In this document: piece by piece, positions 1 through 64,000 of the stretch
Layout: each line of letters begins with the position of its first letter
Numbering within the stretch: the first letter of the stretch is position 1
DNA from: Exiguobacterium sp.
GTDB lineage: Bacteria > Bacillota > Bacilli > Exiguobacteriales > Exiguobacteriaceae
Assembly: GCF_020832205.1 (NCBI RefSeq)
Contig: NZ_JAFIFD010000003.1
Coordinates: 62,001-126,000 of the forward strand
DNA length: 64,000 nt
Direction: 5' to 3'
Made by a program: the position numbers and the translations under genes
Notes under the pieces: generated by a model
Seen by the model: the letters and a program-made list of their open reading frames with translations, nothing else
Told to the model about the DNA's origin: nothing
The model's database searches: none

Positions 1-2
1 GG

Positions 3-1652
3 AAAGAAGCCGTCGCTTATCAAATCTATCCGCGCAGCTTTTACGATGCGAACGGAGATGGGATTGGCGATATCCAAGGCATCATCGACAAGCTCGACTA
101 CTTGAAAGAACTCGGTGTCGACGTCATCTGGATTTGCCCGATGTACAAGTCGCCGAACGACGATAACGGCTATGACATCAGCGACTATCAAGACATCATG
201 GACGAGTTCGGGACGATGGAAGACTTCGACCGCCTGTTGACAGAAGTCCATGCGCGCGGCATGAAGCTGCTCTTAGACCTCGTCGTCAACCATACGTCGG
301 ACGAGCACCCGTGGTTCATCGAGTCGAAGAGCTCGAAAGACAACCCGAAACGCGACTGGTACATTTGGCGCGACGGGAAACCGGACGGCTCGAAACCGAA
401 CAACTGGGAGTCGATCTTTGGCGGCTCAGCGTGGGAGTTCGATGAGACGACAGAGCAGTATTTCTTACACGTCTTCTCGAAGAAACAGCCGGACTTGAAC
501 TGGGAAAACGCGGAGATGCGCCAGACGATTTACAACATGATCAACTGGTGGCTCGATAAAGGCATCGACGGCTTCCGCGTGGACGCCATCAGCCACATTC
601 GGAAGCATCCGTCGTTCGGCGACTTGCCGAATCCGGAAGGCCTCGACTTCGTGCCATCGTTCGAGATGCACATGAACGTCGACGGGATTCACGGTTATTT
701 GGAAGAACTCCGCGACGAGACGTTCAACAAGCACGACATCATGACGGTCGGCGAAGCGAACGGTGTCTCGCCTGACGACGCCCACCTTTGGGTCGGAGAG
801 AAAGACGGCAAGATGAACATGGTGTTCCAATTCGAACACATGGGTCTTTGGCGCGAAGACGCCGAGTCGAAACTCGACGTCGTCCATTTGAAGAACGTCC
901 TCACGAAATGGCAAAAAGGACTCGAGGAAGATGGATGGAACGCCCTCTACGTCGAGAACCATGACCAGACACGGACCGTGTCGTCATGGGGGGATGACGA
1001 GCGCTATTGGAAAGAGAGCGCGAAGTCGATTGCGATGATGTATTTCCTCATGCAAGGGACGCCGTTCATCTACCAAGGACAAGAGATCGGCATGACGAAC
1101 GTCAAGTTCGACTCGATCGACCAGTATGATGACATCGCGACGCGCAACCGCTATTATATCGGCCTCGAGAATGGCAAGAGCCATGAAGAGATGATGGAAA
1201 TCACGTGGAACTCGTCACGTGACAACACGCGGACGCCGATGCAGTGGAACGCGGGACCGAACGCTGGATTCACGTTCGCGGAGACGCCTTGGTTCGGCAT
1301 CAACCCGAACTACACGGACATCAACGTCGACGCGCAACTTGAAGATGAAGACTCGATCCTCAACTTCTACAAAGAAATGATCCGCCTCCGTAAACAAGAC
1401 GAGACGTTCGTTTACGGTAAGTACGACGTCATCTTGCCGGAACACCCGGAGATTTACGCGTACACGCGCACACTCGGCGACAGCCAATACCTCGTCATGA
1501 CGAACTTGACGGGCAAAGAAGCCATTTTTGCGACCGAGATCACACTTCGCTCAGAAGACGTCGTCTTGAAAAACATGCCGCTCGAGCCACATGATGAGAC
1601 GACCCTCCTTCACTTGAAGCCGTTCGAAGGACGCGTCTATAAGTTGAGCTGA
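3..1652 (+). CDS. alpha-glucosidase, GH13 family (5' end outside window)
   Basis: Retaining glycoside hydrolase that releases glucose from the non-reducing end of short alpha-glucans in the cytoplasm. The reading frame is open from base 3, so only the first few residues are missing; 549 residues are visible. GH13 motifs are present: DLVVNH (region I), GFRVDA with nucleophile Asp at 582-584, GEANG with acid Glu at 753-755, and ENHDQ (region IV). The residue after the nucleophile is Ala. In the oligo-1,6-glucosidase subfamily Val there goes with alpha-1,6 specificity and Ala/Thr with alpha-1,4, so an alpha-1,4 (maltase-like) preference is inferred. A terminator follows closely, so it is the last gene of its transcription unit. 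Family call is very sure; exact substrate is not. Confidence 0.93.
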   Translation, partial: KEAVAYQIYPRSFYDANGDGIGDIQGIIDKLDYLKELGVDVIWICPMYKSPNDDNGYDISDYQDIMDEFGTMEDFDRLLTEVHARGMKLLLDLVVNHTSDEHPWFIESKSSKDNPKRDWYIWRDGKPDGSKPNNWESIFGGSAWEFDETTEQYFLHVFSKKQPDLNWENAEMRQTIYNMINWWLDKGIDGFRVDAISHIRKHPSFGDLPNPEGLDFVPSFEMHMNVDGIHGYLEELRDETFNKHDIMTVGEANGVSPDDAHLWVGEKDGKMNMVFQFEHMGLWREDAESKLDVVHLKNVLTKWQKGLEEDGWNALYVENHDQTRTVSSWGDDERYWKESAKSIAMMYFLMQGTPFIYQGQEIGMTNVKFDSIDQYDDIATRNRYYIGLENGKSHEEMMEITWNSSRDNTRTPMQWNAGPNAGFTFAETPWFGINPNYTDINVDAQLEDEDSILNFYKEMIRLRKQDETFVYGKYDVILPEHPEIYAYTRTLGDSQYLVMTNLTGKEAIFATEITLRSEDVVLKNMPLEPHDETTLLHLKPFEGRVYKLS

Positions 1653-1657
1653 TTCAA

Positions 1658-1681
1658 GGCAGGGGAAACCCTGTCTTTTTT
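1658..1681 (+). terminator. Rho-independent terminator after the alpha-glucosidase
   Basis: A 7-bp stem (GGCAGGG / CCCTGTC) with a GAAA loop is followed by a T run, a few bases after the stop codon. Confidence 0.85.
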
Positions 1682-1778
1682 GTAGTGTGAAGCACGAACG
1701 AACCGGGAAAGAAAAAGTTAGCGATTCCGGACCGTTTAGAAGGTATGGTACGATTGGACAGCGGAAAGGGGAATCACT

Positions 1779-2198
1779 ATGGCAATTGAACCGAAACGAG
1801 TGCGCGTCAGTCAGACGACGAAAATGAGCGAGCTGGACACCCCAATCGAGCTCATCGCGGATGGTCTCTACTACGAACTGAAGACCGGGTTCATCTTGAC
1901 GTTCGACCAAGAACGCGAGGATGGCATCGTCCCGACGACGTTAAAATATACGACCGGACGGCTCGCTCTCATCTGTAAAGGGCCGATCGAGATGAACCAT
2001 TCGTTCATCGAAGGACGGTTGACGCAGAGTGTATATAAAAATCCATATATGTCGATGACGATGGCGACGACGACGGACCGGCTTGAGATTTCAAACGGCC
2101 GTTGCCGTTTCGACTATGCGTTATCGATGAACGACGATGTGGCAGGGACGTACGAAGTCGATGTCACGTGGACGTTTGAAGGAGGAGACGAAACATGA
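1779..2198 (+). CDS. YwiB-like DUF1934 beta-barrel protein
   Basis: Small cytoplasmic protein of 139 residues that matches the DUF1934 (YwiB) family in length and pattern: a beta-rich lipocalin-like chain with the conserved middle segment around KGPIEMNHSF and a TTDRLEI strand. No catalytic motif is visible and the biochemical role is unknown. In B. subtilis ywiB sits beside argS near rpoE; here argS is not in the window but rpoE is 8 kb downstream. The start is ATG 1779, behind GGAAAGGGG. The gene overlaps the next one by 4 bases (ATGA), so the two are probably co-translated. Confidence 0.75.
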   Translation: MAIEPKRVRVSQTTKMSELDTPIELIADGLYYELKTGFILTFDQEREDGIVPTTLKYTTGRLALICKGPIEMNHSFIEGRLTQSVYKNPYMSMTMATTTDRLEISNGRCRFDYALSMNDDVAGTYEVDVTWTFEGGDET

Positions 2199-2623
2199 AC
2201 TTTACAGAACGTGTGAAAAAGATTGAAGAGATGTTGAACGAAGATTGGTTCGAGATGCTCGAGACGAACGAGGACGAGTATGAAGAGTGGCGCGGACGCC
2301 TCGAAGACCATGCCGAACATGTCATTGGGCATTACGACAACGAGACCGGAGTCGATATGGATGCGGTCGACAAGCTGCTCCAGTTGAACGATGAGTTTCC
2401 GCTCCTTTACGGAGAAGACACGGTCCGGCTCTACCTCGCCTTGATCGAGGCGCGGCCAGAAGACAAGTCGGTATACGAACGGTACGTCGATTACTTGGCG
2501 GCAATCGGGGACGCGACGCATGAGCAATTTTTACGTTTCCACACGCTCGTCGACGCCGGACGTTTAGATGAGGCGCGCACGCTCGCACCTGAGATGCCGA
2601 AACGATTAGGACTCGAAGGATAA
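2195..2623 (+). CDS. hypothetical acidic helical protein
   Basis: I do not recognise this 142-residue protein. It is soluble, strongly acidic at the N-terminus (many Glu/Asp in residues 1-40) and looks all-helical. The second half (about residues 60-130) reads like two or three helical-hairpin repeats, suggestive of a TPR-like fold. It has no signal peptide and no membrane segment. The start codon overlaps the stop of the DUF1934 gene (ATGA), so it belongs to that transcript, and a terminator follows directly. No function can be assigned. Confidence 0.7.
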   Translation: MNFTERVKKIEEMLNEDWFEMLETNEDEYEEWRGRLEDHAEHVIGHYDNETGVDMDAVDKLLQLNDEFPLLYGEDTVRLYLALIEARPEDKSVYERYVDYLAAIGDATHEQFLRFHTLVDAGRLDEARTLAPEMPKRLGLEG

Positions 2624-2643
2624 GGCCGCATTGCGGTCTTTTT
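2624..2643 (+). terminator. Rho-independent terminator
   Basis: The stem GGCCGC / GCGGTC with a 3-base loop and a T run directly follows the stop codon of the hypothetical gene. Confidence 0.8.
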
Positions 2644-2670
2644 CATACATATAATTAGGGGGGATTGGAC

Positions 2671-3189
2671 ATGTTAAGACTCGTCAAAACGTCAAGCGAA
2701 CAGAAAGAACACGTGTTGGCCTTGTTGAAAGAGTGGCAAGAAGACGGGAGCAACATCGTCCCGACGACAATCAACAAAGATACGAGTGACTTTGACGCCT
2801 ACGTCAAACGGCTGCGCGACGCGGAAGACCGGGAAAAAATCGAGGACGGGTGGGTGCCGAGCACGACGTATTGGCTGACCGACGGGGAAGAACTGCTCGG
2901 GGCGGCGAACATTCGACATGAATTGAATGCGCACTTGCTCAACTTCGGCGGTCATATCGGTTATGGAATCAAACCGAGCGTGCGGGGACGCGGTCTCGCG
3001 ACGAAACAGCTCGGGCTCGCACTTGAAAAAGCGAAGGAACTCGGCATCGAGCGGGCCTTGATCACGTGCAATCAAACGAACATCGCATCAAAACACGTCA
3101 TCTTGCGGAACGGCGGAGTGCCGGACGAGCCGTTCATAGAAGCAGATGGAACGGTCGTCGAGCGGTTTTGGATTGAGCTGAAAGGGTGA
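2671..3189 (+). CDS. GNAT family N-acetyltransferase
   Basis: Predicted acetyl-CoA-dependent N-acetyltransferase of 172 residues. The acetyl-CoA binding segment is visible as GYGIKPSVRGRGLATKQL (Arg-Gly-x-Gly/Ala pattern), followed by ITCNQTNIASKHVILRNGG, typical of the C-terminal GNAT half. Substrate is unknown; the pattern resembles the YdaF/YjcK-like GNATs of bacilli. ATG 2671 is chosen over an upstream in-frame TTG because TAGGGGGG lies at the right distance. The next gene starts 4 bases after the stop, so the two are likely cotranscribed. Confidence 0.85.
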   Translation: MLRLVKTSSEQKEHVLALLKEWQEDGSNIVPTTINKDTSDFDAYVKRLRDAEDREKIEDGWVPSTTYWLTDGEELLGAANIRHELNAHLLNFGGHIGYGIKPSVRGRGLATKQLGLALEKAKELGIERALITCNQTNIASKHVILRNGGVPDEPFIEADGTVVERFWIELKG

Positions 3190-3193
3190 CGAC

Positions 3194-3910
3194 ATGGGCG
3201 ATTGGATCGTAGTGTACTTGGCGGCCATCAACTTCTTTGGCATCTATTTGTTTCCGCGTGACCGGATTCCGTCGAAGAAGTGGTTCTCGTTCTCGAGCGG
3301 GATCGCGATCACGTACTTCTTCATGTATTTGCTTCCATCTCTCAATAAACGTCAAGACACGCTCCGCGTCGATTGGCTCGATCTCGCCTTACCTTCAGAG
3401 ATTTACGTGATCAGCCTGATTGGCTTTACCGTCTTTTACGGGACGATGCGCGTCGTACGAACACCGGATGCCAAAGATGAAAAAGTGGACCGGACCGTCT
3501 CGTATTGGCTTCAAGTGACGCTCCTCACAGCGTACATGTCGTTTTCGGCTTATGTCGTGACGGAGACGTCGGTGACGAACGTCGCTCAAATGTTTTACGC
3601 GACCGCTCTCGGCGTCCATTTCCTCGCCGTCGGGCACGACTTGTATCGCCATTACGGGGACATTTATTTGACGCAAGGGCGTTACTTTTTCACGGTCGGG
3701 ATTCTCGTCACGGGCTACGTCGCTCGCTATATCGACTTGGCCTCGCACGTCGAGACGATTGTGTTCGCGTTCGTCGCCGGGGCGATGATTTTGAACATCG
3801 TCAAATTCGAGTTGCCGGCCGACCGGAACTTGCACTTTCGTACGTTCGCGCTCGCCGTCACGATTTATGGTGGTCTTCTCCTCATCTTGAAGCACGTGCT
3901 CTATTTTTAA
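3194..3910 (+). CDS. hypothetical polytopic membrane protein
   Basis: 238 residues with about seven to eight hydrophobic segments and almost no large soluble part. The C-terminal half has a His-containing segment (HFLAVGHDLYRHYGD) followed by an FAFVAGAMILNIVKFELP segment that resembles ZIP-type metal permeases, but the full ZIP signature is not present, so I would not name it a transporter. It starts 4 bases after the GNAT gene and is followed by the FadR-boxed promoter of fadF, so it ends its own unit. Function unknown. Confidence 0.7.
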   Translation: MGDWIVVYLAAINFFGIYLFPRDRIPSKKWFSFSSGIAITYFFMYLLPSLNKRQDTLRVDWLDLALPSEIYVISLIGFTVFYGTMRVVRTPDAKDEKVDRTVSYWLQVTLLTAYMSFSAYVVTETSVTNVAQMFYATALGVHFLAVGHDLYRHYGDIYLTQGRYFFTVGILVTGYVARYIDLASHVETIVFAFVAGAMILNIVKFELPADRNLHFRTFALAVTIYGGLLLILKHVLYF

Positions 3911-3924
3911 GTTCCTTCAATAAA

Positions 3925-3944
3925 ATGAATGACTGTTCATTCAT
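3925..3944. promoter_or_regulatory. FadR operator upstream of fadF
   Basis: A 20-bp palindrome with perfect 8-bp arms ATGAATGA / TCATTCAT around a 4-bp centre. This is essentially the published B. subtilis FadR box (TGAATGA-N4-TCATTCA). A -10 hexamer TATACT lies at 3952-3957, so the operator covers the -35 region of the promoter reading into fadF. Repression by a FadR-type TetR regulator relieved by long-chain acyl-CoA is inferred from the known family; no fadR gene is in the window. Confidence 0.85.
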
Positions 3945-4000
3945 TGTTTGGTATACTGATTCCAAGAATGAATCCGTTTTCATTAAGGGGGATGTTGGGG

Positions 4001-6130
4001 ATGTCTACATTTTTAATCGTCAACTGGATTCTGTTCTTGCTCGTTCTCGGCTATGGCTTGTACTTGTTCGCGTCGCTCGTCTATCAGCGTTACACGTTCA
4101 TCAAGCTCGGGAAGAAAGCGGAATGGAGCCAGACGAACAAAGAACGGCTTGAACAAGTGATGATCAACGTGTTCGGGCAAAAGAAATTGTTGAAAGATAA
4201 GAAGAGCGGCATCATTCACGTCATGATGTTCTATGGGTTCATCCTCGTCCAGTTTGGGGCGATCGACTTCATTTGGAAAGGGCTCGCCGTCGGGACACGC
4301 TTCCCGCACGTGCCGCTCGGACCGCTCTATCCGATTTTCACGTTCATGCAAGAAATCGTCATGCTCATGATTCTCGTCGCGGTCGTTTGGGGATTCTACC
4401 GCCGTTACATCGAGAAGCTCGTGCGCTTAAAACGCAACTTTTTGGCCGGTCTCGCCCTCATCTTCATCGGGGGACTCATGGTGTCCGTCCTGTTCGGGAA
4501 CGGATTTTACCTCGTCTATAAAGAAGAGCTCCCGATGTGGGGCGAACCGGTCGCGACGATCATCGGTTCGGCGTTCGCCTGGGTGCCGGGAAGTGTCGCG
4601 TTCGCGCTCTTCGTCGTCTTCTGGTGGCTACACTTGTTGTTCTTACTCAGTTTCATGGTGTATATCCCGCAAGGCAAACACGCTCACTTGATCGCCGGCA
4701 CGCTCAACGTCTGGCTCGGCCGGACACATAAAGTCGGCCGTCTCGCACCGGTCGATTTCTCGGCGATGGAAGAAGCGGAAGAGTCGGATGAAGAAATCGT
4801 CTTCGGCGTCAACAAAATCGAAGACTTCAACCAAAAACAGCTCGTCGATTTGTACGCTTGCGTCGAGTGTGGACGCTGTACGAACGTCTGTCCGGCGACC
4901 GGTACCGGTAAGATGCTGTCGCCGATGGACCTCATCGTCAAGTTGCGCGATCACATGAATATGAAAGGGGCCGCCATCACACGGAAGTCACCGTGGGCCC
5001 CGGCACTCATGTTCCAAAACACGCAAGGGGCAGAGATCGCGGCCGCGGCGATGGACGGGAACATGCTCGTTGCCGACGAATTGATCGGCAACGTCATCAC
5101 AGAAGAAGAGATTTGGGCGTGCACGACGTGCCGGAACTGTGAAGACCAATGTCCGGTCATGAACGAACACGTCGATAAAATCATCGACCTTCGCCGCTAC
5201 CTCGTCATGATGGAAGGGAAGATGGATCCAGAGGCGCAGCGCACGGTCGCGAACATCGAACGTCAAGGCAACCCGTGGGGGATGAACCGGAAAGAGCGCG
5301 AGAACTGGCGCAAAGACCGGGAAGAACTCGTCATCCCGACGGCGAAAGAGAAGAAGAAGGCCGGCGAAGAGTTCGAATTCCTCTTCTGGGTCGGCGCGAT
5401 GGGCTCATACGACAGCCGCAGTCAAAAAGTCGCGCAAAGTTTCGCAAGCGTATTGAACAAGGCCGGCGTCTCGTTCGCTATCCTCGGCAATGAAGAGAAG
5501 AACTCAGGCGATACGCCGCGCCGGATCGGGAACGAACTGTTGTTCCAAGAGCTCGCCGAAGCGAACATTAAACTGTTCGAGAAGTATGGCGTCACGAAAA
5601 TCGTCACGGTCGACCCGCATGCGTACAACACGTTCAAAAACGAGTATCCGGACTTCGGCCTCACCGGCGTGAAAGTGTATCACCACACCGAGCTTCTCGC
5701 AGAACTGCTCGACACAGGAAGGGTCAAGCCGGACATGTCGGTGAACGAGCGCGTCGTCTATCACGATTCGTGTTACCTCGGGCGCTATAACGGCATTTAC
5801 GATGCCCCGCGTTTCGTCTTGGAGCGTATCCCGGGTGTCGAGCTCGTCGAGGCAGAACGCAACCGGGAGAACGGCATGTGCTGCGGCGCCGGCGGCGGTC
5901 TCATGTGGCAAGAAGAGAAAGTCGGGACGCGCGTCAACGTGGCCCGGACCGAGCAACTGCTCGAGACGAAGCCGACTGTCATCGGCTCGGCGTGTCCGTA
6001 TTGCTTGACGATGCTCTCGGACGGGACGAAAGCGAAAGAAGTCGACGAGACGGTCGGAACGTTCGACGTCGTCGAATTGCTTGACCGCTCACTCGCACCG
6101 CTCGATGTGCCAGAACCGCTCGTCCAGTGA
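4001..6130 (+). CDS. fadF: membrane (Fe-S) oxidoreductase FadF, fatty acid oxidation
   Basis: Probable electron-transfer partner of acyl-CoA dehydrogenase/ETF in beta-oxidation, 709 residues, membrane-anchored. In order: five or six N-terminal helices resembling nitrate reductase gamma (residues 1-240), two 4Fe-4S motifs (CVECGRCTNVCP and CTTCRNCEDQCP), then two heterodisulfide-reductase CCG segments (HDSCYLGRYN, CCGAGGG and a final CPYC). This is the YwjF/FadF arrangement, and the position before rpoE matches B. subtilis. In-frame ATGs occur at 3929, 3992 and 4001. I choose 4001 because AAGGGGG sits 9 bases upstream; 3929 lies inside the operator. Regulation by FadR is inferred from the box upstream. 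Confidence 0.92.
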   Translation: MSTFLIVNWILFLLVLGYGLYLFASLVYQRYTFIKLGKKAEWSQTNKERLEQVMINVFGQKKLLKDKKSGIIHVMMFYGFILVQFGAIDFIWKGLAVGTRFPHVPLGPLYPIFTFMQEIVMLMILVAVVWGFYRRYIEKLVRLKRNFLAGLALIFIGGLMVSVLFGNGFYLVYKEELPMWGEPVATIIGSAFAWVPGSVAFALFVVFWWLHLLFLLSFMVYIPQGKHAHLIAGTLNVWLGRTHKVGRLAPVDFSAMEEAEESDEEIVFGVNKIEDFNQKQLVDLYACVECGRCTNVCPATGTGKMLSPMDLIVKLRDHMNMKGAAITRKSPWAPALMFQNTQGAEIAAAAMDGNMLVADELIGNVITEEEIWACTTCRNCEDQCPVMNEHVDKIIDLRRYLVMMEGKMDPEAQRTVANIERQGNPWGMNRKERENWRKDREELVIPTAKEKKKAGEEFEFLFWVGAMGSYDSRSQKVAQSFASVLNKAGVSFAILGNEEKNSGDTPRRIGNELLFQELAEANIKLFEKYGVTKIVTVDPHAYNTFKNEYPDFGLTGVKVYHHTELLAELLDTGRVKPDMSVNERVVYHDSCYLGRYNGIYDAPRFVLERIPGVELVEAERNRENGMCCGAGGGLMWQEEKVGTRVNVARTEQLLETKPTVIGSACPYCLTMLSDGTKAKEVDETVGTFDVVELLDRSLAPLDVPEPLVQ

Positions 6131-6132
6131 AC

Positions 6133-6170
6133 AAAAAAATCCGCCTCAGCCTAGCTGAAGCGGATTTTTA
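6133..6170. terminator. terminator after fadF
   Basis: AAAATCCGC...GCGGATTTTT forms a stem flanked by A and T runs, with an inner TCAG/CTGA pairing. It lies just after the fadF stop codon and could work in both directions. Confidence 0.85.
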
Positions 6171-6234
6171 TTGTTTTGGAATGGCAAAATGTCGGAATAT
6201 GAAAGAAGAGACATGAAGCAGAGGAAGTGATTGT

Positions 6235-7593
6235 ATGGTTGAAATGATGACGGATAACGAGATTGCCTTGGCCATCATCCAAGCGTTGAAAGACGGGAGA
6301 CGTCCCGAGTTCCAGGACATTGTCGATGAACTGCAACCGTACGACGTCGCCCAACAGTACAAGCTGTTGCCTGGCAAGCATCAAAATAAGTTTTTGCTTT
6401 ATTTGACGCTCGAACAGATGACCGACATGATTCAAGAGCTCGACCAGACGACGCGGCTCCAAGTGTTGCACCGGCTCGGATTCGAGCGGACATCCGAAGT
6501 GCTCGATTTGATGGAGAACGACGAAGTCACGTCGTTCATGTCCGAGCTCGATCCGGAACGGGTTGAGGAGCTGTTGTCGGAGATGAGGCATGAAGAGTCG
6601 AGCGTCGTCCAGAACATGATGACGTATCCGGAAGAGACGGCCGGACGGCTCATGAACAACCGCTTCGTTTGGATCCCGCAGCATTATACGATTCGGCAAG
6701 CGGTCGACAAATTGAAAGACTTTGCGGCGCTCGCCGAGTATTTGAACTATTTGTACGTCATCGATGAAGAGAAACGGCTCGTCGGCGTTATCTCATACAA
6801 AGATTTGATTTTGGCCGATATCGATGACGCGGTCGCTGACGTCATGTACAAACGTGTCGTCAAAGTCGATGTCATGACCGACCAAGAAGTGGTCGCCAAA
6901 CTGATCAACCGGTACGACTTTATCTCGATCCCGGTCGTCGAGGATGGAGACCGACTCGTCGGGATCATCACGGTCGACGACGTGCTCGATATCGTCATTC
7001 AAGAAGCGAACGAGGACATCGAGAAGTTGTCGGCTTCCGGTAAGGCGATCGACTTCGATACGAAACCGCTCGTCGCCGCCTATCGCCGCTTGCCTTGGCT
7101 CATCTTGCTCTTATTCATCGGATTGATTTCAGGCAGCATCATTGATGGTTTCTCAGGCACGCTCGAACAAGTCGTCGCGCTCGCTTTCTTCATGCCGATG
7201 ATTGCCGGCATGACCGGGAACACGGGTACACAGTCGCTCGCGGTCGTCGTACGGGGTCTCGCGACGCGTGATTTGACGTTCCGCCAAGTCATCGCCCTCA
7301 TCTTCCGGGAACTATGGGTCGGGGTCATCATCGGGGTGACGTGTGCCATTTTGATCGCTATCATCGCCTTCGTGTGGCAAGGTAGTTGGACGCTCGGCTT
7401 CGTCGTCGGCAGCTCGCTGCTTGCGACGCTCATCATCGGGACGCTCGCCGGGACGATCATCCCGCTCATTTTATACAAGTTGAACGTCGACCCGGCCGTC
7501 GCCTCGGGTCCGCTCATCACGACGATCAATGATATTTTGTCGCTCCTCATCTACTTTGGAGTGGCGACCGCCTTTTTGGCGCGGCTCATGTGA
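6235..7593 (+). CDS. mgtE: magnesium transporter MgtE
   Basis: Mg2+ channel/transporter of the plasma membrane, 452 residues, the usual family length. An N-terminal superhelical acidic domain (about 20-130) and two CBS domains (about 135-255) form the Mg2+-sensing cytosolic part. A plug helix and five membrane helices (about 275-450) follow, with the conserved NTGTQSLAVVVR and TTINDILS segments; the Asp in the last corresponds to the pore Asp of MgtE. Start ATG 6235 follows AGAGGAAG. I see no M-box riboswitch in the short 5' gap. It is a single-gene unit closed by a strong terminator. Confidence 0.95.
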   Translation: MVEMMTDNEIALAIIQALKDGRRPEFQDIVDELQPYDVAQQYKLLPGKHQNKFLLYLTLEQMTDMIQELDQTTRLQVLHRLGFERTSEVLDLMENDEVTSFMSELDPERVEELLSEMRHEESSVVQNMMTYPEETAGRLMNNRFVWIPQHYTIRQAVDKLKDFAALAEYLNYLYVIDEEKRLVGVISYKDLILADIDDAVADVMYKRVVKVDVMTDQEVVAKLINRYDFISIPVVEDGDRLVGIITVDDVLDIVIQEANEDIEKLSASGKAIDFDTKPLVAAYRRLPWLILLLFIGLISGSIIDGFSGTLEQVVALAFFMPMIAGMTGNTGTQSLAVVVRGLATRDLTFRQVIALIFRELWVGVIIGVTCAILIAIIAFVWQGSWTLGFVVGSSLLATLIIGTLAGTIIPLILYKLNVDPAVASGPLITTINDILSLLIYFGVATAFLARLM

Positions 7594-7623
7594 AAACACC
7601 CGGACAAATTTGTCCGGGTGTTT
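7594..7623. terminator. bidirectional terminator between mgtE and hemAT
   Basis: A perfect 15-bp palindrome centred on CAAATTTG with GC-rich arms CACCCGGA/TCCGGGTG, flanked by A and T runs. It separates the converging mgtE and minus-strand sensor genes and fits both. Confidence 0.9.
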
Positions 7624-7625
7624 GC

Positions 7626-8921
7626 TTATTGTTCCGCTTTCGTCAACAGCGACGAGGTGAGGTGAGACAGCCCTTGCGTCGTCTCGTTGATGGCCGAAAT
7701 CGTTTCGACCATTTGGCTAAGATCTTCTTTGTTGCGTTCAAACGAGAGGGTGTAGTTGCCCATTTCATCTTTCACGGTCATAAACCCTTCCTTGACCGCC
7801 CCAAGTTGACGCATCGCTTCATCGTTCGTCCGGTGCATTTGACCCATCTGTTCAAGCAGCGCGGCGATGTTCGTTTCGTTCTCGTGGATGAGACCGTTGA
7901 TTTGACTGCTCAGCTGTTTGGCGTTCTCGGCGAGCGTTCGTACCTCGGTCGCGACGACGGCGAACCCTTTGCCGTGTTCACCGGCCCGTGCCGCTTCGAT
8001 CGACGCGTTCAACGCGAGCAAGTTCGTCTGGTTGGCGATTTGCTCGATGCTGCGGGTCATGTTGACGATCTCTTCAGATCCGTTCTTAAGTGCCGTGATG
8101 CGTTCGAGCGATGTATCGACGTAAGTGGCCGAGCGGGTGAACTCGGATTCCATCTGTTCGATCTGTTGTCCGTTCGTTTCCGTGAGCGTCATCAAGTGAC
8201 GGCTCATCTGCTCCGTCTGTTCGGTTTCACGTAACACTTGATGGGCCCGGTCGCTCGTCTCTGCCATCGCGCTGCCGGTCCGTTCCATCGTTGTCGCGAC
8301 TTCCGAACTGACGTGGCCGATATCGCTCAACAAGGCGTCCCGAGCGACGCTCGCTGCCTCGATTTCATCGAGCCGTGCGTCGACGTACTGTTCGGTCACG
8401 ATTTGTGCGTCCAAGTTCATCGCATGTGACAAAGCGAGCAGCGCCTCGGTCATCGTGGCCGGATCGTGTTGATAGTGCTCGACGACTTTTGGGACGAGGA
8501 GCGTATTGAACGCCGAATACGTGGCGAGGAACCACGTGACCGGCACAGAGTAATGGTGGTGGGTCTGTCCCATCCGTTTACGCATGGCGAGGAACTTGTC
8601 ATCGATGTTCCCCGTGAGAAGGCTGCGGAAATACGCCGCGAACACGTTTTTCAACCGTTCCCGTGTCGACGAGACGCTGGCGAGTTGGGCCATATCGGGT
8701 TGTTGCATCAAGTGGTCGAGCACGTTTTCGAGTACTTCATCTAACACGGACTCGACGAGCGGGGCCATCGTTTGCAGTTGTTTGACTTGGGCGGCGGTGT
8801 AGCCCATGTAGTGGGCCCGGCCATGAAGATTGGGATCGCTCGGTGTGGCGATCGTCGTCACATCGGGAAATTCAATCGAGGCGGTATACGCGACTGGTGA
8901 TGATTTTCGGAAAAGTGCCAT
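7626..8921 (-). CDS. HemAT-type globin-coupled methyl-accepting chemotaxis protein
   Basis: Soluble oxygen sensor for aerotaxis: an N-terminal heme globin domain (about residues 30-180) fused to a cytoplasmic MCP signalling domain. The probable proximal His lies in the QTHHHYSVP segment, followed by the helix with [11 protein letters not shown], as in B. subtilis HemAT. The MCP hairpin tip is clear ([18 protein letters not shown], then [12 protein letters not shown]). There are no membrane helices. Length 431 is close to B. subtilis HemAT (432). ATG 8921 is supported by GGAG 8-11 bases upstream; an in-frame extension of 7 codons is unlikely. Monocistronic, convergent with mgtE. Confidence 0.88.
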
Positions 8922-9072
8922 GTTGTTTCTCCTTTTTCTCATGAAGCTAAAAGTATGTTCTCTTCTATATCGGCTAAATAGTGAAATAAATGAGAAGTCG
9001 ATGTGTAAGCTTGAAAATCCGGGAATGAGTCATATAGAACCTGGCATATCATAGGTTGAAGGAGGGCGGAAC

Positions 9073-10365
9073 ATGAAAAGTATCGTCGTGCTGTTGACGA
9101 TCGTCAGTGCGCTCAGCAGTCAAATCTTGCCGCAAATCTTATTTCTCGCCGTCATGGCGCTCGGTGACGGGGTGGAGCGCTTGATCCCGTTCATGATCTT
9201 TTATGTCTCCAGCATGTCAGGATTGTTGGTGTGGATGTATGTGATCGGTCGTGCCGGCTCAAAACGTACTTTTTTGATGGCGCTCGCCGTGTTGGCGCTC
9301 GGTCTCTGTTGCTGGTTTTTACCGTTTTCTTGGGGAATCGAAGTGAGTGCGTTTCTCGTCGGGGTCGGATCGATTGGAGTTGGGACGATTTGGACGACAA
9401 TCTTGTCCCAATTGAAAGAGGGTTCTCCGCAAAGTGATGGGGGCAGCTCCCTTCCGCTCGTCGTCATGCTCATCACATGGATCGCATTGTTTTCATACAC
9501 GCTCACACGCTCGTACGATTTCGCGGTCTTGTTGTTTTTAGTCAGCCTCATCTTGCCATTGTCGTTCATAAGAAAGCTACCGCTCACGCGCGAAGCGACG
9601 TGGACGTTCTCGACGACCTTGTTTCTTCGGGCGTTTCTCGTCGTCACCGTCTTCACGCTCGCAAGCCGGCTCGTCAGTTTACTGGAAGGGATGCGCGGCT
9701 ACCTCGAAATCTTCATCTTGACGCTGCTTCTCGTCAGCTACGTCGTCTGGCTCATGGTGCAACGAAAGACGCGGGATTATGTGACGGCGAAATCGACACG
9801 ACAAGTCCAGTTTTTGGCGTATGCGGTCGGCCTGTTCGGCGGATGGACGTTGATTGGGGCCGTCTTCACGAGTCTGGCCTTATATTCGTCCAACGTTCTT
9901 CTCTTTTACGTATTCGTGCCGTTTTTACTTGGCGTCATCGGCTGGATTCTCTTCGGACGGATGCTGCCCGGTGTGAAGCATCCTTATATGTCGTTACTCG
10001 TCTCATCCCTCTGCTTCTTTCTTGGATTTTGGCATCCAATCGCATTCCTTCCAGTCTTGTTCGTGAGCGGCTACGTCCAGACGATGTATTCGAGCGTCGG
10101 ACATATGCACCTGTATACAGCGTACGGTCAGAACAAGGAGTTCGCCGCCCTCGTCATGCAGCTATGGAAGAAGTTTGGGATGGTCGTCGCGCAAGTATCG
10201 CTCATGCTCGGCATCCTCGCTTACGGACTGACCGTCGGGAAAACCGTCAATGCCGACTTGTCGTTCGCGATCCCTGAAAGTTGGATGGTTGGAGTGCTCG
10301 CGGTGACGTGGACGGTAAACGTCGCCGTCATCACAGTCTATTGGCGTCAAATCGTTCGCAACTAA
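9073..10365 (+). CDS. hypothetical 12-helix membrane protein (MFS-like)
   Basis: 430 residues with about 12 hydrophobic segments and a short charged mid-loop (VQRKTRDYVTAKSTRQVQ) dividing two six-helix halves, the general layout of a major facilitator. The canonical MFS loop 2-3 motif is only weakly visible (YVIGRAGSKRTF), so a substrate cannot be named. ATG 9073 follows GGAGGGCGG. The gene stands alone between the divergent hemAT gene and rpoE; B. subtilis has acdA at this place, so it looks like a lineage-specific insertion in the block. Confidence 0.65.
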   Translation: MKSIVVLLTIVSALSSQILPQILFLAVMALGDGVERLIPFMIFYVSSMSGLLVWMYVIGRAGSKRTFLMALAVLALGLCCWFLPFSWGIEVSAFLVGVGSIGVGTIWTTILSQLKEGSPQSDGGSSLPLVVMLITWIALFSYTLTRSYDFAVLLFLVSLILPLSFIRKLPLTREATWTFSTTLFLRAFLVVTVFTLASRLVSLLEGMRGYLEIFILTLLLVSYVVWLMVQRKTRDYVTAKSTRQVQFLAYAVGLFGGWTLIGAVFTSLALYSSNVLLFYVFVPFLLGVIGWILFGRMLPGVKHPYMSLLVSSLCFFLGFWHPIAFLPVLFVSGYVQTMYSSVGHMHLYTAYGQNKEFAALVMQLWKKFGMVVAQVSLMLGILAYGLTVGKTVNADLSFAIPESWMVGVLAVTWTVNVAVITVYWRQIVRN

Positions 10366-10455
10366 GTCGAAACAATTTCTTCTAGCTTTTTTATATCGGT
10401 TTTGTTTATAATGAGGAGTGATGTTTAACAAGTGACGGAAAAGGAGTGTCCTTTA

Positions 10456-10935
10456 ATGAATAAATCGTTGATCGATTTCGTTTACGAGATTCTTCAAGAG
10501 ACTGGTGAGCAACCAGTATCATTTGATGAGATCCGTGCGCAAATCAGACAAAACTATACGTTCGCCAGTGAAGAGGAAGAGCTCGAGAAAATCGCGCAAC
10601 TCTACACGGACATGAACATCGACGGACTATTCGTCAACTTGGGAGCTAACCGTTGGGCGCTTCGTGTTTGGTATCCGTTCGATAAGTCGGACGAGGATCT
10701 TGTCATCGAGGCACGTCAACGCGGTGAGCTTGACGAGTTCGAAGAAGATCTCGATGAGACGGACGAAGGAATCGTCGATATCGAAGACGACCTTGACGTC
10801 TTTGCAAAAGGTGAAGATTTTGATGCATCTGAGTTCGACACAGAAGATGACGCCGAAAAAGTTCCAGACCTTGACGAGTTCGAGGACGAAGACTTGGACG
10901 ACGACCTCGATGTCGAAGACGAGGATGATTTATAA
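10456..10935 (+). CDS. rpoE: RNA polymerase delta subunit RpoE
   Basis: Accessory subunit of Gram-positive RNA polymerase that speeds enzyme recycling and affects initiation at promoters sensitive to the first NTP. 159 residues: an N-terminal HARE-HTH domain (about 1-90, ending RWALRVWYPFDKSDED) and an unstructured, extremely acidic tail (Asp/Glu-rich, about 95-159). ATG 10456 is chosen because AAGGAG is 9 bases upstream; an upstream in-frame GTG lacks a ribosome site. It lies directly before pyrG as in Bacillus. Confidence 0.95.
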   Translation: MNKSLIDFVYEILQETGEQPVSFDEIRAQIRQNYTFASEEEELEKIAQLYTDMNIDGLFVNLGANRWALRVWYPFDKSDEDLVIEARQRGELDEFEEDLDETDEGIVDIEDDLDVFAKGEDFDASEFDTEDDAEKVPDLDEFEDEDLDDDLDVEDEDDL

Positions 10936-10992
10936 GAGACCGCAAAAAGCCGGGCATTTGTCCCGGCTAGGCGTGTCTCTTTTTCTTTTTTG
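10936..10992 (+). terminator. terminator after rpoE
   Basis: An inner stem AGCCGGG/CCCGGCT (10948-10968) is extended by an outer stem GAGACCGC/GCGTGTCTC, then TTTTTCTTTTTT. Confidence 0.85.
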
Positions 10993-11021
10993 CCGGTTCG
11001 TGAAAAAGAAAAAATAATAAC

Positions 11022-12769
<1,748 letters not shown>

Positions 12770-12775
12770 GCGGAA

Positions 12776-12801
12776 GGTCACAGTTCACTGTGGCCTTTTT
12801 T
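12776..12801 (+). terminator. terminator after pyrG
   Basis: Stem GGTCACAG/CTGTGGCC with a 4-base loop, then six Ts. Confidence 0.88.
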
Positions 12802-12899
12802 CTCGGCCCAAAGGCTGAACGTGTCAACTGCTTCCGGTGGATACATGTTGGCTGAAATCCGGGTACACTAAGAGTAGAACCGGGAGAGGGCGATGCGAT

Positions 12900-13730
12900 A
12901 TGCGGGAACGATGGATGATTTATGGAGGATACGGGATGGCGCTCGTCATGCTCAGCCTGTTGCCTTTCTTCGTCTTGCCGACGCTGTTGTTGCCGTATCA
13001 ATTAGGGTGGACCGGTGTCGTCTTACTCGCGCTCTCAATCGGCTTGTTGCGTTCGATCCGGGACGGGTCGAACATCTATTTAAAGCAGATGCTGAAAGTG
13101 ACGTTCAGCCTGTTCATCTTGTTCGTCTTCATCTACTACGTGTCGTTCGGTCTCATCCTTTACGACACGTACGGTCTCGACCGGCTGCTTGAACGTTACG
13201 AAGATCAAGCGTTGCTCGTGTTCGCCGCCTTCAGTTTCCTGCAACCGATCGCCTTGCCGGTACCGGAAGCAATCAGCGTCCCGATCGGAAGTGTCGCCCT
13301 CGGGCCGTTTCGGGCGGCGCTTGTCGGCAGTGTCGCGACGACGCTCGGCATTCTCGTCATGTACGGGTTTGCCCGCTTTGGCCGGGACCGGGTCATGCGT
13401 TTAATCGATGCGGACAAGCTCGCGACGTATGACCGTTACGTCGACAAGTATGGTCTCGGCGTCTTGCTCGTCTTGTTCATCATTCCGGTTTTGCCGGATG
13501 AAGTCATTTGTCTTGCGGCCGGGTTCAGCCGGGTTCCGTTCGTCCGCTTCGCCGCGATCGCCGTGTCGGCGAAACTCGTGACTTCGTTCGGCCTCGCTTA
13601 CTCGGTATCGCTCGGCGAACTGTTCATCACCGGGGCGAGTCCGTTCGCCATCGTTTCCGTGACGGCGAGCCTTATGCTCATCGTCTTGGCACTTATTTGG
13701 CGAAAACGAAAAAAAGGGAATTCGAACTGA
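12900..13730 (+). CDS. TVP38/TMEM64 (DedA-like) family membrane protein
   Basis: 276 residues, multi-pass. The central part carries the SNARE-assoc/VTT pattern: a re-entrant segment with PIALPVPEAISVPIGSVALGP, a G-rich helix with FARFGRD, and a second re-entrant helix around IIPVLPDEVICLAAG. Family members are thought to move or scramble lipids or lipid carriers; the specific role here is unknown. The N-terminal 90 residues add three further helices. ATG 12900 is supported by GGAGAGGG nine bases upstream; a longer in-frame start has no such site. Confidence 0.8.
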   Translation: MRERWMIYGGYGMALVMLSLLPFFVLPTLLLPYQLGWTGVVLLALSIGLLRSIRDGSNIYLKQMLKVTFSLFILFVFIYYVSFGLILYDTYGLDRLLERYEDQALLVFAAFSFLQPIALPVPEAISVPIGSVALGPFRAALVGSVATTLGILVMYGFARFGRDRVMRLIDADKLATYDRYVDKYGLGVLLVLFIIPVLPDEVICLAAGFSRVPFVRFAAIAVSAKLVTSFGLAYSVSLGELFITGASPFAIVSVTASLMLIVLALIWRKRKKGNSN

Positions 13731-13776
13731 CGTCTTGAAAGGGATTTGGACTCTGTATGTATGAAAGGAAGACGTC

Positions 13777-14331
13777 ATGAATCTAGTAAAAGAACCGGTC
13801 ATTCGACCGATCCAAGCAACCGATTTAAATCGGATTTGGGAATTGATGTATAAAGAAGCACAGCCGGAGTGGAAACAGTGGGACGCTCCGTATTTCGAAC
13901 ATCGCGCCATGTCTGAAGCCGAGTTCGCGCACATAGCGGACACGTTCGTCGGCCGCGAGGACATGTGGGTGATCGAAGTCGACGGGACGGTTTCCGGTAC
14001 TGTCTCCTATTATTTCGAAGATGCCGGCAAAGAATGGCTCGAAGTGGGGATCATCCTTCATCAATCGAAACGATGGAATCGAGGTGTCGGGACGAAAGCG
14101 CTCACGCTTTGGGTTGATCACCTCTTCCGCACGCTTCCGACGGTCCGGGTCGGATTGACGACGTGGTCCGGTAACGAGCGGATGGTGCGTGTCGCCGAAA
14201 AAGTCGGCATGCAGCTCGAAGGACGAATGCGCCAAGTGCGCGTCGTCCGCGGGGAACGTTACGACTCGATTCGGATGGGGATGCTACGGGAAGAATGGGA
14301 AGACAAACGAAAGCGCAACGTCTCAAATTGA
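13777..14331 (+). CDS. GNAT family N-acetyltransferase (RimJ/RimL-like)
   Basis: 184 residues. The GNAT core is seen as WLEVGIILHQSKRWNRGVGTKAL (acetyl-CoA loop), then LTTWSGNERMVRVAEKVGMQLEGRMR and the terminal DSIRMGMLREEW, which is the RimJ/RimL-type ending used by enzymes that acetylate protein N-termini or small amines. The substrate is unknown. ATG 13777 follows GAAAGGAAG. The gene's 3' end forms part of the convergent terminator shared with the AraC gene on the other strand. Confidence 0.85.
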   Translation: MNLVKEPVIRPIQATDLNRIWELMYKEAQPEWKQWDAPYFEHRAMSEAEFAHIADTFVGREDMWVIEVDGTVSGTVSYYFEDAGKEWLEVGIILHQSKRWNRGVGTKALTLWVDHLFRTLPTVRVGLTTWSGNERMVRVAEKVGMQLEGRMRQVRVVRGERYDSIRMGMLREEWEDKRKRNVSN

Positions 14332-14346
14332 GGCGTTGCGCTTTTT
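14311..14346. terminator. convergent terminator overlapping the acetyltransferase stop
   Basis: Arms AAGCGCAACG / CGTTGCGCTT with inner CTC/GAG pairing, then a T run. The left arm is coding sequence of the acetyltransferase. It serves the plus-strand gene and may also stop the minus-strand araC-type gene. Confidence 0.82.
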
Positions 14347-15088
14347 ATAGGTGGAACAGTTGCCGATATTGGAGCGGTGTCATTCGCTTATATGATTTAA
14401 AAGCGTTGATGTACGCCGTACACGAGGCGAAGCGATACTTCTCACCGATCGTGCAAATCGGTAGGCTCGTCCCGAGCAGATCGGCGATGGATGCGTCGAT
14501 TCGGCGGCGGCGAATCCGTTCTGGGACGCTCTCGCCGACTTCTTGTTTGAAGAGAGCGGACAGATAGTTGTTCGAGAGACCGACTTGGTCGGCAATCCAT
14601 GGGAGCGACAACGTGTCGTCTTTTAAATGCTCTTCAATTAACTGAAGCGTCGCCGAGACGTTCGGGTTCGTCGAGACGGGCGGTGACAAGAAGGCTGTCA
14701 TTTTCGTCAAATAGTCGACGATGACCGGAATCGCATATAAAAAATCGAGCGTCGTCTCGAACTCATCGATCAACGTCAAGAGCGCACTCGTATAAGTGAG
14801 TGCGGTCTGCACGTTCGGATTGTCGATCGGGATGAGGCGGATGACATGGTAGACGAGACCGCGGTAATAGAAGCGGACACTGACATACTCATCCTCCGTC
14901 GGTAGAGTCAATAAATCGAGCGTCAACGTCTCGAGCAACTGCTCGGCCCGGATAGGGTGGGCGTTTCGGAGCGCGCTCACAATTTGTTGGTCGAGTGTAT
15001 AAAAGTTGTCGACATGGGAAAAATCATCGAACAAGTTCTTGTCCCGATGCAGGTGGTGGAGGAATTGACGTTTGATTTTAGTTTCCAA
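14345..15088 (-). CDS. AraC family transcriptional regulator
   Basis: 247 residues. The C-terminal 100 residues are the double helix-turn-helix of AraC/XylS (LSLPWIADQVGLSNNYLSALFKQEVG, then ICTIGEKYRFASCTAYINAFKSYKRMTPLQYR). The N-terminal 140 residues are helical and match no sugar-binding cupin, so the inducer is unknown. The frame opens with TTG at 15088 and I see no in-frame ATG that would keep the N-terminal helices. The best ribosome site (GAGGAAAG) is rather far upstream, so the start is uncertain. The small coiled-coil gene lies 25 bases upstream in the same direction. Confidence 0.8.
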   Translation of the reverse strand: METKIKRQFLHHLHRDKNLFDDFSHVDNFYTLDQQIVSALRNAHPIRAEQLLETLTLDLLTLPTEDEYVSVRFYYRGLVYHVIRLIPIDNPNVQTALTYTSALLTLIDEFETTLDFLYAIPVIVDYLTKMTAFLSPPVSTNPNVSATLQLIEEHLKDDTLSLPWIADQVGLSNNYLSALFKQEVGESVPERIRRRRIDASIADLLGTSLPICTIGEKYRFASCTAYINAFKSYKRMTPLQYRQLFHL

Positions 15089-15113
15089 GCGGTACTTTCA
15101 CTTCTTTCCTCAT

Positions 15114-15329
15114 TCATTTGTCGGTTCGCGGGTCTTGTCGTTTCGTCGTCTGCTTCAGTTCGGCGAGCTCTTTCACGAGCGCTTCTTCGCGAGAGCGGGT
15201 AGCGGCCTCGAGCTGTTCTTCGAGCGCCTTGCTCTTTTGACGATACGTTTCAGCGACTTGTTTTGTTCGTCGTTGGTGCTGATTGAGCTGTTTGTTATAA
15301 GCATCGAGATCGATTGGCTTTCTAGTCAT
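15114..15329 (-). CDS. small coiled-coil protein, hypothetical
   Basis: 71 residues, highly charged. Residues 10-60 form one continuous predicted coiled coil rich in Gln, Lys and Glu, with no membrane segment. ATG 15329 has AAGGGGGG upstream, which rules out the longer in-frame start. It precedes the AraC-type regulator by 25 bases on the same strand and may be cotranscribed. I do not recognise a family. Confidence 0.6.
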   Translation of the reverse strand: MTRKPIDLDAYNKQLNQHQRRTKQVAETYRQKSKALEEQLEAATRSREEALVKELAELKQTTKRQDPRTDK

Positions 15330-15586
15330 ACATATCCCCCCTTCAAAAGACGGATAAACAGACAGAAGCGGCGTCATACCGCTGTCTCAATGGGAATTGG
15401 CTGTCTGCACTTAGCTTACGAATGGGAATGATACTTGGAAAGTTAGGTCAACTGAAAAGGAGGCGTGAAAACGAATAAAAATGTGTCTAAAATGTGACGA
15501 AGACAGTCGCGGGCATCACACAAATTCTTTTTGGCGGACAAATGACGTTGACGCTAATTTGTCAACATCGCAGGCAAGCCTTTTGC

Positions 15587-15592
15587 TACAAT
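15587..15592 (+). promoter_or_regulatory. possible extended -10 of the pdaC-like gene
   Basis: TGCTACAAT contains an extended -10 element about 35 bases before the start codon; no good -35 is present at the usual distance. Low confidence. Confidence 0.35.
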
Positions 15593-15625
15593 CGAAACGA
15601 TGAAAATTGAATAGGAGAGAGAACG

Positions 15626-16957
15626 ATGAAACGAAACTTGTTGCTTGTCATGCTCATTTTACTAGGGTTGGGGACGTGGTACTATATGGCGGGGGCGGCT
15701 CCGACGACGAAAAAAGTACCAGCGCCTTCTTTCACTGGCAAGTATCCGGGCCTCTATTTGACGGTCGAAAGTGAACAGACGAGGCACTATACGATGGCAG
15801 TGTCTGTCCCAAAGACCGACCATGACGCCTTGAACGAGACGCTCGACACTTTCATTAAGGAAAAAAAAGAAGGATTTCAAGAACGCCTTACGGTGAGTCG
15901 TGGACAACAAGGCCACTTGAACATCCAAACCGATTCATTTAAGACGAGTGAATCGTCTTACACGCTTGTGTTGCAAACGTATGCGTTCACAGGAGGCGCG
16001 AACGGTCAATCGACGGTCGACGTGTTTCACTTAGATATCGAGGCGGGGAAATTTCTCGAATGGGGAGATGTTTTCCACGATGACGAAGACACGCTAACGT
16101 GGTTCCAGACGACCGTGGCCGAGCAGTTACATAGAAACGAATACGTGTTTGAAGAACTAGTCGAAGAGGCACTGTCTGACCCGAAGACGACGAAATGGAT
16201 GCTCACATCGTCCGGGCTGACGGTATGGTTCGACGAATATGAAGTGGCAGCCGGAGCGGCGGGTGTTGTGGAAGTGAACATCCCGCTTGAAGATGTCACC
16301 CCATACGTGTCGAAACAAATTAGCGAGCAATCAGAAGACAACATCGAAGAGACGACGGTCACGCCATCCCGACCTCCGCTCGACCCGGACGGAAAGTACG
16401 TCGCGTTGACGTTCGATGACGGTCCGCATCCGACGGTGACGCCGAAAGTGCTCGAAGCACTCGAAGCGTACGATGCGCGCGCGACGTTTTTCATGCTTGG
16501 CAGCCAAATCGAATTTTATCCGGATGTGGCAAAAGCGGTCGCTTCGGCAGGGCATGAGCTGGCGAACCATACGGAGCACCATCCGAACTTGGCCCAATTG
16601 CCGCTTGACGGGATTGAAGCCGAGCTCGAGAGCGTGGATCAGCGAATCGAACAGCTCGTCGGCGAACGGGCTAAACTCGTCCGTCCACCGTATGGGGCTA
16701 AAAATGAAGAGGTAGAACGAGTCATTGAAATGCGTGGCCAGACTCTGGCCTTATGGACGGTCGATTCGCTCGATTGGAGTCACCGCAACCCGTCCGAGAT
16801 GCATAAGCTGATTGTAGACGGGGTCCACCCGAGTGCGGTCGTGCTCATGCACGACATCCACGCCTCGACGGCGGAAGGACTGCCGCGCGTCCTTGCCACG
16901 CTCGAACGTGAAGGGTACGAGTTCGTGACGATGAGCGAGTTGTTAACGATTCAATGA
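15626..16957 (+). CDS. PdaC-like polysaccharide deacetylase with DUF3298-type domain
   Basis: Exported, membrane-tethered enzyme expected to deacetylate peptidoglycan or another envelope glycan. 443 residues: an N-terminal signal anchor (about 4-24), a DUF4163/DUF3298-type domain (about 45-225) as in B. subtilis PdaC, then a NodB domain (about 250-440). All five NodB motifs are visible: TFDDGPHP, the metal-binding HELANHTEHHP, RPPYGA, LWTVDSLDW and VLMHDIH. Both metal His and the catalytic Asp and His are present. ATG 15626 follows TAGGAGAGAG. It converges on the interrupted oxidoreductase gene, with a structured non-coding cassette between them. Confidence 0.9.
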   Translation: MKRNLLLVMLILLGLGTWYYMAGAAPTTKKVPAPSFTGKYPGLYLTVESEQTRHYTMAVSVPKTDHDALNETLDTFIKEKKEGFQERLTVSRGQQGHLNIQTDSFKTSESSYTLVLQTYAFTGGANGQSTVDVFHLDIEAGKFLEWGDVFHDDEDTLTWFQTTVAEQLHRNEYVFEELVEEALSDPKTTKWMLTSSGLTVWFDEYEVAAGAAGVVEVNIPLEDVTPYVSKQISEQSEDNIEETTVTPSRPPLDPDGKYVALTFDDGPHPTVTPKVLEALEAYDARATFFMLGSQIEFYPDVAKAVASAGHELANHTEHHPNLAQLPLDGIEAELESVDQRIEQLVGERAKLVRPPYGAKNEEVERVIEMRGQTLALWTVDSLDWSHRNPSEMHKLIVDGVHPSAVVLMHDIHASTAEGLPRVLATLEREGYEFVTMSELLTIQ

Positions 16958-17026
16958 ACAAAAAAAAGCCCGGAGATCGCTTCAGGCACTGAAAAACCTC
17001 CGCTTTATCCAAGCTGGAACAGAAAG

Positions 17027-17069
17027 AAGGGAGATTGGACCGACTCATGTCGGGACAATCTCCCTTTTT
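17027..17069 (+). terminator. hairpin terminator inside the intergenic cassette
   Basis: AAGGGAGATTG / CAATCTCCCTT encloses an inner CCGAC/GTCGG stem with a TCAT loop, followed by Ts. It lies 70 bases after the deacetylase stop codon. Confidence 0.8.
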
Positions 17070-17131
17070 CCATATTAATTGGTTAAAGCCAGTATATTTC
17101 GGAATGACGCGCACGTACAGCGCCGCCCGAG

Positions 17132-17229
17132 GGCACGCCGACTCCTGGGGAATCAGCGGGCAAGGCGAGACCCAGCAGCGATGCGGTCGCGATGCGGCTC
17201 GCTGCCCGCCCCCAGGAAAGCGGCGTGCC
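17132..17229. repeat. structured interspersed repeat, copy A
   Basis: A 98-bp imperfect hairpin. From outside inwards: GGCACGCCG/CGGCGTGCC, CCTGGGG/CCCCAGG, GCGGGCA/TGCCCGC and GCGAG/CTCGC, with the conserved loop segments GAGACCCAGCAGCG and GCGATGCGGCTC. A related copy lies at 36980-37075 with compensatory changes in two stems, so base pairing is conserved rather than sequence alone. No coding function. Confidence 0.8.
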
Positions 17230-17257
17230 GGACAGGGCGGCTCGAAGGGCGATGAAG

Positions 17258-17297
17258 GCAGAGGAGCGTCATCCCATCCGGGACGGCGCTCCTCTGC
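17258..17297. terminator. GC-rich hairpin downstream of repeat A
   Basis: An 11-bp perfect stem GCAGAGGAGCG / CGCTCCTCTGC with inner TCCC/GGGA pairing. It has only a weak T-rich tail (TTAAAATC), so termination is possible but unproven. Confidence 0.5.
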
Positions 17298-17349
17298 TTA
17301 AAATCATTTAAAGTTTTTCAGTGCCATCAGATCGCTGCGGGCATTTCGT

Positions 17350-17493
17350 TTACTTCACGTGTTGATCTTTAATCGGGAACCAACCGGCACGTGTCGTGAT
17401 GGCGTTCCAAAGCGGGGCTGGGACAGCGAGCTCGGCTTGTTTGTTCAAGTCGAGCTCGGTCTCGATCTCGTCTTCACGGCCGTCTTTCACTTT
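17350..17493 (-). pseudogene. in-frame C-terminal remnant of the Old Yellow Enzyme gene
   Basis: Downstream of the TAA at 17494-17496 the same frame continues for 47 codons to a second TAA at 17350-17352. It reads KVKDGREDEIETEL, then VPAPLWNAIT, then AGWFPIKDQ. This is the normal C-terminus of YqiG-type flavin oxidoreductases, which have the same Lys-Val-x-x-Gly-Arg-Glu and Pro-x-Pro-Leu-Trp pattern. With it the protein would have about 371 residues, the family length. One substitution therefore separates the two parts. Confidence 0.8.
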
Positions 17494-18465
17494 TTAAAGC
17501 CAGTCCGGATCGATGATGAGCTCGCGGCCGAGCGCGGCGAGGTCGACAACGTCGAGGGCGTCTTCGACTTGGCCCGGGCGATGCAGCTGTCCGACTCCGA
17601 TGAGCGGGACGGCACCGTTGATACGCTTGGCGATTCGATCGATGGACCGCTCCGTCACATTTTCATTTCGCATCGAGGCGGTGTTGAAGTTCCAAAGCGA
17701 GGCGTGGATGTAGTCGAGCCCTTCCTCGAGCAACATGTCGATCAATACGTCGCTATCATCGAGCGTGATGCCCGGTTCCTCGACTTCTTCAGGCGAGAAG
17801 CGGTAGCCGACGAGGAAGTTCTCCGCGCCTTCCGCTGCCCGTTTCACCGCCCGGATGACTTCGCGCGGGAACGTGAGACGCCCAAAGACATCTCCGCCGA
17901 AGCGGTCGTCGCGTCGGTTCGAATGCGGTGAGAAGAACTGTTGAATCAAGTACGTGTTCGCCCCGTGAATCTCGACACCGTCAAATCCGGCCTCGATCGC
18001 ACGTCGTGTCGCGTCACCGAACGCTGCGATGATTGCCTCGACTTCCTCGGTCTCGAGTGCACGTGGTGTGACGGCTCCTTCACGGACCGGTGCGACCGCG
18101 CTCGCACTCACAGGTTGCTCGTTCGGGACGAGATTCGGCGGTGACATGCGACCGGCGTGGAAGATTTGTAAGATGGCTTTCGAGCCTTCCGCTTGCAGGC
18201 TTTCGGCGAGTTGGCGCAGACCCGGGATGAACTTGTCATCGTTCACGCCGAACGCGTTCGGGAAACCTTTGCCGTCTTCGGTTACGTAAGCGCACGCCGT
18301 GATGGCGAGCCCGACGTTTTTCGCGCGTTTCCGGTAATAGGCGAGTTCGTGTTCCGATACTTCCCCTGTCGGCTGTGATGAATAATGGGTCATCGGTGCG
18401 AGTACGAGCCGGTTTGGCAGCTCGACACCGTTTTTGAAATGGAAAGGTTGTAGCATGCGTTGCAT
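17494..18465 (-). CDS. NADH:flavin oxidoreductase (Old Yellow Enzyme, YqiG-like), truncated by a nonsense codon
   Basis: FMN-dependent ene-reductase of the OYE family, a TIM barrel. The visible 323 residues hold the N-terminal PMTHYSS FMN segment, the active-site HGANTYLIQQFFSPHSNRRDDRFGG (substrate His and Asn, Arg), and GVGQLHRPG plus ALGRELIIDPDW near the end of the barrel. Translation stops at TAA right after DPDWL, about 48 residues early. Those last residues normally help shape the FMN site, so activity is doubtful. ATG 18465 is chosen because GGAGGAG precedes it; an upstream TTG is less likely. Monocistronic, divergent from glpD. Confidence 0.8.
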   Translation of the reverse strand: MQRMLQPFHFKNGVELPNRLVLAPMTHYSSQPTGEVSEHELAYYRKRAKNVGLAITACAYVTEDGKGFPNAFGVNDDKFIPGLRQLAESLQAEGSKAILQIFHAGRMSPPNLVPNEQPVSASAVAPVREGAVTPRALETEEVEAIIAAFGDATRRAIEAGFDGVEIHGANTYLIQQFFSPHSNRRDDRFGGDVFGRLTFPREVIRAVKRAAEGAENFLVGYRFSPEEVEEPGITLDDSDVLIDMLLEEGLDYIHASLWNFNTASMRNENVTERSIDRIAKRINGAVPLIGVGQLHRPGQVEDALDVVDLAALGRELIIDPDWL

Positions 18466-18597
18466 ATTCAAACTCCTCCTTCGTCATGATACTTTGAAGT
18501 CTAGTCTTATGGTTTCAAAATTGCGAGCCGGAAGCTTTCGGTTCGGCACGTCGCACGTCGCGTGAGCCGTTCGATGGTTGAACGTAGGAGAATAGGG

Positions 18598-18603
18598 TAT
18601 AAT
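18598..18603 (+). promoter_or_regulatory. glpD promoter -10
   Basis: A consensus TATAAT. The -35 at normal spacing (GGTTGA region, 18575-18580) is weak, as expected for a regulated promoter. Confidence 0.6.
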
Positions 18604-18639
18604 ACAGGAGAAAAGTTGATAACCGGTTGGAGACTACAG

Positions 18640-18688
18640 AGAGACCACGACATGGGGGGCGAAGCCTTGTTTTGTTGTGGTCTCTTTT
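18640..18688 (+). promoter_or_regulatory. glpD leader terminator, candidate GlpP antitermination target
   Basis: The leader carries AGAGACCAC (18640-18648) pairing with GTGGTCTCT (18677-18685), followed by Ts, between promoter and start codon. An intrinsic terminator ahead of glpD is the arrangement used by the glycerol-3-phosphate-dependent antiterminator GlpP in B. subtilis. The segment just upstream (GGTTGGAGACTACAGAG, from 18625) is the likely binding region. GlpP itself is not in the window, so its role is inferred. Confidence 0.65.
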
Positions 18689-18727
18689 CGTATACATCGA
18701 GCCGGATTCATTATAGGAGGGAACAAG

Positions 18728-20383
18728 ATGGAAATCAGAAACTTCTCAGCAAAAGAACGAGCCAAGCGATACGAACAATTGACAGGGGAACGTCACGACG
18801 TCCTCGTCGTCGGTGGCGGGATCACGGGAGCGGGGATTGCCCTTGACGCCGCATCACGGGGGATGAAGACGGCTGTTCTCGAGATGCAAGATTTCGCGGC
18901 CGGCACGTCGAGCCGTTCGACGAAGCTTGTCCACGGGGGACTCCGTTATTTGAAACAGTTCGAAATCGCGCTCGTCGCCGAAGTCGGAAAAGAACGGGCC
19001 ATCGTCTATGAGAACGGTCCCCACGTCACGACACCGGAACGCATGTTGTTGCCGATGCACACGGGCGGCACGTTCGGACCGCTCTCGACGGCGGTCGGTT
19101 TGATGGTGTACGATCTCCTCGCCGGTGTCAAACGGGCCGAGCGCCGACTCATGTTGAAACCGGAAGAAGTCATCCAAAAAGCGCCGCTCGTCAAAAAAGA
19201 CGGCCTTGTCGGCGGCGGCTATTACGTCGAGTACCGCACGGACGACGCACGGATGACGATTGAAGTCGCGAAGGAAGCGGCGAACCATGGGGCGCTCTTG
19301 TTGAACTATTCGAAAGTGACCGGCCTCATCTATGAGAACGGCAAAGTCGTCGGCGTCAACGTCGAGGATCAAATCGACGGGAAGACGTACGAAGTGTATG
19401 CGAAGAAAGTCATCAATGCGACCGGGCCATGGGTCGACGTGCTGCGCGAACAGGACGGCTCGAACAAAGGGAAGATGTTGCGTTTGACGAAAGGGATTCA
19501 CCTCGTCATCGATCAATCGAAATTCCCGCTCAAACAAGCCATCTACTTCGATACACCGGACGGCCGGATGGTGTTCGCCATCCCGCGCGACGGGAAAGCG
19601 TACGTCGGTACGACGGATACGTTCTTTGATAAAGACAAGGCGCACCCGCGTATGACGACGGAAGACCGTGACTACATCTTAGACGCGATCCATTATATGT
19701 TCCCGGATGTGACGGTGACGGCGGACGACGTCGAGTCGAGCTGGGCCGGTATCCGTCCGCTCATTTATGAAGAAGGGAAAGATCCGTCTGAAATCTCGCG
19801 GAAAGATGAAGTCTGGCAGTCGGAGAGCGGCCTCATCACGATTGCCGGCGGGAAACTGACCGGCTACCGCAAAATGTCAGAGACGGTCGTCGATCTCGTG
19901 GCGAAACTGTTGAAACAAGAAGAAGGCATCGTCTTCCTCGCTTCGCGGACGAAGCACATGCCGATGTCGGGCGGTCACGTCGGCGGCTCGAAAGGCTTCG
20001 AAGACTTCTTGACGAAGAAGAAAGCCGAGTTGAAAAACCTCGGGATCGAAGACGACAAGGCGGAACAACTCGTCCGTCTATATGGATCAAACATTGACCG
20101 TGTCACTGAACGGATGGACTCGAACGCGTACGACCTCCCAGAGATCGTCTACGCTCAACTTCTTTACGGCATCGAAGAAGAGGCGGTCGTCCGGGCCATC
20201 GACTTCCTCGTTCGCCGTACGGGCGCGATGTTCTTTGACATCGATTTCGTCCAAAATTACAAAGACGGCGTGTTGCGCTGCATGGCGGACGTCTTCAAAT
20301 GGTCGGACGCACGTCTCGAAGAAGAGCGGGCCGAGGTCGAGAAAGAGATCGAACTCGCGGTCGTGCCGGTGACAGTCGAATAA
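18728..20383 (+). CDS. glpD: aerobic glycerol-3-phosphate dehydrogenase
   Basis: FAD enzyme on the inner membrane face that oxidises sn-glycerol 3-phosphate to DHAP and passes electrons to menaquinone. 551 residues, typical length. The N-terminal dinucleotide fold is [19 protein letters not shown] (about 24-42); [17 protein letters not shown] and the later [21 protein letters not shown] segment are GlpD signatures, and the C-terminal helical cap domain is present. ATG 18728 follows AGGAGGG. The leader attenuator suggests induction by glycerol-3-phosphate. No glpF or glpK is adjacent. Confidence 0.96.
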
Positions 20384-20393
20384 ACGAGCAAAA

Positions 20394-20429
20394 AAAACGG
20401 AACTTCGCTCAAGGGCGGAGTTCCGTTTT
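20394..20429. terminator. bidirectional terminator after glpD
   Basis: AAAACGGAACT/AGTTCCGTTTT with an inner CGC/GCG pair, A run before and T run after. It is shared with the convergent gene on the minus strand. Confidence 0.87.
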
Positions 20430-20881
20430 CATATGCCGAGCTCGTCGTAATACGCCATGATTCGGTCGTCGAGTGCGAGGACGACATCTTCGTCACTGGT
20501 GAAGTAGAACAAGATATACGTTCCGTCTTCCCGATACACTTCGGCCTCGACCGTGAGTGTGGTCGGACGCCCTTCAAACATGACGTCGATCTCACCGAGC
20601 GGATGGAGAATCGCTTCTTGCAAACTTGGGTCCGACACTTGTTGTTGAATCGCGTCGACAGCGGTTGCCGCGATCGGTGTGTCAAACACTTCAGAGATGA
20701 CGCCGAACGTCTCAGGGATGTCTTCTAGCTCGGCATCGATGGACGTGGCGAGCGGGACGTCGTCTTCGTAAAACTCATCGTAGGCGAGAGGGACCGCTTC
20801 ATTCCCGAACGCCCAAGCGGTAACGGCGACACCGCCGGACATGGCGAGCAAAAACAGCATAAAGCCGAATAATGATTTCAT
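20429..20881 (-). CDS. hypothetical membrane-anchored extracytoplasmic protein
   Basis: 150 residues: an N-terminal hydrophobic segment (about 4-24) likely acts as signal anchor, and the acidic remainder is outside the cell. The C-terminal half looks beta-rich (TLTVEAEVYREDGTYILFYFTSDEDVVLA). No family recognised. ATG 20881 follows AGGAG at good spacing; a 31-codon upstream extension has no ribosome site. It converges on glpD and diverges from the YxeA-like gene, which is also exported. Confidence 0.65.
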   Translation of the reverse strand: MKSLFGFMLFLLAMSGGVAVTAWAFGNEAVPLAYDEFYEDDVPLATSIDAELEDIPETFGVISEVFDTPIAATAVDAIQQQVSDPSLQEAILHPLGEIDVMFEGRPTTLTVEAEVYREDGTYILFYFTSDEDVVLALDDRIMAYYDELGI

Positions 20882-20992
20882 ATCGTATCTCCTATCTGTG
20901 TCAATGAACTCAGTATAGCAAGCGGTGCGGTGTTTAGGAATCGCTAGAATATGGTATGGAAAGATAGCGATCATATGAAGCGAGGGATACCG

Positions 20993-21337
20993 ATGAAGCG
21001 GAAGCGACTACTAGCCACGATCCTCTTTCTTGCCGCTCTCGCCGGATGGTTCCTCATCGACACGGACCGTCTGTTTGCGGACACTTACTACGTCCGCATC
21101 CCGAGCATCGAGACGGCGGGCCGAGACGGGGCAGATTACGAATATACGACGATTGGCTATCATGAAGAGAAGAAGAAACGATCTTTCACGTTCACGTCCG
21201 CCTCACGGCTCGCGGAAGGCGATTTTTTCAAGCTGTACGTGAAAGACGAAGGAACGGTGACGACGTTCGAGAAAGTCGACGAACGGGACGTCCCGCCGGA
21301 ATTGAAGATGGAACAGGCCGGGGAGACGGGGCTTTGA
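20993..21337 (+). CDS. YxeA family (DUF1093) exported protein
   Basis: 114 residues with an N-terminal hydrophobic signal or anchor (about 5-22) and the DUF1093 small beta-barrel: TYYVRIPS, then YEYTTIGYHEEKKKRSFTF, then the characteristic LAEGDFFKLYVKDEGTVTTFEKVDERDVPP. Function of the family is unknown. ATG 20993 follows GAGGG; earlier in-frame codons lack a site. It stands alone, divergent from the previous hypothetical gene. Confidence 0.75.
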   Translation: MKRKRLLATILFLAALAGWFLIDTDRLFADTYYVRIPSIETAGRDGADYEYTTIGYHEEKKKRSFTFTSASRLAEGDFFKLYVKDEGTVTTFEKVDERDVPPELKMEQAGETGL

Positions 21338-21445
21338 GCCTCGTTCCCTTCTTTTAGAAATCGACGCGTCGCCAAACGAAACCGGATTTGGTATGGTTAT
21401 GGATGGAGCGTAAACTAGATCACGAACAGGAAAGAAGGGTAACCG

Positions 21446-21805
21446 ATGTCACGCATGTTAATTGCAGACGACCAGGACGGGATTCGATTGATGCTCGCCC
21501 AAGTATTTCAAAACCTCGGCATCGAGGTCGATACGGCGAACGACGGGCTCTCTGCCTGGGAAAAACTCGAACAGAACGGATATGATTTAGTACTACTCGA
21601 CATGAACATGCCGCGTATGTTCGGGCATGAAGTGCTTCGGAACATGCGACAGCAAGACATCGACACACCGGTCATGATCATGACGGCGTTTGGGGAGAAG
21701 ACGACGATCGAAGAAGTAAAACGGCTCGGCATCGCCGCCCAGTTCGAGAAGCCGTTCGACATTTACGGAATGATCGAGAAAGTGAAAGAAGTGTTAGAAA
21801 TCTGA
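21446..21805 (+). CDS. spo0F: Spo0F-like single-domain response regulator
   Basis: 119-residue receiver domain with no output domain. Acidic pocket Asp8-Asp9, phosphorylation site Asp52 (LVLLDMNMP), Thr80 (IMTAFGE) and Lys102 (FEKPFD) are all present. The loop after the acidic pair reads DDQDGIR, matching the Gln-x-Gly-Ile-Arg surface that B. subtilis Spo0F uses to contact KinA and Spo0B. The position between pyrG and fbaA is the B. subtilis spo0F position. In a non-spore-former it probably acts in a reduced phosphorelay or another His-Asp pathway. ATG 21446 follows AAGAAGGG. Confidence 0.85.
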   Translation: MSRMLIADDQDGIRLMLAQVFQNLGIEVDTANDGLSAWEKLEQNGYDLVLLDMNMPRMFGHEVLRNMRQQDIDTPVMIMTAFGEKTTIEEVKRLGIAAQFEKPFDIYGMIEKVKEVLEI

Positions 21806-21828
21806 TGTTTCGTCACGAAGATGACATA

Positions 21829-21842
21829 TGTAAACGCTTGCG
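21829..21842. promoter_or_regulatory. cre site (CcpA) upstream of fbaA
   Basis: TGTAAACGCTTGCG matches the cre consensus TGWAARCGYTWNCW at 13 of 14 positions. It lies about 50 bp upstream of the -10 hexamer, where CcpA often activates rather than represses. Confidence 0.65.
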
Positions 21843-21869
21843 CAGAGCCATTTCTATCTCCGAATAGCA

Positions 21870-21898
21870 TAGGCACACGTTTCGACGTGTGTTATAAT
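21870..21898 (+). promoter_or_regulatory. fbaA promoter
   Basis: -10 TATAAT (21893-21898), perfect consensus, with TAGGCA 17 bp upstream as a -35. Confidence 0.7.
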
Positions 21899-21965
21899 GG
21901 GAACGAATTGCACGGGGGCATTTTTCCCAAAGTGCACAATAGCGAACAGACAGGAGGATGTCATT

Positions 21966-22820
21966 ATGCCATTAGTATCAATGACAGAAATGCTTAACAA
22001 AGCATTCGAAGGCAAGTATGCAGTAGGCCAATTCAACATCAACAACCTCGAGTGGACGCAAGCGATTCTTCGCGCTGCGGAAGACGAGAAATCACCAGTT
22101 ATCCTCGGTGTATCAGAAGGTGCAGCGAAGTACATGGGTGGCTTCACAACAGTTGTCAAAATGGTTGAAGGTCTCATGCACGACTACAACATCACTGTTC
22201 CAGTTGCAATCCACCTCGACCACGGTTCTTCATTCGACAAGTGTAAAGCAGCGATCGACGCTGGTTTCACATCAGTCATGATCGACGGTTCACACCACCC
22301 GATCGACGAAAACGTCGAAATGACGAAACAAGTCGTTGAATACGCACACGCTAAAGGCGCTTCAGTTGAAGCGGAAGTCGGCACAGTCGGCGGCGAAGAA
22401 GACGGCGTCGTTGGCGGCGTACAATACGCTGACCTCGAAGAGTGCGTACGTGTCGTCAAAGAAGCGAAAGTTGACGCTCTTGCGGCAGCACTCGGTTCTG
22501 TACACGGCGAATACCAAGGCGAGCCAAAACTCGGCTTCAAAGAGATGGAAGAAATCGCGGAAGCGACAAAAACTCCACTCGTTCTTCACGGCGGTTCAGG
22601 AATTCCTGAGCACCAAATCAAAAAAGCAATCGAGCTCGGCCACAGCAAAATCAACGTTAACACAGAGTGCCAACAAGAATGGACTCGTGCAGTACGTGAG
22701 AAAGTCGCTGCTGACTCGAAAGTATATGACCCACGTAAAATCATCGGACCTGGTATCGAAGCGATCTACAACGTCGTTACTGGCAAGATGCGTGAGTTCG
22801 GTTCAAGCAACCAAGCTTAA
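21966..22820 (+). CDS. fbaA: class II fructose-1,6-bisphosphate aldolase
   Basis: Zinc enzyme of glycolysis and gluconeogenesis that cleaves fructose 1,6-bisphosphate into DHAP and glyceraldehyde 3-phosphate. 284 residues. AIHLDHGSS holds catalytic Asp85 and zinc ligand His86; [10 protein letters not shown] is the family signature; VLHGGSGIP and KINVNTEC complete the phosphate and zinc site. Codon use is visibly more T-ending and optimised than in its neighbours, as expected for a highly expressed gene. ATG 21966 follows AGGAGG. It has its own promoter, a cre site and a terminator. Confidence 0.96.
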
Positions 22821-22832
22821 TCCTGTCCCACC

Positions 22833-22864
22833 AAGTCGACTCTTTTCGAAGAGTCGGCTTTTTT
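22833..22864 (+). terminator. terminator after fbaA
   Basis: AAGTCGACTC/GAGTCGGCTT stem with an 8-base loop and a T run. Confidence 0.88.
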
Positions 22865-22969
22865 CATTTTTCGATCTCTGGTGCACAAGGGTGTAAATGG
22901 TGTGGCAATTCGAGGGAGGTTTCCTCATAATAAGGAGTGTAAGCGATCACATTTCAAGGAGGAATACAC

Positions 22970-23620
22970 ATGCAGTTTTTCATTGACACGGCAAACGTGG
23001 AAGACATCAAGAAAGCTCACCGGATGGGCGTCATCGGGGGCGTGACGACCAATCCATCGCTCGTCGCGAAAGAAGGCGTCGACTTCCATACACGGCTTCG
23101 TGAGATTTGTGAGATCGTCGGGGATCTCTCGGTCAGTGCGGAAGTTATTGCACTCGATGCAGCGGGTATGGTGGAAGAAGGAAAGGAACTTGCGGCCATC
23201 GCACCGAATATTACAGTCAAGGTACCGATGACACCGGATGGCATGCAAGCCGTCCATGAATTTTCAAAACTCGGCATCAAGACGAACGTGACGCTCATCT
23301 TCAACGCCAACCAAGCACTCTTAGCGGCACGTGCCGGCGCGTCATACGTCTCGCCGTTCATCGGTCGTCTAGATGATATCGGGCAAGACGGTCTTGACCT
23401 TGTCGAGACGATCGCAGACATCTTCGCGATCCACGGCATCGAGACGGAAATCATTGCCGCATCGGTCCGTCATCCGGTACATGTGACGAAAGCGGCCTTA
23501 CTTGGTGCCGACATCGCCACCGTACCGTACAAAGTCATCGAACAGATGATGAAACATCCGCTCACTGACAAAGGAATCGAGCAGTTCCTAGCGGATTGGA
23601 ACAACGCTCAATCCAAATAA
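22970..23620 (+). CDS. tal: transaldolase (fructose-6-phosphate aldolase subfamily)
   Basis: 216-residue short transaldolase (YwjH type) of the non-oxidative pentose phosphate pathway. The Schiff-base lysine is Lys84 in [20 protein letters not shown] near the N-terminus and [10 protein letters not shown] are family signatures. The short form is shared with fructose-6-phosphate aldolases, but the bacillar enzyme acts as transaldolase. ATG 22970 follows AAGGAGG. It sits between fbaA and the murA paralogue as in B. subtilis. Confidence 0.93.
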
Positions 23621-23646
23621 GTTCGTCGTAGAAAGGTTTGATCATC

Positions 23647-24900
23647 GTGGAAATTCTCCATATCGTAGGACAGCAAAAACTTGAAGGTACAGTCGACATC
23701 AGCGGCGCCAAACAAAGCGCGTTACCGTGCCTCGTCGCGGCGCTCCTCACCGAGGAACCGGTGACGATCGAAAACGTCCCGGGCATCGAGGACGTCGAAG
23801 TGATGCTCAGTCTATTACAAGAACTCGGGGTCACAGTGGAACGGGACGGCGAACGGGTGACACTTCACGCCAAAGATGCCGTCGCCATGCCGTTACTCGG
23901 CTCGGAGACACGAAAAGTCCGGGCTGCTGTCTATTTGCTCGGCGTGTTCGCGGCCCGGTTCAAAAAAGGAGCCGTCGGATTGCCGGGAGGATATGCGATT
24001 GGTCCACGACCGATCGATTTGCACTTGAAAGCGTTAGAGCGGCTCGGCATCCATGTCGAAAATGAGTCGGGTCTTTATCACGTCCGTGTCGACAAATTGG
24101 TCGGCGATCGGATTTATCTCGACTTGCGTTCGTTCGGGGCGACGGTGAGCGCCATGCTCGCCGCCGTACTTGCCGAAGGGACGACGGTCATCGAGAACGC
24201 CGCGATCGACCCGGAAGTCGTCGACGTCGCCACGATGCTCACTTCGATGGGGGCGCACGTCATCGGCGCCGGAACGGACGAGATCCGCATCAAAGGGGTC
24301 GAGCGTCTGCACGGATGTACGCACACGCTCATCCCGGACCGGTTAGAAGCCGGGACGTTCATGATTTACGGGGCGGTAGCCGGGGAAGTGACGGTTCAAA
24401 ACGTCATCCCGCACCATCTCGAAGGGGTCATTCAAAAACTGCTCGACTACGGCGCTGAAGTCGAAGTCGGGGAAGAGGCGATCACCGTCCGGGCGAACAC
24501 GTTCGTGCCGACGGATATCCGCGTCTTCCATTACTCGGGATATCCGACCGACCTTCAGCCGATCATGTCGGCCGCACTCTTAAAGGCGGACGGGACGAGC
24601 ATCGTGACGGACAAGCTGTATGCACAGCGCTTCCGTCACATCGCCGAGATGCGCCGCATGAACGCACAAATCACGCTCGAAGACGCATCGGCCGTCATCC
24701 GCGGCGGCAATCCGCTCGCGAACGCCGAGATGGAATGCGCGGATGCGCGCAGCGGGGCGGCGCTCGTCTTATCGGGCCTTCAGGCGAGTGGGGAATCGAC
24801 CGTGCTTCATGCAGAAAGATTGAACGACTCATACGTCGACTTCGTCGGCAAACTAAAACGACTCGGCGCGCTCGTCTGGGTAGATGAGGTGTCCGAGTAA
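23647..24900 (+). CDS. MurA paralogue (EPSP synthase fold) lacking catalytic residues
   Basis: 417 residues with the full UDP-GlcNAc 1-carboxyvinyltransferase fold, at the position of murA2 (murZ) in B. subtilis. Many substrate-binding residues remain (Lys22; the Arg in KVRAA; Arg in PRPIDLHL; Asp in PTDLQP; Arg in QRFRHI; Arg in ADARSG). However, the usual KN pair is Lys22-Gln23, the catalytic Cys of LPGGC is Tyr116 (codon TAT at 23992-23994), and the Arg of the DRGYE motif is replaced (LNDSYVD). Enolpyruvyl transfer is therefore doubtful; it may be a regulatory or altered enzyme. GTG 23647 is chosen over TTG 23638 on ribosome-site spacing. The canonical murA begins at 63879. Confidence 0.85.
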
Positions 24901-24917
24901 CGAAGGGGAGAATTCGG

Positions 24918-25886
24918 GTGGAACGTAGTTTATCAATGGAATTGGTCCGGGTCACGGAAGCGGCAGCGCTCGCTTCGGCCCGCTGGATGGGAAAAGGTTT
25001 GAAAGTGGAGGCTGATGACGCGGCGACGACGGCAATGCGTGACGTCTTCGATACGATTCCGATGAAAGGAATCGTCGTCATCGGCGAAGGCGAGATGGAC
25101 GAGGCCCCGATGCTCTATATCGGCGAGAAAGTCGGAAACGGCTATGGGTCACGTCTCGATGTCGCCGTCGATCCGCTTGAAGGGACGAGCATCGTCGCGA
25201 CCGGAACGTGGGGTGCGCTCGCCGTGCTCGCCGTTGCCGACGCCGGTGACCTTCTCCACGCACCGGACATGTACATGGATAAGATTGCGGTCGGACCGGA
25301 AGCGGCCGGGCTGATCAGTCTCGACAACTCGATTGAAGAAAATATCGCCATCGTCGCCAAGGCGAAAGGCAAAAACGTCGAAGACGTCGTCGTCACAATC
25401 TTGCACCGCGACCGCCACGAAGAGATGATTCAACGCGTTCGGGCGACGGGTGCCCGAATCAAATTGATTCCGGATGGCGATGTCGCCGCGGCAATCAACA
25501 CGGCGTTCCCGAAAACCGGGGTCGACTTGTTGCTCGGGTCGGGCGGGGCGCCGGAAGGCGTCATCGCAGCCGTCGCCATGAAATGTCTCGGCGGTGACTT
25601 CCAAGGGCGCTTGCTCCCGGAAGACGAGGCGCAAGAAAAGCGTTGCCAAGACATGGGGATTGCCGACACGGGACGGATTTTACTTCTCGACGACCTCGTC
25701 AAAGGTGAGGACTGCATCTTCGCCGCGACCGGTGTGACGGACGGGGAGTTGCTTCGCGGTGTCCAGTTCACCGGACAGGGCGGACAGACCCACTCGGTCG
25801 TCATGCGGGCGAAGTCGGGGACGGTCCGTTTCGTCGAAGGGATCCATTCCTTGAAGAAAAAACCGAAAATGGTCATGAAACCTTGA
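24918..25886 (+). CDS. glpX: class II fructose-1,6-bisphosphatase GlpX
   Basis: Gluconeogenic phosphatase converting fructose 1,6-bisphosphate to fructose 6-phosphate, 322 residues. The metal site is seen as [16 protein letters not shown] and [12 protein letters not shown] (Asp-Pro-Leu-Glu-Gly-Thr), followed by [15 protein letters not shown] 24918 is the start: GAAGGGGAG lies 8 bases upstream. It follows the murA paralogue by 17 bases, so the two form one transcript, the same order as B. subtilis murAB-glpX (ywjI). Confidence 0.95.
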
Positions 25887-25894
25887 TTCTCTCG

Positions 25895-25924
25895 AGCTGC
25901 AGACTTCGTGTCTGCAGCTTTTTT
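25895..25924 (+). terminator. terminator after glpX
   Basis: AGCTGCAGAC/GTCTGCAGCT, a perfect 10-bp stem, then six Ts. Confidence 0.9.
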
Positions 25925-25988
25925 GATGTGTGTCTACATATTTAAGAAGCGACGGGAACGGGAATAAAACAGGCAGGAGGTGGAGCGA

Positions 25989-26915
25989 ATGATTGAAGTC
26001 GAAACGCTCGTCAAGACGTACGAGGACGTCCCGGCCGTCGATGGCGTCTCGTTTTCTGTGGACGAAGGAGAGATTTTCGCCTTTCTCGGTCCGAACGGGG
26101 CCGGCAAGTCGACGATGGTACAAATGTTGACGACGCTCGTCCGCCCGACGGCAGGCTCGGCGCGCGTCAACGGGTACGATGTCGTCAAACAAGAGAAAGA
26201 AGTCCGGCTCTCGATCGGGGTCGCCCTTCAAGAGACGGGAATCGACAAGGTGCTCACCGGTCGTGAACTGCTCGTCCTCCAAGGACGCCTCTTCAAGATG
26301 ACGAAGCAAGAAGCGGAACAACGGGCCGAGGAACTGTTGCGGGTCGTCTCGTTGACAGATGCAGCCGACCGGCGGAGCGGGACGTACTCAGGCGGGATGC
26401 GGCGCCGTCTCGACTTGGCGCTCACGCTCGTGCACCGGCCGACCGTGTTGTTTTTGGATGAGCCGACGACCGGGCTCGACCCGGCGAGCCGTATCGAGAT
26501 ATGGAACGAAGTGAGACGGCTCAATCGCGAATTCGGAACGACGATTTTTTTGACGACGCAGTATTTGGAAGAGGCGGATGAACTCGCTGATCGTATCGCC
26601 ATCATTCATCATGGAAAGCTCATCAGTGAAGGGACGGCCGAAGAGTTGAAACGGCTCGTCGGCGGCGAGACGATCGCGATGACGTTTCACAACGATGAAG
26701 AAGCGGCAACGGCGGCCCGTCTGTTCGGTCATGCGGCGACGGGCGCGAACGTCACGTTCGAGCTGCGCGACTACACGCTGATGGAAGTGATTCGGTTGCT
26801 CGATGACCGTGCCTTACAACCGGAACGTTTGACCGTGAAGCAACCATCGCTCGACGACGTGTTCTTAAAAGTGACCGGCGAGTCGTATGAAGGGGGTGTC
26901 CCGAATGTGGACTGA
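25989..26915 (+). CDS. ABC transporter ATP-binding protein (drug/daunorubicin type)
   Basis: 308 residues, nucleotide-binding subunit of an ABC-2 exporter. Walker A GPNGAGKST (about 36-44), signature YSGGMRRRLDLAL, Walker B VLFLDEPTTGLDP and the H-loop region are complete, and the C-terminal 80 residues form the DUF4162-type extension of DrrA-like proteins. It works with the permease encoded directly downstream, whose start codon overlaps this gene. ATG 25989 follows AGGAGG. The exported substrate is unknown. Confidence 0.92.
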   Translation: MIEVETLVKTYEDVPAVDGVSFSVDEGEIFAFLGPNGAGKSTMVQMLTTLVRPTAGSARVNGYDVVKQEKEVRLSIGVALQETGIDKVLTGRELLVLQGRLFKMTKQEAEQRAEELLRVVSLTDAADRRSGTYSGGMRRRLDLALTLVHRPTVLFLDEPTTGLDPASRIEIWNEVRRLNREFGTTIFLTTQYLEEADELADRIAIIHHGKLISEGTAEELKRLVGGETIAMTFHNDEEAATAARLFGHAATGANVTFELRDYTLMEVIRLLDDRALQPERLTVKQPSLDDVFLKVTGESYEGGVPNVD

Positions 26916-27675
26916 GACGTGGCTGTTCACGAAACGGAGTCTGGTCACGACGATCCGCAATCCGTTCTCGTTCATTCCGAACTTGATCATTTCCGTGTTT
27001 TTCTTGCTCGTTTATACGAGCGGGCTGTCAAGCATAGCCTCGTTGCCTCAATTTGACGGGAGCGCCTATTTGAACTTCATCTTGCCCGTCTCCATCGTCT
27101 CCGGGGCGGTCGGCGGGGCCGGGGGGACCGGACAAGCGCTCGTCCGTGACATTGAGAGCGGTTATTTTGCGCGGCTCCTCCTCACGCCGGCGACGCGGAC
27201 GGCAATCGTCCTCGGTCCGATGATCGCCGGTATGTTGCAGTTGTTCGTCCAGACGCTCCTCATCTTTGCCGTCGCGTTCATGCTCGGACTCGACATCCCG
27301 GTCGGTTTGCCGGGATTCTTGTTCACGGTGTTGCTCGCGCTCGGCTTCGGGCTCGGCTTTGCCGGTTATTCGGTCGGGGTCGCGTTGAAGACGCGGAATG
27401 CTCAGGCGGCACAAGCCGGAACGCTTCTCTTCTTCCCGCTCATCTTCTTGTCGACGACGTTCGTCCCGAAAGAGTTGATTGAAGCGGAGTGGCTCAAAGT
27501 AGCGGCGACGCTCAATCCGACGACGTATATTTTCGAGGGGATGCGCGCCGTCTTGACACAGCCGACGATTGACTGGGGCGCCTTGTCGGCGGGCCTCGCC
27601 GTCGCCGGTGCGATGAGTGTCATCATGGTCGTCTTCGCCGCGACGAACGCGAGGGGAGCCTTGAAACAAAAATGA
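26905..27675 (+). CDS. ABC-2 type transporter permease (DrrB-like)
   Basis: 256 residues with six membrane helices in the ABC-2 pattern, including the conserved segment with PLIFLSTTFVPKELIEAEWL and NPTTYIFEGMRAVL before the last helix. It forms the channel partner of the preceding ATPase. ATG 26905 lies inside the end of the ATPase gene (11-base overlap) behind GAAGGGGGTG, so synthesis of the two is coupled. Likely role is efflux of a hydrophobic compound; no specific substrate can be seen. Confidence 0.9.
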   Translation: MWTETWLFTKRSLVTTIRNPFSFIPNLIISVFFLLVYTSGLSSIASLPQFDGSAYLNFILPVSIVSGAVGGAGGTGQALVRDIESGYFARLLLTPATRTAIVLGPMIAGMLQLFVQTLLIFAVAFMLGLDIPVGLPGFLFTVLLALGFGLGFAGYSVGVALKTRNAQAAQAGTLLFFPLIFLSTTFVPKELIEAEWLKVAATLNPTTYIFEGMRAVLTQPTIDWGALSAGLAVAGAMSVIMVVFAATNARGALKQK

Positions 27676-27701
27676 CGGGCAGGGTTAATCCTGCTCGTCA
27701 T
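27672..27701. terminator. convergent terminator
   Basis: ATGACG-GCAGG / CCTGC-CGTCAT stem (one bulge) spanning the stops of the ABC permease and the minus-strand membrane gene. The T tail is weak on both sides. Confidence 0.6.
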
Positions 27702-28086
27702 GTTCAATCATATAGGTGACGATCAAAAAGAAGATGAAACTGATCAAGGAGACCGTACCACCGATGATGAAATAAACCATCGTGAACGTCTCGTTCCACT
27801 GAAACGGGTTCATCGCATAGAGCCACATCCCGCTCGTCAATCCAATCGAGCCGATGACGGCCGTCCAGCCATGGACAGTGACGAGCAACGGGTGCTTCAC
27901 GCGATACAACCGATAAAAGACGCCCCAAGCAAAGACGGATAACCAACCGGCGAGCAAGATGTGGGCGTGAATCGGTCGAAACGCATAGCTCCCGGCCCCT
28001 GACATGTGCGAGCCGATGGCCGTCCCGATGACGCCGAAGACGGCGGCGAGGCGGATGAGACGCAGACTCCAAGTTTTTTCTACCAT
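27685..28086 (-). CDS. hypothetical four-helix membrane protein
   Basis: 133 residues with four membrane helices. The first loop has RPIHAHILLAGW, resembling a segment of heme-copper oxidase subunit I, and short stand-alone proteins of this kind occur in bacilli. The His pair could bind metal or heme, but the remaining oxidase ligands are absent, so I make no functional claim. ATG 28086 follows AAGGAGTG. Monocistronic. Confidence 0.65.
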   Translation of the reverse strand: MVEKTWSLRLIRLAAVFGVIGTAIGSHMSGAGSYAFRPIHAHILLAGWLSVFAWGVFYRLYRVKHPLLVTVHGWTAVIGSIGLTSGMWLYAMNPFQWNETFTMVYFIIGGTVSLISFIFFLIVTYMIEHDEQD

Positions 28087-28203
28087 ATGTGATCACTCCT
28101 TATTAGAATCGTCTCAAGTGTACCGGACGAATGTGAACGCAATATGAATGAAGGTTAACTTCAGTTCACGCGTGGAACAACGGGAAGAAGGGAGGGAGCA
28201 TAG

Positions 28204-28722
28204 ATGGAACAGTTGAACGCGATGCTGCGGATTGTTTTGACAGGTATCGGGGCGTACGTGTCGATCATCGTCATCTTACGCGTTTCAGGCAAGCGCACGC
28301 TCGCCAAGATGAACGCTTTTGATTTCATCGTGACCGTGGCGCTCGGCTCGATTGTAGCGACGACGCTGACGAGTGAGCAGACGCCGCTCTTAAACGGGCT
28401 GACCGCTTTTGCGACGCTCGTCTTGCTGCAATACATCGTGGCGAAGCTGGCGACGAAATCCGAACGGATCAATCAGATGATCAAGTCGACCCCGACGCTC
28501 TTATTTTATAGAGGGACGTATCTAAAAGGACCGATGCGTAAAGAGCGTGTGCTTGAGATTGAAGTGCTCCAAGCAATCCGCTCGAGCGGCACTGATTTTA
28601 AACAAGTCGAAGCCGTCGTTCTCGAGACGGACGGAACGTTTTCCGTGCTCACGGGAACAGAGAAGGTGCTTCAACATGTGGACACAAAAAAACGACTCGG
28701 TTCCGATGAACCGAGTCGTTGA
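28204..28722 (+). CDS. DUF421 family membrane protein (YetF/YcaP-like)
   Basis: 172 residues: three N-terminal membrane helices (to about 85) with the family sequence RVSGKRTLAKMNAFDFIVTVALGS, then a soluble DUF421 domain with GTYLKGPMRKERV and AIRSSGTDFKQVEAVVLETDGTFSV. Members are linked to envelope or spore-membrane functions without a known activity. ATG 28204 follows GAAGGGAGGGAG. Its last 11 codons contain the terminator hairpin used by the minus-strand gene. Confidence 0.85.
   Translation: MEQLNAMLRIVLTGIGAYVSIIVILRVSGKRTLAKMNAFDFIVTVALGSIVATTLTSEQTPLLNGLTAFATLVLLQYIVAKLATKSERINQMIKSTPTLLFYRGTYLKGPMRKERVLEIEVLQAIRSSGTDFKQVEAVVLETDGTFSVLTGTEKVLQHVDTKKRLGSDEPSR
28685..28720 (-). terminator. 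terminator of the NlpC/P60 gene, embedded in DUF421 coding sequence
   Basis: A 10-bp perfect stem AACGACTCGG/CCGAGTCGTT. Read on the minus strand it is followed by a run of seven Ts (28685-28692 on this strand is A-rich). The whole hairpin lies within the 3' codons of the plus-strand DUF421 gene. Confidence 0.8.
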
Positions 28723-28732
28723 AGTCGTTTGA

Positions 28733-29431
28733 TTAGAGGTACGTTCCAGCACCGACGTAACGTGGCGCCCAGTAACCTGATGTGAAGCTCGCGTATTTAA
28801 CGCCGCCTGTTTCTGAGTTGATCATTTGTGTTTTGCTAAGTGCCATACCGACGTGTTGGATCGTGCTTCCGTTATGTGAGAAGAACACGAGGTCTCCAGC
28901 TTGAATCGCTGACTTCGAAACTTTTTTCGAGTTTGCGTATTGTGAGCGTGAGTCACGTGGGATCGACTTGTTGATCGCTTTCTTGTAAACGTGGCCTGTG
29001 TAACCAGAGCAGTCAAAACCAGCTGTTGTCGTGCCGCCGAAGCGGTACGGTACGCCGAGGTATTTCTTCGACTCAGCGACGAGTTTCGAACGAGCGTCTG
29101 TTGCCGTTGTTGTTGAAGCAGTCTTTACAGTCGTTGCTGTAGCTGCTTGCAAGTACGTGTACGTTGCTGAAGCTGAGATGTAACGGTGAGTCCCTTTGTA
29201 GTTAATCTTGTAGAAAGATCCGACTTTACCAAGGTATGTATAACGTTGGCCTTTATCCATCTTAGCTACGACTGATGAGTTGAGTGACGCCGATGTACGG
29301 ATGTTCAAACCGTTTACTTTCGAGTAAGCAAATGTTCCAGTTGAAGCTTCTGCTTGTTCGCTCGTAGTGAAGGCGAGACCCGAGAACGCGAGAGTGGCAG
29401 CGACGATGATAGATGCGAAACGCTTTAACAT
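28733..29431 (-). CDS. secreted SH3b-NlpC/P60 cell wall endopeptidase
   Basis: Exported peptidoglycan hydrolase, 232 residues: a Sec signal peptide (1-29, cleavage near AEA-ST), one bacterial SH3 domain (about 33-94) for wall binding, a Thr/Ala-rich linker, and an NlpC/P60 domain (about 113-232) with catalytic Cys141 (FDCSG), His193 (QHVGM) and a polar third residue near Asn205. It likely cuts the D-Glu to diamino acid bond in stem peptides. ATG 29431 follows GGAGGG. A WalR-like repeat lies about 70-95 bp upstream, as for lytE and cwlO of B. subtilis. Confidence 0.93.
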   Translation of the reverse strand: MLKRFASIIVAATLAFSGLAFTTSEQAEASTGTFAYSKVNGLNIRTSASLNSSVVAKMDKGQRYTYLGKVGSFYKINYKGTHRYISASATYTYLQAATATTVKTASTTTATDARSKLVAESKKYLGVPYRFGGTTTAGFDCSGYTGHVYKKAINKSIPRDSRSQYANSKKVSKSAIQAGDLVFFSHNGSTIQHVGMALSKTQMINSETGGVKYASFTSGYWAPRYVGAGTYL

Positions 29432-29806
29432 AATGTAATTCCCTCCGTTTTCAAAAATAAAACCCTGTGATTGTATATGGACGATGTGTATTTACGATTG
29501 TTAAGCATAAGTTACGAGTGTTACCCGGTTTCCTTTGCAAATAAACTATATCATGCGCGAGACCAATGGCATTTTTCAATCACAAGACAAAAACGGTTTT
29601 CTTGTAACATATTTGAAACAATATGCGAGGATAAAGACTTATTTGTTACATAGAAACAAAAATGACTGTTATCTTTTAAACATCAGGGGAATAGACTGTC
29701 ATAAAGCCATTTTTAACAAGTGACGTCATCTATGAATTGTGATTAGATGAATGAGGACTTTACAATTATTTTTCAAATATAGAATCATGAAAGACAGGTG
29801 ACTTGA
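29432..29806. other. AT-rich intergenic region between the NlpC/P60 gene and rho
   Basis: 375 bp, visibly AT-richer than the flanks. It must hold the promoters of both divergent genes. It contains several TGTAAC/TGTTAC half-sites (29500-29525, 29603-29608, 29644-29649) and two similar stretches TTGTAACATA and TTGTTACATA, each followed by GAAACAA. The short open frames here have no ribosome site worth trusting, and I see no gene. Confidence 0.6.
29500..29525. promoter_or_regulatory. WalR-like direct repeat upstream of the NlpC/P60 gene
   Basis: TGTTAA-N5-AGTTAC matches the WalR (YycF) box TGTWAH-N5-TGTWAH at 11 of 12 defined positions, and a third half-site TGTTAC follows at 29520-29525. WalR activates cell wall hydrolase genes in bacilli. 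The repeat reads on the strand opposite to the gene, which weakens the case. Confidence 0.4.
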
Positions 29807-31147
29807 ATGAGTCCACAGACTGAACCGGCCAGAAATTATACGCTTCGTGAACTTGAGACGAAGACGTTGAAAGAGTTATATGAGATCGCCAAAGAAGTGA
29901 ACGTGCCGCAATATCGGGAGGCGCGTAAACGGGAGCTCATGTTCCGCATCTTAAAATCGCAAGCCGAATCGAAGGACCTCTACTTCCTCGAAGGCATCCT
30001 TGAAATCATCCCGCCGAACCCGCAGTCACAAAACGATGGCGGCTTCGGATTCCTCCGTCCGATCAACTACTCGCAGTCTTCCGAAGACATCTACATCGCC
30101 GCTTCCCAAATTCGTCGTTTCAATCTCCGCAACGGAGATCTCGTGACGGGGAAAGTCCGGAAACCGAAAGAGAATGAACGGTTCCAAGGGTTGCTCAGTG
30201 TCGAGGCCGTCAACGGAGAGACGACCGAGTCGACGCGCAACCGCGACTACTTCCCGGCGCTCACGCCGATCTATCCTGACGAGCGGATGGTGCTCGAGAC
30301 GGAACCGAACCATCTGTCGGTCCGCGTCATGGACATGATCGCACCGGTCGGATTCGGACAGCGCGGCTTGATCGTCGCGCCGCCGAAAGCGGGGAAGACG
30401 TCTCTATTGAAAGAGATCGCCAACTCGATCACGACGAACCACCCGAACGTTGAACTGATCATCTTGTTGATTGACGAACGCCCGGAAGAAGTGACGGACA
30501 TCCAACGTTCTGTGCCTGGGGCCGACGTGGCCTACTCGACGTTCGACGAGACACCGGAAAACCATGCCCGCATCTCCGAACTCGTGCTCGAGCGGGCGAT
30601 GCGCCTCGTTGAACATAAAAAAGACGTCGTCATTTTGCTCGACTCGATCACGCGCTTGACGCGGGCGTACAACTTGTCCGTCCCGCCGAGCGGCCGCACG
30701 CTTTCCGGTGGGATCGACCCGGCCGCGTTCCACAAGCCGAAGAAGTTCTTCGGAGCGGCCCGGAACATCGAAGACGGCGGCAGCTTGACGATCCTCGGCA
30801 CGGCGCTCATCGATACCGGTTCACGGATGGATGACGTCATCTATGAAGAGTTCAAAGGAACGGGCAACATGGAGCTCCATCTTGACCGGAAGCTCGCGGA
30901 ACGCCGCATCTTCCCGGCCATCGACATCCGTCGGTCGGGGACGCGGAAAGAAGAGCTCCTTCTCGGCAAGGACGAGCTCGATATGTTATGGACGATTCGA
31001 CGCACGATGAACGAGTCTCCAGACTTCGTCGATCAGTTTCTGCGGCGTGTCCGCGAGACGAAGACGAACGTCGACTTTTTCGCGGCGCTTGAGGCCGATA
31101 AGAAAAAGAGTCGCCGCCCGGTGAAAAAAACAAAAACTGACTTGTAA
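29807..31147 (+). CDS. rho: transcription termination factor Rho
   Basis: Hexameric RNA helicase that ends transcription at Rho-dependent sites. 446 residues: an N-terminal Rho_N domain (about 10-50), the RNA-binding cold-shock fold with the GGFGFLRP motif (about 72-140), and the RecA-like motor with Walker A APPKAGKTSLL, IDERPEEVTDI, Walker B VVILLDSITRL and the Q-loop region SGGIDPAAFHKPKKFFGAARN. ATG 29807 follows ACAGGTGA, a modest ribosome site. The downstream rpmE promoter overlaps its stop codon. Confidence 0.97.
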   Translation: MSPQTEPARNYTLRELETKTLKELYEIAKEVNVPQYREARKRELMFRILKSQAESKDLYFLEGILEIIPPNPQSQNDGGFGFLRPINYSQSSEDIYIAASQIRRFNLRNGDLVTGKVRKPKENERFQGLLSVEAVNGETTESTRNRDYFPALTPIYPDERMVLETEPNHLSVRVMDMIAPVGFGQRGLIVAPPKAGKTSLLKEIANSITTNHPNVELIILLIDERPEEVTDIQRSVPGADVAYSTFDETPENHARISELVLERAMRLVEHKKDVVILLDSITRLTRAYNLSVPPSGRTLSGGIDPAAFHKPKKFFGAARNIEDGGSLTILGTALIDTGSRMDDVIYEEFKGTGNMELHLDRKLAERRIFPAIDIRRSGTRKEELLLGKDELDMLWTIRRTMNESPDFVDQFLRRVRETKTNVDFFAALEADKKKSRRPVKKTKTDL

Positions 31148-31170
31148 ATCTGTGGACCGGGTGCTATTAT
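31142..31170 (+). promoter_or_regulatory. rpmE promoter overlapping the rho stop codon
   Basis: -35 TTGTAA (31142-31147, containing the TAA stop of rho), 17-bp spacer, -10 TATTAT (31165-31170). Confidence 0.65.
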
Positions 31171-31229
31171 ATTCTAGTGAACTTTCTCTAGGTTGAAAGA
31201 ATACTTAGGGCCGAAGGAGTTGAAAAGCA

Positions 31230-31472
31230 ATGAAACAAGGAATCCACCCAGAATACCGTAAAGTCGTATTCATGGACTCGACGACTGAGTTCAAATTCAT
31301 CTCTGGTTCGACTCGTTACTCTAACGAGACAATCACGATGGAAGATGGTAACGAATACCCACTCATCCGTGTCGATGTATCTTCTGACTCGCACCCGTTC
31401 TACACAGGTCGCCAGAAATTCGCATCTGCGGACGGTCGTATCGAGCGCTTCAACAAGAAGTACCAACGTTAA
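31230..31472 (+). CDS. rpmE2: 50S ribosomal protein L31 type B
   Basis: 80 residues. This is the zinc-independent (C-minus) form: the CxxC pair of type A L31 is absent, and the longer type B pattern is present ([22 protein letters not shown], then [10 protein letters not shown], then [10 protein letters not shown]). It occupies the rho-tdk locus where B. subtilis keeps the zinc-binding rpmE, so the usual zinc switch between two L31 forms may not operate here. ATG 31230 follows GAAGGAG. Confidence 0.95.
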
Positions 31473-31490
31473 TCGTCAACTTGTATGCAC

Positions 31491-31520
31491 ACCGCCTAGG
31501 GATTGCCCTTGGCGGTTTTT
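31491..31520 (+). terminator. terminator after rpmE2
   Basis: ACCGCCTAGGG / CCCTTGGCGGT with an ATTG loop (one mismatch), then a T run. Confidence 0.88.
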
Positions 31521-31609
31521 ATTTTTTGTAGATAGAAGTCAACCCTTTTTCTTGAAGAAAAAGATGGGTATAATCGGGAAGCGATTATCGATGGAGAGGG
31601 CGAAGAAAA

Positions 31610-32221
31610 ATGATGCATGTGACGAACCGATACGGTTGGATTGAAGTGATTTGTGGGAGTATGTTTTCTGGGAAATCGGAGGAACTGATTCGTCGTGTCC
31701 GCCGGGCCCATTACGGCAAAATCCCGGTACAAGTGTTCAAACCGGCCATCGACGACCGGTATCACGAGGAGAACGTCGTGTCGCATAGCGGCAACTCGGT
31801 CGTGGCCGTCCCGATTCAGTCGAGCCAAGATTTGTACGACGCGGTGCGTGAAGAGACGCAAGTCATCGCCATCGACGAAGTCCAGTTTTTCGACGAAGGG
31901 ATCGTCGACGTCATCGAGCAGTTAGCGTCAGAAGACAAACGTGTCATCTGCGCAGGTCTCGACATGGACTTCCGCGGTGAACCGTTCACGATGATGCCGG
32001 AACTGCTCGCGCGTGCAGAGTTCGTCACGAAGCTGCAGGCGATCTGCCTGTCTTGCGGCGCCCCGGCGTCACGGACGCAGCGCTTGATTGACGGGCACCC
32101 GGCCCGCTATGAGGACCCGGTCATCTTGGTCGGCGCCGCGGAATCGTACGAACCGCGTTGCCGCCACTGTCATGACGTCCCGAACAAACCACGCCCGGTC
32201 CGCCATACGGTGGCCGATTGA
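31610..32221 (+). CDS. tdk: thymidine kinase
   Basis: Type II thymidine kinase of the pyrimidine salvage pathway (thymidine + ATP to dTMP), 203 residues. P-loop [11 protein letters not shown] (about 15-25), Walker B-like AIDEVQFFD, the lasso region after [13 protein letters not shown], and a zinc site built from CLSCG and CRHCH. Two ATGs stand in tandem at 31610 and 31613 behind GGAGAGGG; either is possible. Position between rpmE and prfA is as in B. subtilis. Confidence 0.95.
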
Positions 32222-32230
32222 TGACCAATG

Positions 32231-32256
32231 CGGACCGCCTCGGCGGTTCGTTTTTT
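32231..32256 (+). terminator. terminator after tdk
   Basis: CGGACCGCC/GGCGGTTCG stem with a 2-base apparent loop (apical pairs probably open), then six Ts. Confidence 0.85.
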
Positions 32257-32258
32257 GC

Positions 32259-32264
32259 TATAAT
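32259..32264 (+). promoter_or_regulatory. prfA promoter, extended -10
   Basis: TGCTATAAT is an extended -10 directly after the tdk terminator. No clear -35, which extended -10 promoters can do without. It would drive the prfA-prmC-ywlC-ywlE-rpiB-ywlG cluster. Confidence 0.6.
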
Positions 32265-32302
32265 GAAGACAGTTCGATTTGACGGAGAAAGGACGGATCA
32301 TC

Positions 32303-33373
32303 ATGTTTGACCGTTTAAGTGTATTAGAAGAACGCTATATGCAATTGAATGAGATGCTCGCTGACCCAGAAGTGCTCAGCGACTCCAATAAATTGCGCCA
32401 ATATTCGAAAGAGCAATCTCAGCTCGAAGAGACGGTGCAAGCGTACCGACGCTACAAAGAGACGAGCGCGGCCTATAAAGAAGCGAAGCAAATGCTCGAG
32501 GACCGCACGCTCGACAGTGACATGCGCGAGCTCGCCAAAGAAGAGATGTCGCTTCTCGAACCAGAAGTGAAAGCGCTCGAGGCAAAACTCCGGGTACTGC
32601 TCTTGCCAAAAGACCCGAACGACGATAAGAACGTCATCGTCGAGATTCGCGGGGCGGCCGGCGGGGACGAGGCGGCGCTTTTCGCGGGTGACCTCTATAA
32701 GATGTACACACGTTTCGCCGAACGGCAAAATTGGAAAGCTGAGCTGATCGACGCCAACTATACCGAGCTCGGCGGCTTTAAAGAAGTGACGTTCCTCATT
32801 AACGGGACCGGCGCTTATTCGAAGCTGAAGTTCGAGAACGGGGCCCATCGTGTCCAACGCGTCCCGTCCACGGAATCGGGCGGACGCATCCATACGTCGA
32901 CGGCAACTGTGGCGGTCCTTCCGGAAGCGGAAGACGTCGAGGTGCACATCGACATGAAAGACGTCCGGGTCGATACGTTCACGTCATCCGGTCCGGGCGG
33001 CCAGTCCGTCAACACGACGCAGTCGGCCGTGCGCTTGACCCACATCCCGTCCGGTCTCGTCGTGTCGTGTCAAGACGAGAAGTCGCAACATAAAAACAAG
33101 GACAAGGCGCTCAAAGTCCTCCGGGCCCGCCTGTACGACAAAATGCAGAGCGAACATTTGGAAGAACTGTCGGCCCAACGCAAGTCGGCTGTCGGGACCG
33201 GGGACCGTTCGGAACGGATCCGGACGTATAACTTCCCGCAAAGCCGGGTGACCGATCACCGGATCGGGCTCACGCTTCAAAAACTTGACCGCGTGCTCGC
33301 CGGTGAGCTCGATGACATCATCGACGCCCTCGTCATGGACGAACAGGCTCGTCTCATGGAGGATGCGGAATGA
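32303..33373 (+). CDS. prfA: peptide chain release factor 1
   Basis: Recognises UAA and UAG and triggers peptide release, 356 residues. The GGQ loop is in [10 protein letters not shown] (about residue 230), and its Gln is the expected target of PrmC, encoded next. The codon-recognition domain lies around residues 110-200. ATG 32303 has GGAGAAAGGA upstream; a longer in-frame start at 32279 lacks one. Its stop codon overlaps the prmC start (ATGA), so translation is coupled. Confidence 0.96.
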
Positions 33374-34239
33374 TGCGGATCGCCGCCGTCTTGAAAGCAG
33401 CTGAACGAACATTGACCGAAGCCGGTCGCGACGCCTCGATGGCCGAGTGGTGGCTCATGCATATCCTCGGTGTCGACCGGACGGGTCTGCTCGTCCGTCT
33501 GTCCGAGTCGTTGACCGCTACAGAGGCAGCCGCGTTCGACGAAGGCATGCAGCGACTCGTCACTGGCGAGCCGGTCCAACATTTGATCGGGTCCGCGCCG
33601 TTTTACGGACGGACGTTCGAGGTGAACCGGGACGTCTTAATTCCGCGGCCGGAGACGGAAGAGTTGATCGAGTGGGTCGTCGAACATGTCGGAACGGTCG
33701 GGGAGGACGAGATTGTCGACGTCGGCACCGGTACGGGTGCCATCGCCGTCACGCTCAGCCTCGAGCTCGGGAAACGCGTCCACACCGTCGATATTTCCCG
33801 GGAAGCGATCGCGGTGGCGAAGCGGAACGCGAAGGTGCTCGGCGCCGACGTCGTATTCCATGAAGGTGACTGTTTAGCCCCGATCGCGGACGAATCGATT
33901 CGGGTGCTCGTCTCGAATCCGCCATACATCGAAGCGGACGAACTGCTCGATGAGACGGTCGCAGCGTTCGAGCCGCAACTCGCTTTGTTCGGCGGAGCGG
34001 ACGGGCTCGACTTTTATCGTCAGATCATCGCCGATTCAAAGCGTGTCTTGCGGCCGGATTGGCAGTTGATCGCGTTTGAAATCGGGTATAACCAAGGACA
34101 AGTTGTGAAAACGTACCTGTCCGAACGTTATCCTGAAGCAGAAACGGGTATTTTAAAAGATATAAACGGTAAAGACCGAATCGTCTTCGCCGTGAGGGAA
34201 GGGATTGCGCATGGAAACGAAATGGATCAAGCCGACTGA
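33370..34239 (+). CDS. prmC: release factor glutamine methyltransferase PrmC
   Basis: SAM-dependent enzyme that methylates the GGQ glutamine of release factors, 289 residues. The N-terminal helical domain (1-80) is followed by a Rossmann methyltransferase fold with [14 protein letters not shown] (SAM loop) and the catalytic NPPYIEADE. Two overlapping ATGs (33370, 33373) are equally possible; the first overlaps the prfA stop. The 3' end overlaps the ywlC gene by 29 bases, leaving no room for the spoIIR region found here in spore formers. Confidence 0.95.
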
Positions 34240-35206
34240 AGTGAAGATTGGGGTAGATCTCTTGAAAGCGGGCGAAGTCATCGCCATGCCGACGGAGACG
34301 GTATACGGCCTCGCTGGAGACGCGACGAACGATGTCGCCATCCGCAAAATTTTTGAGGCGAAAGGCAGACCGGCAGACAACCCGCTCATCGTTCATGTGG
34401 CATCGGTCGAGCAAGCCGAACATTTCGCGCAAACCATCCCGCCGACCGCCAGACGCTTGATGGAAGCGTTTTGGCCCGGTGCCTTGACGATCATCTTACC
34501 GTCGAACGGTCGGGCGTCGTCACTCGTGACGGCAGGACTCGAATCAATCGGGCTCCGGATGCCGGACCACGAAGCCGCACTCGATTTGATTCGTACGTCT
34601 GGTCTCGGCCTTGCGGCACCGAGTGCGAACCGCTCCGGACGACCGTCCCCGACGTCTGCGAAACACGTGGCCGATGATTTGTCCGGTCGCATCGCGGGTA
34701 TTATGGATGGGGGACCGACAGGCATCGGCGTCGAGTCGACTGTGATTGACTGTACGACGGAACCGGCGACGATTTTACGTCCCGGCGGTGTGACGAAAGA
34801 AGCGATCGAGGCCGTTATCGGTCCGGTCCATTTGGACGCCAACTTGAGCGACGAAGCAGCCGCACCACGGTCACCCGGCATGAAGTACACCCATTATGCC
34901 CCGAGCGCCCCGCTTTATCTCGTCGACGGTGGGCGCGACGACCTCGTCCGGATCATCACCGCACGGCAAGGGTCGGGCAAGCGAGTCGGCGCGCTCGTGT
35001 TCGATGAACAGCCGACCCCGGCTGACGTCACGTTGTCCCTCGGTACTTCGATGGAGACGGCGGCAAAGCGGTTATACGAAGCGTTACGGAAATTTGATGA
35101 GACCGATGTGGAAGAGATTTATGTGAACCGGATCGAGCCGACGGGAGTCGCGCTTGCCGTCTATAACCGTCTCTACAAGGCGGCGGGCGGGAAGGTCGTC
35201 CGGTAA
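34211..35206 (+). CDS. ywlC: threonylcarbamoyl-AMP synthase (Sua5/YwlC type)
   Basis: Makes threonylcarbamoyl-AMP from threonine, bicarbonate and ATP for the t6A modification of ANN-decoding tRNAs. 331 residues: a YrdC/TsaC domain (about 10-200) with PTETVYGLAGDA, KGRPADNPLIVH and APSANRSGRPSPT, then the Sua5 C-terminal domain (about 225-331) after the SPGMKYTHYAP linker. ATG 34211 lies within prmC, behind GAGGGAAGGG. Confidence 0.95.
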   Translation: METKWIKPTEVKIGVDLLKAGEVIAMPTETVYGLAGDATNDVAIRKIFEAKGRPADNPLIVHVASVEQAEHFAQTIPPTARRLMEAFWPGALTIILPSNGRASSLVTAGLESIGLRMPDHEAALDLIRTSGLGLAAPSANRSGRPSPTSAKHVADDLSGRIAGIMDGGPTGIGVESTVIDCTTEPATILRPGGVTKEAIEAVIGPVHLDANLSDEAAAPRSPGMKYTHYAPSAPLYLVDGGRDDLVRIITARQGSGKRVGALVFDEQPTPADVTLSLGTSMETAAKRLYEALRKFDETDVEEIYVNRIEPTGVALAVYNRLYKAAGGKVVR

Positions 35207-35243
35207 GAGGAAGAGGCTTAAGGACATAGAGGAGGATCACGCG

Positions 35244-35744
35244 ATGTCGATAAAACGCGTATTATTCATATGTAGCGGAAACACGTGCCGAAGCCCGATG
35301 GCGATGGCCTTGCTGCGCTCGAAAGTGACCGGTGACGAGTTTGATATTCGTTCGGCCGGTCTGCGGACGATGCAAGGATTTGACGCCTCAGAGAATGCCC
35401 TTCAAGTATTGCGCGAGCGTGGGATTGAACTTGACCACGTGACGCAGACGTTTGACGACGTCCTCGGCCGCTGGGCCGATATCATCTTGACGATGACGCG
35501 GGCGCACCGCGAGCAGATTCGGGACACGCACCCGGAACTCGCCGACCGGACGTATACACTTTACGAATTCGTGACCGGGCTCGAACGTGACATCAATGAC
35601 CCGTTCGGCGGGTCGATGAACGTGTATCGTCAAGTGCGGAACGAGCTCGAACCACTCGTCAACCGACTTGTGTTAAAATTGACGAATGACGGGTCAAAGG
35701 TGACGAAACCACCGAGACGCCTACCAAAGAAGACGGGGGAATGA
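35244..35744 (+). CDS. ywlE: protein-arginine phosphatase YwlE (LMW-PTP fold)
   Basis: Small phosphatase that removes phosphate from arginine residues marked by McsB, linking it to the CtsR/ClpCP stress system. 166 residues. The P-loop CSGNTCRS has nucleophile Cys10 and Arg16; Thr14 is the residue that tunes LMW-PTPs toward phosphoarginine. The general acid Asp is in NDPFGGS (about residue 118). ATG 35244 follows GAGGAGG. It lies between ywlC and rpiB as in B. subtilis. Confidence 0.92.
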   Translation: MSIKRVLFICSGNTCRSPMAMALLRSKVTGDEFDIRSAGLRTMQGFDASENALQVLRERGIELDHVTQTFDDVLGRWADIILTMTRAHREQIRDTHPELADRTYTLYEFVTGLERDINDPFGGSMNVYRQVRNELEPLVNRLVLKLTNDGSKVTKPPRRLPKKTGE

Positions 35745-35748
35745 CGGA

Positions 35749-36189
35749 ATGAAAATCGCAATCGGCGCCGATCACGGCGGATTCAACTTGAAAAAAGACA
35801 TCATCGGATTATTAGAGGAGCTCGGGCACGAGTACAAAGATTTCGGGACACACTCGGCCGAGTCGATCGATTATCCGGACGTGGCCATCCCGGTCGCGGA
35901 AGCAGTCGCTGCCGGTGAATTTGACCGCGGCATCTTGATTTGCGGGACGGGGATCGGCATCGGCATCGCCGCCAACAAAGTGAAAGGCATCCGTGCGGCA
36001 CTCGTCCATGACTCGTTCAGCGCGAAAGCGACGCGTCAACATAACGACTCGAACATTATGACGATGGGCGAACGTGTCATCGGACCGGGCCTCGCGCTCG
36101 ACTTGGTCGAAACGTGGCTCGATACGGACTTCGAAGGCGGACGCCACTCGAACCGTGTCGGCAAGATGAGTGCTTACGAATCGAAGTGA
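35749..36189 (+). CDS. rpiB: ribose-5-phosphate isomerase B
   Basis: Interconverts ribose 5-phosphate and ribulose 5-phosphate, 146 residues. The RpiB pattern is complete: IGADHGGFNLK, the SIDYPDVA segment, ILICGTGIGIGIAANK with the active-site Cys, and HNDSNIMTMGERVIG. ATG 35749 starts 5 bases after ywlE behind GGGGGAATG. RpiB enzymes sometimes also handle allose or galactose 6-phosphates, but the genomic context indicates a housekeeping role. Confidence 0.95.
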   Translation: MKIAIGADHGGFNLKKDIIGLLEELGHEYKDFGTHSAESIDYPDVAIPVAEAVAAGEFDRGILICGTGIGIGIAANKVKGIRAALVHDSFSAKATRQHNDSNIMTMGERVIGPGLALDLVETWLDTDFEGGRHSNRVGKMSAYESK

Positions 36190-36194
36190 CGACG

Positions 36195-36728
36195 ATGAAG
36201 ACGGAGCTTTTGAACTTATTGACGGAGTTGCATGAACGGTTTCCGTTAGATGAGGAAAAGATTCTCGTCATCGGTTGTTCGACGAGTGAAGTGATCGGGA
36301 AGACGATCGGCAAGGCCGGGTCCATCGACGTGGCCGCGGAGTTCATCGACGCCTTCTTGTCGTTCCGGGACCGGACCGGTGTCCACCTCGCTTTTCAAGG
36401 CTGCGAGCACATCAACCGGGCCCTCACCGTCGAGCGCCGGACGTTAAAGCAGTTCGGATTGACGGAAGTGACGGTCGTCCCGATTCGGGCGGCCGGGGGT
36501 GCGATGTCCGAGAAAGCGTACGAGCATCTCGAGACCCCGTGTGTCGTCGAATCGATTCAAGCGGACGCGGGAATCGACATCGGCTCGACGTTGATTGGCA
36601 TGCATTTGAAGCCGGTCGCAATCCCGGTCCGTTTGTCGGCAAAACAGCTCGGCGAGGCGTACGTCACGTTCGCTGTCACACGGCCGAAGCTGATTGGCGG
36701 CCCGCGGGCACACTATCCAGCCAAATAA
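36195..36728 (+). CDS. ywlG: UPF0340 protein YwlG
   Basis: 177 residues, TIGR01440/UPF0340 family, alpha/beta fold with VIGCSTSEVIGKTIGK near the N-terminus and FQGCEHINRALTVER in the middle, both family-typical. No activity is known for the family. ATG 36195 is chosen by analogy; its ribosome site is weak, and translational coupling to rpiB (5-base gap) may help. It ends the prfA-ywlG cluster and is followed by a terminator. Confidence 0.88.
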   Translation: MKTELLNLLTELHERFPLDEEKILVIGCSTSEVIGKTIGKAGSIDVAAEFIDAFLSFRDRTGVHLAFQGCEHINRALTVERRTLKQFGLTEVTVVPIRAAGGAMSEKAYEHLETPCVVESIQADAGIDIGSTLIGMHLKPVAIPVRLSAKQLGEAYVTFAVTRPKLIGGPRAHYPAK

Positions 36729-36733
36729 CAAAA

Positions 36734-36756
36734 CCAGCCGGTCATGGACCGGCTGG
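36734..36756 (-). terminator. hairpin after ywlG (T run on minus strand)
   Basis: Perfect 10-bp stem CCAGCCGGTC/GACCGGCTGG. On the minus strand it is followed by TTTTG, so it could block transcription arriving from the right. A similar hairpin lies at 37116-37136. Confidence 0.55.
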
Positions 36757-36765
36757 AAGTCTGTT

Positions 36766-36805
36766 GACGAACCTAATCGCATATCGCGATTGGGTTCGTC
36801 TTTTT
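36766..36805 (+). terminator. terminator of the prfA-ywlG cluster
   Basis: GACGAACC/GGTTCGTC with an inner ATCGC/GCGAT stem and an ATAT loop, then five Ts. Confidence 0.88.
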
Positions 36806-36979
36806 AATGTATGAATACCTTGAGGTGCTTTGTTCGACACAACGTGGTGGCGGCTTCTGACTACCGCATTATAACGCCTTCCGACCTAGGTAGAACATGA
36901 AACGGAGCCTTTGATTCTTAATTCGCATGTGGCGGCTATTTCTATCGGCCGTCGGGGACTCTCGCGTCGCTCATCCGAA

Positions 36980-37075
36980 GGCGCCGGAGACTCCTGAGGG
37001 ATCCAGCGAGCAAAGGGAGACCCAGCAGCGTATAGCGATGCGGCTCCTGCTCGCCCCTAGGAAAGCGGAGGCGCC
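36980..37075. repeat. structured interspersed repeat, copy B
   Basis: A 96-bp imperfect hairpin related to copy A at 17132. Outer arms GGCGCC/GGCGCC, then GCGAGCA/TGCTCGC and GGAG/CTCC, with the conserved blocks GACTCCTG, GAGACCCAGCAGCG, GCGATGCGGCTC and AGGAAAGCGG. Flanking CATCC (36972-36976) and GGATG (37080-37084) extend the pairing. The stem GCGAGCA/TGCTCGC replaces GCGGGCA/TGCCCGC of copy A, a compensatory change. The rest of 36806-37115 holds no gene I can support. Confidence 0.8.
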
Positions 37076-37112
37076 AAAAGGATGGGCGTGAGCATTTTGT
37101 TCGTCAATAAGC

Positions 37113-37138
37113 AACCAGCCGGTCCAACACCGGCTTAC
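37113..37138 (-). terminator. terminator of the esterase gene
   Basis: AGCCGGT/ACCGGCT stem with a CCAAC loop directly downstream of the minus-strand esterase stop; the tail on the minus strand is GGTTGCTT. Confidence 0.6.
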
Positions 37139-37140
37139 TT

Positions 37141-37926
37141 TCATAAGTCTTCACTGAACAAGTATGACACGACCATCGGGAAACGCTCGCGCCAGGCGAT
37201 TTCATTGTGCACGCCTTCTTCGATCACTTCGAAACGGAGGTGTTCGACTTTGTCGCGGAGCAAGGCGTAGACACGCTCGCTCGACTCCAAGTACATCTCG
37301 TTCGTCGGTCCGTCCGCCGTCGGCTGTTCGACTTCTTTGCGGCCGACGTCCATATACAACCGTTCGACGCCTTTCATGTCGTTAGCCTCAATCAACTGCT
37401 CGAGCTCGGTCTGGTTGAACCAAAACGCCGAGGAGAGCGAGGCGACGCGGGTGAAGACGTCCGGATAGACGCAAGCGGCGTAAATCGAGATCAATCCGCC
37501 CATCGAGCTGCCCATCATCCCGGTCTCGTCCGGCTTCGTCCGATAGTTGGCATCGATTATCGGTTTCAACTCTTGGGCGATATATTCGATATAGGCCGAA
37601 CCTTGGCCGCCGAGAGTCACGTCTTGCCCGAGCAGGCTCTCACCGATGTACGGGTTCTCCCACGGGCCATACTCGTCGAGCCGCATCTCGCCTGGGGCAC
37701 TGTCGATGGCGACGACGATCAAGTCGCGCTTCGAGGCGGCTAAGTAATCGCCGACGCGCCAGCTCATCTTATAGCTCGCATCTTCATCTTGGAACACGTT
37801 TTGCCCGTCGTGCATGTAGAGCACCGGGTAGCGCTTGTCTGTCAGCTCGTAGTCGTCCGGCGTATAAATTCGAATCACTCGCTCGCGCTCGAACGGGGTG
37901 ATCGTCACTTGTCTCGTCTCAATCAT
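37141..37926 (-). CDS. alpha/beta-hydrolase, putative esterase (esterase D / PF00756 type)
   Basis: 261-residue cytoplasmic serine hydrolase. Nucleophile elbow GSSMGG (about residue 130), the PVLYMHDGQNVF segment near the N-terminus as in YbbA/BesA-like esterases, an acid in the VGRKE region and the catalytic His in GVHNEIAWRER. Relatives hydrolyse siderophore esters or acyl esters; the substrate is not evident here and no siderophore genes are nearby. ATG 37926 follows GAGGAGG; a 27-codon in-frame extension upstream is rejected. Monocistronic. Confidence 0.88.
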   Translation of the reverse strand: MIETRQVTITPFERERVIRIYTPDDYELTDKRYPVLYMHDGQNVFQDEDASYKMSWRVGDYLAASKRDLIVVAIDSAPGEMRLDEYGPWENPYIGESLLGQDVTLGGQGSAYIEYIAQELKPIIDANYRTKPDETGMMGSSMGGLISIYAACVYPDVFTRVASLSSAFWFNQTELEQLIEANDMKGVERLYMDVGRKEVEQPTADGPTNEMYLESSERVYALLRDKVEHLRFEVIEEGVHNEIAWRERFPMVVSYLFSEDL

Positions 37927-38056
37927 AAGGATCCTCCTCAAATGTTCTTCTTCCATACCATACCCAACTTTGCACGTGATTAAGACGATACCCAAAAAAA
38001 CGAGCATATGGTACGATGGGGGTGTTGATTTTTAGACATTCAGAGGGGGTTTCAAC

Positions 38057-39310
38057 ATGGTAAACACGACGAAGTTGAAAGTGCAGGATGCGGAATTGTT
38101 TGAAGCGATGCAACATGAGCTCGGTCGTCAACGGGAGAATATCGAACTCATCGCCTCGGAGAACTTTGTCTCAGAAGCGGTCATGGAAGCGCAAGGCGGC
38201 GTGCTGACGAACAAGTACGCGGAAGGTTATCCGGGCCGTCGTTACTACGGCGGTTGCGAGTTTGTCGATGTGGCTGAGAACTTGGCGCGCGACCGCGCGA
38301 AAGAGCTGTTCGGTGCAGAACATGCTAACGTCCAACCACACTCGGGCGCGCAAGCGAACATGGCCGTCTACTTCACGGTACTTGAAGCAGGCGACACGGT
38401 GCTCGGGATGAACTTGTCGCACGGCGGTCATTTGACGCACGGAAGTCCGGTCAACTTCTCGGGCGTGCAATACAACTTCGTCGAGTACGGTGTGGACAAA
38501 GATACAGAACACATCGACTATGATGTCGTCGCCGCCCTCGCGAAAGAACATCAGCCAAAACTGATCGTCGCCGGTGCATCTGCGTACCCGCGCACAATCG
38601 ATTTTGCCAAGTTCCGTGAGATCGCTGACAGCGTCGGTGCCTACCTCATGGTCGACATGGCCCACATCGCCGGACTCGTCGCGGCCGGTCTTCATCCGAA
38701 CCCGGTCGAGCATGCGCACTTCGTGACGACGACGACGCACAAGACGCTTCGCGGACCGCGCGGGGGGATGATCCTTTGTAAAGAAGAGTTCGCCAAGGCG
38801 ATCGACAAGTCGATCTTCCCGGGCATTCAAGGCGGTCCGCTCATGCACGTCATCGCCGCGAAAGCGGTGGCGTTCGGTGAAGCGCTCCAACCTGAATTCA
38901 AAGACTATCAAGCCCAAGTCATCAAAAACGCACAGGCGCTCGCGAAAGGTCTTGAAGAAGAAGGGCTCCGCATCGTATCGGGCGGTACGGACAACCATCT
39001 GCTTCTCGTCGACCTCCGTGGTATCGACATTACCGGAAAAGCGGCCGAACATGCACTCGATGAGGCTGGCATCACCGTGAACAAGAACACGATCCCGTTC
39101 GACCCGGCATCTCCGTTCGTCACGAGCGGAATTCGTCTCGGGACGGCGGCGATGACGACACGCGGCTTCAAAGAAGACGATATGGGCGAAGTCGCTCGTT
39201 TGATCGGCCGTGTCTTGACGAACCATGAAGATGAGGCAGTGCTTGCCGAAGCGCACGAAGCCGTGCGCAACTTGACGGCGAAGTTTCCGCTCTACCCTGA
39301 ACGAGGCTGA
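38057..39310 (+). CDS. glyA: serine hydroxymethyltransferase
   Basis: PLP enzyme interconverting serine and glycine with tetrahydrofolate, the main source of one-carbon units. 417 residues. [11 protein letters not shown] near the N-terminus, [15 protein letters not shown], and the PLP lysine Lys229 in [14 protein letters not shown] are diagnostic. ATG 38057 follows AGAGGGGG. Position upstream of upp and the atp operon matches B. subtilis. I see no PurR box in the short upstream region. Confidence 0.97.
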
Positions 39311-39313
39311 CGA

Positions 39314-40252
39314 ATGGACGTACGGACACTCGCAGACCGAGAACTGACGGAACTGCCGCTCATCGACATGACGGAATGGCTCGTAAGGAAAGGCGAGCAC
39401 GACCCGACGTTTCGGCTCGTCGCCAATGAGTTCGGCGTCGTGATGACACTCCTCGACCACGGCTATTACAGCGAAGCGAGTGAGCGGATCGTCCCGCTTC
39501 TCGGGATGAAAGTGCCCGCGGCATTTCATCGGCTCGGGCTCGCGCTCGAAGTGAAAGCGAACGGAAAGAAGGCGGCCAAGCGCCGCTTTCGTTCGTTCTC
39601 ATCGGCCGTCGTGAACCACGCGGACTTATCGGATTGGCGTTCTGCCTTCAAGTGGGACATGAAATGGTTCGGGCTCCCGGCTGTCGTCGCGCTCGCGCTT
39701 GCCGCCTTGGTCTTTTGGCCGGAGGCATCGACACCGCCGGCCGCTCCCGTGACGGAAACTCCGGAAGTCGTGACCGTGACCGAAGAGGAGGCGCTCGCGA
39801 AACGGCTCGAAGAACTCGAGCAAGAAGTCGCGCGTCTTGAACAAGAGAACGAGGCGCTCCAAGCCGAAGACCCGGCGACGGAAGAGACCGCCCCGGCGGA
39901 AGCGGCCCAGGCAGAGGTCCCGCTCGCCGAAGTCGAGTCGCTCGTGTCGGATAAACGGTACGAGGAAGCGGACGCACTTCTCGTCGGCAAAGCGAAAGCC
40001 GGACAAGAGCAGGCGGTCGGTTTTTATCGGTTGCTCGTCGACAACAAGTTGGAGAAAGCCGACATTTCGGACTATGCCGCCTACATCGAGGCGTACCCGG
40101 AATCAGGCTACAAAGCAGACGTCTTATGGATGAAAGGCATTGCCGAGAAAAAACAAGGGGATGCCGCGTACCGGACGACACTCGCCGAGGTCGCGGCGAT
40201 GGAAGGGACGTATTGGGCCCCGATCGCCGAATCGGTGTTGAAACAAGACTGA
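39314..40252 (+). CDS. hypothetical membrane protein with coiled coil and TPR-like tail
   Basis: 312 residues. The first 115 are soluble and helical, one membrane helix follows at about 119-137, then a Pro/Thr/Glu stretch, a coiled coil (about 155-185, Leu/Glu heptads), and a helical C-terminus of TPR appearance (VSDKRYEEADALLVGKAKAG, YIEAYPESGYKADVLWMKGIAE). The gene starts 4 bases after the glyA stop, so it shares that transcript, but nothing suggests a link to folate metabolism. No family recognised. Confidence 0.7.
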   Translation: MDVRTLADRELTELPLIDMTEWLVRKGEHDPTFRLVANEFGVVMTLLDHGYYSEASERIVPLLGMKVPAAFHRLGLALEVKANGKKAAKRRFRSFSSAVVNHADLSDWRSAFKWDMKWFGLPAVVALALAALVFWPEASTPPAAPVTETPEVVTVTEEEALAKRLEELEQEVARLEQENEALQAEDPATEETAPAEAAQAEVPLAEVESLVSDKRYEEADALLVGKAKAGQEQAVGFYRLLVDNKLEKADISDYAAYIEAYPESGYKADVLWMKGIAEKKQGDAAYRTTLAEVAAMEGTYWAPIAESVLKQD

Positions 40253-40279
40253 GGTTGCAGCCTGTGCTGCAGCCTTTTT
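40253..40279 (+). terminator. terminator of the glyA transcript
   Basis: GGTTGCAGC/GCTGCAGCC stem with a CTGT loop and a T run. Confidence 0.85.
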
Positions 40280-40359
40280 CTCATCAAATTCTAATGCAAT
40301 TCACCCGTCCCTCTCAGCTTGACCTCGTATAGTGAAGAAAAAAGAGAGGGAGAGATTAG

Positions 40360-40629
40360 ATGCAGCGCAGTAGAAGAGGTGGAATCAATCGGTTCGTCAA
40401 ACGATTCATGATGACGATACTGGCCGTGATGTTCATGGCGGCCGGGGTCGCCGGATTTTTTATGTTTACGATGAGCGGTAACGAATGGCTCGAGCAACTG
40501 TTGTCATACGGCAACGAGTTGTCGTTCCGAGCTGAAGGGCTCGATTTGCGATTCGAACAGTGGACTGACTCGCTTGAGACGCGTTTCGAGCAGATGATCC
40601 CGGAGACGGTCCGTCCGTTTTTTGACTGA
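40360..40629 (+). CDS. small membrane protein upstream of a two-component system
   Basis: 89 residues: a basic N-terminus, one membrane helix (about 16-40), and an amphipathic extracytoplasmic tail. ATG 40360 follows GAGAGGGAGAG. It lies 70 bases upstream of the response regulator in the same direction, with a possible attenuator in the gap, so it may be a sensor accessory or simply the first gene of the unit. No family recognised. Confidence 0.65.
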   Translation: MQRSRRGGINRFVKRFMMTILAVMFMAAGVAGFFMFTMSGNEWLEQLLSYGNELSFRAEGLDLRFEQWTDSLETRFEQMIPETVRPFFD

Positions 40630-40630
40630 A

Positions 40631-40682
40631 CAGTCCGGGAACAGAATAAGGATGCGTCGGGCGGACTGCTCGGCGCTTTTTT
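40631..40682 (+). promoter_or_regulatory. attenuator-like hairpins before the response regulator
   Basis: GCGTCG (40654-40659) pairs with CGGCGC (40671-40676), followed by six Ts, forming a terminator. Its loop contains CGGACTG (40662-40668), which can pair with CAGTCCG (40631-40637) upstream. The two structures cannot easily coexist, so an alternative fold could prevent termination. A plain terminator after the small gene is the simpler reading. Confidence 0.45.
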
Positions 40683-40699
40683 CAGAAAGGATGAATGAG

Positions 40700-41377
40700 A
40701 TGCCAACGATTCTCGTCGTCGAAGACGATGCTAAAATTGCGAGACTGTTGCAACTAGAACTGATGCATGCCGGGTACGCGGTCGAGGTCGCTCACGACGG
40801 GCGCACGGGGCTCGAGCGGGCGCTCGGAGGAGGGATTGACCTGATGCTTCTCGACGTCATGTTGCCGCAGATGAGCGGCCTTGAAGTCGTGCGCCGCGTC
40901 AAAGAAGAACAACCGCTCTTACCTGTCCTCATGGTGACGGCGCGGGGGGACCGTTACGACAAAGTGAGCGGGCTCGACCTAGGGGCAGATGATTACATCA
41001 CGAAGCCGTTCGAAATGGAGGAACTGCTCGCGCGCATCCGTGCCTTTTTACGGATGCGGCAGCACGTCCAGACTGATACGAGTGAGCGGGTGTTGTCTTA
41101 CGAGGGCCTGACGGTCGATGTCCATCGTCATGAAGTGACGTGCGACGGAGAGACGGTCGAGTTGACCCGGCGTGAGTTCGATTTGCTCGTCTACTTCCTT
41201 GAACATCCTGAACGTGTCCTCACCCGGGACCAACTCGTCGAGCACGTCTGGGGTTTTGATTATTATGGAGATACGAACGTCGTCGACGTGTATGTGCGTT
41301 ACGTCCGGAAGAAGCTTGGCGGCAATTGGATCCAGACGGTACGGGGCGTCGGGTATATGTTGAAGCGCGGTGAGTAA
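40700..41377 (+). CDS. OmpR-family response regulator
   Basis: 225 residues: receiver domain with Asp pair VVEDD, phosphorylation site Asp52 (LLDVMLPQMSG), and Lys in TKPFEMEELLARIRAFLR; then a winged-helix DNA-binding domain (about 125-225) with LTRREFDLLVYFLEHPERVLTRDQL and VRGVGYMLK at the end. It resembles ArlR/YkoG-type regulators. ATG 40700 is preferred because the AGAAAGG at 40684 is too close to the alternative ATG at 40691. It is coupled to the kinase gene, which starts 1 base after its stop. Confidence 0.93.
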   Translation: MPTILVVEDDAKIARLLQLELMHAGYAVEVAHDGRTGLERALGGGIDLMLLDVMLPQMSGLEVVRRVKEEQPLLPVLMVTARGDRYDKVSGLDLGADDYITKPFEMEELLARIRAFLRMRQHVQTDTSERVLSYEGLTVDVHRHEVTCDGETVELTRREFDLLVYFLEHPERVLTRDQLVEHVWGFDYYGDTNVVDVYVRYVRKKLGGNWIQTVRGVGYMLKRGE

Positions 41378-41378
41378 C

Positions 41379-42617
41379 ATGAAGCTACGGACAAAAATCG
41401 CTCTCGCAATGACCGGCTTCATGCTGTTCCTCCTCATCACGTCGTTCGGCGTCGCCTGGCTCGTTTCCCGTCATCAAATCATCGACTCGCGCTATGACGT
41501 GCTTCGTCAAGCGCTCAGTCTGCTCGAAGAAGATGAGCGGAACCGGGATGCCGTCGTCTCGCTCCATGAGGACAGTGTCGTGCTCGAACGGCAAGCGAAC
41601 GACGAATGGGCCGTCATCGGCGGCGCAGCCGGAGACGGACTGCGGTTCCCTGTCAATTATGGCGAACCGGCGCTCATCGGTGATTGGTTCGTCATCGCGA
41701 CATCGAATGGGCTCGCCTATGGGTTCGAGGACGCGGCCGTGAGCGAGACGCTCAGGACGCTCGCGACGATTCTGTTGATCATTTTCATGATCGCCGTGGC
41801 GATGACGTTCGTCGGCAGCCTGTGGATTGTAAGGCAAGGGTTGGCCCCGCTACGAAACCTTGAAACGACGATGCAACGGATCACCGCCTCCGGGACGCTC
41901 GAGACGATTGAAGTCGGCGAGCGTAACGATGAAGTGGCGACGCTCGCGACCGGGTTCAACCAGATGATCGCACGTGTCGAAGGGTCGATGGATCAACAGC
42001 GCCGTTTCGTCGCCGATGTTTCACATGAATTGAAGACGCCACTCACCGTCATCGAGGGCTATGCGAAGTTGTTGCGGCGATGGGGACAAAGCGACCCGGC
42101 CGTTCGCGACGAGGCGATCGATCATATTTTGACCGAGTCTCGTCAAATGCGTGAAGAGTTGATCGAGCCGATGCTCGAGCTGAGCCGGTTCACGGCACTA
42201 GAGGACGTGGAGTCAGAAGAAATCGACTTACTCGAACTCGGGGGTTATTTGACCGAGCGCTTCGAACGGTCCCACGGGAAGCACGTCCCGATCGAGGCGA
42301 CCGGAACGTGGGTCGGACATCGTGATTCATTGCAGCGGTTGCTCGTCATCTTCATCGACAACAGTTTGAAGTATGCCACCGACACGCGTGTGACGCTGAC
42401 GCCGAACCGAATCGAAGTGCGGGACCACGGCCCGACACTCGATGAAGAAGAGCGAGCGCGTCTGTTCGACCGTTTTTATCGGCTCGACGAGGCACGGGAC
42501 CGGAGCGGTCTCGGTCTCGGTCTCGCCATCGCCAAAGAAGTCGCTGATTTGAATGGCTGGTCGGTCGGCAGTTATGCGAACGCTCCGACCGGCAGCGTCT
42601 TTTATGTCACGAAATGA
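41379..42617 (+). CDS. sensor histidine kinase
   Basis: 412 residues: membrane helix 1 (about 8-30), an extracellular sensor segment of about 100 residues, membrane helix 2 (about 130-152), HAMP (about 153-205), HisKA with phospho-accepting His in DVSHELKTPLTVIEGYAKLL, and a HATPase domain with N box FIDNSLKYA, G1 VRDHGP and G2 RSGLGLGLAIAKEV. It pairs with the preceding regulator. ATG 41379 is preferred over GTG 41370. The signal is unknown; the next gene, an envelope protein, is a plausible target. Confidence 0.93.
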   Translation: MKLRTKIALAMTGFMLFLLITSFGVAWLVSRHQIIDSRYDVLRQALSLLEEDERNRDAVVSLHEDSVVLERQANDEWAVIGGAAGDGLRFPVNYGEPALIGDWFVIATSNGLAYGFEDAAVSETLRTLATILLIIFMIAVAMTFVGSLWIVRQGLAPLRNLETTMQRITASGTLETIEVGERNDEVATLATGFNQMIARVEGSMDQQRRFVADVSHELKTPLTVIEGYAKLLRRWGQSDPAVRDEAIDHILTESRQMREELIEPMLELSRFTALEDVESEEIDLLELGGYLTERFERSHGKHVPIEATGTWVGHRDSLQRLLVIFIDNSLKYATDTRVTLTPNRIEVRDHGPTLDEEERARLFDRFYRLDEARDRSGLGLGLAIAKEVADLNGWSVGSYANAPTGSVFYVTK

Positions 42618-42734
42618 AAAACATTTCGCGAACTCTCATCATTTTCTAATCGAATCCTCGTGGTGCTCTAAGGTCGTCCGTCTATGATGAAGATGTAGAT
42701 CAGGAACACCACATGACACGAGGAGGAAAACATC

Positions 42735-43442
42735 ATGAAACTAATCGGATGGATTTTAGGGGTTGGCTTGGCGGTGCTGGCCGTCGCTGGCATCGGCTTG
42801 TATGTCGCGAACGACAAGACGGACACGGTCATCATCCCGCGGGCGATCGACAGTGCGAACAATGCAGGAAACGAGTCAGAGGATGCGCGGGATGACGTCC
42901 GTGAGGATGCCGAAGCCGCGAGCCAAGAAGCGGCCGCCTCGCAACAAGGACAGTCAGGATCGAGTGAGATCCCGATTCAATCGGTCGACGATGACGATGA
43001 CTATGAGTTGTACGGGACGCTTGTCGCTCTCACCGACCGTGAAGTGACGATCAGCTTCAGCGGCAAAGAGTCGACTTATCCGCTCGCCGCACGTCATGAA
43101 ATCGATGATGACACACCGAAAGCGGGCGATCGCGTCAAGTTGGAGTTCAACCGCAACAACGAAGTGAAAGAAGTGGATCGGGAGAACGATGATTTTGACA
43201 TCTACGGCTCGTTCGTCAGCCTGACGGATCGTGACGTGACAATCGAGCGTGAAGGCCAGACGCTCACGTTCCCGCTCGCAGCCCGCTATGAGCTTGACGA
43301 CGGGATGCCGAAAGCAGGAGATCGCGTCAAGCTCGAGTTGAACATGCAAGAGCAAGTCAAGGAAATCGAACGGGACGATGATCGTGATGACGACCGTGAT
43401 GACCGTGATGATGACGATGACGATGACCGCGATGACGATTGA
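42735..43442 (+). CDS. anchored envelope protein with two tandem beta-domains and an Asp/Arg tail
   Basis: 235 residues: an N-terminal membrane anchor (about 3-25), a low-complexity linker (30-80), then two copies of a 64-residue unit. Both run from an acidic start through YGTLVALTDREVTI / YGSFVSLTDRDVTI, YPLAARHEIDD / FPLAARYELDD and PKAGDRVKLE to EVKEVDRE / QVKEIERD. The last 20 residues are only Asp and Arg. The pattern suggests small beta-barrels, and the acidic tail could bind cations. ATG 42735 follows GAGGAGG. It lies 117 bases after the kinase gene and may be regulated by it. No named family recognised. Confidence 0.7.
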   Translation: MKLIGWILGVGLAVLAVAGIGLYVANDKTDTVIIPRAIDSANNAGNESEDARDDVREDAEAASQEAAASQQGQSGSSEIPIQSVDDDDDYELYGTLVALTDREVTISFSGKESTYPLAARHEIDDDTPKAGDRVKLEFNRNNEVKEVDRENDDFDIYGSFVSLTDRDVTIEREGQTLTFPLAARYELDDGMPKAGDRVKLELNMQEQVKEIERDDDRDDDRDDRDDDDDDDRDDD

Positions 43443-43448
43443 TTGAGA

Positions 43449-43473
43449 GGTGCCACAGCTGTGGCGCCTTTTT
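43449..43473 (+). terminator. terminator after the tandem-domain protein
   Basis: GGTGCCACAG/CTGTGGCGCC (perfect apart from one T-G pair; the apical bases must open), then five Ts. Confidence 0.83.
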
Positions 43474-43587
43474 GAATTCGTAACACTTCTGAAAACATAA
43501 TTGAAACACGTTGTATGATATGATGAATAAGGAATTTTTAGGGGGTCATATCCTAAACATGAAGGAACGGGGACGGAGGTGCCGGGG

Positions 43588-44805
43588 ATGCGGCCGTATT
43601 GTACAACTTTGCTCGCACTAGGCATTCTAAGCGGGTGCGGGGCAAAAGACATGAACGCGCTCGAAATGCGTCCGCTCGCGGCATCATCGCTCGAGCAAAT
43701 AAGCGGAATTGAATTACCATTGGAAATTAAACAACATATTCTTACATATTGCGAGAAACAACCGACAGACGTATTGCCGGCACGCCGGGCGAAATTGACG
43801 GAGGCGACGTTCGTCCATCCGGTATATGAGGAGCTCGGCGGCAAGACGGTCAGTTATTGGGCGAGCGGGGACAGCCGGTACGTCTCGTGCGCAAACAGCG
43901 ATGAGCAGTTCGTACGGACGTTCGAAGTCGAGCCGCTCGCAGTTCTTGAATCTGCGAGGGTCGGCGCGGCCGAGACCGAAGCGAGACGCGCCATGACGTT
44001 TGAATCCGAGTCCGACGTATCGTACATAAACGAGTTGTTCCATATCGACCCGATCCACGAGTCGGTCATCCCAGGGTCGATGTTCCGCTATGAGACACCT
44101 GAGAGCGGTTCGCTCTACGTCACGTATGAAGTTAAGCGGAACGGGCGGACGATGGACCGAATGATCGAGCCCGGGTTGTTCGTCTTTAATGGAGAGCGAA
44201 CGAGCGGGCACTCGTTCTTGACCCGCCTTGCCGACGGCCGTGTCTCACTCCAAATCGGGACGGACGTTCAACTCGAACGGAAAGTGTTGCCGGACATTTT
44301 TTCGGGGGAATACGTGCAGCTCGACTCTTCAGAGGAGATGATCGTCCTCGACGGGTCGAAGCGTCAGTTGATGAAGCGGGTCATCGTCTCCGATGATCCG
44401 ATCACAGACGTCGGGGACGAATCGTCGTTGACGTTATCCGAACGCTACGGCACGGTCATCGAAGTGTGGGGCAATGTCAGGTTGCCGCTGACGACGACGT
44501 TGATGATGCCGTCGCCGGCCAGCGATCGGATTCGGCTGGCGACGTATGAGCGGGACGGGGTGACGGGGCATCTGGACGGACCGAACACGCAAGCGCTGTT
44601 CGCCTTGCTGGCAGATGTGGAAGCGGGAAAACGGCCACGAGAAGCGATGTACCATGGGACGATCACGTTGTACGAACGACTGAGCGAGCAGACGTTGGAT
44701 GTATACGTGACGCCCGACAACAAGGACGTATGGATTGTCGATCTCGACTCGGGGCGTGAACACGTCCTCGACGCGGACCAGCTGAGTCAATTGGTTGGAA
44801 TTTAA
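43588..44805 (+). CDS. putative lipoprotein, hypothetical
   Basis: 405 residues. The short hydrophobic N-terminus ends in the lipobox LSGC (Cys at about 16), so lipid anchoring outside the membrane is expected. The rest is soluble and mixed alpha/beta; repeated segments of the form VxLxTTLMMPSP and LYERLSEQTLDVYVTPDNKDVWIVD hint at beta-rich domains. I recognise no family. ATG 43588 is chosen over GTG 43579 because GGACGGAGG gives 9-base spacing. Monocistronic between the envelope protein and upp. Confidence 0.7.
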   Translation: MRPYCTTLLALGILSGCGAKDMNALEMRPLAASSLEQISGIELPLEIKQHILTYCEKQPTDVLPARRAKLTEATFVHPVYEELGGKTVSYWASGDSRYVSCANSDEQFVRTFEVEPLAVLESARVGAAETEARRAMTFESESDVSYINELFHIDPIHESVIPGSMFRYETPESGSLYVTYEVKRNGRTMDRMIEPGLFVFNGERTSGHSFLTRLADGRVSLQIGTDVQLERKVLPDIFSGEYVQLDSSEEMIVLDGSKRQLMKRVIVSDDPITDVGDESSLTLSERYGTVIEVWGNVRLPLTTTLMMPSPASDRIRLATYERDGVTGHLDGPNTQALFALLADVEAGKRPREAMYHGTITLYERLSEQTLDVYVTPDNKDVWIVDLDSGREHVLDADQLSQLVGI

Positions 44806-44917
44806 AATGAGCCCTTGGGGTTTCGTCTGACCTCTTGGAAAACAGAAGTTGACCCTACCTTTCTCAGAAGAGTTAGGGTACAATGCTCAAGAGAGATTGA
44901 GAGAGGAGTGAAGCATG

Positions 44918-45547
44918 ATGGGAAAAGTACACGTTTATGACCACCCATTGATTCAGCACAAGATGACGATTATGCGCAAAGCAGAGACGGGGACGAAGCA
45001 GTTCCGCGAACTCGTTGACGAGGTTTCGTCGCTCATGGCATATGAAATTACACGCGACCTTCCACTTACTGACGTGGAGATCGAGACACCGGTCTCGGTA
45101 TCGACACAGAAGATGATCGCCGGCAAGAAATTGGGAATCGTCCCAATTTTACGGGCGGGCCTCGGCATGGTGGATGGCTTCCTCAAAATGATGCCGAACG
45201 TTAAAGTCGGTCACATCGGTTTATACCGTGACCCAGTGACGCTCGAGCCGCACGAATACTATCTCAAGTTGCCGACGGACATCACGGAACGTGACTTCAT
45301 CGTCGTCGACCCGATGCTTGCGACAGGCGGTTCAGCGGCCGATGCGATCGCAGCGCTCAAAAAGCACGGCGCGAAGTCGATTAAGCTCGCTTGCCTCTGT
45401 GCAGCGCCTGAAGGCGTCGAGCGTGTTCAAAACGAACACCCGGACGTCGAGATTTATCTCGCCGCACTCGATGAGAAGTTGAACGACCACGGCTACATCG
45501 TCCCTGGTATGGGTGACGCAGGTGACCGTTTGTTCGGAACGAAATAA
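44918..45547 (+). CDS. upp: uracil phosphoribosyltransferase
   Basis: Pyrimidine salvage enzyme making UMP from uracil and PRPP, 209 residues. The PRPP loop is [15 protein letters not shown], and the uracil site lies in the C-terminal [12 protein letters not shown]. Two tandem ATGs occur at 44915 and 44918. The second is preferred because the AGGAG at 44904 is then 9 bases away and the product starts MGKV like B. subtilis Upp. Position directly before the region leading to atp matches Bacillus, although here 9 kb of other genes have been inserted. Confidence 0.96.
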
Positions 45548-45548
45548 G

Positions 45549-45602
45549 CAAAAAAAGGACGAACCAAATCGCAACACGCGATTTTCGGTTCGTCCTTTTT
45601 TT
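45549..45602. terminator. bidirectional terminator between upp and the compatible-solute transporter
   Basis: AAAAAAAGGACGAACC...GGTTCGTCCTTTTTTTT with an inner AAATCGC/GCGATTT stem; works in both directions. Confidence 0.92.
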
Positions 45603-47185
45603 TATTCGGCGATCAGTCCTTCGCGCACTAAGAAGTCACGTGCGACTTTCTCAGGGCGTTGCTTTTCGACGTCGGCGAGGTAGTTCAGTTCTTGCATGAC
45701 CTCGTCTGTGATTCTGCCGGACAGCAAGTTGAGCACACCTTCGAGCTCGGGATGTTCTTTGAGCGTGTCGCCGTTCAAGAGCGGGACGGCGTAGTATGGC
45801 GGGAAGAACTGTTTGTCATCTTCGAGCACGACGAGTTCGAACCGTTTCAACAGTCCGTCGGTCGAGAAACCGTCGATCGCTTGGCTCTCACCGTTCATGA
45901 GCGCCGTGTAGCGGAGACCGCCATCGACCGGCTTCACGTCTTTGAACTGGAGCGGATACGTCTCTTTCAAGCCGAGGTACCCGTCCTCGCGGTTCGAGAA
46001 CTCGATTGTCGGACCGAACACGAGCTCATTGCTGACGTCGGCGAGGTCCGAAATCGTTTCTAAGTTGTATCGTTCCGCATCTTCTTGTTTGACGGCGATA
46101 GCGTACGTGTTGTTGAAGCCGATCGGGTCGAACGTATGGACGTCAAAGCGGTCCTCGATTTGTGGTTTGACGCTCGCGTACACGGCATCGGGGTCGTTGT
46201 CGACTTCTTGGTTCAACACGTCGACCGACAGCGTCCCGGTATATTCGACGTACGTGTCGATCTCTCCGGTACGGAGGGCGCTGAATGCGACTTGCGTGCC
46301 ACCGAGGTTAAGTTGACGTTTGACGTTCAAGTCCGTCTCTTCTTCGATCAAGTCGGCGACGATGTTCCCGAGAATGAGCTGTTCGGTGAAGTTTTTCGAA
46401 CCGACGACGATCGTGTCGTCTTCACGGGTGAAGGCGTAAATCGACCCGCCGAGGAGAAGCGCGAACGCCGTCGCGATGACGATGGCCGGCTTGGCGACTT
46501 TCTTCGAGCGGCGTGTCTTTTTCTTCATCCGACCGTCGGCGAGGACGATGCCGTTCGGCGCGACTTTATACTCGATCCGGCTGACGACGAAGTCGATCAA
46601 CAAGGCGAGCAGACCGGCTGGGATGGCACCGGCGAGGATTTGGTTGTTGTCGACCGTCTGTATGCCGGCGAAGACGAGATAACCGAGTCCGCCTGCCCCG
46701 ACGAACGCCGAGATTGTCATGAGCCCGACGGCCGTGACGGCCGAGATGCGAATACCAGCCATGATGATCGGCAAGGCGAGCGGCAGTTGGATCTTGCTTA
46801 AAATCTGACGGTCGGTCAGCCCGATGCCTTTGGCAGACTCAAGCGTGTCGCCCGGGATGCTCGAGAGCCCGGTGTACGTGTTTTTCACAATCGGGAGGAG
46901 CGAGTAAAGGACGACCATGATGATGGCCGGTGTCGAGCCGATCCCGATGAACGGGATGAGAAAGCCGAGTAGGGCTAAACTTGGCACGGCTTGGACGACA
47001 CTCGTCAACCCGAGTACCGGTTTGGCGAGGCGGGGCATGCGTAAGATCAAGATACCGAGCGGAACGCCGAGCAGGACAGCGAGCGAGACCGCGAAGACGG
47101 TCAGTTGCAAATGTTCGAGTAAGAGCGTGCCGATTTGGTCGGTGTTGCTCGCGAAATAAGTGAAGAATGATTGGATCGTGTTCAT
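45602..47185 (-). CDS. glycine betaine/carnitine/choline ABC transporter, fused permease and substrate-binding protein
   Basis: 527 residues. The first 210 are an OpuB/OpuC-type permease with six helices and the EAA-like loop (STPAIIMVVLYSLLPIVKNTYTGL; ESAKGIGLTDRQILSKIQLPLALP). After a linker a further helix (about 232-250) anchors a type F osmoprotectant-binding domain (VVGSKNFTEQLILGNIVADLIE; TGEIDTYVEYTGTL; PPYYAVPLLNGD) facing outwards. B. subtilis encodes these as separate proteins. ATG 47185 overlaps the ATPase stop (ATGA). It imports compatible solutes under osmotic stress together with that ATPase. Confidence 0.92.
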   Translation of the reverse strand: MNTIQSFFTYFASNTDQIGTLLLEHLQLTVFAVSLAVLLGVPLGILILRMPRLAKPVLGLTSVVQAVPSLALLGFLIPFIGIGSTPAIIMVVLYSLLPIVKNTYTGLSSIPGDTLESAKGIGLTDRQILSKIQLPLALPIIMAGIRISAVTAVGLMTISAFVGAGGLGYLVFAGIQTVDNNQILAGAIPAGLLALLIDFVVSRIEYKVAPNGIVLADGRMKKKTRRSKKVAKPAIVIATAFALLLGGSIYAFTREDDTIVVGSKNFTEQLILGNIVADLIEEETDLNVKRQLNLGGTQVAFSALRTGEIDTYVEYTGTLSVDVLNQEVDNDPDAVYASVKPQIEDRFDVHTFDPIGFNNTYAIAVKQEDAERYNLETISDLADVSNELVFGPTIEFSNREDGYLGLKETYPLQFKDVKPVDGGLRYTALMNGESQAIDGFSTDGLLKRFELVVLEDDKQFFPPYYAVPLLNGDTLKEHPELEGVLNLLSGRITDEVMQELNYLADVEKQRPEKVARDFLVREGLIAE

Positions 47186-48306
47186 AAAGTTTCCTCCTCT
47201 TGCATGAATTGCTCACTGAGGACGGAAAGCAAACTGCTGCGGGTGATAAGTCCATCAAGCGTTGGACCGGTGACGACCGGGAGATACCCTTGGTCGGTCT
47301 TGTTCATGACGTCTAAAATGTCGAGGAGCGAGTCGTCGCTCGAAACGAAGGCGTAGTCCACGTTCATGACTTCCTCGAGTCGTCTCGTCTTGTCTTGGAT
47401 GCCGTGGACGTCTTTTAGCTTGATCAATCCTTTCAGGACATGGTCCCGGTCCGTGATTAAGAGGCTGTCGACTTTGCGTGATCGCATGATCTCGATCGCC
47501 TGCAAGACGGTCCGTTTCCCGCTGATCGACACCGGGTCGGTGATCATGATATCTTTCGCCTTAATGTATTCCGGGCTGTTCCAAATCCGATTTTTCCCGA
47601 TGAACGATTCGACGTACGCGTCTTTCGGATTACGTAGAATTTGCTCGGGTGTATCGAATTGAACGATTTCCCCGTCGCGCATGATACAAATGCGATCGGC
47701 CAATTTGATCGCTTCATCCATATCATGGGTGACGAACACAATCGTCTTTTTCACTTCTTCTTGTAAGTTGAACAGCTCTTCTTGCAGGTCGTTGCGGGTG
47801 ACGGGATCGAGGGCACTGAACGGCTCATCCATCAAGATGACTTCCGGGTCGTTCATGAGGGCGCGGGCAAAACCAATGCGCTGCTGCTGGCCGCCGCTCA
47901 GTTCGCTCGGATACCGATCGATGAACTGATCCGGGTCGAGGCCGACCATGCGGAGAAGGTGCTCCGTGCGGGCGTCCATGTCTTGTTCGGCGTGTCCTTC
48001 GAGGCTTGCGATCAACTGGATGTTCTCACGGATCGTCATGTGGGGGAAGAGGCCCGTCTGTTGAATGACGTACCCCATTTGACGGCGTAGTTCAATCGGG
48101 TCCATCTTTCGCGTGTCTTGGCCGTTAACGATAATCGTTCCTGCCGTCGGCTCGATCAATCGGTTAATCATTTTCAACGATGTCGTCTTGCCGCAACCAG
48201 ACGGACCGATAAAGACGACGAGTTCGCCTTTGTTAATCGTCAGGTTCATCTCTTTCAAAACGGTCGTCGTTTTGAACGTTTTCTTCACTTGTTTAAATTC
48301 AATCAT
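47182..48306 (-). CDS. glycine betaine/carnitine/choline ABC transporter ATPase with CBS domains
   Basis: OpuCA/OpuBA-like nucleotide-binding subunit, 374 residues. Walker A GPSGCGKTTSLKM, signature LSGGQQQRIGFARAL, Walker B VILMDEPFSALDP. Two C-terminal CBS domains (about 250-370) act as ionic-strength sensors in relatives. ATG 48306 follows GGAAAGAG; the 6-codon longer start is rejected. It is the first gene of the two-gene operon with the fused permease-binding protein, and an inverted repeat lies in its promoter. Confidence 0.93.
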   Translation of the reverse strand: MIEFKQVKKTFKTTTVLKEMNLTINKGELVVFIGPSGCGKTTSLKMINRLIEPTAGTIIVNGQDTRKMDPIELRRQMGYVIQQTGLFPHMTIRENIQLIASLEGHAEQDMDARTEHLLRMVGLDPDQFIDRYPSELSGGQQQRIGFARALMNDPEVILMDEPFSALDPVTRNDLQEELFNLQEEVKKTIVFVTHDMDEAIKLADRICIMRDGEIVQFDTPEQILRNPKDAYVESFIGKNRIWNSPEYIKAKDIMITDPVSISGKRTVLQAIEIMRSRKVDSLLITDRDHVLKGLIKLKDVHGIQDKTRRLEEVMNVDYAFVSSDDSLLDILDVMNKTDQGYLPVVTGPTLDGLITRSSLLSVLSEQFMQEEETL

Positions 48307-48330
48307 CAACTCAACTCTTTCCAAAAATTA

Positions 48331-48366
48331 TTTTCACATAACCTTAATGTTCCCTTGTTATGAAAA
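48331..48366 (-). promoter_or_regulatory. inverted repeat in the compatible-solute operon promoter
   Basis: TTTTCACATAAC and GTTATGAAAA face each other 14 bp apart, with one extra base in the left arm. A minus-strand -35 TTTACA lies at 48367-48372, so the repeat occupies the core promoter. GbsR/OpcR-type repressors control such operons in Bacillus; which protein binds here is unknown. Confidence 0.5.
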
Positions 48367-48452
48367 TGTAAACATCTTTTTTTGAAATTAAGGTTTGAAA
48401 CCGTCGTAAAACGGGATAAGGAGAAGTTACGGCATGATAAAAAGAGGACACA

Positions 48453-48497
48453 AATAAGAGGAGCGACGCGTTCGGACGTCGCTCCTCTTATTATTTT
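48453..48497. terminator. terminator downstream of the P-type ATPase gene
   Basis: A 16-bp perfect stem AATAAGAGGAGCGACG / CGTCGCTCCTCTTATT just beyond the minus-strand ATPase stop. T-rich on both sides. Confidence 0.85.
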
Positions 48498-48514
48498 GAA
48501 CGTATCGTTGAAAC

Positions 48515-51184
48515 TTATGATTGTCTCCGTTTCATCACGGTGCGTGAGATCAACTTCTCGATCTCGATGACGATGAAGACGAGGAAACCGAACACGATCG
48601 GGATGATCCAGTCCGTCGCCGCGATCGCTGTCGTACCGAACGCCGTGTTCATGAACGGCACGTACGTGATGAACAACTGAAGCACGATGAGCGCCCCGGA
48701 CACGTAGAACGCGATCGGGTTTTCGAAGAACGAGCGGTTGAGCGCAGGCTCGGTCTCGACCCGGACGTTGAACAAGTGGAACATCTGAGCGATGACGATC
48801 GTGTTGAGCGTCATCGTGTGGATATATTCGACACTATAGTCGCCGGCGTTCATGTACAAGTTGTACATGAGCGTTCCTCCACCGATGATGAGCGAGACGA
48901 GCAGGATCCGGAAGATGTAGTACCGGCTCAAAAGCGGTGTCTTCTTCGGACGCGGTGCCCGTTGCATCGTCGACGGCTCGAGCGGCTCGAAGGCGATGGC
49001 GAATGACAGTGTGATGGCGACGACCATGTTCACCCAAAGAATTTGAAGCGCTGTGAGCGGGAGCTGGGTGCCAAGGAAGATACTCATCAAGAGCACGAAC
49101 CCTTGCGCCCCGTTCGTCGGCAAGATGAAGAGGATCGTCTTCTTCAAGTTGTCGTAGACGCGGCGGCCTTCTTTCACGGCTTTGAAGATCGTGTTGAAGT
49201 TATCGTCGACGAGCACCATCTCGGCCGCTTCTTTCGACACTTCCGTCCCTTTGATCCCCATGGCGACACCGATATCGGCGCGGCGAAGGGCAGGGGCGTC
49301 GTTGACACCGTCGCCGGTCATGGCGACGATATGGTCTTGCGTCTGGAGCGCCTTGACGAGGCGCGTCTTGTTCTCGGGACTCGTCCGGGCGAAGATGTTG
49401 TACTGGCCGACGACGTCGGCGAGCTCTTCGTCCGTCAAGTCATCGATCTCGGTCCCTTGAAGCGCGCCGGCTTCTGTCGAGATGCCGAGCTCGTTGCCGA
49501 TGGCGATGGCCGTCTCTTTATGGTCACCGGTGATCATCTTCACTTGGATGCCAGCCGATTGACACTCGTTGACCGCTTCGATTGCTTCCGGGCGCGGCGG
49601 GTCCATGATGCCGATGAGCCCGAGGAACTCGATGCCTTCATATAAGTCATCGTGGTCGATTTTTTGTTTCGATGTGTTGAACGTCCGTTTGGCGACACCG
49701 ATGACACGTTGTCCTTTTTTGGCGAGGTCGGTCATCTTCTCTTCCCACATGTCGCTCGGGAAGTCCGGGTCACTTGCTTCGGCCATCGAGAACAGACGGT
49801 CCGGTGCCCCTTTCAAGTATAGGACGTGTTCGTCGTCGCGTGGCGAGAGTGTCGCCATATATTTGTGCGCCGAGTCGAACGGGATCTTCGAGATGACACG
49901 GAGCGGGCGAATCGACTCATCCGCTTTCTCACCGAGCGTGAGCAGGCACCCTTCGGTCGGATCGCCGGTGATCTTCCATTGCTTCGACTCTTCATCGAAG
50001 AACAAGTCTGAGTCGTTACACGTCACCCCGGCGAGGAGAATCTCGTTTAAGATCTCGTCTTGCTTGTTCGAGTAGACGTCCTCTTCAAATTCGATGCGCC
50101 CTTCCGGCGCGTAGCCTGAACCCGTCACTTGAAGCGTGCGGTCGGCGAGTTGGATGTTTTGGGCTGTCATCTCATTTTTCGTCAACGTGCCCGTCTTATC
50201 CGAACAGATGACGGATACGGCGCCGAGTGTCTCGACGGACGGGAGGCTCTTGACAATCGCCTTGTTGTCGGCCATTTGGCGGACACCGAGAGCGAGGATG
50301 ATCGAGATGATCGCCGGGAGTCCTTCCGGGATGACGGCGACAGCGAGCCCGATGACCGCGAGCAACAGCTCGGCCGTCTCGTAGTCACGCAAGAAGTAGC
50401 CGAAGATGAAAGCGAACACGGCGACACCGGCGATGACGCTGGCGACGGTCTTACCGAAGCGCTGCGTCTGTTGGATGAGCGGTGTTTGTACTTTCTCGAC
50501 TTCGGCGATCGAGGCGTTGATCTTTCCGAGCTCGGTCTTCGAACCGGTCGCGACGACGATCCCGCTGCCGGTACCGGCGGCGACGGACGTCCCGGAGAAC
50601 GCCAAGTTCGTCCGGTCTCCAAGACCAATCTTCTCTTCGAGCGGGTCGAGCGTCTTATCGACGGTGATCGCTTCACCGGTCAGTGCCGATTCTTCGACTT
50701 TCATGTTCTCCGCCGTGATGAGACGGAGGTCGACGGGGATCTTATCCCCCGGCTTCAAGTAGACGATGTCTCCAGGAACGAGGTACTCGGCCTCGATCTC
50801 TTTCCGTTTCCCGTCGCGACGGACGAGGGCGGACGGGGACAGCATGTTCTTGATGCCTTCGAGAGCTTGTTCCGCCTTGTTCTCCTGCAAGTAGCCGATG
50901 ATCCCGATGATGAGGACGACGAGCGCGATGACGATCGTATCGTACCAATATCCGAGGACGGCCGTGATGACGGCGGCGGCAAGGAGGACGTAGATGAGCA
51001 CGTCGTTAAACTGCCGTAAAAATTTGAGCCATTTCGGGTCTTTCTTCGGTTCCGGGAGCACGTTTTTCCCGTGCGTCTCGATTCGCTCCTTCGAAGTCTC
51101 TTCGCGAAGCCCTTGATCGATATCGGTGTCGAGGTGCTCCTCGGTCTCATGAATCGATAGCGTGTGCCAGTGCCTTTCTTCCAT
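48515..51184 (-). CDS. P-type cation-transporting ATPase (type II, CtpF-like ion site)
   Basis: 889 residues: an N-terminal cation-ATPase domain, actuator domain with LTGEAI, phosphorylation Asp329 (SDKTGTLT), nucleotide domain, MTGDGVNDAPAL hinge and ten membrane helices. Helix M4 has PEGLP (Glu287) as in SERCA. In M5 and M6 the SERCA ligands Glu771 and Asp800 align with Gln and Ala (PTNGAQGF; LWVNMVVAITLS), a pattern like mycobacterial CtpF. Substrate may be Na+, Ca2+ or another cation. I recall a P-type Na+-ATPase described from Exiguobacterium aurantiacum. ATG 51184 follows GAAAGGGG. Monocistronic. Confidence 0.9.
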   Translation of the reverse strand: MEERHWHTLSIHETEEHLDTDIDQGLREETSKERIETHGKNVLPEPKKDPKWLKFLRQFNDVLIYVLLAAAVITAVLGYWYDTIVIALVVLIIGIIGYLQENKAEQALEGIKNMLSPSALVRRDGKRKEIEAEYLVPGDIVYLKPGDKIPVDLRLITAENMKVEESALTGEAITVDKTLDPLEEKIGLGDRTNLAFSGTSVAAGTGSGIVVATGSKTELGKINASIAEVEKVQTPLIQQTQRFGKTVASVIAGVAVFAFIFGYFLRDYETAELLLAVIGLAVAVIPEGLPAIISIILALGVRQMADNKAIVKSLPSVETLGAVSVICSDKTGTLTKNEMTAQNIQLADRTLQVTGSGYAPEGRIEFEEDVYSNKQDEILNEILLAGVTCNDSDLFFDEESKQWKITGDPTEGCLLTLGEKADESIRPLRVISKIPFDSAHKYMATLSPRDDEHVLYLKGAPDRLFSMAEASDPDFPSDMWEEKMTDLAKKGQRVIGVAKRTFNTSKQKIDHDDLYEGIEFLGLIGIMDPPRPEAIEAVNECQSAGIQVKMITGDHKETAIAIGNELGISTEAGALQGTEIDDLTDEELADVVGQYNIFARTSPENKTRLVKALQTQDHIVAMTGDGVNDAPALRRADIGVAMGIKGTEVSKEAAEMVLVDDNFNTIFKAVKEGRRVYDNLKKTILFILPTNGAQGFVLLMSIFLGTQLPLTALQILWVNMVVAITLSFAIAFEPLEPSTMQRAPRPKKTPLLSRYYIFRILLVSLIIGGGTLMYNLYMNAGDYSVEYIHTMTLNTIVIAQMFHLFNVRVETEPALNRSFFENPIAFYVSGALIVLQLFITYVPFMNTAFGTTAIAATDWIIPIVFGFLVFIVIEIEKLISRTVMKRRQS

Positions 51185-51346
51185 TTCAAAACCCCTTTCT
51201 CTTTTGCTCCATTTAGACAGACAGGTAAACAGTCTATACTCAATTCTTACCCCATGTGAAAAAGTGTGTAAACTTTAATTCCATGTGAAATAATCGGAAT
51301 TGTGAAGTATGTGTGAATCCGTCAAGGGGAATGTATGGACAAACGA

Positions 51347-51376
51347 AAAGAGAGGGCGTTTCCGCGCCTCTCTCTT
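51347..51376 (-). terminator. terminator after glcF
   Basis: AAGAGAGG / CCTCTCTCTT hairpin with a GCG/CGC inner pair just downstream of the minus-strand glcF stop. On the minus strand it is followed by TTTTCG. Confidence 0.75.
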
Positions 51377-51384
51377 CTTATTTA

Positions 51385-52707
51385 TTAATGGTCCATCGCC
51401 TCGGCGAGCACGTCCGCCAAGTGAACGGCCCGCATCGTCGGGGTGCCATGTTCTTGAATCCCGAGCTGCATTTGCAAATGACAGCCAGGGTTCGACGTCA
51501 CGATCGTCTGGGCCGACGTGTCGCGGACGTGACCCATCTTCATCTCTAAAATGTCGTTGGCGATATGAGGTTGGAGCAAGTTGTATACGCCGGCCGACCC
51601 GCAGCAGTGATCGGCGTTCCGTTGTTCGACGAACGTCGTCCCTTGGATCGCTTGCAATAACATACGTGGGGCGAGTGCTCCTTTTTGCACGTTCCGGAGA
51701 TGGCAGGAGTCTTGATATGTGATGAGTTGCTCAGGCAACGTGAGCGGGACCCGGTCGAGAAAGCCGACTTCAATCAAAATCGAGGCGAAGTCTTTTACTT
51801 TCGCCTTGAAACGTTCGGCGCGCTCACTCCATTCGGGGTCTTGCTTCAACAGATGGTCATAGCCGAGGAGGAACGCCCCGCATCCGCCCGCATTCGTGAC
51901 GATGTAATCGACGTCGAGTGACTCAAACGACTCGATGTTCCGCTTGGCGAGCGCGATGGCGCCGGTCTGTTCGCCGGCGTGTCCGTGTAGGGCGCCGCAA
52001 CATTGCTGGGTTTCCGGGATGACGATGTCACAGCCCGCTGCTTGGAGCAGTTTGATCGTGTTCGCGTTCGTCTCGTAAAACATCGTGTCCATCAGACACC
52101 CGCTGAAGAACGCGACGCGGGCCGTCGTCGCCCCGGCCGCGCGGATCCGCTCAGGACGAAGCACACGTTCTGAACGCGCGGGAACGACCGGCAAGACCGC
52201 CTCCATCTTCTGCAGCTGGTCCGGGAACCAGTCGAGGATGCGGAGCTTGCGGGTGAGCGTCTGTGCACCGGACTGTTGATAGAAACGAAGGAAGCCTGTT
52301 GCCGTCTCCATCTTCGACTTGCTCAAGAACAGGCCGTCGAAGACGACTTTTCGGATGAGGCGCTCCCGCACGTCCATCTGGCCCGTCGCTCGTTTATGGA
52401 CGGTGATGGCGGCTCGGGCGTCTTCTAACAAGACGCTGTAACGGACACCAGCCGGGCAAGCCGGTTCGCAGGCGAGACAACCGAGACATTCGTTGAGCGT
52501 CTTCTCGACGCCCGCGTCCGGTTCGATCAAGCCGTCGACGACACCTTTCATGATGGCGATGCGGCCGCGCGGTGAGGCTGTCTCGTCTTTTGAATGGATA
52601 TACGTCGGACACGTCGGGAGACAAAAGCCGCAGCGCATGCAGCCGAGCATTTCCTCATAATCGAGCTTGTCAGTCATCCGAGACGTCAGTTGTTCGGTCT
52701 GTTTCAT
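51385..52707 (-). CDS. glcF: glycolate oxidase iron-sulfur subunit GlcF
   Basis: 440 residues. Two N-terminal 4Fe-4S motifs (CMRCGFCLPTCP and CLGCLACEPACP) and two CCG domains (AFFSGCLMDTMF, then CCGALHGHAG; DSCHLRNVQ, then CCGSAGVYN). It passes electrons from the flavin subunit GlcD to the respiratory chain at the membrane during glycolate (or lactate) oxidation. ATG 52707 follows AAGGAGG and overlaps the glcD stop by 4 bases. No separate GlcE is present, as in bacilli (YsfC/YsfD). Confidence 0.93.
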   Translation of the reverse strand: MKQTEQLTSRMTDKLDYEEMLGCMRCGFCLPTCPTYIHSKDETASPRGRIAIMKGVVDGLIEPDAGVEKTLNECLGCLACEPACPAGVRYSVLLEDARAAITVHKRATGQMDVRERLIRKVVFDGLFLSKSKMETATGFLRFYQQSGAQTLTRKLRILDWFPDQLQKMEAVLPVVPARSERVLRPERIRAAGATTARVAFFSGCLMDTMFYETNANTIKLLQAAGCDIVIPETQQCCGALHGHAGEQTGAIALAKRNIESFESLDVDYIVTNAGGCGAFLLGYDHLLKQDPEWSERAERFKAKVKDFASILIEVGFLDRVPLTLPEQLITYQDSCHLRNVQKGALAPRMLLQAIQGTTFVEQRNADHCCGSAGVYNLLQPHIANDILEMKMGHVRDTSAQTIVTSNPGCHLQMQLGIQEHGTPTMRAVHLADVLAEAMDH

Positions 52708-54113
52708 ACGCCGCCTCCTTGCACGAGCCGTTTCTTGGCTGCCTTGGCGAACATCTTTTGCGGATTCATGATGCCGTGCGGATCAAAGGCGAGCTTGATG
52801 CCTTTCATGACGTCGATACCGGCCGCTCCGAGCTTCCATTCGAGATACGGGGCTTTCATTGCCCCGACGCCGTGCTCGCCCGTAATCGTCCCGCCGAGTT
52901 CGAGTGCCGCAGCGAAAATATCTGCGAACGCCGCTTCGACGCGCTCCATCTCTTCATGGTCCCGGGCATCTGTCGCGACGGTCGGATGCAAGTTGCCGTC
53001 ACCGGCATGACCGAACGTGGCGATTTCGATGTCGTACGTCCGGCCGATCGCCTCGATGCGCCGGACCATCTCCGCAATCTCACTCCGGGGCACGGTCGCA
53101 TCTTCTAAAATCGTTGTCGGACGCAAGCGGGCGAGCGCGGACAAGGCGGTCCGTCGGGCGTACCGCAACGTCTCTGCATGCACCTCGTCCCGCGCGACTT
53201 CGACGTGCGTTGCGCCTTCGGTGAGGCAGATGGCATGCATCGCCTCGATGTCGCGCCGGACGACTTCGGATGGTCCGTCTTGTTCGAGTAACAAGAGCGC
53301 ACCGACGTCGGTCGGCAATCCGATATTCGCGTACGCCTCGACGACTTCAATCGTTTTCTTATCCATGAACTCGAGCGTCGCCGGGATGATGCGGCTTTCA
53401 ATGATCCGGCTCACCGTCCGCGCCGCCCCGTCCAAGTCGCTGAAGTGGGCGATCATCGTCTGTTTCGTCTCGGGAAGGGGGATGAGCTTAAGCGTCGCTT
53501 CGGTAATGACGGCGAGCGTTCCTTCCGAACCGACGAGGAGCCGCGTCAAGTCGTAACCGGCGACGTCTTTGGCGAGTTTACCGCCTGTCTTGAGCACGTC
53601 GCCGCTCGGGAGCACCGCCTCGAGCGCGAGCACGTAATCGGCCGTCACGCCGTACTTCAATCCCCGCAGTCCCCCGGAGTTCTCGCTAATGTTGCCGCCA
53701 ATCGTTGAGATTTTCATCGAGCTCGGGTCGGGCGGGTAAAACAACCCTCTTGCCTCGACGGCTTCAGCCAACCGGGCGGTGATGCAGCCGGGCTCGACGG
53801 TGACGGTCAAGTTCTTCTCGTCAATTTCGAGAATCTTGCCCATATGGCGGAAGTCCATGACGAGTCCACCGGCGAGCGGCGTCGTCCCGCCGGCCAGGTT
53901 CGTCGCCGAACCGCGGGCGATGACCGGGACACGATACGTCTGACAGAGCCTCATGATAGCCTGCACGTCTTCCGTCGAGCGCGGGGCGACGACGGCGTCT
54001 GGCATCGCTTGATAGTTCGGGGTCGCATCGAATGAATAGGCGAGCCGTGTCGTCGCGTCAGAGAAGACGATCTCGTCTCCGAGCTCGGTCTGTAAGTGAT
54101 TGATCCATTCCAT
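52704..54113 (-). CDS. glcD: glycolate oxidase FAD subunit GlcD
   Basis: FAD-linked 2-hydroxyacid dehydrogenase, 469 residues, vanillyl-alcohol oxidase fold. FAD-binding segment PVIARGSATNLAGGTTPLAGG, the PDPSS and IGGNISENSGGLRGLKYG stretch, YDLTRLLVGSEGTL, and the C-terminal FGHAGDGNLHP and GTITGEHGVG catalytic motifs are complete. ATG 54113 follows AGGAGG; a 20-codon upstream extension is rejected. A cre site lies in the promoter region, so glucose repression is likely. Confidence 0.94.
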   Translation of the reverse strand: MEWINHLQTELGDEIVFSDATTRLAYSFDATPNYQAMPDAVVAPRSTEDVQAIMRLCQTYRVPVIARGSATNLAGGTTPLAGGLVMDFRHMGKILEIDEKNLTVTVEPGCITARLAEAVEARGLFYPPDPSSMKISTIGGNISENSGGLRGLKYGVTADYVLALEAVLPSGDVLKTGGKLAKDVAGYDLTRLLVGSEGTLAVITEATLKLIPLPETKQTMIAHFSDLDGAARTVSRIIESRIIPATLEFMDKKTIEVVEAYANIGLPTDVGALLLLEQDGPSEVVRRDIEAMHAICLTEGATHVEVARDEVHAETLRYARRTALSALARLRPTTILEDATVPRSEIAEMVRRIEAIGRTYDIEIATFGHAGDGNLHPTVATDARDHEEMERVEAAFADIFAAALELGGTITGEHGVGAMKAPYLEWKLGAAGIDVMKGIKLAFDPHGIMNPQKMFAKAAKKRLVQGGGV

Positions 54114-54190
54114 ATGTATTCCTCCTGACACACATCCGAAAGAGCGGATGCGGGCGTCGGTTCCGAAAGTCACAAAATCGACACAATTTT

Positions 54191-54204
54191 AGAGAGCGCT
54201 TACA
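54191..54204 (-). promoter_or_regulatory. cre site in the glcDF promoter
   Basis: Read on the minus strand, TGTAAGCGCTCTCT matches the cre consensus TGWAARCGYTWNCW at 13 of 14 positions. It lies about 80-90 bp before the glcD start, immediately upstream of a TAAAAT -10-like hexamer, a position suited to CcpA repression. Confidence 0.65.
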
Positions 54205-54606
54205 CGGTAATCGTAGCGATTTGAATTGGGATTGTCCACCCATTCCCCGTTGATGGGAGCCGATTTCCAGGCTTTGAGCCTCCGGAAAACCAACTGTGAC
54301 ATACATCACGATGAATTCCGTATAACCCCTCGACACGATAAAACGGGTATCGGTATACTAAAACAGGGCGATGTAAACGATTTCAAATTGAAGTCAACGT
54401 CCGATTCAAAACCTTTTGTGAACGTGCACCGTTTGCCGTTGTGTTTTCCAAAACGTGGAGGTATAACTGAACTATTCTTCATCTTGTTCGCTTTGTGAAA
54501 TGTTATCAATTCAACATTTTTATTTCACCGTTTCTTCATACTTTTTTAAAATTTAGCGATTTTAATTTAGTTTGTGAAGCGCGTAAAAGCCTTGATACGA
54601 CTTGAT

Positions 54607-54624
54607 TTAAAGCGCTTTTATAAT
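54607..54624 (+). promoter_or_regulatory. cre-like palindrome overlapping a consensus -10 upstream of atp
   Basis: TTAAAGCGCTTTTA (12 of 14 matches to cre, core AAAGCGCTTT) runs into TATAAT (54619-54624). The nearest -35 candidate, TTGATA at 54592, is spaced too widely (21 bp), so the promoter is uncertain. Confidence 0.4.
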
Positions 54625-54635
54625 TGTGAAATTCA

Positions 54636-54664
54636 TTGACTTCTTCTGCCATTTCCATTACTCT
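54636..54664 (+). promoter_or_regulatory. candidate atp operon promoter
   Basis: -35 TTGACT (54636-54641), 17-bp spacer, -10 TACTCT (54659-54664), a weak -10. It lies about 85 bp before the first atp gene. Confidence 0.4.
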
Positions 54665-54748
54665 GAACTTGTGTGACTTTTGATGGTCACGCGAGTGCGA
54701 ATCGACAAAGATGAAGGACAGGCTTCCTAGAGAGAAAGGGGGAGTAGG

Positions 54749-54976
54749 ATGGCGAAAAAAGACAATCGTTACCTATCCTATGCCTCGCTTGCCTCCCAAA
54801 TCTCGACCGCGCTTGCTGGACCGATCGTCATTGGGTATCTCGTCGGCCAATACGGAGCGAGACGTGAAATGTGGGGTACGTTTGGTTGGAATGTGTCGGT
54901 GCTTCTCGGCATGGCGTTCGGGATCACGGCGCTCGTGCTCACCCTGCGAAGTTTATTGACGGGAGAGGACGAATGA
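54749..54976 (+). CDS. atpZ: AtpZ/AtpI family protein
   Basis: 75 residues with two membrane helices (about 10-34 and 45-67) joined by a short charged loop, the AtpZ-type pattern (SYASLASQISTALAGPIVIGYLVG). AtpZ and AtpI together have been linked to Mg2+/Ca2+ transport and to assembly of the c-ring in Bacillus. ATG 54749 follows AGGGGGAGTAGG. Its stop overlaps the start of atpI (ATGA). First gene of the ATP synthase operon. Confidence 0.82.
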   Translation: MAKKDNRYLSYASLASQISTALAGPIVIGYLVGQYGARREMWGTFGWNVSVLLGMAFGITALVLTLRSLLTGEDE

Positions 54977-55383
54977 ATCTACAACAAGTGCAAGCAGACA
55001 GAAAAGCACAAAAAGAGTTGATGAAACGCTATACGAAGTGGTTTATCGGATGGTTCGCCATTCTCCTCATCGGAGCGCTCATCGTCCCTATGTACAAACC
55101 GGTCTTTCTCGGGTTGTTCCTAGGCGGGGTCGCCAGTCTGATCATTCTACATATGCAGAATCGAAGCGTCATTCGCATGTTTGACGTCATCGAACATGGG
55201 CGACGCCCGAAATCGCACGGGACTGTTTCAAGGATGGCAGTCGGTGCGTTAGCCGTGATAGTCGGCCTCTTCTACGAGGACCGAGTATCGCTCATTGCGG
55301 TGGTAACTGGTCTAATCGCCGGCCACATCATACAATTTGGCGAGTTCACACTTGCCCAGCTCAGCAGGAAAAGAGGTGAATAA
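54973..55383 (+). CDS. atpI: ATP synthase protein I
   Basis: 136 residues, four membrane helices, position between atpZ and atpB. AtpI helps c-ring assembly and stability but is not part of the enzyme. The N-terminus is basic and helical (QQVQADRKAQKELMKRYTK), then hydrophobic pairs at about 25-65 and 92-125. Sequence conservation in this family is low, so the call rests on length, topology and place. ATG 54973 lies in the atpZ stop and follows GGGAGAGG. Confidence 0.85.
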   Translation: MNLQQVQADRKAQKELMKRYTKWFIGWFAILLIGALIVPMYKPVFLGLFLGGVASLIILHMQNRSVIRMFDVIEHGRRPKSHGTVSRMAVGALAVIVGLFYEDRVSLIAVVTGLIAGHIIQFGEFTLAQLSRKRGE

Positions 55384-55385
55384 TA

Positions 55386-56123
55386 ATGGGTCATGAGTTT
55401 CCCACCTATTCTCTACAACTTGGAGATTACACGTTATATGGGAGCTGGACGAACGTCATCACGGTGCTGATCGCTTCACTGCTCGTCTTCACGTTCGCCG
55501 TCTGGGGGACACGACGCTTGGCAATGAAGCCGACAGGCAAACAGAACTTCATGGAGTTCTTTGCAGAATTCGTACGAGGGGTCATCTCGAGTGCGATGGA
55601 CTGGAAGACCGGCGGACGCTTCATCGGGTTTGGAATGACGTTGATTTTGTTCATTCTATTCTCAAACTTGATGGGTCTACCGTTTAACGTCATTTCCGGT
55701 CACTACTTATGGTTCAACTCGCCAACGGCCGACCCGTACGTCACATTGGCGTTGTCGACACTCGTCGTTGCAATGTCGCACTACTACGGGGTGAAGCTGC
55801 ACGGGTTGAAACACTATTCGGCAGAGTTCGTCAAACCGGTCTGGTTCTTGTTGCCGATCAAGCTCATCGAGGAGTTCGCGAACACCTTGACGCTCGGTCT
55901 GCGTCTTTACGGGAACATCTTTGCCGGTGAAATCATGATTACCATCATCTTGGGACTCGCAATTACCGCACAAGGGGCGTTAAACCCGCTCGGTGCTGTG
56001 TTCGCAATCTTCCCAATGATTTTATGGCAAGGTTTCTCAATCTTTATCGGGGTTATCCAATCCTACATTTTCCTGACGCTTGCAATGGTGTACATCGGGC
56101 ACAAAGCTTCAGCCGAGCATTAA
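55386..56123 (+). CDS. atpB: ATP synthase Fo subunit a
   Basis: 245 residues, five or six membrane helices, stator channel protein for protons. The essential Arg lies in GLRLYGNIFAGEIM and the following helices contain the conserved Gln in QSYIFLTLAMVYIG. ATG 55386 starts 2 bases after atpI. Confidence 0.97.
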   Translation: MGHEFPTYSLQLGDYTLYGSWTNVITVLIASLLVFTFAVWGTRRLAMKPTGKQNFMEFFAEFVRGVISSAMDWKTGGRFIGFGMTLILFILFSNLMGLPFNVISGHYLWFNSPTADPYVTLALSTLVVAMSHYYGVKLHGLKHYSAEFVKPVWFLLPIKLIEEFANTLTLGLRLYGNIFAGEIMITIILGLAITAQGALNPLGAVFAIFPMILWQGFSIFIGVIQSYIFLTLAMVYIGHKASAEH

Positions 56124-56160
56124 TTCGCCAAAGCGTTGAACACAAAAACTATTTACTTAA

Positions 56161-56403
<243 letters not shown>

Positions 56404-56414
56404 TTGCGAGTTAA

Positions 56415-57001
<587 letters not shown>

Positions 57002-57002
<1 letters not shown>

Positions 57003-57535
57003 TGAACACATCACTAGCAAAACGCTATGCCAAAGCGCTCTTCGACTTAGCGCGGGAACAAGGCACGCTCGACCAAGTCGAAGCGGAAGTGCGTCTGCTC
57101 GATGAAGTGCTCCACGCGACTCCTGAACTCACGGACCTCTTAGAGAATCCTGCGATCAGTGACAGCGAGCTTGCACAGCTTTTGAAACATAGCTTCGGTG
57201 ATATGACAGATATCGTGCTCAACACACTTCTCGTCATGGTCGAGAACGACCGTGCGAGCGAAGTTCGCGGCTTGTCGCGTTACGTCCTTGATTACATCAA
57301 TGACTATCGCGGGATTGCCGAAGGGTTCGTCACGAGTGCTTACCCGTTGTCGGCAACAGAGTTGAAAGAAGTCGAGCTCGTCTTCGGTCAGAAGATGAAC
57401 AAGACGCTTCAATTGAAGAACGTCGTCGATGAAGACGTCATCGGTGGACTCCGTGTCCAGATCGGCTACACGACGTATGATGACACAATCGAAAACAAAC
57501 TAACACGCCTCGAGCGTGAATTGTTGAATGCGTAA
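57002..57535 (+). CDS. atpH: ATP synthase F1 subunit delta
   Basis: 177 residues; the N-terminal six-helix domain binds the alpha subunit crown, the C-terminal part (VVDEDVIGGLRVQIGYTTYDDTI) joins the b dimer. The start overlaps the atpF stop (ATGA), giving translational coupling. Confidence 0.95.
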
Positions 57536-59062
<1,527 letters not shown>

Positions 59063-59098
59063 TCCGGTGACGAGCGTCTATTAAGGTGGTGAATCGAA

Positions 59099-59956
59099 AT
59101 GGCATCATTACGTGAGATCCAGATGCGGATCACCTCGACCCAAAGCACGAAGCAAATCACGAAAGCGATGAACATGGTGTCGGCCTCGAAATTGAACCGT
59201 GCTCAAGGGAGCAACGCCAACTTCAAGCCGTACATGACCAAGTTGCAGGAAGTCATCTCGTCGATTGCCGGCGGTACTTCAGGCGCAACACACCCGATGC
59301 TTCAAGTCCGTCCCGTTGAACGGACCGGCTATATCGTCATCACGTCAGACCGCGGACTTGCTGGTGGATACAACGCCAGCGTCCTTCGTGACGTGTATCG
59401 CGAGTTGAAAGCCAAACACGGTTCTACAGACGAGTACCGTCTGTACGTGATCGGGAAGGTCGGCGTTCAGTTCTTCAAGGCCCGCAACATTCCGGTGTAT
59501 AGTGCCATGACAGGATTGAACGACCAGCCATCATTCGTTGAAGTCGCAGAGATCGTCAAGCAGACGGTCGGCGCGTTCAGTGAAGGCGAGATTGATGAAT
59601 TGAAGCTCTGCTACAACTCATTCATCTCTGTCATCAGCCAAGAAGTGAAGATCGATCGATTGCTTCCGCTTGGGAATATCGAACAGACCGCATCCAATGT
59701 GATGTATGAATACGAACCAGAAGAAGAAACGATCTTAGCAGCGCTCCTCCCGCGTTACGCGGAAGGACTCATCTACGGCGCGCTCCTCGATGCGAAAGTA
59801 TCGGAGCATGCGGCTCGGATGACGGCAATGTCGAACGCGACGGACAACGCGGATGAACTCATCCGTGGACTCAAGCTCAAGTTCAACCGCGCGCGTCAAG
59901 CGGCGATCACACAAGAAATCACAGAGATTGTCGGAGGTGCGGCAGCGCTTGAATAA
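59099..59956 (+). CDS. atpG: ATP synthase F1 subunit gamma
   Basis: 285 residues, central rotor shaft. The N- and C-terminal long helices form the coiled coil ([21 protein letters not shown] and [22 protein letters not shown]), with a Rossmann-like middle ([17 protein letters not shown]). ATG 59099 follows AAGGTGGTG. Confidence 0.97.
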
Positions 59957-59978
59957 GCGCCCGCCCTCTAGATTGTAG

Positions 59979-61409
<1,431 letters not shown>

Positions 61410-61437
61410 GACCTACGCGGAAGGGGGAAACTAGACG

Positions 61438-61848
61438 ATGAATACTCTTCACGTCAACGTCGTCACCCCGGATGGTGCAGCCTATGAGGGCGAGGCGCGA
61501 ATGGTGATTGCCAAATCGGTGACTGGTGAAATCGGTATTTTGCCGAAACACATCCCGATGGTGACACCGCTCGACATCTCGATCCTTAAACTGCGCCACG
61601 AAGATGGTGGACGCACGCTGATCGCACTCAGCGGCGGTTTCATGGAAGTTCGTCCCGACACGGTGACGATCTTAGCTGAAACGGCCGAAATGGCGGACAA
61701 GATCGACTACGACCGCGCTTCAGCGGCAAAAGTTCGGGCCGAGCGCCGTCTACAAGACACAAAGCTCTCGGACATCGAATTCCGCCGCGCGGAGCTCGCG
61801 CTCAAAAAAGCGATCAACCGCTTGAGCATTCGCGAAATGAAAGACTAA
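61438..61848 (+). CDS. atpC: ATP synthase F1 subunit epsilon
   Basis: 136 residues: N-terminal beta-sandwich ([31 protein letters not shown]) and a C-terminal helical hairpin (about 88-136) that can inhibit rotation and senses ATP in bacilli. Last gene of the operon; ATG 61438. Confidence 0.96.
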
Positions 61849-61890
61849 ACAACAAGGCTTTCTCACTTCGGTGGGGAAGTCTTTTGTTGT
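61849..61890 (+). terminator. terminator of the atp operon
   Basis: ACAACAA...TTGTTGT outer stem and CTTTCTCAC/GTGGGGAAG inner stem around a TTCG tetraloop. The T-rich part is within the 3' arm, so it ends weakly. Confidence 0.75.
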
Positions 61891-62024
61891 ATTCCCATAT
61901 TTTTAAAGTCGGGTTCCTTCATTATATAGGTCTAAAGTCTTGCCGGTGTTTGGGAAAAGCAGTAAAAGACAGGTGACGAATAGCCGATAATAAAGGTGGG
62001 AACTACGAAAAAGGAGATGCAGGG

Positions 62025-63215
62025 ATGAAAGTTTACGTTGCGCGCCAACCAATTTTTGATCAAAAGTTACGCGTCTGTGGCTATGAACTGTTATATCGCC
62101 GCAGCGAGAAAAATATATTTGAACACGTCGACGACGCACTTGCGACCGCCGACGTGATTCATAACGCCTACCTCGTCTTCAATTTTCGGGAATTGACCGA
62201 GGGGACGCGGGCGTTCATCAACTTCCCCCAAAACTTGATCGAAGGGGAAGTGCCGGCGCTATTGCCGCGGCAGTCGCTCGTCGTCGAAGTGCTCGAACAC
62301 GTCGAGCCGACCGAGAAAGTACTCGCCGCACTCCGTTCGCTCCGGCGTAAAGGCTACACGATCGCCCTCGACGATTTCGTCTTTGAAGAGAAGTACCGGC
62401 CGCTCATCGGTCTCGCCGACATCATCAAGATCGACTATCAGGCGACACCGGTCGACCAGCAAAAACGGCTCATCGACGCCCTCGGCCACCGCGTCGAATT
62501 TTTAGCCGAGAAGATCGAGACACCGCTCGAGTATGAGACGGCGAAAAAGCTCGGCTACAAGATGTTTCAAGGTTATTTTTTCAGTCGTCCGACCGTCGTC
62601 CATGGGGCCGAGGTGCATCCGCTCCGTCACACGCTCGTCGAAGTATTAAAAGAACTCGACCGCCCGGAGCCGAACTTCCGCCGCATCGCCGGCCAAATCG
62701 AGCGCAGTGTCGATTTGTCTTACAAGATGTTGCGCTCCGTCAATACGGTGTATCAAAAAGGACGGCACACGATCCAGTCGATCGAACAGGCGGTCGCCCG
62801 CATCGGACTCGATGAGATGCGGCGCTGGTCTTATTTGATGTTGCTCCGGGAAATGCAGACGTCCGAGTCGAAAGAGCTGATCAAACAGAGCGTCATCCGC
62901 GGGAAGATGATGGAACTGATTGCTGATGACACGGTGCCGGCCGTCATGCCGTTCGATGCGTTCATCACCGGCATCTTCTCGTCACTCGATGTCATCTTGG
63001 ACGAGACGATGACCTCGCTCGTCGCCGAGCTCCCGGTCGAACCGGTCGTCAAAGAAGCGCTCCTCGGGAAACCGAACAAGCTGCGGGAACTGCTCGACGC
63101 CGTGACGGCTTATGAACGTCTGACCGTGCCGGTCGATGAGTCGGCGCCGGATTGGTCACCGTACTATATTCGAGCGATTCAATGGGCGCAAACGTTCGAA
63201 GAAAAAAGTGAATAA
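62025..63215 (+). CDS. EAL-HDOD domain signalling protein (YuxH-like)
   Basis: 396 residues, cytoplasmic: an EAL-like domain (about 1-195) and an HDOD domain (about 200-390). It opens with the family-typical VARQPIFD and YELLYR. Several EAL residues remain (the Glu of YELL, Asn in INFPQN, ALDDF, IKID, AEKIE, QGYFFSRP). The loop after DDF, which in active c-di-GMP phosphodiesterases reads GTGYSS, is replaced by VFEEKYRP, so enzymatic activity is doubtful and a binding or scaffolding role is inferred. ATG 62025 follows AAAGGAGA. Confidence 0.88.
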   Translation: MKVYVARQPIFDQKLRVCGYELLYRRSEKNIFEHVDDALATADVIHNAYLVFNFRELTEGTRAFINFPQNLIEGEVPALLPRQSLVVEVLEHVEPTEKVLAALRSLRRKGYTIALDDFVFEEKYRPLIGLADIIKIDYQATPVDQQKRLIDALGHRVEFLAEKIETPLEYETAKKLGYKMFQGYFFSRPTVVHGAEVHPLRHTLVEVLKELDRPEPNFRRIAGQIERSVDLSYKMLRSVNTVYQKGRHTIQSIEQAVARIGLDEMRRWSYLMLLREMQTSESKELIKQSVIRGKMMELIADDTVPAVMPFDAFITGIFSSLDVILDETMTSLVAELPVEPVVKEALLGKPNKLRELLDAVTAYERLTVPVDESAPDWSPYYIRAIQWAQTFEEKSE

Positions 63216-63230
63216 TGTTTGAAATTTCGA

Positions 63231-63281
63231 AGGGACGTCAATTACTGTAATAAGGCCACGCGCCGATGACGTTCCTTTTTT
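63231..63281 (+). terminator. terminator after the EAL-HDOD gene
   Basis: AGGGACGTCA / TGACGTTCC(T) stem with a long 26-base loop, then six Ts. Confidence 0.7.
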
Positions 63282-63373
63282 GTATGCGGTTTATGATGAA
63301 AGCGAGCTGATCGAATGGACGCATTTGACAACGCACCGTTACGCTAAGTCTTTTTTTCTCTGTCGCGACATGC

Positions 63374-63379
63374 TATGAT
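63374..63379 (+). promoter_or_regulatory. ywzB promoter, extended -10
   Basis: TGCTATGAT is an extended -10 about 40 bases before the start codon, with no clear -35. Confidence 0.5.
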
Positions 63380-63418
63380 TAAAAATGGTACGAATTTTTG
63401 AAAAGAGGGGAAACGTCG

Positions 63419-63637
63419 ATGTTGAACACCGTTTTATCGCTCGTCATTTATCTCACAGCGATTTACGTCGCTTGGTGGGCACTCATGCCGGTCAAATGGG
63501 ACAAGTTGCTCAATCAAGTGAAGAGCCCGCAGGCTGCTGTCTTGCGCGTTCTCGTGGCCGTCGTCTTCGGTTCCCTGATCGCCCAGTTCTTCTTGGAATA
63601 TATCCGATTGGCACAGGCGCTCGCACCATTGCAGTAG
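63419..63637 (+). CDS. ywzB: DUF1146 small membrane protein YwzB
   Basis: 72 residues with two membrane helices (about 4-24 and 44-66) separated by the conserved MPVKWDKLL segment. Function unknown. ATG 63419 follows GAGGGGAAA; an upstream in-frame ATG at 63398 has no site. It lies between the atp operon and murA, as in B. subtilis. Confidence 0.85.
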   Translation: MLNTVLSLVIYLTAIYVAWWALMPVKWDKLLNQVKSPQAAVLRVLVAVVFGSLIAQFFLEYIRLAQALAPLQ

Positions 63638-63658
63638 GTTGTAAAACGATTACCAAAT

Positions 63659-63675
63659 TGTAATCCTGCTGTAAC
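63659..63675 (+). promoter_or_regulatory. WalR (YycF) box upstream of murA
   Basis: TGTAAT-CCTGC-TGTAAC fits the WalR consensus TGTWAH-N5-TGTWAH at every defined position and reads in the direction of murA. An extra half-site TGTAAA lies at 63640-63645. The box is about 200 bp before the murA start. WalRK controls cell wall genes in Firmicutes; control of murA by it is inferred. Confidence 0.6.
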
Positions 63676-63725
63676 GTTTCCTATATGTTTATCGTGTAGG
63701 ATAAACTCGTCTGACATGACGCTTT

Positions 63726-63772
63726 TCATCAGAAACTATTATGCTATTATTTTTTGTTTTCTCTCTGATGAA
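63726..63772. other. long-loop inverted repeat upstream of murA
   Basis: TTCATCAGA pairs perfectly with TCTGATGAA across a very AT-rich loop of about 28 bases. There is no T run after it, so it is not an obvious terminator; it may be an operator or a leader structure. Confidence 0.4.
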
Positions 63773-63878
63773 GTTGTCACGTTTCACAAACCATCGTAGC
63801 TATCGACATAACCACATCCGGAATCGGATATCGACGTATAAAACACAAAATTAACGAAGTTGGAGGACAAAGAGAGAT

Positions 63879-64000
63879 ATGAAGGATTTGATTGTAGTCC
63901 GTGGAGGACGTAAATTGTCAGGTACTGTGCGTGTTGAAGGCGCTAAAAACGCCGTACTCAAAACATTGGTTGCCACTCTATTAGCAAGTGAAGGAAAGTC
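63879..64000 (+). CDS. murA: UDP-N-acetylglucosamine 1-carboxyvinyltransferase, 5' part
   Basis: First committed step of peptidoglycan synthesis: transfers enolpyruvate from PEP to UDP-GlcNAc. Only the first 40 residues lie in the window. They include the canonical GAKNAVLK with the Lys-Asn pair that the paralogue at 23647 has lost. The catalytic Cys lies beyond the window. ATG 63879 follows GGAGGAC. Position after ywzB corresponds to B. subtilis murAA. Confidence 0.93.

What the first reader, a model, noticed from the sequence alone, without database searches (positions are those of the whole stretch)
17132..17229. Structured intergenic repeat, copy A, with covarying stems
A 98-bp hairpin with conserved internal blocks (GAGACCCAGCAGCG; GCGATGCGGCTC) recurs at 36980. 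Two stems differ between the copies by compensatory changes: GCGGGCA/TGCCCGC against GCGAGCA/TGCTCGC, and GCGAG/CTCGC against GGAG/CTCC. The outer stem also changes while staying paired. Selection on pairing implies a structured RNA or a DNA hairpin used by a transposase-like protein. I cannot match it to a named family with confidence.
Basis: seen in the sequence. Interest (0 to 1): 0.7.

Follow-up and report, generated by a model that had tools for sequence, protein, structure and literature searches.

The report
Conserved hairpin inside terminator-targeting mini-transposons
The repeated hairpin is a conserved folded segment from the start region of a jumping-gene family (IS1182) that inserts into bacterial transcription terminators; the two copies here sit inside small defective versions of two different such elements, and the same hairpin recurs across many Bacilli, where what it does is still unknown.

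Summary
The 98-bp hairpin at 17132-17229 and its partner at 36980 are real, compensatory and multicopy: 13 covariance-model hits in this Exiguobacterium genome, and hits in 18 of 19 genomes of the genus.

It is not a free-standing intergenic RNA gene at this locus. In sister species the same hairpin lies between one end and the transposase start of full-length, multicopy IS1182-family insertion sequences (1.70, 1.76 and 1.83 kb). Copy A lies in a 347-bp non-autonomous derivative (16982-17328) of one IS type; copy B in a 360-bp derivative (36756-37115) of another. Both sit in intrinsic terminators: A duplicated only the 8-nt loop (AGATCGCT), B the whole stem-loop. Relatives show the uninterrupted single terminator at both sites. 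The two copies covary because they descend from different transposons.

Stem-loop targeting is known for IS1182 (IS1272). I found no description of the hairpin, and no Rfam family covers it. It occurs in 80 of 300 Bacilli genomes (26 genera), antisense to the transposase in all 10 associated loci. G·U gains outnumber A·C gains (38:9; 25:8 in other genera), so one strand's fold is selected. Its function is inferred, not shown.

The parts
16968..16972 (.). left arm (GCCCG) of the original intrinsic terminator into whose loop mini-transposon A inserted
   Evidence: sequence; pairs with 17338-17342; uninterrupted terminator at the same place in relative G013 (L166)
16974..16981 (.). target duplication, left copy: AGATCGCT (terminator loop)
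   Evidence: exact 8-bp direct repeat with 17329-17336; same loop-duplication mode in group-2 full-length ISs
16982..17328 (-). mini-transposon A (347 bp), non-autonomous derivative of the group-2 IS1182-type element (L118 type); strand given is that of the lost transposase gene
   Evidence: ends TCAGGCACTGAAAAAC (16982-16997) / GTTTTTCAGTGCCATC (17313-17328) match IS ends GAGGGCACTGAAAAAC / GTTTTTCAGTGCCCTC
17029..17064 (+). stem-loop GGGAGATTGG..CAATCTCCC followed by TTTTT near the far end of mini-transposon A
   Evidence: sequence; not reported by the simple terminator scan
17258..17297 (-). second stem-loop GCAGAGGAGCG..CGCTCCTCTGC next to the transposase-proximal end, as in full-length L118
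17329..17336 (.). target duplication, right copy: AGATCGCT
17338..17342 (.). right arm (CGGGC) of the original terminator
36735..36755 (.). target duplication, left copy: whole terminator stem-loop CAGCCGGTCATGGACCGGCTG
   Evidence: 16 of 21 identical to the right copy, stems kept, loop diverged; boundaries good to about 2 nt
36756..37115 (-). mini-transposon B (360 bp), non-autonomous derivative of a group-1 IS1182-type element (L105/L137 type); strand given is that of the lost transposase gene
   Evidence: ends match IS ends TCAGCTTGTTGACTAAC and GTTCGTCAACAGCCTGA
36766..36800 (+). inward-facing terminator-like hairpin at the far end of B (GACGAACC..GGTTCGTC TTTTT), also present at the same end of full-length group-1 ISs
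36980..37075 (+). conserved hairpin, copy B
37116..37136 (.). target duplication, right copy: CAGCCGGTCCAACACCGGCTT

Best explanation
Shown: the hairpin is a conserved segment of IS1182-family insertion sequences, lying between the transposase-proximal end and the transposase start, on the strand opposite to the transposase. Copies A and B are parts of two mini-transposons (MITEs) that kept both ends and this hairpin but lost the transposase gene. Each sits in an intrinsic terminator: A duplicated the terminator's loop, B duplicated the whole stem-loop. Inferred: an IS1182 transposase acting in trans recognises folded terminator stem-loops and joins the element at the foot of the loop (A) or at the foot of the stem (B). 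Inferred, less sure: the hairpin works as a folded single strand of the antisense orientation, most likely an RNA that controls or insulates transposase expression, read by a host factor rather than by the cognate transposase.
For: Full-length multicopy ISs with the hairpin at one end; transposases score over the IS1182 cut-off (L118 332 bits, L138 490 bits, cut-off 270), and a plasmid copy is annotated IS1182. 18 of 19 group-1 ISs have exact direct repeats of 21-33 bp spanning a whole stem-loop; 6 of 6 group-2 ISs have 8-12-nt repeats, five of them inside a predicted stem-loop. Ends and target duplications of A and B match these groups. Empty single-terminator sites in relatives: site B in most of 19 genomes, site A in G013; in G005 the same site-B terminator was hit by a different, full-length IS (L147/L117). 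In 10 IS1182 transposase loci spread over 8 genomes (this one and seven others), the hairpin sits about 60-210 nt upstream of the transposase match and antisense to it. G-U gains exceed A-C gains 38:9 and 25:8.
Against: The role of the hairpin is untested: no transcript data, no promoter found by simple scans. Hairpin and inward terminator swap order between IS types, which does not fit a simple attenuator. About half of the IS1182 loci examined that keep the 5' part of the transposase have no hairpin detectable with model R1. The minus strand forms more G-U pairs in global minimum-energy folds, so the strand inference rests on the consensus pairs only. Copy B's target duplication is only 16/21 identical.
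Confidence: 0.88

Rival explanations
1. The hairpin is a cis-acting DNA site: one strand folds and is bound by the IS1182 transposase during transposition, as these transposases already recognise stem-loops in targets.
For: Retained in every short two-ended derivative seen, and present at both ends of about 560-600-bp derivatives built from two transposase-proximal ends. Right-end copies without the hairpin also lacked the other IS end. G-T is tolerated in folded DNA, so the strand bias fits too.
Against: Found at only one end of full-length ISs, at variable distance from that end (about 35-100 nt in Exiguobacterium, further in other genera); hairpin similarity does not follow transposase similarity (8 elements, Spearman -0.01). 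Short derivatives were found by searching for the hairpin, so retention is partly ascertained.
Confidence: 0.3
2. The hairpin is an independent selfish repeat that spreads by itself and is repeatedly captured by, or exchanged between, IS1182 leaders.
For: In one Bacillaceae genus it occurs as a sharply bounded 129-bp unit GTTGATT...AATCAAC with unrelated flanks, many copies per genome; also on Priestia, Bacillus badius and Planococcus plasmids. Very different transposases (20-24% identity) in Exiguobacterium carry nearly the same apical sequence.
Against: Fixed place and orientation relative to the transposase across genera argues for function in the IS. No empty site with a clear duplication was resolved for a free copy. 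In this window the hairpin is inside IS-bounded elements.
Confidence: 0.2
3. A REP/RAYT-type repeat mobilised by a Y1 (IS200/IS605-like) transposase.
For: Hairpin-forming intergenic repeat.
Against: No Y1_Tnp in the genome although the search detects it in 5 control genomes; the unit is about 350 bp with IS1182 ends and target duplications.
Confidence: 0.02
4. A stand-alone riboswitch or small RNA gene with a host function at these two loci.
For: Strong covariation and conserved loops.
Against: No Rfam match; not conserved in place (sites empty in relatives); part of mobile elements here.
Confidence: 0.03

Closest known systems
IS1182 family, IS1272 and TnSha1 of staphylococci (PMC5678879, PMC4923244)
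   Same: DDE transposase of the same family; inserts into stem-loops, often transcription terminators, without sequence consensus
   Different: IS1272/TnSha1 delete the target stem-loop and make no target duplication; here the whole stem-loop (group 1) or only the loop (group 2) is duplicated, the two outcomes drawn as alternative pathways b and c in the model of PMC5678879
[quoted passage not shown]
   Same: Short, no transposase, ends and target duplications shared with full-length ISs, multicopy
   Different: Carry a strongly covarying structured hairpin; some in sister species are built from two transposase-proximal ends
Bhal-1 stem-loop repeat family of Bacillus halodurans (PMC2267715)
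   Same: Listed there as a 74-bp intergenic family, 36 copies, with a conserved structure; could be a relative
   Different: Sequence not available to compare; no transposon link in the passages read
IS10 RNA-OUT / IS200 antisense RNA and leader hairpin (from memory)
   Same: Structured RNA of the opposite strand in a transposase leader that limits expression
   Different: Different families; no transcript or regulation shown here
IS110/IS1111 seekRNA or bridge RNA (PMC11187229)
   Same: Structured noncoding segment in an IS
   Different: Those ISs have DEDD transposases; here a DDE enzyme, and targets share structure, not sequence

Membership tests
IS1182 family (for the autonomous parents) | transposase matches NF033551 above its cut-off | tested here: met
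   L118 332 bits, L138 490 bits, own genome C45 487 bits; cut-off 270
IS1182 family (for the autonomous parents) | targets palindromes or terminators (known for some members) | tested here: met
   18/19 group-1 and 5/6 group-2 insertions in stem-loops
MITE of IS1182 elements (copies A and B) | both ends match an autonomous IS and no transposase gene is inside | tested here: met
MITE of IS1182 elements (copies A and B) | target duplication like the parent's | tested here: met
   A exact 8 bp in the loop; B whole stem-loop, 16/21
MITE of IS1182 elements (copies A and B) | empty site in relatives | tested here: met
   site B in most of 19 genomes, site A in G013
REP/RAYT repeats | Y1 transposase in the genome | tested here: not met
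IS110/IS1111 with seekRNA | DEDD transposase | tested here: not met
   Pfam finds DUF772 and DDE transposase domains
Known RNA family (Rfam 15) | match at gathering score | tested here: not met
   window and 20 loci with copies
Antisense RNA regulator | transcribed from the strand opposite to tnp | not testable with these tools
   no expression data; strand-biased G-U pairs only

The most novel reading that the evidence does not exclude
A class-wide, uncatalogued structured RNA (or single-strand DNA fold) of about 110-130 nt, encoded antisense in the leader of terminator-targeting IS1182 transposons of Bacilli, whose sequence follows the host genus rather than the transposase and which has also become a free dispersed repeat; it may link these transposons to a host factor.
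Probability: 0.35. Interest if true: 0.8.

Novelty: new variant of a known kind. Interest (0 to 1): 0.52.

Why it matters
It explains an abundant hairpin repeat of Bacilli by tying it to a transposon family, and gives clean natural examples of two target outcomes (whole stem-loop duplicated; loop only duplicated) that a published IS1272 model drew as alternatives. If the hairpin is an RNA, it would be a transposon regulator missing from Rfam that can be tested directly with strand-specific RNA-seq.

Tried and rejected
Rfam at gathering and relaxed thresholds: no credible match. REP/RAYT: no Y1 transposase. Exact-pattern scan suggested Exiguobacterium only; the covariance model showed this was too strict. 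Promoter scans found nothing useful around the hairpin. Literature searches for the sequence, for IS1182 MITEs and for Exiguobacterium ISs gave no description of the hairpin. The reading that hairpin plus terminator is an attenuator was dropped because their order differs between IS types. Comparing whole-hairpin energies of the two strands was ambiguous; base-pair gains counted on trees were clearer. An empty-site comparison for a free hairpin copy did not resolve a precise junction.

Full report
Observation. The two hairpins are at the stated coordinates, fold far better than shuffled sequence (copy A z -6.5, copy B z -2.7), and differ by compensatory changes. A model built from 28 copies gives 18 of 39 pairs with changes on both sides, 95.3% of cells paired, no shuffle as good, and collapse when the partner strand is slid by one column. 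The genome has 13 model hits; 18 of 19 genomes of the genus have 2-29; the 45 named exact-pattern hits are all Exiguobacterium.

What the unit is. Copies with near-identical scores in sister genomes were fetched with flanks. Similarity extends over 1.70, 1.76 and 1.83 kb, and each unit holds a DDE transposase that matches IS1182 (NF033551), with DUF772 and DDE transposase domains. A copy on an Exiguobacterium mexicanum plasmid is annotated IS1182 family transposase. The hairpin lies between the transposase-proximal end and the transposase start, on the opposite strand. The window's copies sit in short versions lacking the transposase: A, 16982-17328, has the ends of the L118 type; B, 36756-37115, has those of the L105/L137 type.

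Target. Rebuilding the sites of full-length ISs by removing the element shows 18 of 19 group-1 insertions with an exact duplication of 21-33 bp that is a whole stem-loop, usually with the A-run and T-run of a terminator; group 2 duplicates 8-12 nt, five of six times inside a stem-loop. Copy A: GCCCG-G-AGATCGCT | element | AGATCGCT-G-CGGGC, an 8-nt loop duplication. Copy B: the stem-loop CAGCCGGTC...GACCGGCTG on both sides, 16 of 21 identical with stems kept. Most relatives have one uninterrupted terminator at site B, and one (G005) has a full-length IS of another type in the same terminator (L147; L117). G013 has the uninterrupted terminator at site A (L166). Stem-loop targeting is known for IS1272 and TnSha1 (PMC5678879, PMC4923244), where the stem-loop is deleted; duplication of the stem-loop or of the loop alone appears there as alternative pathways in a model.

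Beyond the genus. The model hits 80 of 300 Bacilli genomes, 26 of 118 genera. In 10 IS1182 transposase loci from this genome and seven others the hairpin sits about 60-210 nt upstream of the transposase match and antisense to it. Across these genera 30 of 39 pairs have changes on both sides. In one Bacillaceae genus it is also a free 129-bp repeat bounded by GTTGATT and AATCAAC, and such copies occur unannotated or under 'hypothetical protein' on Priestia, Bacillus badius and Planococcus plasmids.

Strand and function. Counting changes on trees, G-U gains outnumber A-C gains 38 to 9 in Exiguobacterium and 25 to 8 elsewhere, in the orientation opposite to the transposase. Neutral decay of a DNA palindrome should give about equal numbers, so the fold of one strand is selected, as RNA or single-stranded DNA. 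Caveats: the model was built on that strand, and whole-hairpin minimum-energy folds put more G-U pairs on the other strand. The asymmetry is also seen in sequences chosen by exact apical pattern and not by the model (pair table; base-pair counts). Hairpin similarity does not follow transposase similarity: elements with 20-24% identical transposases in Exiguobacterium share the same apical sequence, while 64%-identical transposases in other genera have different hairpins. That comparison rests on eight elements. I read this as a folded module exchanged between elements or matched to the host, most likely an antisense regulatory RNA or insulator of the transposase (about 0.45), with a transposition cis site (0.3) and an independent selfish module (0.2) as rivals. 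None of these is shown.

Noticed in passing
L125-L131, L134-L136 (G017, G014, G002): About 560-600-bp derivatives with two hairpins in inverted orientation, built from the transposase-proximal ends of two different IS types.
   Followed up: partly
L203-L242, L231:395-523; genus of G293: The hairpin occurs as a sharply bounded free 129-bp repeat (GTTGATT...AATCAAC), many copies per genome, without IS1182 ends.
   Followed up: partly
L147/L117 (G005:C1:877027-881000) and window 36735-37136: The same convergent-gene terminator was hit independently by a full-length IS in one species and by mini-transposon B in this one.
   Followed up: yes
L105 265-1898; L137 2346-3958: Group-1a transposases are split into two frames in several genomes, which may be a programmed frameshift or an old lesion.
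   Followed up: no
L119: One group-2 insertion has an 8-bp target duplication but no evident stem-loop at its target.
   Followed up: no
L112: One group-1 IS has no exact target duplication; its left palindrome copy looks partly lost.
   Followed up: no
L003 (G000:C45:126839-129957, beyond the window end): A third copy, 96% like copy A, lies next to decayed pieces of a group-2 IS1182 transposase.
   Followed up: partly
G000 contig ends C28, C49, C52 (L007-L009): Three contigs of this assembly end inside the hairpin of the same IS type, so further full-length copies are probably collapsed in assembly gaps.
   Followed up: no

Follow-up and report, generated by a model that had tools for sequence, protein, structure and literature searches.

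A probable recent nonsense allele of the sole Old Yellow Enzyme gene in an Exiguobacterium strain

Introduction

Old Yellow Enzymes (OYEs) carry a conserved active-site stretch, HGANTY, whose His, Asn and Tyr residues have a catalytic role. Among solved structures, the top sequence match to the gene described here is 3L5A (2.5e-53), a probable NADH-dependent flavin oxidoreductase of the OYE family from Staphylococcus aureus. In class II OYEs, a Cys at one defined position is given as a class rule in the pertinent part of PMC12046209. Where they treat in-frame stops in bacteria, Belinky et al. 2021 (PMC7918605) argue that these are often tolerated by read-through for short times; the tolerated stops are described there as mostly short-lived, with dN/dS below 1.

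Here, we analyze an OYE gene with a single inner stop, located in a 64-kb stretch of DNA (the window) from a 2.78 Mb genome in 57 contigs, the near relatives of which are Exiguobacterium. The gene, the only one for an OYE in the strain, is with a probability of roughly 0.68 a recent nonsense allele of a known enzyme.

Results

Gene layout and family membership

An ATG at 18465 opens a minus-strand frame of 323 residues, which meets a TAA at codon 324 and continues through 47 codons to another TAA. Directly upstream of the ATG lies AAGGAGGAG, which, read by eye, resembles a ribosome-binding site. The features are:

17350..18465, minus strand: OYE-family gene (PF00724), whole frame, interrupted by a single stop, from the reading frame, Pfam and the congener comparison
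17497..18465, minus strand: open part of 323 residues, the predicted shortened product, from the reading frame and a Pfam match to residues 5–323
17494..17496, minus strand: premature TAA, codon 324, a sense codon in 18/18 congeners
17350..17493, minus strand: conserved tail of 47 codons, closed by the ancestral TAA (17350–17352), from the reading frame, congeners and branch counts

The sequence-only reading had placed an in-frame TAA at 17494–17496 in an OYE gene, followed by 47 family-like codons containing KVKDGRE, VPAPLWNA and GWFPIKDQ up to a second stop; the minus-strand reading frame bears out the former, and the tail with its three motifs was reproduced. The open part matches PF00724 with an E-value of 4.3e-75 and 253.6 bits, well above the curated cut-off of 27, and the HGANTY stretch is present, with H167, N170 and Y172 invariant in 41/41 aligned relatives. 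The C-terminal part is incomplete compared with orthologues, the window copy stopping at 324 rather than running to 371 residues. PF00724 occurs once in the genome, in the window gene, so that there is no second OYE to stand in.

The DNA 3' of the gene has features of its own. Segment 15497–17349 is missing from the matching place in the nearest relative (G005) and in E. alkaliphilum (G004), where about 85 bases are found. It contains a gene for a polysaccharide deacetylase with a DUF3298 domain (15626–16957), for which a full-length match was found only in G013 (65%), adjoining that genome's own OYE gene. Directly 3' of the OYE gene, 17112–17302 is a dispersed repeat with 11 genome matches including itself; the best other copy is 95% identical over about 146 bases and most others are ~80% over ~80 bases, and the repeat has no Rfam match.

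Relatives at codon 324

The gene was found once in each of 19 Exiguobacterium genomes (E <= 0.001), and the 18 besides the window genome have no inner stop in it. Codon 324 is a sense codon in all 18 (Glu in 15, Asp in two, Val in one), and each encodes 371 residues, in agreement with the full length of about 371 residues deduced earlier. In 18/18 congeners, all open at codon 324, the orthologue has a C-terminus that the window tail matches, so that its 47 codons are more than a chance continuation of the frame.

We also compared 80 relatives from named genomes, a set that overlaps partly with the 18 congeneric genomes. In 76 the frame stays open through the tail and extends to query position 365 or beyond; the other four are each interrupted at an unrelated site (positions 11, 16, 214 and 246 as numbered in the inner-stop check). 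Orthologues ending at this stop, which the sequence-only reading had named as a refutation, numbered 0/18 among congeners and 0/80 among the named relatives. Relative to its relatives, therefore, the OYE gene has a premature stop, as expected of a nonsense allele.

Age of the stop and selection

Between the window and G005, pN/pS is 0.0245/0.413 in the body of the gene and 0.0363/0.391 in the tail. Changes on the window branch were polarised with G004 as outgroup and G005 as nearest relative. The OYE body acquired 47 synonymous and 9 non-synonymous changes, compared with 1165 and 172 in 45 other window ORFs pooled (p=0.54), some of which are probably shadow frames that inflate the non-synonymous count of the pool. 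Relaxed selection on the window branch was looked for in the OYE body and not found, the comparison with the 45 ORFs indicating no relaxed constraint yet, and the G005 branch did not differ significantly from the window branch (p=0.19).

On the same branch the tail acquired 7 synonymous and no non-synonymous changes, codon 369 being left out because it had changed more than once and differs in all three genomes; residue 369 of the window copy is unique to it. In a neutral simulation, 7 synonymous tail changes should bring ~21 non-synonymous ones, and no more than 18%, 30% or 41% of the branch can have been free of constraint, depending on whether codon 369 is counted as 0, 1 or 2 changes. Such a record in the tail after divergence from G005 suggests that: (i) the stop is young, (ii) it is a sequence error, or (iii) it is tolerated, the tail still being used. 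The tail counts uphold the proposal that the event is very recent.

Alternative explanations

Three causes had been put forward: a recent nonsense mutation, which fits best; a sequence error, which is less likely; and read-through, which is unsupported. A sequence or assembly error, in which case the gene would be intact in the living strain with a sense codon at 324, is unlikely but deserves to be taken seriously. The TAA is known from a single genome and the OYE gene has no signs of decay; a base-calling error would give the same picture. Against this, when the 64 kb were compared with G005 and G004, we accepted an inner stop in no real window gene other than the OYE gene, and no frameshift was upheld, so that the assembly looks clean here. 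Other flagged frames in the window were judged by position to be shadow frames or end effects, and a candidate frameshift near 37990 was rejected, because the additional N-terminal stretch of G005 has no open frame in G004. We infer that the nonsense allele is probably real.

Read-through of the stop, with the 371-residue protein still made, perhaps at a low level, is very improbable. Purifying selection acted on the tail over most of the branch, and continued full-length synthesis would also leave a conserved tail, but three observations leave this explanation unsupported: (i) read-through is recognised by a conserved stop, and the TAA at 324 is common to 0/18 congeners; (ii) the 46 tRNA genes found in the draft contigs all have ordinary anticodons (46/46), none being a suppressor that reads UAA, UAG or UGA; and (iii) RNA-level constraint beyond the stop, sought via synonymous sites, was not found, amino-acid-invariant codons varying synonymously at 6/6 positions directly after the stop, 25/32 in the tail and 219/242 in the body. 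The window has no Rfam elements either.

We consider it equally doubtful that the 323-residue form works as a shorter enzyme: its Pfam domain match is nearly complete and it retains HGANTY, but 0/76 relatives open through the tail end near 324, and the part lost is conserved and predicted to be ordered. That a leaky ochre codon 324 keeps the only OYE low, with the 323- and 371-residue forms both made from a short-lived natural dosage allele, is hardly credible.

Background of inner stops

Single inner stops are rare yet ordinary in the OYE family. In a 298-genome sample around G305, searched with a C-terminally trimmed query, 133 genomes had a match and two of these had inner stops (G132 and G575, the latter counted by flag alone). 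Recurrent breakage of the family was considered and rejected: among the matches listed, 23 besides the window were stop-flagged, of which 22 were natural end stops overrun by the alignment and one was a true inner stop (G132, Jeotgalibacillus soli). The glpD control gave three flagged and no true inner stops among the matches listed.

The 80 relatives include four true inner stops, one each and at different places, in Jeotgalibacillus soli (L031), Salsuginibacillus kocurii (L045), Bacillus thermotolerans (L057) and Alkalihalophilus pseudofirmus OF4 (L065). Taken alone, the stop-flag control of 4/80 OYE genes vs 11/246 neighbours, most of the latter being start extensions or shadow frames as judged from frame and position, leaves a hint of an excess of inner stops in OYE genes; an excess in the family is not established.

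E. alkaliphilum (G004), a sister of the window genome, also carries a lone inner stop, located in a different gene, the orthologue of window 9073–10365. There (L160–L163), an in-frame stop at residue 244 interrupts an otherwise full-length 430-residue protein that has no Pfam match. An inner stop in the same stretch of a sister genome suggests that such alleles are normal background, and one young nonsense allele among roughly 60 neighbouring genes is nothing unusual. Rather than a new mechanism, the window stop seems to be an ordinary break of very recent date, or else a sequence error.

Predicted effect of losing the tail

Modelling of the intact orthologue from E. alkaliphilum (mean pLDDT 94) gives a tail that is ordered to about residue 360. 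The stop falls within helix 322–327, and helix 350–358 is removed with the surrounding arm. In a conservation alignment that took in 41 of the 76 open relatives, the lost position K325 is invariant (41/41), and L346, P349, G361 and W362 are each kept in at least 90%. As the tail is both conserved and, in the model, ordered, the truncation probably removes a structural part of the protein.

Under the preferred reading, a recent nonsense mutation would have struck the strain's only OYE gene, of the FMN-dependent ene-reductase type, and translation would halt in helix 322–327, dropping the last 48 residues. The 323-residue product would be expected to be unstable or weak, and the strain may have lost most or all OYE activity.

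Discussion

The gene should be annotated as a likely nonsense-disrupted OYE, and the consequences beyond annotation are small. Because it is the only OYE gene of the genome, the strain provides a natural experiment on whether an OYE is needed in Exiguobacterium at all.

With Bacillus YqjM/NamA, a class II OYE, the window gene shares the superfamily and the barrel (1z41, Z 40.8, model residues 1–333). The NamA/YqjM equivalog NF010047 (NCBIfam) is nevertheless not matched, the window scoring 174.9 and the E. alkaliphilum orthologue 183.6 against a cut-off of 431, and the window-type OYE has Thr26 where class II OYEs have Cys, as matched by eye. 3l5a is the top structure by fold as well, ranking first also by Foldseek; it superimposes on the intact-orthologue model with Z 48.9 and rmsd 2.3 over 359 residues at 32% identity, and the alignment covers model residues 1–364. 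The C-terminus of 3L5A is intact, whereas the window copy ends 48 residues earlier. The cases of Belinky et al. (PMC7918605), as far as the relevant part of that study describes them, were filtered for stops common to orthologues, whereas the window stop is unshared; what the window gene has in common with them is a single stop in a gene that is otherwise constrained.
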